In this document: piece by piece, positions 1 through 36,701 of the stretch
Position numbering within the stretch: the first letter of the stretch is position 1
How the letters are laid out: each line of letters opens with the position of its first letter
Origin: Microcaldota archaeon
GTDB taxonomy: Archaea > Micrarchaeota > Micrarchaeia > Micrarchaeales > Micrarchaeaceae
Length of the DNA stretch: 36,701 nucleotides
Direction: 5' to 3'
NCBI GenBank assembly: GCA_021807115.1
Contig: JAKAPJ010000013.1
Span: forward strand, 1 to 36,701
Notes under the pieces: model-generated
Told to the model about the DNA's origin: nothing
Seen by the model: the letters and a program-made list of their open reading frames with translations, nothing else
The model's database searches: none
Position numbers and translations under genes: made by a program

Positions 1-2
1 TC

Positions 3-581
3 CTCGTGGCCGCCTCGCGCCGGCGCAAGGACTTCCCAAAGCTCTACGAGGTCTATGCAGACTGGCGCGACAAGGGCTACGTTGTCAAGACTGGCTTCAA
101 GTTCGGCACGCACTTCAGGATATACTTTCCCGGCGCCAGGCCCATGAATGCCGATGGCACATGGGTGCACTCCAAGCACGTGATACACGTATTCCCCCGC
201 GATGCCAAGCTCCTAATATCGGAATGGGCCCGTGCCATACGGGTCGCCCACTCCGTGCGCAAGACATTCATACTCGCGATTCCTGGCAGGAGCAGGAGGA
301 AGAACATGTCCATGGATTTTGTCCTCTACCACCGGAAGGGCGGCGACATAGAGGTGCCAGGGCTGGACAGCCCGAGGTTCGGCATGCTGGCCCTGGGCGA
401 GGACGAGTACATAGGCGGCGCTGAGCTGTCCGCCATAATAGACGAGGCCAAGCGCCATAAGCTTGAGCTTGTGATAGCTATAGCGGACAGGGAGACCGCC
501 GTCACGTACTACAAGGTAAGGCGGATAGAGCTGCCCAAGAGCAGCTACGAGTACTACGAGATAGACTGGATGCAGCCGTGA
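3..581 (+). CDS. endA: tRNA-splicing endonuclease, C-terminal part (alpha and beta-C units), cut by the left edge
   Basis: The reading frame is open to the left edge, so the gene starts outside the window; a GTG at 6 is the first in-frame start but would truncate the protein. Counting from that GTG, the catalytic unit shows Y40 (in GTHFRIY), H55 (in HSKHVIHV) and K86 (in AHSVRKT), the Tyr-His-Lys triad of archaeal EndA, which cleaves the bulge-helix-bulge motif of intron-containing tRNA precursors. After it (about residues 95-191) comes a second endonuclease-like fold without the triad, ending in YEIDWMQP, like the C-terminal domain of the structural beta unit. An alpha unit followed by beta-C in one chain matches the three-unit endonuclease described in ARMAN archaea. 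The family call is firm; the three-unit architecture is inferred from the visible half. Confidence 0.88.
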   Translation, partial: LVAASRRRKDFPKLYEVYADWRDKGYVVKTGFKFGTHFRIYFPGARPMNADGTWVHSKHVIHVFPRDAKLLISEWARAIRVAHSVRKTFILAIPGRSRRKNMSMDFVLYHRKGGDIEVPGLDSPRFGMLALGEDEYIGGAELSAIIDEAKRHKLELVIAIADRETAVTYYKVRRIELPKSSYEYYEIDWMQP

Positions 582-593
582 GCGCGCCTCCTG

Positions 594-1415
594 CTACTTC
601 CGCAGCGCCCCCGCCCCATCCGGCTCGCCAAGCGCGCCGACGAGCTTAGCGTACATCGCCCCCGCCGCCCCTGCCATGTCGCCCCCGTAGACTGCCGCCG
701 TGCAGCCTTCGTTCCCGAACACGGCGCCAGGTATGTCTGGCCTGTCGTTGTAGTGCGCAAGGGAGTCGAGTATCTTGTTGTGTATGCTGTGGTTAGAATC
801 AAGGTACGCGCCTATGGCAAGGAGCGCGGCCGCAGCATCCTCTGGCTTCACGCCGTACGTCTTTGTCTTGGCCATGGCATACGCCTCTGCCATGCTCTCG
901 GAGGCTGCGGCATCGTTTCCGAACGTCGCGGAGCTGCGCAGCGCCCTGATGTGCCCGGCCTCATGCAGAAGGCTCTTGAGCACGCCCTTTCTCAGGTCGG
1001 CCAGCCGGTCATTCTCAAGTATCTCCAGCACCAATGCCGCGCTCTTGCGGCATCCCATCTCAATACAGACGCCTTGGTACCCCCCCGCCCCGTAGACCAT
1101 CTTCCTCGTGTTTATGCTGTATGAGCATTCGTGCGCAAGCCCGGCGCCGGACAGGTCGTACGCGACTACGAGTACGTGCTCCGACTTGAGCAGCCCCCTA
1201 GCCTTAACCGTGAGCCTTGCGCTCAGCTCGCCATCCACCCCTGACTCGTAGAGCGGCAGCCCGGTTTCCGCGTACGCCCTCTGCATGTCGGGCCCCAGCT
1301 TCGCCACCGAAGCCCTCACCGCTGTGAAATATGATGATACCCCTCCTGCGATCTCCGCCCGCTCCAGCTCTGCCGCCGCGTCTGCCGCAGCTACCGCATG
1401 CGCTGCCTTTTCCAT
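594..1415 (-). CDS. HEAGH-motif protein, putative zinc metalloprotease
   Basis: The protein has 273 residues from the ATG at 1415. I chose this start because a TATA-like ATAAATAT lies 22-29 bp upstream, which fits a leaderless transcript; longer GTG/ATG forms run through the promoter. Residues 151-155 are HEAGH within LLHEAGHIRAL, the HExxH zinc site of many metallopeptidases, and a possible third ligand is E173 or E177 in ESMAEAYA. The N-terminal third is Ala/Glu-rich and probably helical. There is no signal peptide or membrane segment, so it should be cytoplasmic. I recognise no known family beyond the zinc motif. It converges on endA (12 bp gap) and is divergent from rpl15e. Protease activity is inferred from the motif alone. 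Confidence 0.7.
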   Translation of the reverse strand: MEKAAHAVAAADAAAELERAEIAGGVSSYFTAVRASVAKLGPDMQRAYAETGLPLYESGVDGELSARLTVKARGLLKSEHVLVVAYDLSGAGLAHECSYSINTRKMVYGAGGYQGVCIEMGCRKSAALVLEILENDRLADLRKGVLKSLLHEAGHIRALRSSATFGNDAAASESMAEAYAMAKTKTYGVKPEDAAAALLAIGAYLDSNHSIHNKILDSLAHYNDRPDIPGAVFGNEGCTAAVYGGDMAGAAGAMYAKLVGALGEPDGAGALRK

Positions 1416-1436
1416 GATTGTTTTGTGCCATCCATG

Positions 1437-1444
1437 ATATTTAT
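1437..1444 (-). promoter_or_regulatory. TATA box of the HEAGH gene
   Basis: ATAAATAT on the minus strand is centred 25-26 bp upstream of the ATG at 1415. That spacing places transcription initiation at the start codon, so the mRNA is probably leaderless. Confidence 0.5.
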
Positions 1445-1540
1445 GCAGGCCTTTTTTGCCCAATTTTTCAACACCTTCCCCATCTTCTGCCCACCTTCCC
1501 CTTCCCGCCGTGCCGCAAATCCGCAGCCCGCGCGCCGTCA

Positions 1541-1552
1541 CTATTATATACC
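1541..1552 (+). promoter_or_regulatory. TATA box of the L15e operon
   Basis: CTATTATATACC is an AT-rich island in GC-rich surroundings. Initiation is expected near 1574, leaving a leader of about 60 nt before the L15e start. The leader carries a Shine-Dalgarno-like GAGGT at 1623-1627. Confidence 0.55.
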
Positions 1553-1634
1553 TTTTCCAACAAATAAAACTTGCAGCCTAATTGTTCAATCAAGACAGGT
1601 GCAAACACAGCCAACTCACCAAGAGGTAGTAGCG

Positions 1635-2204
1635 ATGGGGCTTTACAAGGAAATGAAGGAGACGTTCGAAAGGGAATACGCGCAGCGCGACCGGCTTTAC
1701 AAGGACAGGATAATCAAGTGGAACTCAGAGTCGCCGGTCCTGCGCATAGAGCGACCCACAAACATCCCACGCGCAAGGGAGCTGGGGTACAAGGCCAAAG
1801 AGGGCGTAGTCATGGTGAGGGTCCGCATAAAGGGCGGCAAGAAGAAGCGGCAGCCACCGGACGGCGGCAGGAAGCCCTCGAAGGCAGGCAGGTTCTTCTC
1901 TAGGCAGAAATCGACCCAGGCGATAGCCGAGGAGCGCGCCGCCACGAAGTTCACCAACTGCGAGGTCCTCAATTCATATTTCGTCGGCTCGGCGGGCTCA
2001 AGCCGGTTCTACGAGGTAATACTCCTGGACCGCAGCAACCCCTCGGTGCTTGCGGACGGCAACTATTCGCGCGTGGTATCGCAGGGCGGCAGGGCTTTCA
2101 GGGGCCTGACGCATGCAGGCAGGGTGCACCGCGGAGTCGCAAGTAAGGGCTTCGGATCAGTGCGGTTCAGGCCAAGCAGGAGGCAGTACATGAAGAGGAG
2201 CTAA
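1635..2204 (+). CDS. rpl15e: 50S ribosomal protein L15e
   Basis: This is a 189-residue archaeal/eukaryotic large-subunit protein. The start MGLYKEMKETFEREY, the central GVVMVRVRIKGGKKKRQPP and the C-terminal FRGLTHAGRVHRGVASKGFGSVRFRPSRR are typical of L15e. Length agrees with the family (about 190). The ATG at 1635 was chosen because GAGGT precedes it by 7 nt and it gives the family N terminus, although the frame is open for another 79 codons upstream. It is followed after 7 bp by the Brix protein gene and then pcc1, so the three probably form one operon of ribosome-assembly and tRNA-modification genes. Confidence 0.97.
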   Translation: MGLYKEMKETFEREYAQRDRLYKDRIIKWNSESPVLRIERPTNIPRARELGYKAKEGVVMVRVRIKGGKKKRQPPDGGRKPSKAGRFFSRQKSTQAIAEERAATKFTNCEVLNSYFVGSAGSSRFYEVILLDRSNPSVLADGNYSRVVSQGGRAFRGLTHAGRVHRGVASKGFGSVRFRPSRRQYMKRS

Positions 2205-2211
2205 TTTTTGC

Positions 2212-2511
2212 ATGCCCTACATAACGTTCTCCAGGAAATTCGCCGACAGGAGCCTTGCCAAGAGGTTCGTCAGGTCCGGCGCGGCAAAGGGCTCGCTTGC
2301 AACGCTGCGCGGCTCTAGGACCATAGAGCGCGTGGCGCAGGACGCCCTGGCGCACGGCTTTGGCAGTGTGCTGATAATAAGCAGGCTGGACCCCGCCGCC
2401 GGCAGGGCTGTAGCATCGGAGCTTTCGGTCCGGCACGCCGCACGCGGCGTTGAATGGAGGTACGGCAGGACCAAGCAAATGTCCATAGCCATGAGGCCAA
2501 CGCATGCTTGA
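2212..2511 (+). CDS. Short Brix-domain (Imp4-like) ribosome-biogenesis protein
   Basis: A 99-residue protein beginning MPYITFSRKFADRSLAKRFVRS, which resembles the opening of archaeal Brix proteins (conserved TSRKPS..R.R). The middle part (RTIERVAQDALAHGFGSVLIISR) matches the next element, where a helix leads into a buried strand before an RNA-binding surface. Family members assist assembly of the large ribosomal subunit. Archaeal Brix proteins are usually about 150 residues or more, so this one is shortened at the C terminus. In many archaea the Brix gene directly precedes pcc1, as here, which supports the call. It could still be an unrelated small protein. Confidence 0.55.
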   Translation: MPYITFSRKFADRSLAKRFVRSGAAKGSLATLRGSRTIERVAQDALAHGFGSVLIISRLDPAAGRAVASELSVRHAARGVEWRYGRTKQMSIAMRPTHA

Positions 2512-2522
2512 GGATGGTGCGC

Positions 2523-2801
2523 ATGACATCTCGTAAATACACTGCAACCATGCTCGTGCCGAAGAAGATAGGCACGAGCTACTCGCGCCTCCTCGGCCAG
2601 TCGAGGCGCCACGAGCGCAGCAGCCTGCGCATAAGGGATGCAGGGCCGATGCTTGAGGTGAAGATAGAGACTTCGGACATAACTGCCCTTAGGGCATCCA
2701 TGAACACCGTTATGAGGGACATACAGGTGATAGAGGGCGCCGCAGCCGCAACTGCCCCTCGTCCGACGCGGGGCCGCGCATCCGGTGCGGCTGCACAGTA
2801 A
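2523..2801 (+). CDS. pcc1: KEOPS complex subunit Pcc1-like
   Basis: From the ATG at 2523 this is a 92-residue protein. The segment LEVKIETSDITALRASMNTVMRDIQVIEG matches the strand-helix core of Pcc1, the dimerisation subunit of the KEOPS complex that makes t6A37 in ANN-decoding tRNAs. I preferred 2523 to the ATG at 2514 because the GAGG at 2510-2513 is correctly spaced only for the later one. The C terminus is an Ala/Arg-rich tail. The Brix-Pcc1 gene order is a known archaeal arrangement and supports both calls. Sequence identity to well-studied Pcc1 proteins appears low. Confidence 0.68.
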   Translation: MTSRKYTATMLVPKKIGTSYSRLLGQSRRHERSSLRIRDAGPMLEVKIETSDITALRASMNTVMRDIQVIEGAAAATAPRPTRGRASGAAAQ

Positions 2802-2802
2802 A

Positions 2803-2815
2803 TTATTAATATACC
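2803..2815 (+). promoter_or_regulatory. TATA box of the 821-aa surface protein
   Basis: TATTAATATA lies directly after the pcc1 stop codon. The predicted start is near 2840, giving a leader of about 35-40 nt; no Shine-Dalgarno motif is visible before the ATG at 2877. Confidence 0.45.
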
Positions 2816-2876
2816 CCAGCCCTATCATATCTGTCCATCTGTCCGGCTCCGCGCAGAACCGCCAAAACGAATTAGC

Positions 2877-5342
2877 ATGTCCTCAAAGGCCAATGTTTTC
2901 CTTATCACTTTCGTGGTTTTAACGGGGATAGCCTCGGCAGGCACGCTGACTGCCACTCCTGCCCCATACACTTTCTCCAACACGGTAATAGATGTGGGCC
3001 AGCAGTCCGCGGCGCAGACGGCGATAAGCGGGGGGCTTGGGAGTTACAGCGGCAATGTAATGTGGACTCCCCCATGGGCAGGCGCCGCCTCCGAAAACAC
3101 CCTCACCGCAGAACTTGGCACAGGCAACTATCTGTCATTTACCGTCGCCGCATCTTCTTCCAACACCGCGGAAATAACGTTCAACGGGGTGCAGTACGCG
3201 GCCATAGCGCCGGGCACCAACACCATATACGGGGCATGGACGTTCAACATAGCGGCCGCGGATCTGGGCGGCGGCAACACAGTATCGTCATCGAACACCA
3301 TAACGGTGAACCCGGCGCTGCAGCAACCGTCATTCACCGCCGCAAACTCCGCGCTCCTGCAGGGGTCGCCGCAGACCCTCACCGCAACCACTAGTGGGGG
3401 AACCGCCCCATACACATACAACTTCATAGTGTACAACGCGCTGGGTGAAGTGGCGAACGCGCTCTACTCCACCTCCTCCACGACGAACACCTTCTCGTTT
3501 ACCGTAAACTCCTACTGGGGGCTAGGCACGCTGACGGCCAACGTTCAGCTGTACGACAGCGCCACGGCGAAGGTCTCGGCCTCCAACACCCTCACATTCA
3601 GCGTTAACTCCCCGCTGCAGTCTGCATCGTTCAGCGCCTCCGCCGCGGCCGCCGACCAGGGCCAGGTGGAGAAGCTGACTTCGTCCGCGTCTGGCGGGAT
3701 CCAGCCGTTCACATACAACTTCCTCGTATACAACGCACCCGGCGTCCTGGTTGCAAACGCATTCTACCAGTCCGTCCCAACATCCGCCAACAGCTTCTCG
3801 TTCCAGGTCAATTCCGCCTGGGGCACGGGTGCCTTCACCGCAAACATATTCCTTACAAGTGACACAAACACCGTGGACAACTCGCTGTCCTTCACGGTTA
3901 ACAGCGCGCCCACCGCAACGCTTACTCCTTACAATGTGGTGCTCGACACCTCGCAGAGGATCTCCTACGGGGTGAGTCCGTCCGGAGGCGTAGGCCCGTT
4001 CACCGCCTCGCTTGTGCTGCTGGGCAACACCGTCAACACAATCACAGGGATACAGCCGGGATCAAGCGGCAGCGTGGTTGCCAACGAGCCGGCCGGCACA
4101 TACACGTTCAACGTCCTGCTCACCGACACCGGCACAGGGTCCAGCCCATTCACGTTCAACACCGCGTCAAACACTGTGCGGGTGTTCGCCAGCCCCACGG
4201 TCACGATGAACGCCACCAACGGGACCACCATAAGCATAAGCCAGACCGAGACAATAACGGTCAACGTGCCGCTGGGTCTGGGCGTAGGCCCGTTCACCGG
4301 CACGATAAACTTCGGCACACAGTCGACTTCAATTTCAATACCGGCCGGCGGCGGTAACACATATGCGGTCTTCCAGCCGGCGTTCACCGCAACCTACCCC
4401 TCAAACGTCTTCCTCTCCGACCAGGGCACCACAACTCATTTCGCGTTCAACTCATCAACAACCCTAATATCCGTGATCTCCAAGGTCACGAGCAGCGGGG
4501 GTGGCGGCGGGGGCGGCACTGGAGTTTCGTCCACAACGGTTACAACCACAACATCCACCACGACCACATCCACTGTCGCAACGACAACCATACCACAGGT
4601 TCACATAAACTCCACGGCTTCGGGCAGCGTGAATGTAACGATATCCAACTTGGTGCCTGCCATAGCCAACTTCAGTTCCGGCACCGTGACTGTCAAGATA
4701 ACGACCAACTCACCCTCGCCCGTATCCACCTCGGTAAGCGTGCGCAACTACACCGCACTGTCCCCGCCGCCGCCGCAGAACCTGACGAAGGCGATAGCGG
4801 TGGACATCGCAATCGGCCCCGGGCACAACCTCACGGTGAACGTAACCGTCAGGTACAACTGCACGCTGCCGCCCAACAACGTCTTCCCATTCATACTCAA
4901 CGGCTCCGTATGGGAACCCATCACCAAGTTCTACGTCAACCAGCTGGCGTGCGTTGTCACGTTCAAGGTACCGGCGGATCCGGTGGTCGCGCTGATGTAC
5001 AAGCCGCTGCAGCTTGAGGTCCCGAAACAGACTACATCCACCACCACGATTCCAGTGCCGCAGGGTCCTGCCCCTACATCCACATCAGGGTTCGTCTCTC
5101 TTGTGGAGGGTGCAATAGTTGTCATAGCAATAGCCGCGGTCGTGAGCTACCTGGTGTCGAGGGAGGGCAAGGGCGCCAAGGGCGGCACAAGGAGGCCGCG
5201 CCCCGATATAAAACCAGGCAGCCCGCCGCAGGCCCCGCCTCCCCCGCCAGTCCAGCAGCCTCCGCCCGCGCCCCCGGCAAAGAAGGCGCCGCGCCGCCAG
5301 GCACGGTCCAAATCGGCGTCCGCGCCGCGTACGCCCCAGTAG
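2877..5342 (+). CDS. Large secreted, membrane-anchored surface protein with Ig-like repeats
   Basis: An 821-residue protein. Residues 1-22 form a signal peptide, followed by a long Ser/Thr/Asn-rich extracellular part made of repeated beta-sandwich-like domains (PYTYNF-VYNA ... NSFSF-VNS-WG). Around residue 540 there is a Gly run, then a Thr-rich stalk (TTVTTTTSTTTTST). A domain with many N-x-S/T sequons follows, then a second Thr stalk. One membrane helix (about 738-760) is followed by an unusual cytoplasmic tail of some 60 residues rich in Pro, Arg and Lys. The plan suggests an S-layer-like or adhesive cell-envelope protein and a likely AglB substrate. No enzymatic motif is visible. It separates the L15e cluster from the L3 cluster and has its own promoter. 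Confidence 0.85.
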   Translation: MSSKANVFLITFVVLTGIASAGTLTATPAPYTFSNTVIDVGQQSAAQTAISGGLGSYSGNVMWTPPWAGAASENTLTAELGTGNYLSFTVAASSSNTAEITFNGVQYAAIAPGTNTIYGAWTFNIAAADLGGGNTVSSSNTITVNPALQQPSFTAANSALLQGSPQTLTATTSGGTAPYTYNFIVYNALGEVANALYSTSSTTNTFSFTVNSYWGLGTLTANVQLYDSATAKVSASNTLTFSVNSPLQSASFSASAAAADQGQVEKLTSSASGGIQPFTYNFLVYNAPGVLVANAFYQSVPTSANSFSFQVNSAWGTGAFTANIFLTSDTNTVDNSLSFTVNSAPTATLTPYNVVLDTSQRISYGVSPSGGVGPFTASLVLLGNTVNTITGIQPGSSGSVVANEPAGTYTFNVLLTDTGTGSSPFTFNTASNTVRVFASPTVTMNATNGTTISISQTETITVNVPLGLGVGPFTGTINFGTQSTSISIPAGGGNTYAVFQPAFTATYPSNVFLSDQGTTTHFAFNSSTTLISVISKVTSSGGGGGGGTGVSSTTVTTTTSTTTTSTVATTTIPQVHINSTASGSVNVTISNLVPAIANFSSGTVTVKITTNSPSPVSTSVSVRNYTALSPPPPQNLTKAIAVDIAIGPGHNLTVNVTVRYNCTLPPNNVFPFILNGSVWEPITKFYVNQLACVVTFKVPADPVVALMYKPLQLEVPKQTTSTTTIPVPQGPAPTSTSGFVSLVEGAIVVIAIAAVVSYLVSREGKGAKGGTRRPRPDIKPGSPPQAPPPPPVQQPPPAPPAKKAPRRQARSKSASAPRTPQ
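3337..3906 (+). repeat. Tandem domain repeat inside the surface protein gene, about 300 bp period
   Basis: Two consecutive segments (about 3337-3612 and 3634-3906) encode near-parallel domains. Both contain TYNF(I/L)VYNA followed by (N)SFSF or NTFSF and WGxG(T/A), and the motif start recurs about 299 bp later (3412 and 3711). A third, more divergent copy may follow. They read as duplicated Ig-like modules. Confidence 0.7.
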
Positions 5343-5389
5343 GGCCGTGCACTAGTCGTCCCTTCCACAAATTGCCTCCAATCCAAAAC

Positions 5390-5399
5390 CTTATAAAGG
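5390..5399 (+). promoter_or_regulatory. Promoter and leader of the ribosomal protein cluster
   Basis: CTTATAAAGG is a strong archaeal TATA box. Initiation is expected near 5420, so rpl3 would have a leader of about 90 nt, long for this genome. The leader contains a small CTTTT/AAAAG hairpin (about 5463-5480). No Shine-Dalgarno motif stands before the ATG at 5513. The rest of the 5343-5512 gap holds nothing else I can identify. Confidence 0.6.
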
Positions 5400-5512
5400 T
5401 AATAGGGACTAATAATATCAAGCTCTTGTTCCCGACAGAGCAGTTTGCAGCGAAGCATCCCTGCTTTTCAAGCTAAAAGATGCGAGGATAGCAAAGCAAA
5501 ATAGTGTATTTC

Positions 5513-6475
5513 ATGTCGCACGGTTCGCTCCAGTATTGGCCGCACAGGCGCGCTAGGCGGCGCCTGCCCAGGCTGAGGAACAGCCCCGATGTAGAGGAGC
5601 AGGGGCTTGCCAACATAGTGGCATACAAGGTAGGCATGACGCATCTCATAATGGTCGACGACTCCAATTCCACGACAAAGGGGCTGGAGATATCAATCCC
5701 GTGCACGCTTCTCGAGCTCCCGCGCATGGAGGCGTACGGCATAAGGCTCTACGTCCTGGACCACAACTCAAGGTACTTGGTGTCCAAGGAGGAGATCTAC
5801 AACAAGGCGCTGGCGCAGAAGCTGGGCATAAAGAAGACAAAGCACGACGAGTCCAAGATTAGCACGATAAAGCCCAAGATCAAGGAGTTTGTCGAAGTGT
5901 CGGTCCTTGTCGCCGCGCAGCCTTCAGGCACTAGCGCGGAGCAGCACCACCCGATGCGGTTCGAGGCTCCGGCCACCGGCAAGACTGTCGAGGAGAAGTT
6001 CGAGTTTGCATCCAAGGTGCTGGGCAGCGAGCTGCGTGCCTCCGACCTGTTCAAGGCCGGCGAGTATGTCGATATGTCTTCAATCACGAAGGGTAAGGGA
6101 TGGCAGGGCCCGATCAAGAGGTTCCACGTCAAGCGCAACTTCCACAAGGGCACCGGGAAGATAAGGCACGGCGGCCCGCTCGGCGCATTCAGCCCAGGCA
6201 AGGTCTTCTATACCACCCCGAGGGCAGGGCAGCTCGGGTTCAACTACAGGACGGAGCACAACAAGAGGATACTTAAGCTGGGCAAGAAGGAGGAGGTCCA
6301 GTCAGTTGCCAGGGATGGCGGATACAAGAACTACGGCCAGCCCCAAAACGACTTCATATTGGTCGAGGGGTCGGTGCCCGGCGTGCCAAAGCGCCTTGTC
6401 AGGATAAGGAAGTCCATAAGGCACCGCAACGAGACCGGCATAAAGGAGCCCAAGCTGGTTTACATAGCAAGATGA
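5513..6475 (+). CDS. rpl3: 50S ribosomal protein L3
   Basis: 320 residues beginning MSHGSLQYWPHRRARRRLPRLRN, equivalent to the archaeal L3 opening (RGSLAYYPRKRAKR). The core carries MSSITKGKGWQGPIKRFHVKR and HRNETGIKEPKLVYIAR, hallmarks of archaeal L3, which nucleates 23S rRNA folding near the 3' end and reaches the peptidyl-transferase centre. The ATG at 5513 was taken instead of the GTG three codons upstream because it matches the family start. It is the first gene of the cluster; its stop overlaps the rpl4 start by 4 bp. Confidence 0.97.
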   Translation: MSHGSLQYWPHRRARRRLPRLRNSPDVEEQGLANIVAYKVGMTHLIMVDDSNSTTKGLEISIPCTLLELPRMEAYGIRLYVLDHNSRYLVSKEEIYNKALAQKLGIKKTKHDESKISTIKPKIKEFVEVSVLVAAQPSGTSAEQHHPMRFEAPATGKTVEEKFEFASKVLGSELRASDLFKAGEYVDMSSITKGKGWQGPIKRFHVKRNFHKGTGKIRHGGPLGAFSPGKVFYTTPRAGQLGFNYRTEHNKRILKLGKKEEVQSVARDGGYKNYGQPQNDFILVEGSVPGVPKRLVRIRKSIRHRNETGIKEPKLVYIAR

Positions 6476-7284
6476 TGATAATGCAGAACGCGAACGTGCT
6501 TGCGATGAACGGGGGCGTGCAGAGGAGCATAGAACTCTCCGACGTCTTCGATGAGGAGGTAAGGGAGGACCTTATACGGCGCGCGGTTGTGGCGGAGAAC
6601 ACGCTGCGGCTGCAGCCCAAGGGCCACTATCCCCTCGCAGGCATGCAGACGACGGCCAGGTACTACGGGGCGATGAGCTCCTACAGGACCGGCAGGCACA
6701 TGGGAGTCCCGGCCCGCCCAAGGCAGAAGCTTGCCAGCGGCAGGCAGGGCGACGTCAGGAGGATACCAAGCGCGGTCAAGGGAAAGCGCGCGCACCCCCA
6801 CGTTATCGAGAAGACGCTTGTGGAGAACATAAACAGGAAGGAGTACCAGAAGGCGATAAGGAGCTCCATCGCCGCAACCTCGAAGGAGGACTACGTCAAG
6901 AGGAAGCACGCCATAGGCGCGCTCAAGCTTCCGATAGTGCTAAGCAACGAGATAGAGTCGGTCAAGAGGACAAGGGACGTGGTCGCGGCCCTCGCGAGCC
7001 TGAAGCTCACTGACGACATGGAGCGCAGCCGGCGCCGCACAAGGCGCAAGGGGCAGCGCAGGCTTGCGTCGCAGTCGCATCACCGCCGCACTGTTCTCAT
7101 AGTGGTCAACAAGGACGAAGGCGTCGTCAAGGCGGCGCGCAACATACCCGGCGTGGACGCGTGCACGGTGCGCGGCCTGCGCGCGGCACTGCTCGCGCCT
7201 GGCGGGGTTCCAGGCCGCGTGACCGTCTGGAGCGAGGACGCCGTGAAGAACCTGAAGAGCGAGGTGCTCAATCTTTCACTGTGA
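6472..7284 (+). CDS. rpl4: 50S ribosomal protein L4 (L4e/L1e)
   Basis: 270 residues from an ATG that overlaps the rpl3 stop (ATGA), which suggests translational coupling; a further ATG at 6481 is also possible. GHYPLAGMQTTARYYGAMSSYRTGRHMGVPARPRQKLASGRQGDVRRIPSAVKGKRAHPH is the conserved extended loop that enters the peptide exit tunnel. The C-terminal part (NIPGVDACTVRGLRAALLAPGGVPGRVTVWSEDAV) matches archaeal L4. Length is normal. Confidence 0.97.
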   Translation: MMIMQNANVLAMNGGVQRSIELSDVFDEEVREDLIRRAVVAENTLRLQPKGHYPLAGMQTTARYYGAMSSYRTGRHMGVPARPRQKLASGRQGDVRRIPSAVKGKRAHPHVIEKTLVENINRKEYQKAIRSSIAATSKEDYVKRKHAIGALKLPIVLSNEIESVKRTRDVVAALASLKLTDDMERSRRRTRRKGQRRLASQSHHRRTVLIVVNKDEGVVKAARNIPGVDACTVRGLRAALLAPGGVPGRVTVWSEDAVKNLKSEVLNLSL

Positions 7285-7289
7285 TACAA

Positions 7290-7541
7290 ATGGCAACACT
7301 TATACACCCGGTATCAACGGAAAGGGCTATATCGTTCATAGACCGCAACAACGTCATAGTGTACGTGGTCGACACTAGGGCGACAAAGCCCGAGATAAAG
7401 AAGGACTTTGAGCGCCAGTTCGCGGTGAAGGTGGCCAGCGTAAGGACCGTCAACCTGCCCGCCAACGTCAAGAAGGCGTTCATAACCGTTGCGAAGGGGT
7501 ACAAGGCCTCCGACATTGCATCCAAGCTCAAGCTGGTGTGA
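7290..7541 (+). CDS. rpl23: 50S ribosomal protein L23
   Basis: 83 residues from the ATG at 7290, 5 bp after the rpl4 stop. The sequence VSTERAISFIDRNNVIVYVVDTRATKPEIKKDFERQFAVKVASVRTVNLP is classic L23, a protein beside the tunnel exit that docks signal recognition particle and chaperones. The frame is open upstream inside rpl4, but the family start is the ATG chosen here. Confidence 0.96.
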   Translation: MATLIHPVSTERAISFIDRNNVIVYVVDTRATKPEIKKDFERQFAVKVASVRTVNLPANVKKAFITVAKGYKASDIASKLKLV

Positions 7542-7556
7542 CTGTGGGCCTGCAGG

Positions 7557-7568
7557 CATTATATTATC
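7557..7568 (+). promoter_or_regulatory. Possible internal promoter before rpl2
   Basis: CATTATATTATC lies in the 53-bp gap between rpl23 and rpl2. Its spacing of about 30 bp to the rpl2 ATG (7595) fits a nearly leaderless transcript. No Shine-Dalgarno motif precedes the ATG, which supports a separate start. Confidence 0.5.
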
Positions 7569-7594
7569 CATTATCATGTTAAAACGGTGCGCAA

Positions 7595-8311
7595 ATGGGA
7601 AAGAAACTGAGGCAGCAACGTAGGGGCAAGGGCTCACCGGCTTACAGGAAGGCCCCCGGCACGTTCGACATCAGCGTGAGGTACACCAACGACAGGAAGG
7701 CGGACCTCGTGTGCGAGGTGGTGGGAATAATAAACCACACCGGCCACACGGCCCCCCTGGTAAAGGTGCTTTACGAGAGCATGGAGAGCGGCTACCTCGT
7801 GGCGCCAGAGGGCATAAAGATCGGCGACAAGATCCGCATAGGCCCCTCCCCGCACTACTCGATAGGCAACGTGGTCAGGCTAGGCGACGTGCCTGAGGGG
7901 ATACCGATATACAACATAGAGTCGATGCCGGGCGACGGCGGCAAGTTCGTGCGCGCCGCAGGCAGCGCCGCATACGTCTCTTCGCACATAGGCGACAACA
8001 CCACGGTCACGCTTCCCTCGAAGGATTCGGTGGTGCTCAACAACGAGTGCCGCGCGCAGCTGGGCGTAATAGCCGGAGGCGGCATGGACGAGCAGCCCAT
8101 AGTCAAGGCAGGCAAGAACCACTATATCAAGCATGCGATAAACGCGATGTGGCCCGGATACAGGGGCGTGCACCTCAACCCTGTGGACCATCCGTTCGGC
8201 GGCAAGCAGCACCACAAGGGGAAGAGCAGCATGACGTCGAGGAACGCACCGCCTGGCAGGAAGGTTGGGCACATAGCGGCCAGCCGCGTGGGAAGGAAGA
8301 AGAAGGGATGA
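7595..8311 (+). CDS. rpl2: 50S ribosomal protein L2
   Basis: 238 residues. MGKKLRQQRRGKGSPAYR begins the archaeal form. GGGMDEQPIVKAGKNHYIK and HLNPVDHPFGGKQHHKGKSSMTSRNAPPGRKVGHIAASR contain the conserved HPFGG histidine segment that approaches the peptidyl-transferase centre. Length equals the family norm (about 240). Its stop codon overlaps the start of a 50-residue reading frame (ATGA). Confidence 0.97.
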   Translation: MGKKLRQQRRGKGSPAYRKAPGTFDISVRYTNDRKADLVCEVVGIINHTGHTAPLVKVLYESMESGYLVAPEGIKIGDKIRIGPSPHYSIGNVVRLGDVPEGIPIYNIESMPGDGGKFVRAAGSAAYVSSHIGDNTTVTLPSKDSVVLNNECRAQLGVIAGGGMDEQPIVKAGKNHYIKHAINAMWPGYRGVHLNPVDHPFGGKQHHKGKSSMTSRNAPPGRKVGHIAASRVGRKKKG

Positions 8312-8460
8312 ACATGGTGACAAAGGATCAAAATACCTGCGCACAAGAGGCCATGAGGTTCTTAAGGGTGGCAAAGGGCGTGCTTACGGAGACCCTTCTG
8401 CATCCGCTTAGCGATTCGGTAATCGATGGCAACACCGGTAAGGTTATTTCAAGGAGATAG
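8308..8460 (+). CDS. Unknown 50-residue protein between L2 and S19
   Basis: A small reading frame starts in an ATGA overlap with the rpl2 stop and ends 2 bp before rps19. It encodes MNMVTKDQNTCAQEAMRF followed by LRVAKGVLTETLLHPLSDSVIDGNTGKVISRR. The S19 Shine-Dalgarno (AAGGAGAT) is embedded in its last codons, so its translation would be coupled to S19. The archaeal S10 order normally goes straight from L2 to S19. I do not recognise the protein; it may be a lineage-specific peptide or just a spacer that happens to be open. Confidence 0.45.
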   Translation: MNMVTKDQNTCAQEAMRFLRVAKGVLTETLLHPLSDSVIDGNTGKVISRR

Positions 8461-8462
8461 TA

Positions 8463-8855
8463 ATGGCAGAGCGAATAGCTTACAAGGGAATGACTGCGCC
8501 TGACGCGCAGAATCTGGGGATGGACAGCTACCTCAAGCTGCTCAAGTCCAGGCAGCGCCGCAGCATAAGGAGGAACGCCGTGGTGTACAGGAAGCTGGTG
8601 CAGAAGGTGGAGGAGCTGAGGAAGAAGGGAGCCACCAAGCCCATAAAGACGCATGTGCGCGAGGCGGTCATACTGCCATCGTGGATAGGCATGAAGTTCA
8701 TGGTGCACAACGGGAAGGAGTTCCAGCAGATAGACATCACGGCAGGTATGCTCGGGCACCGGCTGGGCGAGTTCGCGTTTACTACGAAGAGGGTGCAGCA
8801 CTCCGCGCCCGGAATAAGGGCTACGAAGGGCAGCAAGTTCTTGGCGGTGAAGTAA
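8463..8855 (+). CDS. rps19: 30S ribosomal protein S19
   Basis: 130 residues with a good Shine-Dalgarno (AAGGAGAT) 4 nt before the ATG. The C-terminal half, ILPSWIGMKFMVHNGKEFQQIDITAGMLGHRLGEFAFTTKRVQHSAPGIRATKGSKFLAVK, is unmistakable S19, the small-subunit head protein that contacts the A-site finger and S13. Length matches archaeal S19 (130-150). Confidence 0.97.
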   Translation: MAERIAYKGMTAPDAQNLGMDSYLKLLKSRQRRSIRRNAVVYRKLVQKVEELRKKGATKPIKTHVREAVILPSWIGMKFMVHNGKEFQQIDITAGMLGHRLGEFAFTTKRVQHSAPGIRATKGSKFLAVK

Positions 8856-9632
8856 TTGAAGTACTCATACAACCAGAATAGGACAAACGTGGTGTTCGCC
8901 CACATGAAGGACGTGAACGCCAGCTTCAAGGACCTTGGCGCGGTGTGCACTGCCATAAGGTACCGCACAGTGCCAAACGCCATGGAGATACTCGACGACA
9001 CGATATACCGCGGCAGGCCAATTCTGTACCGGCGCCACAACGCGCACATGGGCTCGAGGACGGAGCTTGGCGGCAGGAAGGGCAGATACCCTAAGAAGTG
9101 CGCCCAGATAATAAAGAAGGTACTGGTGAACGCAGCGGCAAACGCGACAAACAAGGGCTTCGAGCCAGAGGCCATGTTCGTGGTGCACGCTGCGGCAAAC
9201 AAGACAATGATAGCGAGGAGGGGCCCGTCCAAGGGCGCCATATTCGTCAGTGGCGGCACATACGGGTACATGACCTCGAGGAGGTCGGACCTGGAGTTCG
9301 CGAAGGTGGAGATAGGCATATCCGCCATGGACGACAAGGTGCTGGGCCAGGCCGCGCTGTCCAAGATGAAGATGTTCCAGAAGGCGGCGCAGAAGCGCCC
9401 GAAGCCAAAGGCGGAGGCCCCCAAGAAGGAGGCGCCGAAGAGGTCGCTTATAACCAAGCTGCCGGCCAAGGAGCAGCCAAAGCCCGCCGCGCTGCCGGAG
9501 AAGGACGCGACCCACACTGCGGCCCCCGCAAAGGCGATGCCGCCCGCACCGGCGCCGGCCCCGGAGCACAAGAAGCCGGAGCACGCCCCCAAGGAGGAGC
9601 ACAAGGCAAAGGAGGAAAAGGTGGATAAATGA
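8856..9632 (+). CDS. rpl22: 50S ribosomal protein L22 with a long charged C-terminal extension
   Basis: The TTG start directly abuts the S19 stop. It is needed because the family N terminus (YSYNQNRTNVVFAHMKDVNASFKDLGAVCTAIR) begins there; the first ATG would remove it. The L22 core ends around residue 165. The tunnel-lining hairpin region (RRGPSKGAIFVSGGTYGYMTSRRSDLEFAKVEI) is present. The last 95 residues or so are a low-complexity Lys/Ala/Pro/Glu tail, taking the protein to 258 residues against about 155 in most archaea. The tail could bind rRNA or be exposed on the ribosome surface. Its stop overlaps rps3 (ATGA). Confidence 0.93.
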   Translation: MKYSYNQNRTNVVFAHMKDVNASFKDLGAVCTAIRYRTVPNAMEILDDTIYRGRPILYRRHNAHMGSRTELGGRKGRYPKKCAQIIKKVLVNAAANATNKGFEPEAMFVVHAAANKTMIARRGPSKGAIFVSGGTYGYMTSRRSDLEFAKVEIGISAMDDKVLGQAALSKMKMFQKAAQKRPKPKAEAPKKEAPKRSLITKLPAKEQPKPAALPEKDATHTAAPAKAMPPAPAPAPEHKKPEHAPKEEHKAKEEKVDK

Positions 9633-10252
9633 CGATAGAGCGCAAATTCATAGACAACTCAACGATAAAGCTGAAGATATCAAGGTACCTGAGCAAGGAG
9701 CTGGTCAAGGCCGGCTTCTCCAGGGTGGAGATACAGAAGACCCCGGTGCTCACAAGGATAACAGTCTATGTCCTCAACCCCGGCAGAGTGATAGGCAGGG
9801 CGGGGCACACCATAGACACGCTTACGGAGAACATAAAGAAGAAGTTCAGCGTCGAAAACCCCCAGATAAATGTGATGGAGATAGAGAACAAGATGCTCGA
9901 GCCAATGCTCGTAGCGAGGGACATAGCCGAGAAGTTCGAGCGCGGCCTGAACGCCAGGAGGGTCATACAGGGCTCGCTGCGCATAGTCATGGAGAACGGC
10001 GCGCTGGGCGCGGAGATAATAGCCAGCGGTAAGTTGGCGGCGAAGGGCGCAAGGGGCAAGACAATAAGGAAGAGCGTAGGCTACATACCAAAGGCCGGCA
10101 ACGTGACCGAGCTGGTGCGCGAGGCGCATACCACATCATACCCCAAGTACGGCGCGATAGGCGTCAGGGTCAGGATAGTCCCGCCGGGCACAGTCTTCCC
10201 CGACAGGGAGGTAAAGAAGCTGGCCATACCGAAGTCCATCCTCAACGCGTGA
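9629..10252 (+). CDS. rps3: 30S ribosomal protein S3
   Basis: 207 residues, start in a 4-bp overlap with rpl22. RITVYVLNPGRVIGRAGHTIDTLTENIKKKF is the KH domain with its GxxG loop. GSLRIVMENGALGAEIIASGKLAAKGARGKTIRKSVGYI is the conserved C-terminal domain that forms part of the mRNA entry channel. It is the last ribosomal gene of the cluster; the usual followers (L29, Sui1, RNP1, S17, L14) are not in this window. Confidence 0.97.
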   Translation: MTIERKFIDNSTIKLKISRYLSKELVKAGFSRVEIQKTPVLTRITVYVLNPGRVIGRAGHTIDTLTENIKKKFSVENPQINVMEIENKMLEPMLVARDIAEKFERGLNARRVIQGSLRIVMENGALGAEIIASGKLAAKGARGKTIRKSVGYIPKAGNVTELVREAHTTSYPKYGAIGVRVRIVPPGTVFPDREVKKLAIPKSILNA

Positions 10253-10283
10253 GCGCGCAGTGGACGCCACATTTTCGGATAGT

Positions 10284-10339
10284 CTTAAAAAGCTCTGTGG
10301 ACATAAAGGTATTTCTGGAAGCGATCCGGCCCTGCCGGA
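10284..10339 (+). promoter_or_regulatory. Promoter and small hairpin ahead of the ankyrin-AglB pair
   Basis: TCTTAAAAAGC (about 10284-10294) resembles a TATA box. Within the predicted leader, TCCGG-CCCTG-CCGGA at 10325-10339 is a perfect 5-bp hairpin just before the start codon. Both are modest signals. Confidence 0.35.
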
Positions 10340-10348
10340 AAGATCCTG

Positions 10349-10882
10349 ATGTGCATGGTTACACAAGACCTGGGCAAGTACAAAGGCTCACACCCAGAGG
10401 AGGTGCGGAGGATGATGTACGCTATAGGGAGCGGCGACCTGCTAGGGCTCGAATCATCGGTACGCGGCGGTCAGGTAGACATAAACTCCGACACGTTCGA
10501 CGGCCGCAGCGGCCTTGGGCTCGCAATGCAGGCGGAGAAGGGGGATGCCGCGGCGCTGCTGCTGCGCAGCCGCGCGGATCCAAACCGCAGGGACGGCAAC
10601 GGCCTAACCCCTATTTTCTACGGGCTGTCCAATCCCGAGTCTGACACAAAGTACGAGATGATAAAGCTTATACTCGATGCTGGAGCCGATGCGTCAGCAA
10701 GGGCCCCTAACGGCGAGAGCGCATACGAGTACGCGAAGCGTACATCGTCGCGGCGCATAGTCGAGCTTATCGAGGGCGCCGCCGCGCGGGCGCGCGCGGC
10801 GAGGGACGCGGCCGTAGGCACGGCAATGGAGCGCATAAGCGCCGCGCTTGGCGACATATCAGAGGAGCTTCGGTCCGAGTGA
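10349..10882 (+). CDS. Ankyrin-repeat protein
   Basis: 177 residues (start at the ATG at 10349 or 10355). About three ankyrin repeats run from residue 20 to 135, with recognisable turns such as GRSGLGLAMQAEKGDAAALLLRSRADPNRRDGNGLTPIFYGL and EMIKLILDAGADASARAPNGESAYEYAKR. A helical Ala/Arg-rich tail follows. There is no signal peptide, so it is probably a cytoplasmic protein-binding scaffold. Its stop lies 4 bp before the aglB start, so the two are likely cotranscribed and may be functionally linked. The binding partner is unknown. Confidence 0.85.
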   Translation: MCMVTQDLGKYKGSHPEEVRRMMYAIGSGDLLGLESSVRGGQVDINSDTFDGRSGLGLAMQAEKGDAAALLLRSRADPNRRDGNGLTPIFYGLSNPESDTKYEMIKLILDAGADASARAPNGESAYEYAKRTSSRRIVELIEGAAARARAARDAAVGTAMERISAALGDISEELRSE

Positions 10883-10886
10883 TGCG

Positions 10887-13800
10887 ATGTTCAGCACAAT
10901 AGTTGCACTCCTGCTCTCAATGCTCCTAATGTTCATACCCGGGTTCCTGATAGCGCTGGCGCTGCTGAAGAAGACGGGCCTTAACATATTCGAGATTGTC
11001 GTGATAGGCTTCATATTCGGCCTGTGCGCGCCGGCCGGCCTCACATGGGTCGAGTCGTACCTGATGACCTACGTGCACTTCTTCTCATATTCACTCACGC
11101 TCTTCCTGGTCAACGTCGCCCTGCTGACGATAATCGGCGCGGCGCTGTGCGTGTGGCAGGGCGTGTTCAACAACTTCGAGGCTGACTTCCTCCCCAAAAA
11201 GGAGCACCGCACGCTCGACCACACATGGGTATGGGCGGTATTGGTGCTGCTGATGCTGGCGACCTTCCTGACTAGGATGGAGAGCATAGGGACCGCGCCC
11301 ACATTCTTCGAGTTTGACCCGTACTTCGACATGATAGATTCACAGTACATACTAACGTATGGCCAGCAGCTGCTGCTGGACCCGTCGGCCTGGCCCGCAG
11401 TTCCTGCCGGCACCAACCACAGGATTGAGCCAATTGTGCCATATATTGAGGCGTTCTGGTACGACATGGTAAACGCCTTCAGCTACCACTACACCACATT
11501 CAGCACCTCACTGATGAGCTATGTGGGCGGGGTATATCCACCGATAACCGCGGCGCTGCTGGTGTTCTGCGTCTTCCTGCTGCTCTACAAGGAGTACAAC
11601 GAGTACATAGGACTGATTGGGGCTGCCATCGTCTCCGCGATGCCGGTGATATTCTCCACGTTCATAGCCGGGGAGCAGCTTGTCGAGCCCTGGGGCATAT
11701 TCGCCCTGTTCTTCTTCCTTGGGACATACATGCTTGCGGTAAAGAACCCCAAGAGCAAGCGGCTTGCGGTGCTGGCCGGCTTGGCGTTCGTTGCCAACTT
11801 CCTCGGCGCCCACTACTACACCGTGACCACAGGTGTCTACGCCATATACATGATACTGCAGGGGCTGGTTGACATAGTGCGCGGCACCATAGACCGCGAC
11901 TTCTACAAGATGAACATAACGATCATAGCTGTAATCGCGGTATTCTACCTGATATACCTGCCGTACAGCTCAACCCTGCAGAACAGGATACCTACGGTCC
12001 TTGGGGTTCCGCTCACCCTGTCCGGGCTGATAGCCGCCCTGCTGCTTGTCGCAATCATGGATCTGGTGCCGTTCCTGCTCAAGGAGCGGGGCATAATATT
12101 CACCAACACCGAACTGAAGTCCCGGCTCGCATGGATAGGCTTCGTGGCCGTGGTAGCCCTGCTTGCGGTCCTGTTCACCCCTATTGGGAACCCGATACGC
12201 GGCTACCTCTCTCTCAGCGTCAAGTTCACCACGCCCTCAATACCACTCTTCATGACAGTCGAGGAGTACATACCCACCGGCCTGCTCTACGACTTCGGCG
12301 CGCAGGGCTTCGGGATGATAGGCGCTGACATAGCAGGCCTGCCGCTGCTGGTCTGGCTGGTGTGCGCGGTCAGCCTGGTGCTGCTGGCGCTGAGCATACT
12401 CTACCGCAACAGCAAGACCGCGATACTGTACATGGCAATAGCGCTTCCGCTGATGTTCGCCGGATTCTCCGAGGTGAAGTACCTGCCACATTTCGGCGTC
12501 GCGTACGTCATACTGTTCTGCGTCATCCTCGGCGAGGCGATATTCATGGCCGAGAACAACTTCCAGATACGGCACATCAACAGCAAGGACGAGGCCCGCC
12601 TGGACAGCGGTGAGCTAATACCCACGGAGGCCAAGCAGTACGACAGGCATGGCCATATAATCGCGATAATACTTTCCATCGGCATATTCTTCTTCTCAAC
12701 TGTGCTGGCGCTGGTCTACCTCGCATACATAGCATTCTCCGAGAAGTACAAGGGGCACGCCACGGCCATATGGGCCGCGTTTGCGGTGCTCGTCGTGTTC
12801 ATCGGGGTTTCATACCTGTCCTCGCACACCATGCTCTACGGCGAGAGCGCATCCTACCTAGATGCCGTGAACTCCGCCCTCATGGTGGGCTCGGCCCCAA
12901 CCCCCGCCGCCGCATGCAACAACATAGCAAACGCGGGCTACAGCACCGGCTACACGCTATTCTGCAACACGATCCAGGGCTACTGGCTCAACGCCATGTC
13001 ATGGATAGCCGCGAATGTGGGCCCCGCCGCGCCGAGGGTGCTGGCATGGTGGGACTACGGCGACTGGATAAACTGGTTCGGCCACAGCAACGCCGTCCTC
13101 AGGGGCGACAATGCCAACGCGTTGGAGGACTACGCGACCGCCGCGCAGTTCGTACTCGGTGCGAACCAGAGCGTGACTCCGGCCAGCCTCGCCAACATGA
13201 TGAACACCAACCAGACAAAGTATGTGCTGCTCGATCAGGACCTAATCTCAAAGTGGCAGGCGCTTGACTTCCTTGGCTGCGTGGACCGCAACCTCACGTC
13301 CAGGCAGTTTGCGATAGCGGCTGGCGCGTCGCAGCAGCCCCCTGTGCCATATGTGCTCGGCACATCGCAGTGCGAGGTAGCCCACGACCCGCAGTTCGCG
13401 CTCATCCCCTACCAGGCCTTGGTGCCAAACGTCAACTCCACCCAGCAGAGCATAAACTTCTACTGCTCCATATCAAACAAGAGCGCCATCTACATACAGA
13501 CGGAGCTGGTGAGCGGAGGCGCGCTGTCCAACCAGAGCGTATGCGTGAACCCCAACGGGCCAAGCAGCGGCGTGCTGTACGTATACAACCAGAGCGGCAA
13601 GAAGATGAACGCAGTCATCCAGTCCGCGTTCTACGAGGGCGCAGTCAACTACCAGGGCATAACGTTCCTACAGTTCCTGATGATATACCTGCCCAACGCG
13701 CCCAACGACACAATAACCAACGCGCCATCCGGATTCTACAACTCCAACTACTACAAGGGCCTGGTGCTGGGCAACCTGCCTGGATTCACCGAGGTATACC

Positions 13801-13940
13801 CGCAGAACGCCACCGGGAAGATAAACTTCCTGAACACCACCTGGCCGGTAAGGATATACGAGGTCAACAACTACACCGGCAGCCTGCCGCCGGTGCCGCA
13901 GAAGTACCCGTGGATCCACAACAACTATACAATGCCGTAG
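10887..13940 (+). CDS. aglB: Oligosaccharyltransferase AglB (STT3 family)
   Basis: 1017 residues. About 13 membrane helices occupy the first two-thirds and a soluble periplasm-like domain the rest. The first external loop has FDPYFD at 144-148, equivalent to the metal-binding DxD-type motif. The C-terminal domain has WWDYG at 721-725, the signature that recognises the +2 Ser/Thr of the sequon, and a likely DK-type element around D783-K789. The enzyme transfers lipid-linked glycan to Asn in N-x-S/T on secreted proteins, many of which are encoded in this window. The ATG at 10887 was chosen, 4 bp after the ankyrin gene; an upstream TTG at 10848 would add 13 polar residues before the first membrane helix. 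Confidence 0.95.
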   Translation: MFSTIVALLLSMLLMFIPGFLIALALLKKTGLNIFEIVVIGFIFGLCAPAGLTWVESYLMTYVHFFSYSLTLFLVNVALLTIIGAALCVWQGVFNNFEADFLPKKEHRTLDHTWVWAVLVLLMLATFLTRMESIGTAPTFFEFDPYFDMIDSQYILTYGQQLLLDPSAWPAVPAGTNHRIEPIVPYIEAFWYDMVNAFSYHYTTFSTSLMSYVGGVYPPITAALLVFCVFLLLYKEYNEYIGLIGAAIVSAMPVIFSTFIAGEQLVEPWGIFALFFFLGTYMLAVKNPKSKRLAVLAGLAFVANFLGAHYYTVTTGVYAIYMILQGLVDIVRGTIDRDFYKMNITIIAVIAVFYLIYLPYSSTLQNRIPTVLGVPLTLSGLIAALLLVAIMDLVPFLLKERGIIFTNTELKSRLAWIGFVAVVALLAVLFTPIGNPIRGYLSLSVKFTTPSIPLFMTVEEYIPTGLLYDFGAQGFGMIGADIAGLPLLVWLVCAVSLVLLALSILYRNSKTAILYMAIALPLMFAGFSEVKYLPHFGVAYVILFCVILGEAIFMAENNFQIRHINSKDEARLDSGELIPTEAKQYDRHGHIIAIILSIGIFFFSTVLALVYLAYIAFSEKYKGHATAIWAAFAVLVVFIGVSYLSSHTMLYGESASYLDAVNSALMVGSAPTPAAACNNIANAGYSTGYTLFCNTIQGYWLNAMSWIAANVGPAAPRVLAWWDYGDWINWFGHSNAVLRGDNANALEDYATAAQFVLGANQSVTPASLANMMNTNQTKYVLLDQDLISKWQALDFLGCVDRNLTSRQFAIAAGASQQPPVPYVLGTSQCEVAHDPQFALIPYQALVPNVNSTQQSINFYCSISNKSAIYIQTELVSGGALSNQSVCVNPNGPSSGVLYVYNQSGKKMNAVIQSAFYEGAVNYQGITFLQFLMIYLPNAPNDTITNAPSGFYNSNYYKGLVLGNLPGFTEVYPQNATGKINFLNTTWPVRIYEVNNYTGSLPPVPQKYPWIHNNYTMP

Positions 13941-13948
13941 TTTCGAAC

Positions 13949-13961
13949 GCTATAAATATTT
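13949..13961 (+). promoter_or_regulatory. TATA box of tRNA-Ile
   Basis: GCTATAAATATTT is a near-consensus archaeal box right after the aglB stop codon. Initiation is expected around 13982, a few bases ahead of the mature tRNA 5' end. Confidence 0.7.
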
Positions 13962-13987
13962 TGTTCAAGCAATTCTTATGCCGTATC

Positions 13988-14062
13988 GGGCTCGTAGCTC
14001 AGCATGGTTAGAGCGCTGGTCTTATAAGCCAGATGTCGTGAGTTCAAATCTCACCGGGCCCA
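13988..14062 (+). tRNA. tRNA-Ile with UAU anticodon
   Basis: The cloverleaf folds completely. The acceptor stem is GGGCTCG with CGGGCCC (one G-U). The D stem is GCTC/GAGC. The anticodon stem is CTGGT/GCCAG with the 7-base loop CTTATAA. The T stem is GTGAG/CTCAC with loop TTCAAAT, and the discriminator is A. The anticodon at 14023-14025 is TAT, which reads the isoleucine codon AUA directly. Most archaea read AUA with a CAU-anticodon tRNA whose C34 is changed to agmatidine. No intron is present and the terminal CCA is not fully encoded. A T-run (14068-14072) follows. Confidence 0.93.
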
Positions 14063-14065
14063 CCT

Positions 14066-14073
14066 GATTTTTA
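14066..14073 (+). terminator. T-rich terminator after tRNA-Ile
   Basis: GATTTTTA follows the tRNA 3' end by a few bases. Archaeal RNA polymerase stops at such short T-runs. Confidence 0.4.
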
Positions 14074-14127
14074 CTACCCAAGTCGCAGCAGAGCCAAACC
14101 GCGGTTCCCACTGGGCGGGTCCGGCCA

Positions 14128-15252
14128 TCAGCCTTGGACGCCGTTGCGGTAGAAACCAAGGAACGTGTACCATGCCGGTTTCGGCAGGGACGTAGAAAGG
14201 TTAAGCAGGCCGAAGTCCCTGTCTATCGGTGCATCCGATATCCCGTACAGGTCGTACCAGTATACTCTCTTGACAAAGGGCAGGGACGCGAAAAGGCTAA
14301 AGGACTGGTTCAGGTACAGGCTCTGGTTTACGAGCGAAGCCCTGGGGCCATTGCCCGTAAGCACATCCGAAATCTGCCCCGTCTCCGTTATCCAAATTGG
14401 CTTGCCCGTGAGGTTCTCGTACCAATACAGGTCCTGGGCCCAGTTCTGGGCCAATGTCTGCCCGAGCCTCCCAGTCGCGTTCAGCAGCCTCCCGTTCCCT
14501 GTGTATGCATGTATCGATACAGCGTCGCAGTACTTGGACGCGCCGTAGCCCCACACCTGGGAATACCACAGCCTCTCGCTGGCGTTGTCGATGGCAGCCC
14601 CGCCGAAGCATACCAATGTGATGTTCGGGTTCGCGGCCTTCGATAACAGGTACGTGCTCCTGATTATCAGGAAGTAGTTGTACGCGCTGCCGTTGTTGAA
14701 GCCGTCCTGGTTCTTCGTGCTCCATGGCTCGTTCAGCACCTCGAGATACTGGACCTCGGGGTAGGCAGCTATCTCCTGCCCAAGCGTGCCGTTGTAATCC
14801 GAAAGCGTCCAGCCCTGCGCCTGGCCTGCGCCGGTTATGCCCAGATACGACGCCCCCGTCCTTGTTTCGTTGGCCACCTCCGCCTCCTGGACTGGGTCTA
14901 GGTACAGCCCGGTCCTGAACTCCTTGACCCCCTGGCCCATGCTGTAGTTGGTCTGCGCGTAAAAGTCATGGACTACTACCCCGAATACCTGGATGTATTT
15001 TGCGTTCTGGGGGACCGTGGTGGTCTGCGCAGGCACGGTGGTGCTTGGGGCAAGGCCGCCAGGCACGCTAGTATAATTCCCGTAGGGCGCTGGCTGGCGG
15101 AACGCAGGCCGTATGCTGGCCACGAGCGCTATGGCTACAATCAGCAGCGCCAGCGCGGCCAAAACCACACGCCGTTCGGGGCCCATAAAGGCATATAGTG
15201 CACACGTGGCTATAAAAAATATGCCCCACCCCGGACTTCTCACCGGTCTCAT
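14128..15252 (-). CDS. Membrane-anchored glycoside hydrolase, clan A type (GH39/GH5-like)
   Basis: 374 residues from the ATG at 15252. Two hydrophobic segments near the N terminus (about 10-22 and 29-44) anchor it, then a Thr/Pro linker leads to a beta/alpha-barrel catalytic domain. VQYLEVLNEPW contains the likely acid/base E175 and PIWITETG the likely nucleophile E290, the strand-4 and strand-7 glutamates of clan GH-A. Several N-x-S/T sequons indicate an extracellular location and glycosylation. The substrate is unknown; trimming of the cell's own glycans, or breakdown of a host or environmental polysaccharide, are both possible. The gene ends close to tRNA-Ile and is divergent from the next surface protein. 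A longer form from an upstream ATG (15312) would run into the shared promoter. Confidence 0.8.
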   Translation of the reverse strand: MRPVRSPGWGIFFIATCALYAFMGPERRVVLAALALLIVAIALVASIRPAFRQPAPYGNYTSVPGGLAPSTTVPAQTTTVPQNAKYIQVFGVVVHDFYAQTNYSMGQGVKEFRTGLYLDPVQEAEVANETRTGASYLGITGAGQAQGWTLSDYNGTLGQEIAAYPEVQYLEVLNEPWSTKNQDGFNNGSAYNYFLIIRSTYLLSKAANPNITLVCFGGAAIDNASERLWYSQVWGYGASKYCDAVSIHAYTGNGRLLNATGRLGQTLAQNWAQDLYWYENLTGKPIWITETGQISDVLTGNGPRASLVNQSLYLNQSFSLFASLPFVKRVYWYDLYGISDAPIDRDFGLLNLSTSLPKPAWYTFLGFYRNGVQG

Positions 15253-15288
15253 TACAACTATCCAAGTCTCCTCCTTGCCCAAAAGCAA

Positions 15289-15300
15289 GGGTTTTAAGAT
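15289..15300. promoter_or_regulatory. Shared divergent promoter region
   Basis: GGTTTTAAGAT reads as a TATA-like element in both directions. On the plus strand it lies about 40 bp before the ATG at 15337, on the minus strand about 40 bp before the ATG at 15252. The glycosidase and the small surface protein may therefore be controlled together. Confidence 0.4.
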
Positions 15301-15336
15301 TTGACCTGACATACACCCACTATCTAAGCTGATAGT

Positions 15337-15909
15337 ATGTCAACAAGATACGCTGCCGCATCCGTGTTACTGGTTTCGCTCGTGCTCCTTGCCCAGTGCG
15401 CAAGCCTGTCTGCTGCTGCGTCCCTGCAATGGACGCTCAAGGGTACCGTTACCGACGGCACAACATGCCAGGGCCTGCCCGGCGCGCTCATAAGGACCAT
15501 ATCAAACGGTAACTTCTCCAACATCACCAACTCCACCGGCGGCTACCTGCTCAGGTTGCCCATAGGCAACTGGACGCTCAATGCGTCAAAGACGGGCTAT
15601 GCGCCCAAGACATTCCACACCATATATCAGTCCAGCGGCGCGCTGGTTTACAACTTCTCCATGCTGCCGCCCGGGGCGACTGCCGCAAACTGCAATGGGA
15701 CGAAGGTGCAGAACGCCACCGTGCTGACTACAGTGGCTACAACTGCGCCAACAACCATACTAACCACCGTGGTGCAGCAGCAGGGACAGTCATCCGGAAG
15801 CGGACTGCTGCCGATTGTTGCGGTAGTGATAGTAATAGTCATAATAGCTGCGGTGGCTTACTTTATGTTCATGAAGAAGGGCGTGCCGAAGAAGAAAGAG
15901 GGCAAGTAA
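15337..15909 (+). CDS. Small surface protein with carboxypeptidase-regulatory-like domain
   Basis: 190 residues. A signal peptide (1-27) is followed by a beta-sandwich of the carboxypeptidase regulatory type (LKGTVTDGTTCQGLPGALIRTI ... STGGYLLRLPIGNWTLNASKTGYAPKTFHTIY). A Thr-rich stalk, one C-terminal membrane helix (about 157-180) and a short Lys-rich cytoplasmic tail (MKKGVPKKKEGK) complete it. Several N-x-S/T sites suggest glycosylation. Such domains usually serve in adhesion or stabilise extracellular proteins. It is transcribed divergently from the glycosidase, so it may act with it at the envelope. Confidence 0.8.
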   Translation: MSTRYAAASVLLVSLVLLAQCASLSAAASLQWTLKGTVTDGTTCQGLPGALIRTISNGNFSNITNSTGGYLLRLPIGNWTLNASKTGYAPKTFHTIYQSSGALVYNFSMLPPGATAANCNGTKVQNATVLTTVATTAPTTILTTVVQQQGQSSGSGLLPIVAVVIVIVIIAAVAYFMFMKKGVPKKKEGK

Positions 15910-15926
15910 GCCTTAAGTTTTGGGCC

Positions 15927-15946
15927 TGGGTTCGGTACCGAACCCA
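15927..15946. repeat. Perfect 20-bp palindrome
   Basis: TGGGTTCGGTACCGAACCCA is identical to its reverse complement. It lies 17 bp after the stop of the preceding gene. No T-run follows, so it is not a typical terminator. It may be an operator for the LUD gene downstream or an RNA hairpin. Otherwise the 15910-16088 gap contains only a GCC-TTC-GGC mini-hairpin and a weak TTTAGG element. Confidence 0.75.
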
Positions 15947-16088
15947 CCCTGCCTTCGGCATTTAGGCGCCTTTAACACTGCGGCAAGAAGGTCGCCGCCT
16001 GCCCATGCTGCGCCAGGTCACAAGAAAACTGGCCCAACCCCCGCCGCCGCGGCCCTGGTGGCCGCCGAGATAACAGAATGGTGTATGG

Positions 16089-16706
16089 ATGGAACAGGAT
16101 TGGGATCGGCCTGCGGACCCTGAGACAGTTGCTGAGGCCAAGCGGAGCATGGAGTCAAAAGGGTTCGATGTGGTCATTGCATCCGGCAACAGCGATGCGC
16201 TGGCAAAGGTGTCGGGCATGCTGCCTTACGGTTCAGAGGTGATGCACGGCCATTCAACCACGCTAGAGGAGATAGGTTTCATAGCGGAGCTGGAGTCTAA
16301 GCAGTCCAGATGGGTAGACGTACGCGGCAGGCTCGCGCAGGAGGCCGACCCGGAAAGGCGGGCCGACATGCGCCGCCGCGCGCTGGCCTGCGAGTACTTC
16401 CTGTGCGGTGTTAACGCCATATCCCGCACCGGCGAGCTGGTGTTCTGCGATGCGTCGGGCAGCCGGCTAGGCGCGCTGTCCTACTCAGCCAAGACTGTCA
16501 TAATAGTAGCCGGCACAAACAAGATAGCCGGCGACCTGGACGCCGCCCTGCGTCGCGTTAGGGAGCATGCGTTCCCGCTTGAGGATCGCCGTGTCTTCTC
16601 GGCCAACGGCACCCACTCCACCATGTCGAAGTGGCTGGTCATAGAAAATGAGAGAATCCCCCACCGCATAACCGTGGTGCTGGTTGACGGCAAACTCGGT
16701 TACTGA
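16089..16706 (+). CDS. LUD-domain protein (LutC/DUF162-like)
   Basis: 205 residues. The part from about residue 110 (GVNAISRTGELVFCDASGSRLGALSYSAKTVIIVAGTNKIAGDLDAALRRVREHAFPLEDRR) is the signature half of the LUD family, related to LutB/LutC of lactate utilisation. The N-terminal half (SEVMHGHSTTLEEIGF) fits the family's substrate-binding region. Stand-alone LUD proteins are common, but their reaction is not established. No iron-sulfur or lactate genes are adjacent. It converges with the phosphatase gene with a 7-bp overlap of the ends. No clear promoter or Shine-Dalgarno motif precedes it. Confidence 0.85.
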   Translation: MEQDWDRPADPETVAEAKRSMESKGFDVVIASGNSDALAKVSGMLPYGSEVMHGHSTTLEEIGFIAELESKQSRWVDVRGRLAQEADPERRADMRRRALACEYFLCGVNAISRTGELVFCDASGSRLGALSYSAKTVIIVAGTNKIAGDLDAALRRVREHAFPLEDRRVFSANGTHSTMSKWLVIENERIPHRITVVLVDGKLGY

Positions 16707-17314
16707 TACCTCCTCATGCGCACTGCCAGGTCAGGTCTGACATACGGCACATCAGTGCCCAGCACCTCGTAGCCGCCGTCGAACCCTATTATCGACAGCC
16801 TGCAGTGCCCCACCCTCACACCGAACCCGGCCATCTCGTCCAGCCCCAGCACCTCGCAGATCGCCGCGGCTATGGGATCCCCGTGGCTAACCGCAACCGT
16901 GGTGCCGCCCAGGGACGCGGCATTGTCCATGAACGAGCGCATACGCGCCCTCACGGATTCCCACCCCTCAACGCTCCCGAACTCCGGCTTGCTGTAGCTT
17001 TCGAAGCGCCACATCCCCCTGTCGCCGCGCCTGCCGTTCATGGCGCCCATCCTCCTCTCCCACAGGCGATCGTCCAGCGACAGCCCAAGGCCGAGACCCT
17101 CGTTTATTATGGCGGCAGTGTCCTTGGCGCGCAGTACGGGGCTGGACACTATCCTGCTGGGCGCCAGCTTCCGCACCTCCTCCATAGCCCCCCTCGCCAT
17201 ACCCCTCCCCCTTTCGGTCAGCGGGAATCCGTCCAGCGCGTCGGTGAGCACATTTTCGGTGTTCGTGGTAGACTCCCCGTGCCTGATAAATACTATGAGC
17301 GGCATTGCATCCAT
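16700..17314 (-). CDS. Histidine phosphatase (phosphoglycerate mutase-like)
   Basis: 204 residues from the ATG at 17314 (17305 also possible). IVFIRHGEST at residues 7-16 is the RHG motif whose His becomes phosphorylated. TERGRGMARGA, SPVLRAKDTA and, near the C terminus, VAVSHGDP provide the other phosphate-pocket residues. The family includes mutases and phosphatases acting on sugar phosphates, nucleotides or proteins. The insert length does not look like a full cofactor-dependent phosphoglycerate mutase, so a phosphatase is more likely. It is divergent from the HIT gene, with a 49-bp gap. Confidence 0.87.
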   Translation of the reverse strand: MDAMPLIVFIRHGESTTNTENVLTDALDGFPLTERGRGMARGAMEEVRKLAPSRIVSSPVLRAKDTAAIINEGLGLGLSLDDRLWERRMGAMNGRRGDRGMWRFESYSKPEFGSVEGWESVRARMRSFMDNAASLGGTTVAVSHGDPIAAAICEVLGLDEMAGFGVRVGHCRLSIIGFDGGYEVLGTDVPYVRPDLAVRMRRYQ

Positions 17315-17363
17315 AATACTAAACCACGGAAAGGTATTTCTTAATTCTCCAAGAAAGGTTACC

Positions 17364-17792
17364 ATGGCGGCGAGGGCGCGCGCGCAATGCGTGTTCTGCG
17401 ACTTGGACACTATGCGCAAGCACGGCATATTCTACGAGGACGAGCACTGCATCGCAATACTCGACAAATTCCCCATATCCAGGGGGCATTCCCTTGTCAT
17501 ACCCAAAGGACACTTCGAGAACATGCTCGAGGCCCCGGACGAGGTGGTGAAGTCAGTCTACACCGCAGCCAACAAGGTGGCAAAGAAGATAATGGGCGAG
17601 CTGCATCCGGGCGGGATGAACGTGACAACTAACATAGGCAGCCTTGGAGGCCAGTACATAATGCACTTCCATGTCCATGTCATACCGCGCTACGAGTACG
17701 CGCACAGGAGCGACGGCACGTTCGAGTTCAACCACCACAACCAGATACCCGCCGCCATGCGGGCGGAGCTGCTGCGCATCCTCAAGTTGTGA
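17364..17792 (+). CDS. HIT-family nucleotide hydrolase/transferase
   Basis: 142 residues from the ATG at 17364, chosen because the N-terminal CVFCDL (residues 9-14) fits the family and an AAAGG sequence precedes it; the frame is open far upstream against the phosphatase gene. HFHVHVIPR at 101-109 is the histidine triad, with the central histidine as nucleophile. RGHSLVIPKGHFENMLE is the usual first half. Family members hydrolyse AMP-lysine/AMP-NH2 or diadenosine polyphosphates; the substrate here is unknown. Confidence 0.93.
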   Translation: MAARARAQCVFCDLDTMRKHGIFYEDEHCIAILDKFPISRGHSLVIPKGHFENMLEAPDEVVKSVYTAANKVAKKIMGELHPGGMNVTTNIGSLGGQYIMHFHVHVIPRYEYAHRSDGTFEFNHHNQIPAAMRAELLRILKL

Positions 17793-17824
17793 CCTGCCCG
17801 GAGCCGGTCAGCGGCGGGGCAACA

Positions 17825-17834
17825 GCTTTAAATG
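17825..17834 (+). promoter_or_regulatory. TATA box of taw1
   Basis: GCTTTAAATG lies about 50 bp before the ATG at 17878, with initiation expected near 17857 and a short leader. Confidence 0.5.
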
Positions 17835-17877
17835 GTGAAGCTCTAATCATAACTTGACTTCCACAACAGGTGCTCGA

Positions 17878-18885
17878 ATGCCCAATATGCCTGCCGACCT
17901 CCAGCGGAAGATGGCGAAGCAGGGCTACCATTTCGTGGGCGAGCATTCTGCGGTTAAGGTGTGCGAGTACACCGCGAACGGCCTGAAGGGCGGCACGCTG
18001 TGCTACAAATACACATTCTATGGCATAAGGAGCTGGAGGTGCGTGCAGGGCACCACCGCCATAGGCTGCGACCTGGGCTGCGCCTTCTGCTGGCGCCTCA
18101 TCCCCGAGGAGCACGGCTTCAAGTGGAACGAGCTCAATGCGGTGCAGGCGTGGGACGATCCAGAGGCGATAATAGCCGGCATGGTAAGGGAGCAGAGGCG
18201 CATAGTAAGCGGCCACAAGGCGTCTGCCGACACCGACCTGAAGATGAGGAGGTGGAAGGAGGCCAACGAGCCCATGCACGTGGCGCTGAGCTTGACAGGC
18301 GAGCCGATGTTCTACCCAAAGATGGGGGAGCTGCTCAACGCATTTCACAAGAGGGGCATCAGCACGTTCCTTGTGCACAACGGCACCCTGCCTGACGCAA
18401 TCGAGAAGCTCCGGCCGCTGCCAACGCAGCTCTACATCTCGCTGCAGGCTCCCGACGAGGAGACGTACGAAAGGACCGTCCGGTCAAAGATACCCGGGGC
18501 ATGGCAGAGGTTCATGCGGTGCATGGACGTGCTGCGCGCGGCGAAGACCCGCACGGTCCTGCGCATGACTCTTGTCAAGACGCTGAACATGCACAATCCC
18601 GAGGGATACGCGTCCATAATACGGCGCGCATCACCCAACTACGTCGAGGTAAAGGGTTTCTCGTTCGTGGGCGGCGCAAGGGACGCCGCAAGGGGCCTGT
18701 CGCTTTCAACAATGCCGAACCACGAGGAGGTGAGGGAGTTCGCGGGCACCCTTGCGCAACTGACTGGGTACACGGTGACCGCCGAGCACAAGCCCAGCAG
18801 GGTAATACTGCTGTCCCGCGACGAGGAATCCGCCAGGGAGAGGATAATAGACTTCAGCACGATACGGGCACAGGCGATTCAGTAG
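17878..18885 (+). CDS. taw1: 4-demethylwyosine synthase (TYW1/Taw1), radical SAM
   Basis: 335 residues from the ATG at 17878 (an upstream TTG at 17854 is unlikely because it lies at the predicted transcription start). The enzyme condenses pyruvate carbons with N1-methylguanosine at position 37 of tRNA-Phe to make the tricyclic wyosine core. Radical SAM cysteines are C64, C68 and C71 (CDLGCAFC). The second cluster uses C29, C42 and C55, at the 13-residue spacing seen in methanogen Taw1. LSLTGEPMFYP and VEVKGFSFVG are conserved family segments. Like other archaeal forms it lacks the flavodoxin domain of eukaryotic TYW1. Its end overlaps the end of rnp4 by 7 bp. Confidence 0.96.
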   Translation: MPNMPADLQRKMAKQGYHFVGEHSAVKVCEYTANGLKGGTLCYKYTFYGIRSWRCVQGTTAIGCDLGCAFCWRLIPEEHGFKWNELNAVQAWDDPEAIIAGMVREQRRIVSGHKASADTDLKMRRWKEANEPMHVALSLTGEPMFYPKMGELLNAFHKRGISTFLVHNGTLPDAIEKLRPLPTQLYISLQAPDEETYERTVRSKIPGAWQRFMRCMDVLRAAKTRTVLRMTLVKTLNMHNPEGYASIIRRASPNYVEVKGFSFVGGARDAARGLSLSTMPNHEEVREFAGTLAQLTGYTVTAEHKPSRVILLSRDEESARERIIDFSTIRAQAIQ

Positions 18886-19184
18886 CGGACATGCCTCTGC
18901 CTTCCGCACCCCTTGCAGACATATGCCACGTACCTGCCCGAGCTGACAACCCGAACGGTGGCGTTCAGGCCAGGCACCATCAGCGTGCCGCAGCTGCCGC
19001 ATATGGAATTGCGCATGGCCCGCGGCATGCTCACCTTGTAGTGCGCCGACAGTTCCCTTATCTCAGCAACATACCTGCGCGCGAGGCCCGGCCTGGAGCC
19101 TATCTCGTTTCCAGCCAGCCCGAACAGGATCTGCATGCGCTCAAGCGCTATCTTCCTTACGAGCTCCTTCTTGCCTTCCACCAT
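18879..19184 (-). CDS. rnp4: RNase P protein component 4 (Rpp21)
   Basis: 101 residues. ALERMQILFGLAGNEIGSRPGLARRYVAEIRELSAHYKVSMPRAMRNSICGSCGTLMVPG and VAYVCKGCGRQRHVRY match archaeal RNP4. The two CxxC pairs (CGSC, CKGC) bind zinc. With RNP1 it supports the specificity domain of RNase P RNA during tRNA 5' maturation. It is the last gene of the reverse operon pcn - DJ-1-like - rnp4, with a 10-bp gap to the gene before it. Confidence 0.93.
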   Translation of the reverse strand: MVEGKKELVRKIALERMQILFGLAGNEIGSRPGLARRYVAEIRELSAHYKVSMPRAMRNSICGSCGTLMVPGLNATVRVVSSGRYVAYVCKGCGRQRHVRY

Positions 19185-19194
19185 CGGGGACTAC

Positions 19195-19716
19195 CTACAT
19201 GACGCCCAGGCCGCCCAGCACCTCCTGCATCGCGCGCTCCAGGTTAGCAGAATCGCCAATGGTCACTATATTCCCAGAAATCTCCGCTGCGTTCTGGGAT
19301 GCGACGCCATGGAAGAGCAGTACCATCCTCCTTGCCTCCTCGTCACGCGGCATGGATATCTTCTTGTCCTTGATTATGTTGGCCCTAGCCAGCGCCTTTA
19401 TCGCGTTGCCTATGCCCGCCACCTTCTTGTTCTTTATGCTGAACTGCAGCAGGATGTCGAGCAGCGGGCGGTATTCGTACAGTCGGTATTCGTCCACACC
19501 CTTGCCGTCAACCAGCACTATCCCGTCAAAGTCAGCTGCCGAGGCCTTGCCTGTGTGGAGCGTCGGGGTGTAGACTGCCCCGTGCGATCCCATGCACTCC
19601 TTGGTCGTGAAGCTGGTTATCTGGTAGCCCACGTCCCACTTGTCGAAAAACAGCTTGAGCATCGAAACCGTCTCGTCCCTGAAATCCTTCTGGGGTATGA
19701 ATATCAGGAACTTCAT
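19195..19716 (-). CDS. DJ-1/PfpI-like protein lacking the nucleophilic cysteine
   Basis: 173 residues. The N terminus KFLIFIPQKDFRDETV with E15, the middle DFDGIVLVDGKGVDEYR and the elbow region NKKVAGIGNAIKALARANII follow the DJ-1/PfpI fold (usual elbow: AICHAP). The elbow Cys-His is replaced by Gly103-Asn104, so protease, chaperone or glyoxalase chemistry through that Cys is not expected. It may be a binding or regulatory protein. It sits between pcn and rnp4, 20 and 10 bp away, so is probably cotranscribed with a replication clamp and an RNA-processing subunit. Confidence 0.75.
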   Translation of the reverse strand: MKFLIFIPQKDFRDETVSMLKLFFDKWDVGYQITSFTTKECMGSHGAVYTPTLHTGKASAADFDGIVLVDGKGVDEYRLYEYRPLLDILLQFSIKNKKVAGIGNAIKALARANIIKDKKISMPRDEEARRMVLLFHGVASQNAAEISGNIVTIGDSANLERAMQEVLGGLGVM

Positions 19717-19736
19717 CTCCGCATCCCCTTGCCAAA

Positions 19737-20483
19737 TCAGCTCTCCATGTACGGCGCGAGGTAGTACGCCAGCTCCGCGTCGCCGATCTTGTAGTTTATC
19801 TTTATCGGTTCCTCAGTCTTGAGCGACAGCGACACCGCGGACTCCGACGGGCACGCGTCTATTATCCGCTGCAGGTATTCGAGGTTGAACGTAGCAGAGG
19901 AGGCCTTTGTTATGTCCAGCTTCTTTATCGCCTCAGTGTTGTTGAGGTGCTCCTCCTCAAGCTCCCCTCCCTCCCCCTTCGCAAGCACCATGAACGCGTC
20001 CTTATCGGTCTTGAAGCCTATGTAGGTGGACAGCGAGTTCGCGTCCTTGAGGATCTCCTTGAGCGAGTCGCTCCTGAGCTCCACATGCGACTCGAACGCA
20101 ATCTTGGGCTCCTTGTCAGCAGTCTCCTTCTTCAGGTCCAGCACCGGCAGCTTGTACCTCCTCTTGCTGTGCGGCCCTATGAACTCTATGGCGAGCTTGT
20201 TCCCGCCGTCCTTCATCAGCAGGTGCTCGTCGTTCCTTGAGCTTGAAAGTATCTTCTTGAGGTTCTCCAGGTTCAGCCCCACCGCCGTCGCCTTGTCCAC
20301 CTCATACTTGGAGAATGCCTTGTTTGGTATGAAGAAGGACACCATACTTATCCCCGACGGGTCCATGGCGCGAAGTGACACGCCTTCCTTAGCGATGTTG
20401 AATGTCCCCTCGTCAACGAGGCTCACTATGGAGTCCACGCAGCTCTTCCAGTATCTAGCATCATCAATCTTGAGCTCGAACAT
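19737..20483 (-). CDS. pcn: DNA polymerase sliding clamp (PCNA)
   Basis: 248 residues, the usual size for archaeal PCNA. GTFNIAKEGVSLRAMDPSGISMVSFFIPNKAFSKYEVDKATAVGLNLENLKKIL is the first repeat, and the C-terminal EPIKINYKIGDAELAYYLAPYMES carries the (A/L)(Y/F)YLAP(Y/R) signature. It forms a ring on DNA and tethers polymerase, ligase and FEN1. A good Shine-Dalgarno (GGGGGAT) precedes the ATG by 4 nt. It leads the reverse operon with the DJ-1-like and rnp4 genes. Confidence 0.97.
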   Translation of the reverse strand: MFELKIDDARYWKSCVDSIVSLVDEGTFNIAKEGVSLRAMDPSGISMVSFFIPNKAFSKYEVDKATAVGLNLENLKKILSSSRNDEHLLMKDGGNKLAIEFIGPHSKRRYKLPVLDLKKETADKEPKIAFESHVELRSDSLKEILKDANSLSTYIGFKTDKDAFMVLAKGEGGELEEEHLNNTEAIKKLDITKASSATFNLEYLQRIIDACPSESAVSLSLKTEEPIKINYKIGDAELAYYLAPYMES

Positions 20484-20621
20484 TTTATCCCCCAGAATAT
20501 GTGATTAGTTATATTTGTAAAGAAATTTAAACATATGTGCGTCGCATGTTACTGCAAATCTCCCTCGTAAAAAGCCGTTTCCAGTAACATATTAATACCT
20601 TTTCGCACCCAATAGATTGGT
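20484..20621. promoter_or_regulatory. Divergent promoter region of pcn and the membrane protein
   Basis: On the minus strand TTTAAATT (about 20524-20531) is the likely pcn TATA box, giving a leader of about 17 nt that includes the GGGGGAT motif; AAATATAA (about 20506-20513) is an alternative. On the plus strand ATATTAATACC (about 20588-20598) sits about 29 bp before the ATG at 20622, so that transcript is probably leaderless. Confidence 0.55.
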
Positions 20622-21512
20622 ATGTTCGAAAGCTTGAGCGCAGGCTGGAAGGTCGCCAGCGCGACGCGGAGGGTAGTGTTTCAGGACAAGCAGTTGCTGC
20701 TCTATCCGGTGGTGAGCGGCATAGCCGGCGCGGTGGAGTTCGCCGCGCTGATCGCCATACTGGTTTTCGGGTCTCTGCTTGTCCCGGCAGGCATGACCCA
20801 GTCCGCCACGTCGCAGGGGACGTCCAGCGCGCTGCTTTATGCGGTTATTTTCATCTTCTACGTGGTAATCGGCTTCACGAGCACATATGTGATAATGGCC
20901 ATGCTCATAGCGTTCAAGAGCTACATGAATGGCAAGAAGATAAGCATGCTGGACGCCTTGGGGCAGACGAGCCCGTACGCCGTGCTCATACTCGAATGGA
21001 GCGTGTTCTCCACCACCATTGTGTTCATTGTGCGCGCAATCGAGAACCGTCTCGGTCCACTCGGCCAGATCATCTTCGGCACAGTGGCCGCAATAGCGAT
21101 ATCTGCCGGCACAGTCTTCGTGGTCCCAATAATACTAGAGGAAAAGGTGGGCCCGATAGACGCCATCAGGTCCAGCGTAAACACGCTCACAAAGGCGTTC
21201 GGCCAGTCATTCGCCGGGATACTCTACACCGATCTTTACGGCATGGGCATAACAATCATCGGCATAATCCTAATAGTCGGAGGCGTATTCATGGCAGCCT
21301 CGAGTGCTACGGTCAGCCTGCTTGCTATGGGCGCGGGCGGGATAATGTTGGTGTTCGGGGTACTGGTCACCAGCGTCCTGGGCAACACGTTCAAGCTCAT
21401 CCTATACGAGTACACCAAGACCGGCAGCCTGCCCGACGGGTTCACCAAGGAGATGATGGAGTCGGCGGTGAGGTACCGTGGCGGATCTAACAGGCCGCGC
21501 CAGGTAGCGTAG
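20622..21512 (+). CDS. Polytopic membrane protein (DUF6159-like)
   Basis: 296 residues, start fixed by the TATA box 29 bp upstream. The N terminus MFESLSAGWKVASATRRVVFQDKQLLLYPVVSGI and the motif FVVPIILEEKVGPIDAIRSSVNTLTKAFGQSFAG are typical of a family of archaeal/bacterial membrane proteins related to the glycerophosphodiesterase membrane domain. About six hydrophobic helices are visible. The role of the family is not known. It is divergent from pcn. Confidence 0.75.
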   Translation: MFESLSAGWKVASATRRVVFQDKQLLLYPVVSGIAGAVEFAALIAILVFGSLLVPAGMTQSATSQGTSSALLYAVIFIFYVVIGFTSTYVIMAMLIAFKSYMNGKKISMLDALGQTSPYAVLILEWSVFSTTIVFIVRAIENRLGPLGQIIFGTVAAIAISAGTVFVVPIILEEKVGPIDAIRSSVNTLTKAFGQSFAGILYTDLYGMGITIIGIILIVGGVFMAASSATVSLLAMGAGGIMLVFGVLVTSVLGNTFKLILYEYTKTGSLPDGFTKEMMESAVRYRGGSNRPRQVA

Positions 21513-21592
21513 CCGCGCCGAGGCACACCGTGCCGTGCATCTGCACGAAATGCCTAAATATTACCATGGCCGCAATAACACTCACCGGTAAC

Positions 21593-21913
21593 ATGGACGT
21601 TAAGAGTGGCGTATCGGTTAGGGGCATGCTGCGTTCAGGCGGAGCCGAAGGCACAGCCGGCCGCACCGTGGCAGCAGCTGCCGCGCTCCTAAGGCCCGAT
21701 TCGCGTGCCGCGTCCGTAGCCGTGGGCATTGTTGCATCGGTTTCCGCAGTATCACAGGCCGCCGCCGGGCTGGATCGCGTGGAGGCGGAGGAGAGGGACA
21801 CCGAGCCAGCACCTAGCGCCGGTTTTGCGGCGGTCCTCCCCGCAGTCTCTCCGGATGACATGCTCATATTCAGCATACGCAAGGCAAGGAAGGGAGTGCT
21901 CGCGCAGAAGTAG
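21593..21913 (+). CDS. Hypothetical small Ala-rich protein
   Basis: 106 residues from the ATG at 21593; a TAAATATTA box at 21554-21562 places initiation just ahead of it, which argues against the longer frame starting at 21530. The sequence is Ala/Val/Arg-rich, with a possible helix RAASVAVGIVASVSAVSQAAAGL. I recognise no family. An opposing frame of similar length exists, so coding is uncertain; the promoter-like element and the lack of another gene in this gap are the main support. Confidence 0.4.
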   Translation: MDVKSGVSVRGMLRSGGAEGTAGRTVAAAAALLRPDSRAASVAVGIVASVSAVSQAAAGLDRVEAEERDTEPAPSAGFAAVLPAVSPDDMLIFSIRKARKGVLAQK

Positions 21914-21934
21914 GTGCGGCGCCCAACGCATTGG

Positions 21935-21944
21935 AATTTAAAGC
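21935..21944 (+). promoter_or_regulatory. TATA box of tRNA-Pro
   Basis: AATTTAAAGC lies about 33 bp ahead of the mature tRNA 5' end, so initiation is expected a few bases before it. Confidence 0.6.
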
Positions 21945-21973
21945 CTTTTTACCAATCTAGTCTTGCTTTCGGT

Positions 21974-22046
21974 GGGGCTGTACGCTAACCTGGTAGACTT
22001 CCAGCTTCGGGAGTTGGATACCCGAGTTCAAATCTCGGCAGCCCCA
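21974..22046 (+). tRNA. tRNA-Pro (CGG anticodon) with weak D stem
   Basis: The acceptor stem GGGGCTG/CAGCCCC is perfect. The anticodon stem CCAGC/GTTGG (one G-U) has loop TTCGGGA, anticodon CGG at 22008-22010. The T stem CCGAG/CTCGG has loop TTCAAAT, and the discriminator is A. The D arm has the GG pair (21992-21993), but its stem positions (21983-21986 against 21996-21999) allow only one Watson-Crick and one G-U pair. No intron or encoded CCA is seen. No T-run follows the gene. Confidence 0.85.
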
Positions 22047-22096
22047 TTCGCGTTCGCTTGCACTACATGTGCATGAACCAGCCACTACGTGTGCCC

Positions 22097-25000
22097 ATGA
22101 AAAAACCGGCGAAGATGTCAGGCATCTCATATCTGGTCGCAGCGGCAGCTGTGGTAGTGGTGATTGCCGCGATAGTGTATGTGGCTGCAACTTCACAGGC
22201 GAACAACATCCGAAACGCCGCGCAGCTCGATCCATACGCCAATCTGGGCAACGCAACCTTCGCGCTAATCTCGCCTGGCGCAGTACTGGCAGGCAACCAG
22301 GGTTTCGTCGCCCTTGCCAAGCATAGGTACAGCTTCCTGTACGCAAACGCGTCTAATTTCACCTCGGTCAGCAATTCTACATTCATAGTCATAGTGGTCG
22401 GCAACGACACTGGTCCGTACGCCCAACTTGCCCTCAAGGCCGTAAACCGCACAGTTCTGGCTGGCGCATTCAACTACACGCGAGGGGCAATGATGAGCGC
22501 CAGCGGCGTGTGGTCTCCCGGACAGACGGTGTTCGTGCTGGCCGGATACAATAGCAGCGCGCTTTCGTCTGCACTGCAGAGCTTTTTCGTCAGAAGCCCG
22601 CCCCACGCCCCTGCACTGGTCGCCGCGCAGTTCGTTAATGCGAGCTCCGGCCTCACCAAGCGTCCCGGGGATCCGCTGATGGATGCGTATTTGGGCGGCA
22701 CATACGAGCTCGGGCCACATGACACCTCCCTCTCATACCCGTATAACTATTATGACAATTTCGCATACCTCCTCTACTATGCGCCTGTGATAACCTCGAT
22801 GGCGCCTGGTATTGGTGGGAACAGTTCTGGGCTGGGGCTGCCCATGACCGCGCCCGTCTGCATACCTCCACCTCCGCCCCCAGAGGGCGGTTCATCAATC
22901 TGCGTAGGCGATTATGCGGCAATGCCAATGCTGCAAGTGGGCGCCTCCCCGCCGTCCAGTCCGCAGTGGAGCTATGACACCGGCGACTGCACTTTCTTCG
23001 GGATATCGGACTGCATAGATGCGGAGGGATGGGCTGCATCAGGCACCAACCCGCAGCTCCCATATGCCCAGATACCTAGCGTATACTTTGGCGTAACCGA
23101 AACCGGCAGCCCTATTCCGCCTTCTATGACTGGTACCTTCGGGCCGGTTTCCAGTGTCCTGCCAATAACCTGGTGGCTATACGGTCCCGACTCGTACGGC
23201 GAGTCAACCGGCGGGTTTCAGTCAAGCACATCAGGGGCTATGAACGAATCAGAGACAAAGCTACTGATAAAGGACGGGGTAGAAATGTTCTCCACGCCTA
23301 CGGGCGAAACGCCGATGGGCAACTTCACCTTCTACAACGCAACGGGCGCAGCCTCAACGTACACGTGCGGCAGCGAAATGTGCGGGATGCGTTTCAACTA
23401 CAGCATATACGCCCTGCTCAACATAACATCAACGATACCGCAGGGCGCAGCCATCACGATGCCACAGTGGTACTCCCAGTCCCCGCAGATAAACTATTCC
23501 GCGGTCCTGGAGCCTGTTACCCTCTCCACGCCAAAGATTGTCAAGACATCATCCAACACCTACTACTTCAGCTACTGGAGCGTCTACTCCGAGCTCGCGG
23601 GCAACCAGTACTACCTTAGGTTCAACACATCCAACGCAACATTCCAGCTCATCGGCCCCACGCAGGCGCAGGCGATATACACCACCGCCGGCTCCAGCCA
23701 GTCCGGAAGCGTGAGCTTCACCGCGAAGACAGCCCTAAACGTGTGCGTGCACGGCACGTGCCCTATAAGCGGCGTGAACATCACATTCAGGCGCCTGCCC
23801 TCGGGCGCGGTGGCGTACACAAACATAACTGGAAATTCCACCGGCTATTATGTGACCCCCATCCTCCAGGCGGGCTGCTACAACGTGAGCGCGTACAAGC
23901 CAGGATACCTATTCTACATTACGCCGAACCCCTCATGCATAAACAGCACGGGAGGGCTCGTGGAGGCGCTTGACAAGTACCTTTACGTGTTCAACGTGGC
24001 CTGGCCTTCCGCATACCCATTTGGCACCGCGCCCGTCAACACCGCCCTGCCGATATCGATGTCACTTGGTTTCTACGATGGACAGTGCTGCGCAAGCGGC
24101 ATCCCCCTCCAGATAAAACCAAGCTCAGGTTACCTGGAGCCCACCTCAGTGAACGGCACCACAATACCGCCCCCCACCAGCAGCGGCACCGGGACCGTGC
24201 ACTTCACATGGCATACCGGCAACTCAGCAGGGCCAGCCAACATAATGTTCACGGTGAACGGCACAAGGGGTCTTTTCATATCCAACTTCACGTACTCAAT
24301 GCCAATAGCGCTGTTCTCCGGTAGCTATCCAATGACCGTGCTGAACATAAGCCTGTCGAACTCCAGCGTGCAGGCCGCTCCAGGCTCCTCGTTCGCAGAC
24401 AACATAACCGTAAGGCTGTGCAAGACATTCTCCATAGGCCGCAACAGGACGCTGCCGTGCATACCCATGCACCCCTATGGCGCAAACATGTCGCTGGCGT
24501 ACCTGAACGACCGTCCCGCCAACACCACGACAATGTTCGTGCCGAACCCGGCCGTCGCCGCAGCCAATTCCCTCAGCGACGCAACTACGCTGCATGTCTC
24601 AGTGGGCCGCGGCGCCAGGCTCGGGCCCTACACGATGCTGATATCTGCGCGCATGCAGACAGCCAATGCGACATACAACACGATGGTTCGGCTGCCGCTG
24701 CGCATTTCTCTGGCCAACGCTACCACCAGCAGCACCACCACAATTCCATCGACAACCACCATCACCGGTGGCTACAATTCGAGCGACGGCGCTCTAAACG
24801 TAACTGTGCTGTTCAACGGCGCCCCGGCCCCCGCTGCGGCTGTTGCGGCCCTGCCTAACTACAGTGGCTGGTACACCGGCTCCAACGGGGCATTCTACAG
24901 CGGATTCACCGTGAAGCCCGGAAGCTATGAGGTCGTGGGCACATACAGCAACATCTCAAACAGTACTGGCTATGCCACCGTGAACGCCGGTTCGGTAACG

Positions 25001-25222
25001 TCGGTCACCATACGCATATACGGCAGCCAGAACTCCACCACCACCGCCACTACGTCAGCCACCACATCATCCAGCTCTACGCAGTCCACCACCCAGACCA
25101 CGGTGTCGGGCAGCTACTATCAGTGCAACTACTGCTACAGGACGCCGCTTGGCGGATTTTCGTGCCCGCAGAGCTGCCCCAATTCCACATCGTGCTACCT
25201 TGGAGGCTTCGAGTGCACATGA
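22097..25222 (+). CDS. Giant N-glycosylation-rich surface protein with Cys-rich C terminus
   Basis: 1041 residues from the ATG at 22097; upstream in-frame ATGs at 22067 and 22073 are also possible. A Lys-flanked N-terminal membrane helix (about 10-33) acts as signal anchor. The exterior carries dozens of N-x-S/T sequons. Around residue 550-620 a carboxypeptidase-regulatory-like beta domain appears (GVNITFRRLPSGAVAYTNITGNSTGYYVTPILQAGCYNVSAYKPGY), and a second near residue 895-970. Thr-rich stalks flank the latter. The last 35 residues hold six cysteines (CNYC ... CPQSCPNSTSC ... C), perhaps a disulfide knot. There is no C-terminal helix. It is probably an envelope or adhesion protein. No TATA box lies between tRNA-Pro and this gene. 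Confidence 0.83.
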   Translation: MKKPAKMSGISYLVAAAAVVVVIAAIVYVAATSQANNIRNAAQLDPYANLGNATFALISPGAVLAGNQGFVALAKHRYSFLYANASNFTSVSNSTFIVIVVGNDTGPYAQLALKAVNRTVLAGAFNYTRGAMMSASGVWSPGQTVFVLAGYNSSALSSALQSFFVRSPPHAPALVAAQFVNASSGLTKRPGDPLMDAYLGGTYELGPHDTSLSYPYNYYDNFAYLLYYAPVITSMAPGIGGNSSGLGLPMTAPVCIPPPPPPEGGSSICVGDYAAMPMLQVGASPPSSPQWSYDTGDCTFFGISDCIDAEGWAASGTNPQLPYAQIPSVYFGVTETGSPIPPSMTGTFGPVSSVLPITWWLYGPDSYGESTGGFQSSTSGAMNESETKLLIKDGVEMFSTPTGETPMGNFTFYNATGAASTYTCGSEMCGMRFNYSIYALLNITSTIPQGAAITMPQWYSQSPQINYSAVLEPVTLSTPKIVKTSSNTYYFSYWSVYSELAGNQYYLRFNTSNATFQLIGPTQAQAIYTTAGSSQSGSVSFTAKTALNVCVHGTCPISGVNITFRRLPSGAVAYTNITGNSTGYYVTPILQAGCYNVSAYKPGYLFYITPNPSCINSTGGLVEALDKYLYVFNVAWPSAYPFGTAPVNTALPISMSLGFYDGQCCASGIPLQIKPSSGYLEPTSVNGTTIPPPTSSGTGTVHFTWHTGNSAGPANIMFTVNGTRGLFISNFTYSMPIALFSGSYPMTVLNISLSNSSVQAAPGSSFADNITVRLCKTFSIGRNRTLPCIPMHPYGANMSLAYLNDRPANTTTMFVPNPAVAAANSLSDATTLHVSVGRGARLGPYTMLISARMQTANATYNTMVRLPLRISLANATTSSTTTIPSTTTITGGYNSSDGALNVTVLFNGAPAPAAAVAALPNYSGWYTGSNGAFYSGFTVKPGSYEVVGTYSNISNSTGYATVNAGSVTSVTIRIYGSQNSTTTATTSATTSSSSTQSTTQTTVSGSYYQCNYCYRTPLGGFSCPQSCPNSTSCYLGGFECT

Positions 25223-25265
25223 CGGCGGTTCAGCCCCGCAGCCATTGGAATACCGAAACACCCAA

Positions 25266-25277
25266 TTACGTATTTAA
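25266..25277 (+). promoter_or_regulatory. TATA box of the DUF4382 surface protein
   Basis: TACGTATTTAAAG (around 25266-25277) lies about 45 bp before the ATG at 25318, with initiation expected near 25300. Confidence 0.5.
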
Positions 25278-25317
25278 AGTTTGTTTCTCCTAACGTAGTG
25301 GAAACTGGCGCATCTGT

Positions 25318-27723
25318 ATGGCAGGCAAAATTGGCACGAAGAATATCAAATACGCGGCGGGCTCAGTAGTGGTGATCGCGGCGTTGGTGGCGGTGGCAAT
25401 AATGCTCAACTCGCCATCCGCGGCCCCTGCAGGATCCGGCAGCCTCACAATACAGCTTACCGACCCGCCAATAGTCCCAACCGGGACCACCGCGCTTCTT
25501 GTCACGTACGATGGCGTAGAGCTGCACCAGTCAGGCGCAACAAACGTCTCGGGCTTTTCCAAGTTCCCCGCGAGCGGTACAGTAAATCTCATGAACCTGA
25601 CTAACTTCACCCAGACAGTCGCCGTGGTTGAGGCGCAGGCCAACCAGAGCTTCGATATGGTGAGGTTCGACATATCATCCGCGCGCATAGTGGTGGACAA
25701 CACCACCTACAATGTCACAGTGCCGGGCGGCAGCGTCCTGGCAAAGATGAACGCCAACCTGAACTCAAGCGCGCACTCCGGCGTCCTAGTGGATCTCACT
25801 CCAACGGTCGTGCAGATATACTCCAACACCAACCAGAGCTTCTTCATCATGGTGCCGTCTGCCAAGGCCATAGTCATAGGCAAGGGCTCGGTGAGCCTCG
25901 CAGGGGGCCGCGTGGGTGAGGTTGTGGCGCTAGGTCCGCAGTTCAAGCGGCAGCTAGAGGAAAATGCTAGCAGCAACATATCGATATCGTCTGCCTCGGC
26001 ATCCATGGCGGGCAACACAACCACCCTCACTGTCCACGTTGTAAACAACGGAAACTCCTCCGCGGTGCTGGGCCAGGTGCTGCTGTACGGATTCATGAAG
26101 GTGTTGCCATGGTACGGGTCATGGACACCTCCCCCGTGCGTCTGCCCAAGCGGCGTATGCTCATGCCCCGCCGAGACTGTGGTCGGTGCTGGTGTGTCAG
26201 ATGGAGCCAACGTCTCGCCCGCAATCAGGGCAGAGCCAATGCCCGGCAGCTCAACGGCGGTATCCCTATCTACAGGCGCCGCGCCGGAGGCCGGAACGGC
26301 ATATCCTGAAGGCATGGGCCCAGCAATGCTGAACTCCACTCTAAATACAACCGTTGCTGCGGACCTGGGGGTCAAGGCAACCGCCGGGGTGGCTATGCCT
26401 GTTGAGGTGTCCACGGGAATATACGAGGCGCAGATATTCGAGCGCGACTTCCACCACCAGGTCAACTTCGTGGTGGAGCCAAACGGCACGCTTGAGCTTC
26501 CGTATTTCGCGGAGCAGCTGACCCCCTGTCCGGTAGAAGCCGGCACGGCGGCCAATGGCACCGCTGCACCTACGCCAGGGCAATCCTCCGCCAACGCGAG
26601 CGCGGGGATTGCGCAGCCTGCCTGCTTCCCCAAAACATTCGGCTACACGCTCGCGCCCCACGCCAGTGCAAACCTCACGTTCTCTGGTACCATGTACCTG
26701 CCAGGGGTCGTGCCCATTGTGTCCGCCGCCGCGCGCGGCGCGTCGATAGCCGGCGAGGCCATCCCGAAAGTTGGGAGGTCCGTTGTAGTACTGATACCCA
26801 ACCAGACGTACCATGTAAAAGTGACAGGCCACGGCGGGGTCGTCGCGGCCGCAAATGTCACCGCGACAGGATACATAAACGGCGGGCTGTCAAACCTCGT
26901 GTATGTCACAAGCGTCAACATAAACTATCAGGACCAGACAAGCGGCTCGTCATACAACCAGACGATGGGCGGCTTCCTGGCGCACACCGGGTCCAATGTG
27001 TCGTACACCATACCCAACTACGGCGGCATATTCATGACCGCCATCCCTGCCGCCGTGTCATCTGGCAAGGCCGCCGTTTCTGCAGCCAGCGGCCCCACGC
27101 AGGAATCCGGGACCATAGTATCAATGCCGGTGCGCTATAACGGTACAAGGATCGTGCAGGGATTCAGGATAAACACGCCTGGCTTCACCCTGCTGGGCGT
27201 GTCGCCTCCGGTTCCGTCATCTGTGTCGCAGCCCTGCCCCGTCTGCCCCCCAGGCGCCATGTGTGCGGCGGAGATGGAGCCAGCATTCTGCGTAAAGGAT
27301 TACAGGAGCTTCACCTTGCGCATAGGCACACCCACGTATAACTACACCGGGCCGCTTTCGATAACAGAGACATACACCGCGCAGAGCATCAACGTTACGG
27401 CCGCGGGCAACGGCACGGTGACCGGCACCGTAACGATAGGTCCATTCTGCCCTGTAGAAAGCGCGACCGGGGCGTGCGGCAACTTCAACAGCAGCGTATA
27501 CACATCCAGGCGAGTGCTTCTTGAGTCTTTGGGCGGCGCAACATACAGCCTTGGCATAAATGCGACAGGAGGATTCAGCGGCAGCGTGCCAGCGGGAAGG
27601 TACTCCGTGAGCCTCAGCAACTGCGTATATCTTGGCTGTGCATATTCCCTGCCGCAGGCCGCGGTCGTCTATCCCGAGGAGACTACGACACTGGAGATAA
27701 ACATAGACACAGGCATAGCCTGA
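25318..27723 (+). CDS. Surface protein with N-terminal DUF4382 domain
   Basis: 801 residues. The short positive N terminus and membrane helix (about 10-31) act as signal anchor. Residues 40-165 (GSLTIQLTDPPIVPTGTTALLVTYDGVELHQSG ... GTVNLMNLTNFTQTVAVVEAQANQSFDMVRFDISSARIVVDNTTYNVTVPGGSV) match DUF4382, a beta domain of archaeal and bacterial surface proteins. The rest is sequon-rich with two compact cysteine groups (CVCPSGVCSC; CPVCPPGAMC). Function is unknown; an envelope role and AglB glycosylation are likely. It lies downstream of another giant surface protein and shares its composition. Confidence 0.83.
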   Translation: MAGKIGTKNIKYAAGSVVVIAALVAVAIMLNSPSAAPAGSGSLTIQLTDPPIVPTGTTALLVTYDGVELHQSGATNVSGFSKFPASGTVNLMNLTNFTQTVAVVEAQANQSFDMVRFDISSARIVVDNTTYNVTVPGGSVLAKMNANLNSSAHSGVLVDLTPTVVQIYSNTNQSFFIMVPSAKAIVIGKGSVSLAGGRVGEVVALGPQFKRQLEENASSNISISSASASMAGNTTTLTVHVVNNGNSSAVLGQVLLYGFMKVLPWYGSWTPPPCVCPSGVCSCPAETVVGAGVSDGANVSPAIRAEPMPGSSTAVSLSTGAAPEAGTAYPEGMGPAMLNSTLNTTVAADLGVKATAGVAMPVEVSTGIYEAQIFERDFHHQVNFVVEPNGTLELPYFAEQLTPCPVEAGTAANGTAAPTPGQSSANASAGIAQPACFPKTFGYTLAPHASANLTFSGTMYLPGVVPIVSAAARGASIAGEAIPKVGRSVVVLIPNQTYHVKVTGHGGVVAAANVTATGYINGGLSNLVYVTSVNINYQDQTSGSSYNQTMGGFLAHTGSNVSYTIPNYGGIFMTAIPAAVSSGKAAVSAASGPTQESGTIVSMPVRYNGTRIVQGFRINTPGFTLLGVSPPVPSSVSQPCPVCPPGAMCAAEMEPAFCVKDYRSFTLRIGTPTYNYTGPLSITETYTAQSINVTAAGNGTVTGTVTIGPFCPVESATGACGNFNSSVYTSRRVLLESLGGATYSLGINATGGFSGSVPAGRYSVSLSNCVYLGCAYSLPQAAVVYPEETTTLEINIDTGIA

Positions 27724-27742
27724 AAGAGCCCGTGCACAATAC

Positions 27743-27751
27743 GGTTATAAA
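27743..27751 (+). promoter_or_regulatory. TATA box of rpe
   Basis: GGTTATAAATG is near-consensus. It predicts initiation around 27774, downstream of the GTG at 27758, so that GTG cannot be the start codon on this transcript. Confidence 0.6.
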
Positions 27752-27773
27752 TGCGCCGTGGCAATCAGTAGTG

Positions 27774-27789
27774 GCGCGCCATGGCGCGC
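27774..27789. repeat. Perfect 16-bp palindrome at the rpe transcription start
   Basis: GCGCGCCATGGCGCGC equals its own reverse complement and coincides with the start predicted from the TATA box. As DNA it could be an operator; as RNA it would be a stable hairpin at the very 5' end of the leader. Confidence 0.7.
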
Positions 27790-27805
27790 GCATTGGTGCT
27801 GTGAT

Positions 27806-28459
27806 TTGGGCAGGATAGAGGTCGCGCCTTCAATACTCTCCGCAGACTTCGGCAACCTCAGGGCGGTGGTGCGCCGCCTCGCCCCCCAGGGTGCGGACAG
27901 GGTGCACATAGACGTGATGGACGGGCACTTCGTGCCCAACATAACCTTCGGCCCGGCCCTCATAAAATCCATAAGGGGAGCCACAAGGCTGCACTTCGAG
28001 ACGCATCTCATGATAGAGCGGCCTGACCTCTACATAAGGCAGTTCGCGGATGCGGGGTCAGACACTCTGATAGTCCATCACGAGGCCAGGCACGACGCAG
28101 CAAGGACGCTCAAGGCGATAAGGTCGCTTGGGCTCGAGGCGGGAATAGCGATAAACCCGGCCACACCATTCTCCAAGGTGAGGGCGCAACTCAAGGGGGC
28201 CGATATGCTCCTTGTCATGGGCGTGGTGCCTGGCTTTGGCGGGCAGAGCTTCATGCCGGTGGCGCTGGAAAAGATAAGGGCTGCCAGGTCGTTCGCAGAC
28301 GCCGCAGGACTCGACATAAGGATAGGGGTGGACGGCGGCATAAACATCCACACGGGCAGGCAGGCCGCGCAGGCCGGTGCCGACGAGCTCGTAGCAGGCA
28401 CGGCGGTATTCTGCGCCGGAGGCGTGGCCAAGGCTATAAAGGCATTCAAGCGCCTGTGA
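27806..28459 (+). CDS. rpe: Ribulose-phosphate 3-epimerase
   Basis: 217 residues from a TTG at 27806. I chose this because the family start (IEVAPSILSADFGNL) begins four codons later and the TATA box rules out the GTG at 27758. The enzyme interconverts ribulose 5-phosphate and xylulose 5-phosphate. HIDVMDGHFVPNITFGP and LHFETHLMIERP provide the metal-binding His/Asp residues. VMGVVPGFGGQSFMP is the phosphate and lid loop, and IGVDGGI and AGTAVF complete the barrel. It is convergent with the NAD kinase gene, 12 bp apart. Confidence 0.95.
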   Translation: MGRIEVAPSILSADFGNLRAVVRRLAPQGADRVHIDVMDGHFVPNITFGPALIKSIRGATRLHFETHLMIERPDLYIRQFADAGSDTLIVHHEARHDAARTLKAIRSLGLEAGIAINPATPFSKVRAQLKGADMLLVMGVVPGFGGQSFMPVALEKIRAARSFADAAGLDIRIGVDGGINIHTGRQAAQAGADELVAGTAVFCAGGVAKAIKAFKRL

Positions 28460-28471
28460 TCGCCCGCGCGC

Positions 28472-29251
28472 CTATACGCTTATTATCCGCAGCCTGTCCC
28501 TGAGAAGTCTGAACGATATTTTTTTCCCATGCCCTATGCGCAGCCCCCTGCGCCTGCTCGGTATCCCATAGAGGTACTGGTCGCTGCCCCTCCTCATCAC
28601 CACGGTTATCCGGGTTGTCGGCAGCATGGATCGCCTTACCTTGTAGCCCACCACCGCCCCATTTATCGTGTCGTTCACGTTGGCGGGCAGTATGTGCGCG
28701 AACCCCATTCCGCGTATCCTCCTGGCCTGTCTCCTTGCGAGCATCTCCACATATGCGTAGTATCCGGTGGAGCCTATGGGCGTGGTGACCACGAACCCGT
28801 TGGAGACTGCGCTGGTCCTTATGGTCCTGCCACCCTCTCTTATGCTGGCCGAATACCTTATTGCGTGCTTTATGTTCCCGCGCTCCACGTAGAAGTCCCC
28901 GGCAGACAGGTACCTCCTCCCGCCATACTCCGCCTCTAGCAGCGGCTCCGAGATGACCTTGTAGTCCCCGCTCGCCATCCTTCCCATCACGCTTGGCAGC
29001 TCCCTGAGGCGGTACTTGCGTATCTTGTCCCCGCCCTCTGGCCGCGCGATGACCTTCATCACCGGTATTATTGGCACATTGAGGTGCCTGACTGACTGCT
29101 TGAGGAATGTGCCGTCGCCACCAACTATGATTGCGACATCGTAGCCGCGGCTAGCAACCTTGACGTTGGCGCGCTTGAGCAGCCTCCTCACGCTGCCCAT
29201 GGTAACGCCGGCGTACCTGTCTATCACGACCTTGGCCTTTATCTGCTTCAT
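28472..29251 (-). CDS. nadK: NAD kinase
   Basis: 259 residues from the ATG at 29251, preceded by a GGTGGGGAG Shine-Dalgarno-like run. GGDGT at 44-48 is the ATP/NAD phosphate-binding motif. TPIGSTGY at 157-164 is the second signature (usually TPTGSTAY). The enzyme phosphorylates NAD to NADP. The usual (G)DG preceding the second motif reads SNG here, and the NE/ND motif is altered to AGD (117-119), so cosubstrate preference may differ. An upstream TTG at 29266 is a less likely start. It is divergent from the phosphohexomutase. Confidence 0.87.
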   Translation of the reverse strand: MKQIKAKVVIDRYAGVTMGSVRRLLKRANVKVASRGYDVAIIVGGDGTFLKQSVRHLNVPIIPVMKVIARPEGGDKIRKYRLRELPSVMGRMASGDYKVISEPLLEAEYGGRRYLSAGDFYVERGNIKHAIRYSASIREGGRTIRTSAVSNGFVVTTPIGSTGYYAYVEMLARRQARRIRGMGFAHILPANVNDTINGAVVGYKVRRSMLPTTRITVVMRRGSDQYLYGIPSRRRGLRIGHGKKISFRLLRDRLRIISV

Positions 29252-29455
29252 CGCGCTCCCCACCAATAACTACCAACAGCAATTTGCCGCACACCCATAT
29301 GTATGCCTCTCCAATTCGGCGGGTGCGGCGATGCACCCGGGTGAACCCAAGGTCATTGTGCATGGGTGCCGCAGAATCAATAAATATATAAAATAAGCCA
29401 TTTAATAAGCTTATTAATTGGACAGCACGGCCAGAATGTTTACCTGCGGCTGACT
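29252..29455. promoter_or_regulatory. Repeat-rich divergent intergenic region with palindrome
   Basis: The 204-bp gap between nadK and the mutase holds several elements. GCCGCACACCC (29286-29296) is inverted with respect to GGGTGCGGC (29321-29329). GGGTGC-GGCGAT-GCACCC (29321-29338) is a perfect 6-bp hairpin. A further GGGTGCCGC lies at 29365-29373. A strong TATA region (AATAAATATATAAAATAA, about 29378-29395) is followed by TTAATAAGCTTATTAA (29402-29417), a perfect 16-bp palindrome near the predicted start of the mutase transcript. The arrangement suggests regulator binding. Confidence 0.6.
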
Positions 29456-30877
29456 ATGGTCCGCGGGCGCGCGATGTGTGGCATGAGCATACTAGGGGAT
29501 GCGTACAAGATAAGGTTCGGCACGAGCGGCTGGAGGGACAGGATGGACTCGAACTTCAACGACCGCAATGTGCTGCGCGCAGCCAGTGGGATTGGCGCGT
29601 ACCTGAAACGGCACAACGACGGCGGACAGGTTGTTGTGGGATACGACACAAGGCACAATTCCGACCACTTCGCGCAGCTGGTGTGTGGGATCCTCAACGA
29701 CTTCGGCTTCGACTCAATCATAAGCGACGCGCCGGCGCCCACGCCTGCCATAGTGATGGCAGTGGCGTCGCACAAGGCAATAGCCGGAGTGCAGGTCACA
29801 GCCAGCCACAACCCTCCTGAGTACAACGGCATAAAGTTCCTGCTCTCATCCGGCGCAAGCCCCCTGCCCGACGTGACCGCAGAGGTTGAGCGCCTTATAC
29901 CGGATGTTGCAAAGCCAAAGCCGTATTCAAGGAAGACATTCTCTCCAAAGGAGGACTACCTGCTCGCGCTCAAGAAGAGATTCCGGCTCAATGCGGTGAA
30001 GGGCATGCATGTCGTGGTCGACACAAGGCACGGCGCTGGCGGCGGATACCTATCCGCGGTCCTGTCCGCGAACGGCGCCCACGTGTGGGAGCTGAATCGT
30101 GAGTATGATCCTGACTTCTGCGGCATGAGCCCGAATCCCACAGAGGTCAACGTGCAGGGGCTCAAGGACGCAGTTGCGGCCAACAAGGCTGACTTGGGCA
30201 TAGCAAATGACGGCGACGCCGACAGGTTTGCCGTAGTGGATGCGTCCGGCAGGTACTACACCGCGAACGAATCCGGGCTTGTGCTATGTGACTACCTGTT
30301 CAACCAGCGCCACGAGCACGGCACCCTCGCAAAGTCGGTGCAGAGCACCGCGGCATTCGACAGGCTGTGCGCCCATGCCGGGGTTAAGGAGGTGGAGGTG
30401 CCGGTCGGTTTCAAGTACATAGCAGCAGAGCTGATGAAGGGCGCGGCATTCGGGGTCGAGGGCGCGGCGCTCGGAATCGCATTCGGCAACTGGATCCCGG
30501 ACAAGGATGGCATAGCGGCAGGCGCCGCGATGTGCGAGGCGGTTGGGGACCAGAAAGTCACGCTCAGCCAGATATGGCAGCGCGTGTCACAGGCATACTC
30601 ATACGGACAGTTCGTAACAATGGAGTTCCCGCGCCTAGGCAAGGTGATGGAGACGCTCGACTTCCTCAAGAGCGAGACCGAGCGGGACATGTTCGGCGGC
30701 AGGAAAATAGTGGGCAGGTCCTATCTGGACGGTGTCAAGCTCAACCTTTCGGACGGCGCATGGTTTCTGGCAAGGGTCTCCGGCACGGAGCCTTCGGTCA
30801 GGGTGTACATAGAGGCAGCGACAAAGAAGGAGGCGGACGAGCTCAGCGACGCCGCCAGGCGAATGTTCGGGTTCTAG
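29456..30877 (+). CDS. Phosphohexomutase (phosphoglucomutase/phosphomannomutase family)
   Basis: 473 residues from the ATG at 29456; ATGs at 29474 and 29483 are alternatives. The opening is YKIRFGTSGWRDRM. TASHNPPEYNGIK holds the phosphorylated Ser117. DGDADRF (D252, D254, D256) binds Mg2+. RVSGTEPSVRVYIEA (from R440) binds the substrate phosphate. The sugar-binding loop, normally GEESGG, reads GVEGAALG (about 333-340), so sugar specificity cannot be told and may be unusual. The enzyme moves phosphate between C6 and C1 of hexoses, feeding nucleotide-sugar and glycan precursors, possibly those used by AglB. The methyltransferase follows after 28 bp. Confidence 0.92.
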   Translation: MVRGRAMCGMSILGDAYKIRFGTSGWRDRMDSNFNDRNVLRAASGIGAYLKRHNDGGQVVVGYDTRHNSDHFAQLVCGILNDFGFDSIISDAPAPTPAIVMAVASHKAIAGVQVTASHNPPEYNGIKFLLSSGASPLPDVTAEVERLIPDVAKPKPYSRKTFSPKEDYLLALKKRFRLNAVKGMHVVVDTRHGAGGGYLSAVLSANGAHVWELNREYDPDFCGMSPNPTEVNVQGLKDAVAANKADLGIANDGDADRFAVVDASGRYYTANESGLVLCDYLFNQRHEHGTLAKSVQSTAAFDRLCAHAGVKEVEVPVGFKYIAAELMKGAAFGVEGAALGIAFGNWIPDKDGIAAGAAMCEAVGDQKVTLSQIWQRVSQAYSYGQFVTMEFPRLGKVMETLDFLKSETERDMFGGRKIVGRSYLDGVKLNLSDGAWFLARVSGTEPSVRVYIEAATKKEADELSDAARRMFGF

Positions 30878-30905
30878 GAGCCAACACCGACCGGTGCGCA
30901 ACGCC

Positions 30906-31460
30906 ATGAGCTTGTATGATTCAGTCCGGCTTTCCGAGTGCGAGGGGGTATACCAACCCGCGGAGGATTCCGAGCTGCTGGCCAAGGCGGTTGAGCAGTA
31001 CGCGTTCGGCTACGCGCTGGACATGGGAACCGGCACAGGAATTCAGGGCATAGTGGCAGCTAAGTCCGGCTGTGGAGTGGTCTTCTGCGACATAGATCCA
31101 GCCGCACTGCGCTGCGCGGCCGGCAACGCCGCGTCGAACCGGGTGTTCGGCGAGTTTGTGCAGAGCGACCTTTTCGGCTCCGTCCGCAGGAGGTTCAACA
31201 CCATAATATTCAACCCACCCTACGTGCCGACAGGACGCGGCGAGCGCGGTATGCCTGTCTACCTGGCGGGCGGCGAAGGGGGGCGCGAGGTGATAGCGCG
31301 GTTCCTTTCCGGACTGCGCCCCCACCTCTTGGACGACCACGTGGTCCTCATGGTGGAGAGCTCGCTCAACAGCTACGAACGCGACGTGGCGGCGCTTGGC
31401 GCCGAGGTAGTTGGCAAGGTGCATATGTCCTTCGAGGACATAGTGGTCCTGAAGTTCTGA
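30906..31460 (+). CDS. HemK/Mtq2-like protein glutamine methyltransferase
   Basis: 184 residues from the ATG at 30906. YQPAEDSELLAKA at the N terminus is characteristic of the archaeal/eukaryotic HemK2 (Mtq2) group. DMGTGTGIQGI (39-49) is the SAM-binding motif I and NPPY at 103-106 the catalytic motif. In this group the target is the Gln of the GGQ motif in release factor aRF1, and a Trm112 partner is usual. It is probably cotranscribed with the mutase. Without a partner gene nearby, the substrate is inferred from the family. Confidence 0.87.
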   Translation: MSLYDSVRLSECEGVYQPAEDSELLAKAVEQYAFGYALDMGTGTGIQGIVAAKSGCGVVFCDIDPAALRCAAGNAASNRVFGEFVQSDLFGSVRRRFNTIIFNPPYVPTGRGERGMPVYLAGGEGGREVIARFLSGLRPHLLDDHVVLMVESSLNSYERDVAALGAEVVGKVHMSFEDIVVLKF

Positions 31461-31503
31461 AGACTGCGCTCGTCCCGAAGTGCCGGTCATCCAAATGAGC
31501 GAT

Positions 31504-31515
31504 ACCTATTTAAGC
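31504..31515 (+). promoter_or_regulatory. TATA box of the paralogue-ferredoxin operon
   Basis: ACCTATTTAAGC predicts initiation near 31537, 26 bp before the ATG at 31563. AAGGGAAG (31535-31542) may act as a weak Shine-Dalgarno. Confidence 0.5.
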
Positions 31516-31562
31516 CTTTTAAGGTAGTATCCTAAAGGGAAGTGCCCTGTGCGTGTGTGTTA

Positions 31563-32270
31563 ATGTTAGGGTTCATTAGTTTCCTGCTGCAGTTCTCTGC
31601 CGGCTCGTACGCGCAGGAGTGGGTCAGCGCCGGTTCGCTGTTCACCGAGCAGCTCGTGTACTACTTCATATTCGTATTCGCCGTCTTTGCGGTGGCTATG
31701 CAGGTCTCCAGGGGCTACTTCCTCAGGGTGCTGCGCAAGTTCACCCTCCGCCTTGCCGCGGATATATGGTGGATAGTGTTCATACTGCTCCGCGCAGCTG
31801 CAATATTCCTGGTACTGTTCCTCGGGGTCTCAATCTTCTGGCCCGGCACGTACGAGGACTACGCGATAGGGATGCCGTTCATGCCCCTTGGCATAGACTT
31901 CTTCTCGTTCGCGCTCGTTCTACTGCTGCTGAGGGACACCGACGAGGACCAGCAGGCGAACAGGTGGCTTACGCTGCTGCTCACTATAGGCGCCGCACTG
32001 ATAACAATAAGCGTGGTGTTCGTGAGCCAGAACCCGGCGCAGCTGGTTGCCGGAGGCATGAGCGTTCCCACCGTGTCGACATCCACGGGCAACCCGTGGG
32101 GCATCCTCTACACGTACTTCGACTCGGTGAACAACCCGACAATATCGATATATTCATTCTACATAACGTTCATACTCCTGGGGCTCGCAGGCGGCAGGGC
32201 AGTCGGATGGTCATACGAGCAGTGGGCACTGATGTCCCAGAAGGCGCAGCCCGCACCGCAGCAGAAATGA
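31563..32270 (+). CDS. Unknown polytopic membrane protein, paralogue 1
   Basis: 235 residues with about five to six membrane helices. The ATG at 31563 was chosen; GTGs at 31542 and 31557 would add a few residues. A highly conserved stretch shared with the next gene is SRGYFLRVLRKFTLRLAADIWW (about 50-71). A second shared stretch is RDTDED after helix four, and a third NPWGILYTYFDSVNN followed by YSFYITFILLGLAG near the C terminus. Helices are rich in Phe/Tyr/Trp. No histidine occurs in the chain, so heme ligation by His is excluded. It ends in a short Gln/Pro tail. I know no family; the downstream ferredoxin suggests a membrane partner in electron transfer. Confidence 0.82.
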   Translation: MLGFISFLLQFSAGSYAQEWVSAGSLFTEQLVYYFIFVFAVFAVAMQVSRGYFLRVLRKFTLRLAADIWWIVFILLRAAAIFLVLFLGVSIFWPGTYEDYAIGMPFMPLGIDFFSFALVLLLLRDTDEDQQANRWLTLLLTIGAALITISVVFVSQNPAQLVAGGMSVPTVSTSTGNPWGILYTYFDSVNNPTISIYSFYITFILLGLAGGRAVGWSYEQWALMSQKAQPAPQQK

Positions 32271-32289
32271 TGGATATGGGATTGGTAAA

Positions 32290-33270
32290 ATGCTTGACAT
32301 AACACCGCTGTTGCTTCTGGCGCCCGGCGCGATAAACACAACCCCGCCAACTGCCGCGTCGCTGAACGCAACTCTTGGCACCACTGTATTCAATGCTCCG
32401 CAGATAGCAAACGGCCTGCTGATATACGCAGCAGAGACCGCTGTAGTTCTGATAGAAATTCTGATGGTGCTGGCAATATCGATGCAGCTCGCCAGGGGCT
32501 ACTTCTTCAGGGTTCTAAAGAAGTTCACGCTTAGGCTCGCGGCAGACATATGGTGGCTGATATACGTGCTGCTTCGCGACATAACGATACTGCTAGTGCT
32601 GCTGCTTGGCGTGGTAGTGTTCCTGCCCACATTCGACCTCTCTTTCGGGGTGGCGGTGCCGTTCCAGCCTGTTGCTATAGTGCTCTACGCATTCGCACTG
32701 GTAATAATACTTACAAAGGACACGGACGAGAGCGCAGTGTGGGACACCAGGGTCACGTCCCTGCTCGCTGCCGGCACTGGTCTGTACACGATAGGCGTGG
32801 TGATAGTCACCGAAAGCGCCGTGCAGCTGTCCAGGCCGCCCACCACTGTAGGGGCGTCCATCACAAATCCATGGGGCTTCATCTACACGGTGTTCAATTC
32901 CGCAAACGACCATGCAATGTACATGTACACTTTCTATGTCTCATTCCTCCTGCTTGCAACGGCCGGGCTAATCGCGGTCAGGTGGGCAACGAAGCCGATG
33001 GGCGGCGGCGCGGCAAAGAAGGACGTTCCTGTGCCTCCGAAGCCTGTCATAAAGACAGGCCCGGCGGCAACGGCGCCCGCTCCTGCGCCACCTGCACCAA
33101 AGCCGTCTCCGTCACCTGCGCCCACCGCGGCGCCAGTTCAAATTCCCCCGCCAGCGCCCGCCACAGCTACCGGTCCTGCGCCGCCGCTTGAGCACCAGAA
33201 AAGGCATCCACACAGGCCGCCCGCGCCCGGGCAGCCCCAGTCTCCAGACGAACACGAAGGAGGTGCTTGA
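32290..33270 (+). CDS. Unknown polytopic membrane protein, paralogue 2, with Pro-rich tail
   Basis: 326 residues, 19 bp after paralogue 1. It repeats the conserved core ARGYFFRVLKKFTLRLAADIWWLIYVLLRD, the KDTDES motif and NPWGFIYTVFNSAND ... YTFYVSFLLLATAGLIA, so the pair arose by tandem duplication. The N-terminal exterior segment has sequons (NTT, NAT). From about residue 237 a 90-residue Pro/Ala/Lys-rich, apparently cytoplasmic tail replaces the short tail of paralogue 1. The Shine-Dalgarno of the ferredoxin lies within its last codons. Function unknown. Confidence 0.82.
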   Translation: MLDITPLLLLAPGAINTTPPTAASLNATLGTTVFNAPQIANGLLIYAAETAVVLIEILMVLAISMQLARGYFFRVLKKFTLRLAADIWWLIYVLLRDITILLVLLLGVVVFLPTFDLSFGVAVPFQPVAIVLYAFALVIILTKDTDESAVWDTRVTSLLAAGTGLYTIGVVIVTESAVQLSRPPTTVGASITNPWGFIYTVFNSANDHAMYMYTFYVSFLLLATAGLIAVRWATKPMGGGAAKKDVPVPPKPVIKTGPAATAPAPAPPAPKPSPSPAPTAAPVQIPPPAPATATGPAPPLEHQKRHPHRPPAPGQPQSPDEHEGGA

Positions 33271-33272
33271 AG

Positions 33273-33728
33273 ATGGCGTTCGAATTCACATTTGACAAGA
33301 CACTCTGCTTCCAGTGCGGCGTGTGCGCAGACCTCTGCCCAGTAAACGCCCTGGACTACACCAGGGCGCGGCACAAGAACCTTGAGGACAGCCCAGGCTA
33401 CACCAACGAGCGCGCGGAGGACATGACAGAGTACCCCGTGCAGGTTAACAGGTGCATAGGGTGCATGATATGCCCCACCGAGTGCCCTGTCGCATGCATC
33501 ACGATAAAGCAGGCGGACAAGGAGCCCCAGTACCTCCCAGTACAGGGACCTATGAAGACCGAGGAGGCAACCGAGTCGGATTTCGGTCTGTCCCAGTACA
33601 CAAAGGTAAGACCCACGAAGAACAAGACAAAGGAGCCGTGGGGCAAGCAATACATCTACAGGCCGCTGCGGCGCAAGTCCGCCACGCAGACCCTTGATGA
33701 GAGTGACATAATAGCCACGCAGGTCTGA
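33273..33728 (+). CDS. Dicluster ferredoxin, 2x[4Fe-4S]
   Basis: 151 residues from the ATG at 33273, chosen because GGAGGTG (33259-33265) is spaced 7 nt before it; the TTG at 33267 is too close. CFQCGVCADLCP and CIGCMICPTECP are two complete CxxCxxCxxxCP motifs, separated by about 35 residues. A basic C-terminal extension of 70 residues (KVRPTKNKTKEPWGKQYIYRPLRRKS) may dock to a partner. Genes for 2-oxoacid oxidoreductase or NADH dehydrogenase subunits are absent; the two membrane paralogues upstream are the only candidates for partners. Confidence 0.93.
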   Translation: MAFEFTFDKTLCFQCGVCADLCPVNALDYTRARHKNLEDSPGYTNERAEDMTEYPVQVNRCIGCMICPTECPVACITIKQADKEPQYLPVQGPMKTEEATESDFGLSQYTKVRPTKNKTKEPWGKQYIYRPLRRKSATQTLDESDIIATQV

Positions 33729-33767
33729 AGCGTATCCGCGCCCAGCGAACCTGGCCGCAGCCTTTTG

Positions 33768-33986
33768 CTACGTTACCTCTATGGTCTTTTCCCTGCCACC
33801 TGCGCCCCTGACTATTTTAATCCGGGATTCCCTTACCCTGAAGTGCGCAGATAGGAGCACTATGACTGCCGCATTCGCCTTGCCGTCCATCGCCTTGGCC
33901 CTTACCTTCACCCTGAATTCGTTGGCGGCGGTCTCATGCACGGACTCTGATCTGGAGTTTGGCACTACACGCACCATTATCATCAT
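33768..33986 (-). CDS. DUF167 (YggU-family) protein
   Basis: 72 residues. MVRVVPNSRSESVHETAANEFRVKVRAKAMDGKANAAVIVLLSAHFRVRESRIKIVRGAGGREKTIEV carries the whole DUF167 pattern (P.S....V......V.V.A.P.DGKAN..LI..LA..F.V..S.I.I..G...R.K.). The small alpha/beta protein is widespread and its function is not established. It stands alone, convergent with the ferredoxin operon. Confidence 0.9.
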   Translation of the reverse strand: MMIMVRVVPNSRSESVHETAANEFRVKVRAKAMDGKANAAVIVLLSAHFRVRESRIKIVRGAGGREKTIEVT

Positions 33987-34119
33987 TCCTCACACCTCCC
34001 GGCCGCATCCCCGCGTGATATGCTAAACTTTCCAGCCCAACATATAATAAGCCCCGCCGGCCCAAAGTCGCGGCTGCTGCCTAGAGCGCAGAGTGGCGTA
34101 TCAGCCAAAATGACACATG

Positions 34120-34131
34120 TTTTTTAATCTT
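34120..34131 (+). promoter_or_regulatory. TATA box of the 452-aa surface protein
   Basis: TTTTTTAATCTT is centred about 25 bp before the ATG at 34150, consistent with a leaderless or very short-leader transcript. The rest of the 33987-34119 gap shows no other feature. Confidence 0.45.
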
Positions 34132-34149
34132 ATTGGAGAAGGTTGGTGC

Positions 34150-35508
34150 ATGGCAGTTACACGGCAGGCAATTCAGGCAGACGCACCCCAACAGCAAAAC
34201 CGGCCGCAAGGACCCCAACCAGGCAGCCCGGTAGTATCCCAGCAATCCTCATCCCCAATGATAAAGCTGGCGGCTGCCATAGCGGTACTGTTGATACTGC
34301 TTGTGGCCGCGGCAGAGCTTGGCGGCCATGGCTCTGGCGGGCTCCAGGCGGCACTGGGCCAGAAGAGCCTCAATTCCACCGCCCTAGCGCAGGCGGTGAT
34401 GCAGAAGATGAACACCACCCCGCAGCTGAACGTGACATACTCGGGGCAGGTGTCGTTCAAGTCATCGGGCGGCGCCATGGGCGGGCTGCAGCTCAACATG
34501 CCGCTTTCCATGGTCTACGAGAAGGACGGAAACAACTACCGCGTAAACCTCTCGCTCAGCCAGATACCTGTATTCGGGGAAATCGCGGCGGCCGAGATGC
34601 GCGTGAACGGCACGTCATACGTGTGCGTCGGGAAGATGCAAAGCACACTTGGATCACTGTCCAACAATTCCTCGGCAACCGGTCCCTCATGCCAGACCCT
34701 AAATTCCACAGGCAGCATGTTCAACATAACCAACCTGACCAGGGATATGAACGCCAACTTCATCCTGCTAAGCACATCACAGGGTAGCGTAGCGGGCGCG
34801 GCATGCACCATCGCAAAGTGGAACTTCACAACAAACCCCTCTGGACTCTCGGCCATGCAGGACATACAGCAGATAAACATATCGAAGTCCACAGGCAGTG
34901 TGTCCGGCTGCTTCTCCGACGACTACTATATCCCGCTAAGCCTTAACCTAACATCCACGAGCTCCAACAGTACTATCTACATCACCCTGCAGGCCACGGC
35001 AGTCAACACCAACCCAAGCGCCCAGTTCACAGGCGAGCTTCCGGGGCCGGTCACCGCCTCCAGTCCGGCCCAGACGGGGTTGTCCAACGGTATGTACACC
35101 ACAATCCCCTTCAATACCACAAACACCACTGTCCAATACTTCAACAGCACCATCGCATACCAGAACTACACCACAACATACCAGAACTACACGCAGTCGT
35201 CGATGAACGGCACCAGCTGCGCCAACTTCACCCTAATGGTGTATGGCACGAGGGAATGGGGCACGGGCAGCTGCAGCTGGGGCGGCGGCTCCCTCAACGT
35301 ATCCGTCGCCGGAGGGGACTCCGGATACGAGCTGGCCACAATAACAGGGGCAAACGGCAAAGTATATTTGAACCAGACATCGGATTACAGGTGCGCAACT
35401 CCATACACCACGGTGCAAATGCCTGCGCAGTCATATACGCTAAGGCTGCACACCGGGGCGGGGGGCGGATACTGCGGTCCTGCCCTTGTGGATCTCAGCC
35501 CGCCCTAG
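34150..35508 (+). CDS. Membrane-anchored, sequon-rich surface protein
   Basis: 452 residues from the ATG at 34150, chosen from the TATA spacing. A Gln/Pro-rich cytoplasmic N terminus of about 36 residues is followed by one membrane helix (38-57) and a large exterior domain. The exterior is very rich in N-x-S/T sites, including a short tandem YQNYTT(T)/YQNYTQS. Several cysteines (VCV, SCQT, AACT, GCF) could form disulfides. I recognise no domain. It is another probable AglB substrate. Confidence 0.78.
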   Translation: MAVTRQAIQADAPQQQNRPQGPQPGSPVVSQQSSSPMIKLAAAIAVLLILLVAAAELGGHGSGGLQAALGQKSLNSTALAQAVMQKMNTTPQLNVTYSGQVSFKSSGGAMGGLQLNMPLSMVYEKDGNNYRVNLSLSQIPVFGEIAAAEMRVNGTSYVCVGKMQSTLGSLSNNSSATGPSCQTLNSTGSMFNITNLTRDMNANFILLSTSQGSVAGAACTIAKWNFTTNPSGLSAMQDIQQINISKSTGSVSGCFSDDYYIPLSLNLTSTSSNSTIYITLQATAVNTNPSAQFTGELPGPVTASSPAQTGLSNGMYTTIPFNTTNTTVQYFNSTIAYQNYTTTYQNYTQSSMNGTSCANFTLMVYGTREWGTGSCSWGGGSLNVSVAGGDSGYELATITGANGKVYLNQTSDYRCATPYTTVQMPAQSYTLRLHTGAGGGYCGPALVDLSPP

Positions 35509-35536
35509 TACAGGTTAATCCAAACGCTGCTTTGGC

Positions 35537-36133
35537 CTACACAAGGTACGGTATGAACGCCTTCACGCTCGCCCTGTACTTATCATAGTCCTTACCGAAT
35601 TTTTCTGCCATTAGCCTGTCCTCCTCGCGTATCCTTATGTATGCGAAGACCAGTATGAATACGATGCCGCACAGGCCGGTTATGCTGTTCTGCACAATGG
35701 CGGAGCCGATCACGAGCAGCGCAATGCCGCTGTATATCGGATGCCTCACTATGCTGTACGGCCCTTCTGTCGTGAGGGTCTGACCCTTCTTCAGGGCCGG
35801 GTCGGCGTTCCAGTTGCCCCCCAGCGCCCTCCTTGCCCATACCTCAAACAGCACGCCTACCAGCCCAACCTCAAAGCCAAGCCATGGCGCCGGCAGCGAA
35901 GCCGGCATGAAGCTTATGTTGAACGGGTAATTCTGCTGCGGGAAGCTTACCAGGGAGAACAGCGCCGCCGCCCACAGCGCGAGCCGGCTGGCGGTGGCCC
36001 TCGCCAAAGGCTCAGCCCTCTCCACTGCCTTGCTCCTTTTTGTGGCCTTTTCGTAGAAAATCGAATAGGCCCAGTATGCGTAGAACGCCAGCCACAGTAT
36101 CGCCACATAGTCGTTGACACGGGCCACTGCCAT
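35537..36133 (-). CDS. ICMT/PEMT-like membrane methyltransferase
   Basis: 198 residues from the ATG at 36133, chosen because the TATA-like ATTTAAATAG is centred about 26 bp upstream; ATG 36142 is an alternative. Four to five membrane helices are seen. The C-terminal GPYSIVRHPIYSGI and EEDRLMAEKFGKDYDKYRASVKAFIP are the SAM-binding signature of isoprenylcysteine carboxyl methyltransferase and related lipid methyltransferases. The substrate is not evident; archaea lack classical CaaX proteins, so a lipid or small thiol is more likely. Confidence 0.85.
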   Translation of the reverse strand: MAVARVNDYVAILWLAFYAYWAYSIFYEKATKRSKAVERAEPLARATASRLALWAAALFSLVSFPQQNYPFNISFMPASLPAPWLGFEVGLVGVLFEVWARRALGGNWNADPALKKGQTLTTEGPYSIVRHPIYSGIALLVIGSAIVQNSITGLCGIVFILVFAYIRIREEDRLMAEKFGKDYDKYRASVKAFIPYLV

Positions 36134-36149
36134 ATGCAACATGGGCACC

Positions 36150-36181
36150 TTCGCTATTTAAATGTGCATACGGCTTTAAGG
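36150..36181. promoter_or_regulatory. Divergent promoters of the ICMT-like and nucleotidyltransferase genes
   Basis: ATTTAAAT (about 36156-36163) fits the minus-strand gene. GCTTTAAGGG (about 36172-36181) lies 27 bp before the plus-strand ATG at 36203. Both transcripts would be nearly leaderless. Confidence 0.45.
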
Positions 36182-36202
36182 GTTTCCTGAGAATGTGTTG
36201 GT

Positions 36203-36701
36203 ATGGACCATAAAGAAAGGGTCAACATAGCAAAAGAGCTCTGCAGGAAAATAATGGCAGGGCACAAGGTGTACTATGTAGGCATATACGGCTCCACGGC
36301 CCGGGGCGAGGACACCAGATTCTCAGATCTCGAAATGGTGATAGTCACAAAGGACAAACACTGGTGGGGTGTCTTCAGGATAAACGGGCTGAGCGTCTGG
36401 CTGCACTTAGAGCCGTTGAGCAAGGTATACGAGCAGATCCCACGGGTTGACCCCGAGGGCGACTCCAACACAAACAATTACCTAAATAGCATGACCCTCT
36501 ACGACCGGATAGGGCTCAAAAAGGAGATCAGGAAGCGGCTGAGGAAAGTGGAATACGCAGCATTCAAGGATGCGGCACTGGTCCCCCTGGGTGAGGTAAA
36601 CGACCACGTCTCAAAGATGAGAAATGCTATCGAGGTGCACAAAAGGAAGGACGCGCTTGTCCTTGAGCGCTTCATACTGCTTTCCCAGGCGGACAGAGTA
36701 G
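36203..36701 (+). CDS. Nucleotidyltransferase-domain protein, cut by the right edge
   Basis: 166 residues are visible and no stop is reached. The N terminus reads MDHKERVNIAKELCRKIMAG, and then VGIYGSTARGEDTRFSDLEMVIV, the GS-x(10)-SDxE/D signature of the Pol-beta-type nucleotidyltransferases (kanamycin nucleotidyltransferase and minimal nucleotidyltransferase group). The second half is helical and may be a KNTase C-terminal-like domain. Possible roles are small-molecule adenylylation or RNA/protein nucleotidylation. A TATA element 27 bp upstream supports the start at 36203. Confidence 0.85.
   Translation, partial: MDHKERVNIAKELCRKIMAGHKVYYVGIYGSTARGEDTRFSDLEMVIVTKDKHWWGVFRINGLSVWLHLEPLSKVYEQIPRVDPEGDSNTNNYLNSMTLYDRIGLKKEIRKRLRKVEYAAFKDAALVPLGEVNDHVSKMRNAIEVHKRKDALVLERFILLSQADRV

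Follow-up and report, generated by a model that had tools for sequence, protein, structure and literature searches.

Results

The tRNA-Ile(UAU) gene and its neighbors

The window, by which we mean the whole 36,701-nucleotide stretch of DNA that was analyzed, contains a tRNA-Ile gene with a UAU anticodon (Table 1). ARAGORN called it as tRNA-Ile(TAT) at positions 13988 to 14064, the final two bases being a CC past the discriminator, and the Rfam RF00005 match had an E value of 5.9e-16. The predicted cloverleaf folds at -29.3 kcal/mol, which was equalled by 1 of 200 shuffles. It has an acceptor stem of GGGCUCG/CGGGCCC, a D stem of GCUC/GAGC, a CUUAUAA anticodon loop, a UUCAAAU T loop, and A as the discriminator. 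The initial annotation had described a tRNA-Ile with a genomically encoded UAU anticodon, and the ARAGORN call, the Rfam score and the cloverleaf fold all bear this out. It had also pointed to a possible sequencing error in the anticodon. Such an error can be excluded because the genus is represented by 14 genomes, of which 13 kept the strict UAU pattern described below and 10 had the intronless form.

TABLE 1 Features of the tRNA-Ile(UAU) locus (positions in the window)
Feature	Position	Strand	Evidence
STT3/AglB-like oligosaccharyltransferase gene, conserved 5' of the tRNA across the window's family	10848..13940	+	Pfam PF21436, 21.4 bits (below the cut-off of 23)
TATA-box-like TATAAATA, 37 bases 5' of the tRNA start, putative promoter	13951..13958	+	Direct sequence reading
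tRNA-Ile gene, anticodon UAU, intronless, CCA not encoded	13988..14062	+	ARAGORN; Rfam RF00005, 71.3 bits; fold z -3.16
Anticodon stem-loop CTGGT-CTTATAA-GCCAG, U31.G39 closing pair	14016..14032	+	U31.G39 in 76/78 UAU genes whose 3' arm could be read
Anticodon TAT (positions 34-36), followed by A37 and A38	14023..14025	+	ARAGORN anticodon position 36; strict UAU pattern in 232/301 genomes
T run 3' of the tRNA, possible archaeal terminator	14068..14072	+	Direct sequence reading

Elsewhere in the window lie a second tRNA gene, for tRNA-Pro(CGG), at 21973-22047, and a gene for a TYW1-like wyosine-forming radical SAM protein at 17854-18885 (PF08608 and PF04055), which is adjoined by an RNase P Rpp21-type gene at 18879-19184.

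We examined the gene order around the UAU tRNA in related genomes. The STT3 gene adjoined the tRNA in 18 of the 19 loci fetched from the window's family (L049-L067), in none of the 11 fetched from family f2 (L038-L048), and in none of the 30 from other families (L188-L217). On a named contig, that of Candidatus Micrarchaeota archaeon REEA81 (L101), the same tRNA was arranged in the same order with STT3 and ribosomal protein S3, which showed 53% and 80% identity, respectively. Because of this shared gene order, we take the phylum to which the 301 genomes compared here belong to be Micrarchaeota. The source assembly comprises 44 contigs and is 85.75% complete, and a pseudogene, an assembly error or contamination might be suspected in such an assembly. 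Such an artefact has a negligible probability and is refuted by the conservation of the gene and its place: all but one of the 14 genomes in the genus carry the same gene, and its position beside STT3 recurs in the window's family and on the contig of a named Micrarchaeota genome. The full cloverleaf of the window gene also speaks against an artefact.

Distribution of the UAU tRNA and its intron

We looked across the 301 genomes of the phylum with a strict pattern for the 5' half of the tRNA, for which the reversed-pattern control gave zero matches in the results shown. The pattern matched a UAU tRNA in 232 of the 301 genomes, in 80 of the 96 high-quality genomes, and in 99 of 126 genera. A looser pattern (237/301) was discarded in favor of the strict one because its reversed control also gave matches. 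The window's order consists of families f1 and f2 (164 genomes), with 137 genomes lying outside it; splits by family or order were counted by hand from the result tables. By that count, the UAU tRNA was present in 74 of 85 f1 genomes, 68 of 79 f2 genomes, and 90 of the 137 others. The intronless form was found in 61 of the 301 genomes, all of them in the window's order (50 in f1 and 11 in f2, split by hand).

We then read 79 UAU genes individually, a nonrandom sample (30 + 29 + 20 loci) that excludes L194, which the loose pattern had matched by chance. Thirty of these had been chosen as intronless. Among the other 49, 48 had an intron directly after A37. One gene was truncated by a contig end, and the remaining 78 all had a matching 3' anticodon arm. 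In the two exceptions to the U31.G39 closing pair (L310 and L314), the pair was U-A; spurious first matches were excluded from this count by eye. T31 also occurred in 4 of 31 GAU tRNA matches (hand count), so we did not accept U31.G39 as peculiar to the UAU tRNA. Several UAU genes outside the order, among them L195, L198, L201, L312, L313 and L317, appeared to be interrupted twice, by the intron after A37 and by another in the T arm.

The strict pattern found no UAU match in 69 of the 301 genomes, including 16 of the 96 high-quality ones. In genus g61 (G011-G020), there was no UAU match in any of the 10 genomes, and TiaS was missing too. The full RF00005 set of one of them, G015, which is 100% complete, showed neither a UAU tRNA nor an elongator tRNA-Met. 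We suspect that the AUA reader of this genus is encoded by genes broken by several introns. A wider D-arm pattern applied to 12 UAU-negative genomes returned nothing tRNA-like, with true matches about equal to those of the reversed control.

UAU tRNAs also occurred in at least 116 stretches of named genomes, mostly bacteria and many of them Patescibacteria/CPR by title (L068-L183). The acceptor stem had at least 6 of 7 pairs in 115 of the 116 stretches among the matches listed. Such tRNAs are thus not rare beyond the archaea.

tRNA set of the source genome and absence of TiaS and TilS

The source genome (1.18 Mb) gave 38 RF00005 tRNA matches. Two of these have a CAU anticodon: one (L016) is of the initiator type and carries the initiator's three G-C pairs, and the other (L017) was assigned as the intron-bearing elongator tRNA-Met. 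A third CAU tRNA, of the tRNA-Ile2 type, was not seen among the 38 matches of this 85.75% complete genome, and neither was tRNA-Ile(GAU). The GAU tRNA is present together with the UAU tRNA in a genus mate (G222), which shows that the gaps in the source genome matter; since the assembly is incomplete, its absences rest on its relatives. A single IleRS match exceeded the cut-off in the source genome (NCBIfam ileS), its best solved relative being the Isoleucine--tRNA ligase of entry 8c9d.

The tRNA search also turned up two tRNA-Asn(GUU) genes with differing bodies (L001 and L002, on contigs C36 and C35) and a Leu-type tRNA with a CTCAAGA anticodon loop and a T loop that contains an insert, for which ARAGORN made no call (L036, C15:5754-5851). 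On the minus strand of contig C19 (L019:1705-1803), this archaeal genome matched the model of the small SRP RNA of bacteria (RF00169, 42.3 bits against a cut-off of 40).

A profile search for TiaS (PF08489), which the initial annotation had suggested looking for, found none in the source genome, none in the 301 genomes of the phylum, and none in the 96 high-quality genomes, while all four control archaea were positive. Bacterial TilS (TIGR02432) did not exceed the cut-off in any of the 301 genomes, and 10 of 14 controls did. A tiaS gene accompanied by a tRNA-Ile2(CAU), the combination that the initial annotation had named as contrary evidence, was therefore not found in the source genome. Its proposal that AUA is read without agmatidinylation of C34 gains support from the same results. 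A divergent TiaS acting on a hidden tRNA-Ile2(CAU), with the UAU tRNA as an extra, would be conceivable in that PF08489 spans only one TiaS domain and the tRNA models miss intron-broken genes. This explanation is very improbable, given a TiaS count of zero in 301 genomes against four of four controls and the presence of the UAU gene in 99 of 126 genera.

AUA as the main isoleucine codon

AUA had been named the dominant isoleucine codon, and the codon counts agree: in 31 window ORFs chosen mechanically, it accounted for 424 of the 614 Ile codons. Among ribosomal-protein-like ORFs the count was 87 of 106, and elsewhere in this genome it was 781 of 1,152. The observed AUA share of 0.69 compares with 0.25 expected from third-base use in fourfold boxes. 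In the flanks of the UAU genes, the share was 0.66 in the window's order versus 0.44 in families f3 and f4, a comparison limited to the vicinity of the tRNA at 30 loci each.

Elp3 and NcsA-type proteins in the window's order

Elp3 (TIGR01211) exceeded the cut-off in 125 of the 301 genomes. All of these were among the 137 genomes outside the window's order, and by hand count of the families none of the 164 genomes within it scored over the cut-off. The source genome had no match. Seven matches were found inside the order, all of them weak (E values of 2e-7 or worse).

A PP-loop protein resembling NcsA/TtuA (L298) fell below the NcsA cut-off. Matches to the TilS model with E values below 1e-10, which we attribute to an NcsA/TtuA-like PP-loop protein, occurred in about 91 of the 137 genomes outside the order and in none inside it (hand count). 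Read through this proxy, the window's order has probably lost the NcsA-type U34 thiolase as well.

Discussion

Taken overall, the best explanation of these observations, and one that we regard as very likely, is a working tRNA-Ile3(UAU) that replaces tRNA-Ile2(CAU) and the agmatidine made by TiaS. Against it stand the 69 genomes without a UAU match, all 10 of genus g61 among them, and the lack of a tRNA-Ile(GAU) match in the source genome. That this tRNA reads AUA without agmatidine is, in our estimate, almost certain. U34 would pair directly with the A of AUA, and with such plain pairing agmatidine would not be needed. Under the identity rules of the two synthetases, the single IleRS of the genome would charge tRNA-Ile(UAU), and MetRS would ignore it for want of C34.

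It is reasonable to require that tRNA-Ile(UAU) be kept off AUG. We propose that AUG would mostly be left to tRNA-Met(CAU), the better-pairing tRNA, and that help may come from t6A37 and from how the anticodon loop is shaped, in place of an Elp3-made side chain on U34. In archaea that have Elp3, the U34 side chain could guard against AUG. The window's order is without Elp3 and the window gene is without an intron, so both this answer and the Psi34 known from yeast lose their usual footing. We put at about even the chance that U34 in the window's order is unmodified, or lacks any known U34 side chain.

A different guard would be pseudouridine. U34 (and U36) might be converted as in eukaryotic tRNA-Ile(UAU), limiting reading to AUA, with the intron serving as the recognition mark in most of the phylum and the window's lineage having dropped the intron or using another enzyme. 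We consider this rather unlikely. The eukaryotic tRNA-Ile(PsiAPsi) has an encoded UAU anticodon, as in the window, and an intron after position 37, as in 48 of the 79 UAU genes that we read. According to passages of PMC4090602, yeast Pus1 needs the intron to make Psi34 and Psi36, and according to parts of PMC6000648, the Korarchaeum UAU gene bears an intron too. The window gene and 60 others are intronless, however. Archaeal tRNAs in general commonly carry introns at 37/38, so the parallel with the eukaryotic intron may be chance.

It is also conceivable that the tRNA reads some AUG codons and that the cell tolerates a low level of isoleucine at methionine positions, as might be expected where neither TiaS nor TilS was found and where, within the window's order, Elp3 was not found either. 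Unmodified Bacillus subtilis tRNA-Ile(UAU) does bind AUG, but in the portions of PMC4810244 consulted this binding is weak relative to that of AUA, and we regard such misreading as distinctly unlikely.

The tRNA-Ile3(UAU) type itself is already known, from Nanoarchaeum, Korarchaeum, Mycoplasma mobile and ARMAN-2. The ARMAN archaeon of the last case we take to be a member of the Micrarchaeota; a relative of ARMAN-2, Mia14, has been cultured together with Cuniculiplasma (PMC5498576). In passages of PMC12397907, the ARMAN-2 UAU tRNA-Ile is intron-bearing and serves as a splicing substrate; the window gene, in contrast, has no intron. In Mycoplasma mobile, a bacterium, tilS is absent and the UAU anticodon is unmodified (parts of PMC4013482 and PMC4810244). 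Among archaea, the sections consulted of one survey report a UAU tRNA in 2 of 167 genomes and conclude that it is nearly absent from the domain (PMC6000648), and those of the tRNAscan-SE 2.0 paper list the same two archaea together with 17 bacterial genomes (PMC8450103). These two, Nanoarchaeum equitans and Korarchaeum cryptofilum, resemble the window in that an encoded-UAU tRNA-Ile3 replaces tRNA-Ile2(CAU), as described in parts of both papers (PMC8450103 and PMC6000648). They represent 2 of the 167 genomes of that one survey, compared with 232 of 301 genomes of a single phylum here. Unlike them, the window's order has the intronless form together with the loss of Elp3.

Our literature search, which covered titles and the starts of abstracts and few subscription journals, returned no report that Micrarchaeota lack TiaS or that any of their orders lacks Elp3. 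Because this coverage was partial, it lends weak support to the novelty of the two losses. The phylum-wide replacement, compounded by the loss of Elp3, may be new; the system is ordinary in kind and unusual in reach.

The usual account is that archaea separate AUA from AUG by means of agmatidine. We suggest, tentatively and at somewhat less than even likelihood, that a whole archaeal phylum swapped agmatidine for an encoded UAU anticodon and that the window's order then dropped Elp3 and probably the NcsA-type thiolase. If this is true, the order would become the first known case of an archaeal lineage distinguishing AUA from AUG by means of a U34 that is either unmodified or protected in some other way, and would do so with AUA as its main isoleucine codon. 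AUA and AUG form the one pair in their codon box where a wobble slip swaps isoleucine and methionine. A phylum without detected TiaS, containing an order that is without Elp3 and yet favors AUA, would be a natural test of whether position 34 needs a chemical guard.

Follow-up and report, generated by a model that had tools for sequence, protein, structure and literature searches.

What two adjacent polytopic membrane proteins and a ferredoxin do together is the question raised by positions 31563–33728 of the DNA analyzed here (the window, a stretch of 36,701 nucleotides from a micrarchaeal contig). The three tandem ORFs described there in the initial annotation were confirmed on the forward strand. 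MP1 (31563–32270, 235 aa, ATG start) is the first copy of a 5-TM membrane protein and lacks His, as first described, and also Cys. Based on ORF, alignment, and topology, the second copy, MP2 (32290–33270, 326 aa), has a Pro/Ala-rich cytoplasmic C-tail and ends with a stop codon at 33268–33270. The cluster motifs and alignment identify the third gene as FER (ATG at 33273, 33273–33728, 152 aa with the stop counted as the end), a 2x[4Fe-4S] ferredoxin with a mostly basic, conserved C-terminal tail of ~65 aa. Its Shine-Dalgarno sequence, GGAGG at 33259–33263 on the forward strand, lies within the last codons of MP2, 9 nt ahead of the FER ATG, and had correctly been placed inside the second membrane gene. 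The archaeal TATA consensus is well established, and a TATA-box-like stretch read from the sequence, TATTTAAGCCTTTTAAGG (31507–31524, forward strand), located 39–56 nt 5' of the MP1 start, is a candidate promoter of the MP1-MP2-FER module. Antisense ORF clusters overlying FER (c4 and c12) were rejected as spurious. Elsewhere in the window, positions 28472–29266 of the reverse strand encode a weak NAD kinase-like protein scoring under the Pfam cut-offs.

MP1 and MP2 show 44% identity across 189 aa (E = 9e-47). The motifs they share lie far above chance, as the core residues R69, Y71, F72, R74, L76, K78, FTLR 79–82, A85, D86, and WW 88–89 (MP2 numbering) are invariant in 39 family members. These residues cluster in a basic, predicted cytoplasmic loop between TM1 and TM2 with the pattern R-x-YF-x-R-x-L-x-KFTLR-x-AAD-x-WW. 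The other two motifs initially noted in both proteins are kept in part across the family. D144 and T145 of DTDE are retained at ≥90%, and N193, W195, and G196 of the NPWG block are likewise invariant, but its Pro occurs only in the window genome and a few others, most of the family having N(I/F)WG. From the alignment statistics, MP has five TM segments, and the charge balance indicates an N-out/C-in orientation: the TM1-TM2 loop contains ~5 Lys and Arg residues and the C-tail another 5, compared with 0–0.4 in the outside loops. There are no conserved His, Cys, or Met ligands in the TM helices; the best His and Cys columns of the family alignment reach 10% and 44%, respectively, and the best Met column (67%) is located at the N terminus. 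The lack of cofactor ligands in the initial description thus extends to the family, which excludes MP as a conserved carrier of heme or Fe-S clusters. From these columns, it looks like a cofactor-free membrane anchor.

The proposal that MP is an undescribed family was borne out by profile searches. No Pfam or NCBIfam model matched MP1 or MP2 above its cut-off, no PDB relative was found by sequence or profile, and no match to a known family unrelated to redox chemistry emerged. VKOR was rejected as the identity of MP1 (14.1 bits compared with a Pfam cut-off of 27.5), since MP1 and MP2 lack Cys and no Cys column reaches 50%, and AmaP and other weak profile matches were regarded as noise. An AlphaFold2 model of MP built from 12 sequences (pLDDT 61, pTM 0.52) is too weak for a fold claim, and a Foldseek search of this model against the PDB returned nothing at E ≤ 0.001.

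FER carries two CxxCxxCxxxCP motifs in a dicluster domain that matches Fer4_7 with 40 bits against a cut-off of 27. All eight cluster cysteines (C13, C16, C19, C23, C62, C65, C68, and C72 in the numbering of alignment A2) are invariant in 37 FER sequences. Judged by these motifs, the first 80 residues are an ordinary dicluster ferredoxin, followed by a conserved tail of ~65 residues, in agreement with the basic extension first noted; the tail has no homologue in Pfam, NCBIfam, or the PDB. Identification as RnfB, PorD, or FwdF was rejected on scores of 28.5, 33.6, and 33.1 bits against curated NCBIfam cut-offs of 68.7, 60.05, and 375, respectively, the FwdF match being one to the generic dicluster repeat. 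The AlphaFold2 model of FER (pLDDT 38) was not usable. Further ferredoxins were also seen. On contig C15 of the window genome, L181:4766–5092 encodes a second dicluster ferredoxin that resembles FER, is 109 aa long, and lacks the C-terminal tail. A separate, conserved soluble ferredoxin of ~110–120 aa ending in SIYK, SVYK, or SIYA occurs at L143, L145, L146, L149, L150, and L151, in genomes with and without FER, and is a candidate soluble partner. In G084, a truncated FER without the first cluster (L079:4973–5299) is present without MP and looks like a copy decaying after MP loss.

Profiles from 39 MP and 37 FER sequences were run against 301 genomes of the phylum, and detected MP in 62 and FER in 58 genomes, all within one order (families f1 and f2). 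FER is complete in 57 of these, each of which also has a canonical MP, and the two genes are neighbors wherever both could be placed; the 58th genome is G084 with its truncated copy. The conserved ferredoxin beside MP that had been anticipated in other Micrarchaeota was therefore found in all placeable cases. A one-genome-per-species scan of GTDB r220 returned 11 loci, 10 titled Micrarchaeota and 1 titled "bacterium", and plasmids and viral contigs yielded no MP relatives. The distances of MP and of FER are correlated, with r = 0.68, a value not reached in any of 5000 label shuffles, and the MP and FER trees mix f1 and f2 in a similar manner, which suggests that the two genes travel together as a cassette. 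No FER of the tailed type accompanies six divergent MPs (G011, G066, the second copy of G004, G026, G257, and G258). Those of G011, G066, and G004 (L075:3556–6643, L076:5040–7923, and L077:3596–5694) lie in gene clusters of their own, together with two predicted exported proteins that contain Cys, have no Pfam match, and carry the motifs YDHNCLPxGNGxxSCDAGI and PCCDNPTxxPDCNHGAAxLGLIELMASQG; a membrane MarR-type regulator is present in two of these three clusters.

The two paralogues seen in the window genome are not the family rule. Most genomes have a single MP, making one MP plus FER the core unit, and tandem MP pairs occur in 7 genomes (the window genome, five of genus g19, and G229). In a tree of four tandem-pair genomes, the copies of each kind form their own clade with supports of 100/100 and 100/99, and on this topology the MP1/MP2 pair is a single derived duplication now found in two families. 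A homomeric or monomeric anchor would thus be ancestral, and the heterodimer of the initial annotation at most a local variant. Overall, the initial interpretation is supported in part. A third gene is linked to the pair in some genomes. Its ~145-aa product matches nothing in Pfam (alignment A6; e.g. L162:6563–6997), and the gene is present in 14 of the 164 genomes of the order, the window genome having no copy. FER is found in 13 of these 14, and in 12 the gene lies directly beside MP-FER, either upstream, divergent, or directly downstream of FER; in the fourteenth genome (G235) it is at a contig end.

The genomic setting suggests which membrane complex MP-FER might serve. The order has an 11-subunit complex I comprised of NuoA-D and NuoH-N with its own NuoI, and no NuoEFG was seen in the clusters. 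According to PMC5864196, such a complex has been described for Micrarchaeota with ferredoxin as the proposed donor, and PMC11238625 treats the direct electron donor of the 11-subunit complex as an open question, no common donor protein having been found in bacteria. MP-FER lies near nuo genes in two to three genomes with different arrangements. In G036, NuoH-I-J-K-L-M-N-MP-FER are on one strand with NuoA-B-C-D convergent next to them; in G006, the order is MP-FER-NuoA-B-C-pilin-NuoD, all on one strand; and in G004, NuoN is two genes away from MP-FER, within 6 kb. Immediate same-strand adjacency to a nuo cluster was thus seen twice compared with ~0.05 expected, a hand estimate for ~25 independent neighborhoods of a pattern noticed post hoc. 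Any respiratory gene lies within 6 kb at 4 of ~36 loci, against a rough expectation of 1–2, which is weak alone. Most MP-FER loci do not adjoin Nuo genes, and TATA-like boxes separate MP-FER from the Nuo genes in both G036 and G006, so co-transcription is not claimed.

Among genomes of at least 80% completeness, NuoD is found in 40/40 with FER compared with 64/74 without (Fisher p = 0.014; these association tests were made on MAGs, with a partial correction for common descent, and several families were tried, which affects single p-values). NuoL/M/N-type subunits are present in 56/57 FER-containing genomes. The association of MP-FER with complex I is moderately supported. Complex I does not need MP-FER, as it is present in most genomes without the pair; one of these, G042, has both complex I and cytochrome bd. 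Reading the window by itself had missed the links to the NuoEFG-less complex I and to other respiratory genes, and the inverse pattern with cytochrome bd.

Cytochrome bd is patchy over the 164 genomes of the order and shows an inverse pattern, occurring in 5/57 genomes with FER compared with 48/107 without (p = 1.3e-6; p = 0.003–0.007 when FER labels are shuffled within genera). The alternation holds inside genera g1, g28, g31, g33, and g34, where bd is absent from members with FER, present in some members without FER, and never found together with FER. Cytochrome b is likewise less frequent with FER (16/57 compared with 55/107, p = 0.005), and no genome of the order reached the curated cut-off for a heme-copper oxidase. 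The bd pattern could reflect oxic or anoxic habitat and not mechanism. In G261 (L173:9377–14553), a duplicated MP1-MP2-FER unit is divergent from adjoining Rieske, cytochrome b, and TatC genes; the same stretch encodes a possible cupredoxin-like exported protein with no Pfam match. OFOR is not associated with FER (34/57 compared with 55/107, p = 0.33) and was rejected as an obligatory reductant, as a general rule, since it does not track with FER and G006, at 95% completeness, has no OFOR match.

On this evidence our tentative first choice, held a little below even confidence, is that MP-FER docks a ferredoxin at the membrane as part of the respiratory chain, where it most likely is an accessory module transferring electrons for the 11-subunit complex I. 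MP would be the anchor, its five TM helices oriented N-out/C-in so that the basic TM1-TM2 loop, the DTDE loop, and the C-tail face the cytoplasm. It would bind FER, probably through the conserved FER tail, and thereby hold the two [4Fe-4S] clusters at the cytoplasmic membrane surface. There they may exchange electrons with NuoI and with soluble ferredoxin or another cytoplasmic redox protein. We infer these contacts among MP, FER, and complex I, as well as the role of the tail; electrons might flow either inward, from ferredoxin to complex I, or outward. Since most carriers keep complex I with its proton-pumping subunits and have no recognized terminal oxidase, the module probably belongs to an oxygen-independent mode. 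Arguing against a role at complex I, the carriers have their own NuoI and other ferredoxins.

The main rival, which we regard as rather unlikely, holds that MP-FER belongs to anaerobic metabolism as a free-standing ferredoxin complex anchored in the membrane, has no contact with complex I at any point, and instead serves another membrane reductase or just localizes a pool of ferredoxin. The Nuo and bd patterns would then mark an anoxic niche. Such a complex would fit the near-universal presence of complex I in the order with or without FER, the many MP-FER loci away from Nuo genes, the separate TATA-like boxes, and a bd pattern that can be ecological. It is less easily reconciled with two different immediate placements beside Nuo genes plus one near case, with the Rieske/cytochrome b neighborhood in a further genome, and with the presence of NuoD in every FER-containing genome that is at least 80% complete.

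The inverse bd pattern, also within genera, and the lower frequency of cytochrome b point to a second alternative, in which MP-FER is an electron outlet. An oxidase-less complex I would run in reverse, or with no net oxidation of quinol, and pass electrons to FER, which would replace cytochrome bd as the sink. Succinate dehydrogenase-type FeS subunits are retained in G000, G006, and G036, all without bd, in line with this scheme. However, 2x[4Fe-4S] ferredoxins usually have a low potential and can be reduced by quinol only with an input of energy, five genomes have both FER and bd, and no downstream acceptor was found, which makes the outlet improbable. A role as an assembly or repair factor for the Fe-S subunits of complex I, and not as an electron carrier in turnover, is very unlikely. 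Such a factor could well include an optional membrane subunit that has no cofactor and, in some genomes, clusters with nuo genes, but most genomes having this complex I lack the module, and the eight cluster cysteines and the tail are kept family-wide, as in an electron carrier. The idea that FER is just NuoI, displaced or duplicated, and that MP is a diverged membrane subunit of Nuo is refuted as stated and has next to no probability, for although NuoI is the best NCBIfam match of FER (E = 4e-9) and the dicluster domains align (hhalign 99.8%), FER scores 36.1 bits against the 113-bit cut-off of TIGR01971, a separate NuoI of 119–131 aa is present in the nuo clusters of the same genomes, which also excludes FER as its replacement, and MP aligns with each of NuoA, H, J, K, L, M, and N at an hhalign probability of ≤2%.

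Accessory modules of this type have a functional parallel. Cyanobacterial NDH-1 has ferredoxin-binding accessory subunits, and by analogy only, these resemble MP-FER as extra subunits enabling a NuoEFG-less complex I to use ferredoxin. NDH-1 docks a soluble [2Fe-2S] ferredoxin, whereas MP-FER encodes its own 2x[4Fe-4S] ferredoxin beside the membrane protein. Extra subunits are mentioned in PMC11238625. Also among the closest systems is the 11-subunit complex itself, known from Desulfitobacterium (PMC11238625) and described for Micrarchaeota (PMC5864196). It is present in all well-sampled carriers, with ferredoxin as the proposed donor and with MP-FER beside its genes in two to three genomes. 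In contrast, the canonical 11 subunits include neither an MP-like protein nor a tailed dicluster ferredoxin, and MP-FER is optional and lineage-restricted. FER shares the dicluster [4Fe-4S] fold with polyferredoxins and NuoI-type proteins (FwdF, 5T5I_F; NuoI/TYKY), with phmmer matches in the PDB of E = 5.6e-18 to FwdF of 5T5I and 5.5e-20 to subunit F of 9SW6. It differs in having only two clusters' worth of repeats, a unique conserved C-tail, and scores far under the family cut-offs; from these comparisons, FER adds a new member to a known fold. The MP family and the MP-FER cassette are absent from the reference libraries Pfam, NCBIfam, and PDB, and no published description of the cassette was recognized in the selected passages of the literature searched.

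With more reserve, we consider it possible that MP-FER, together with the optional ~145-aa protein, is a previously undescribed module for electron exchange between NuoEFG-less complex I and the cytoplasm, in which a cofactor-free anchor fastens a dicluster ferredoxin of its own to complex I and whose users are mostly DPANN archaea without a recognized terminal oxidase. The carriers are tiny, host-associated archaea, most of which retain a reduced complex I and lack any known oxygen-using enzyme. If the link to complex I is true, MP-FER would join the accessory electron-transfer modules of this enzyme. As a linked, conserved, and optional cassette in one archaeal order that tends to alternate with cytochrome bd, it is a candidate for the electron connection of the 11-subunit complex I and gives concrete genes with which that connection can be tested. 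It thereby also concerns the way in which host-dependent Micrarchaeota could use a respiratory chain that retains complex I but has no known oxidase.
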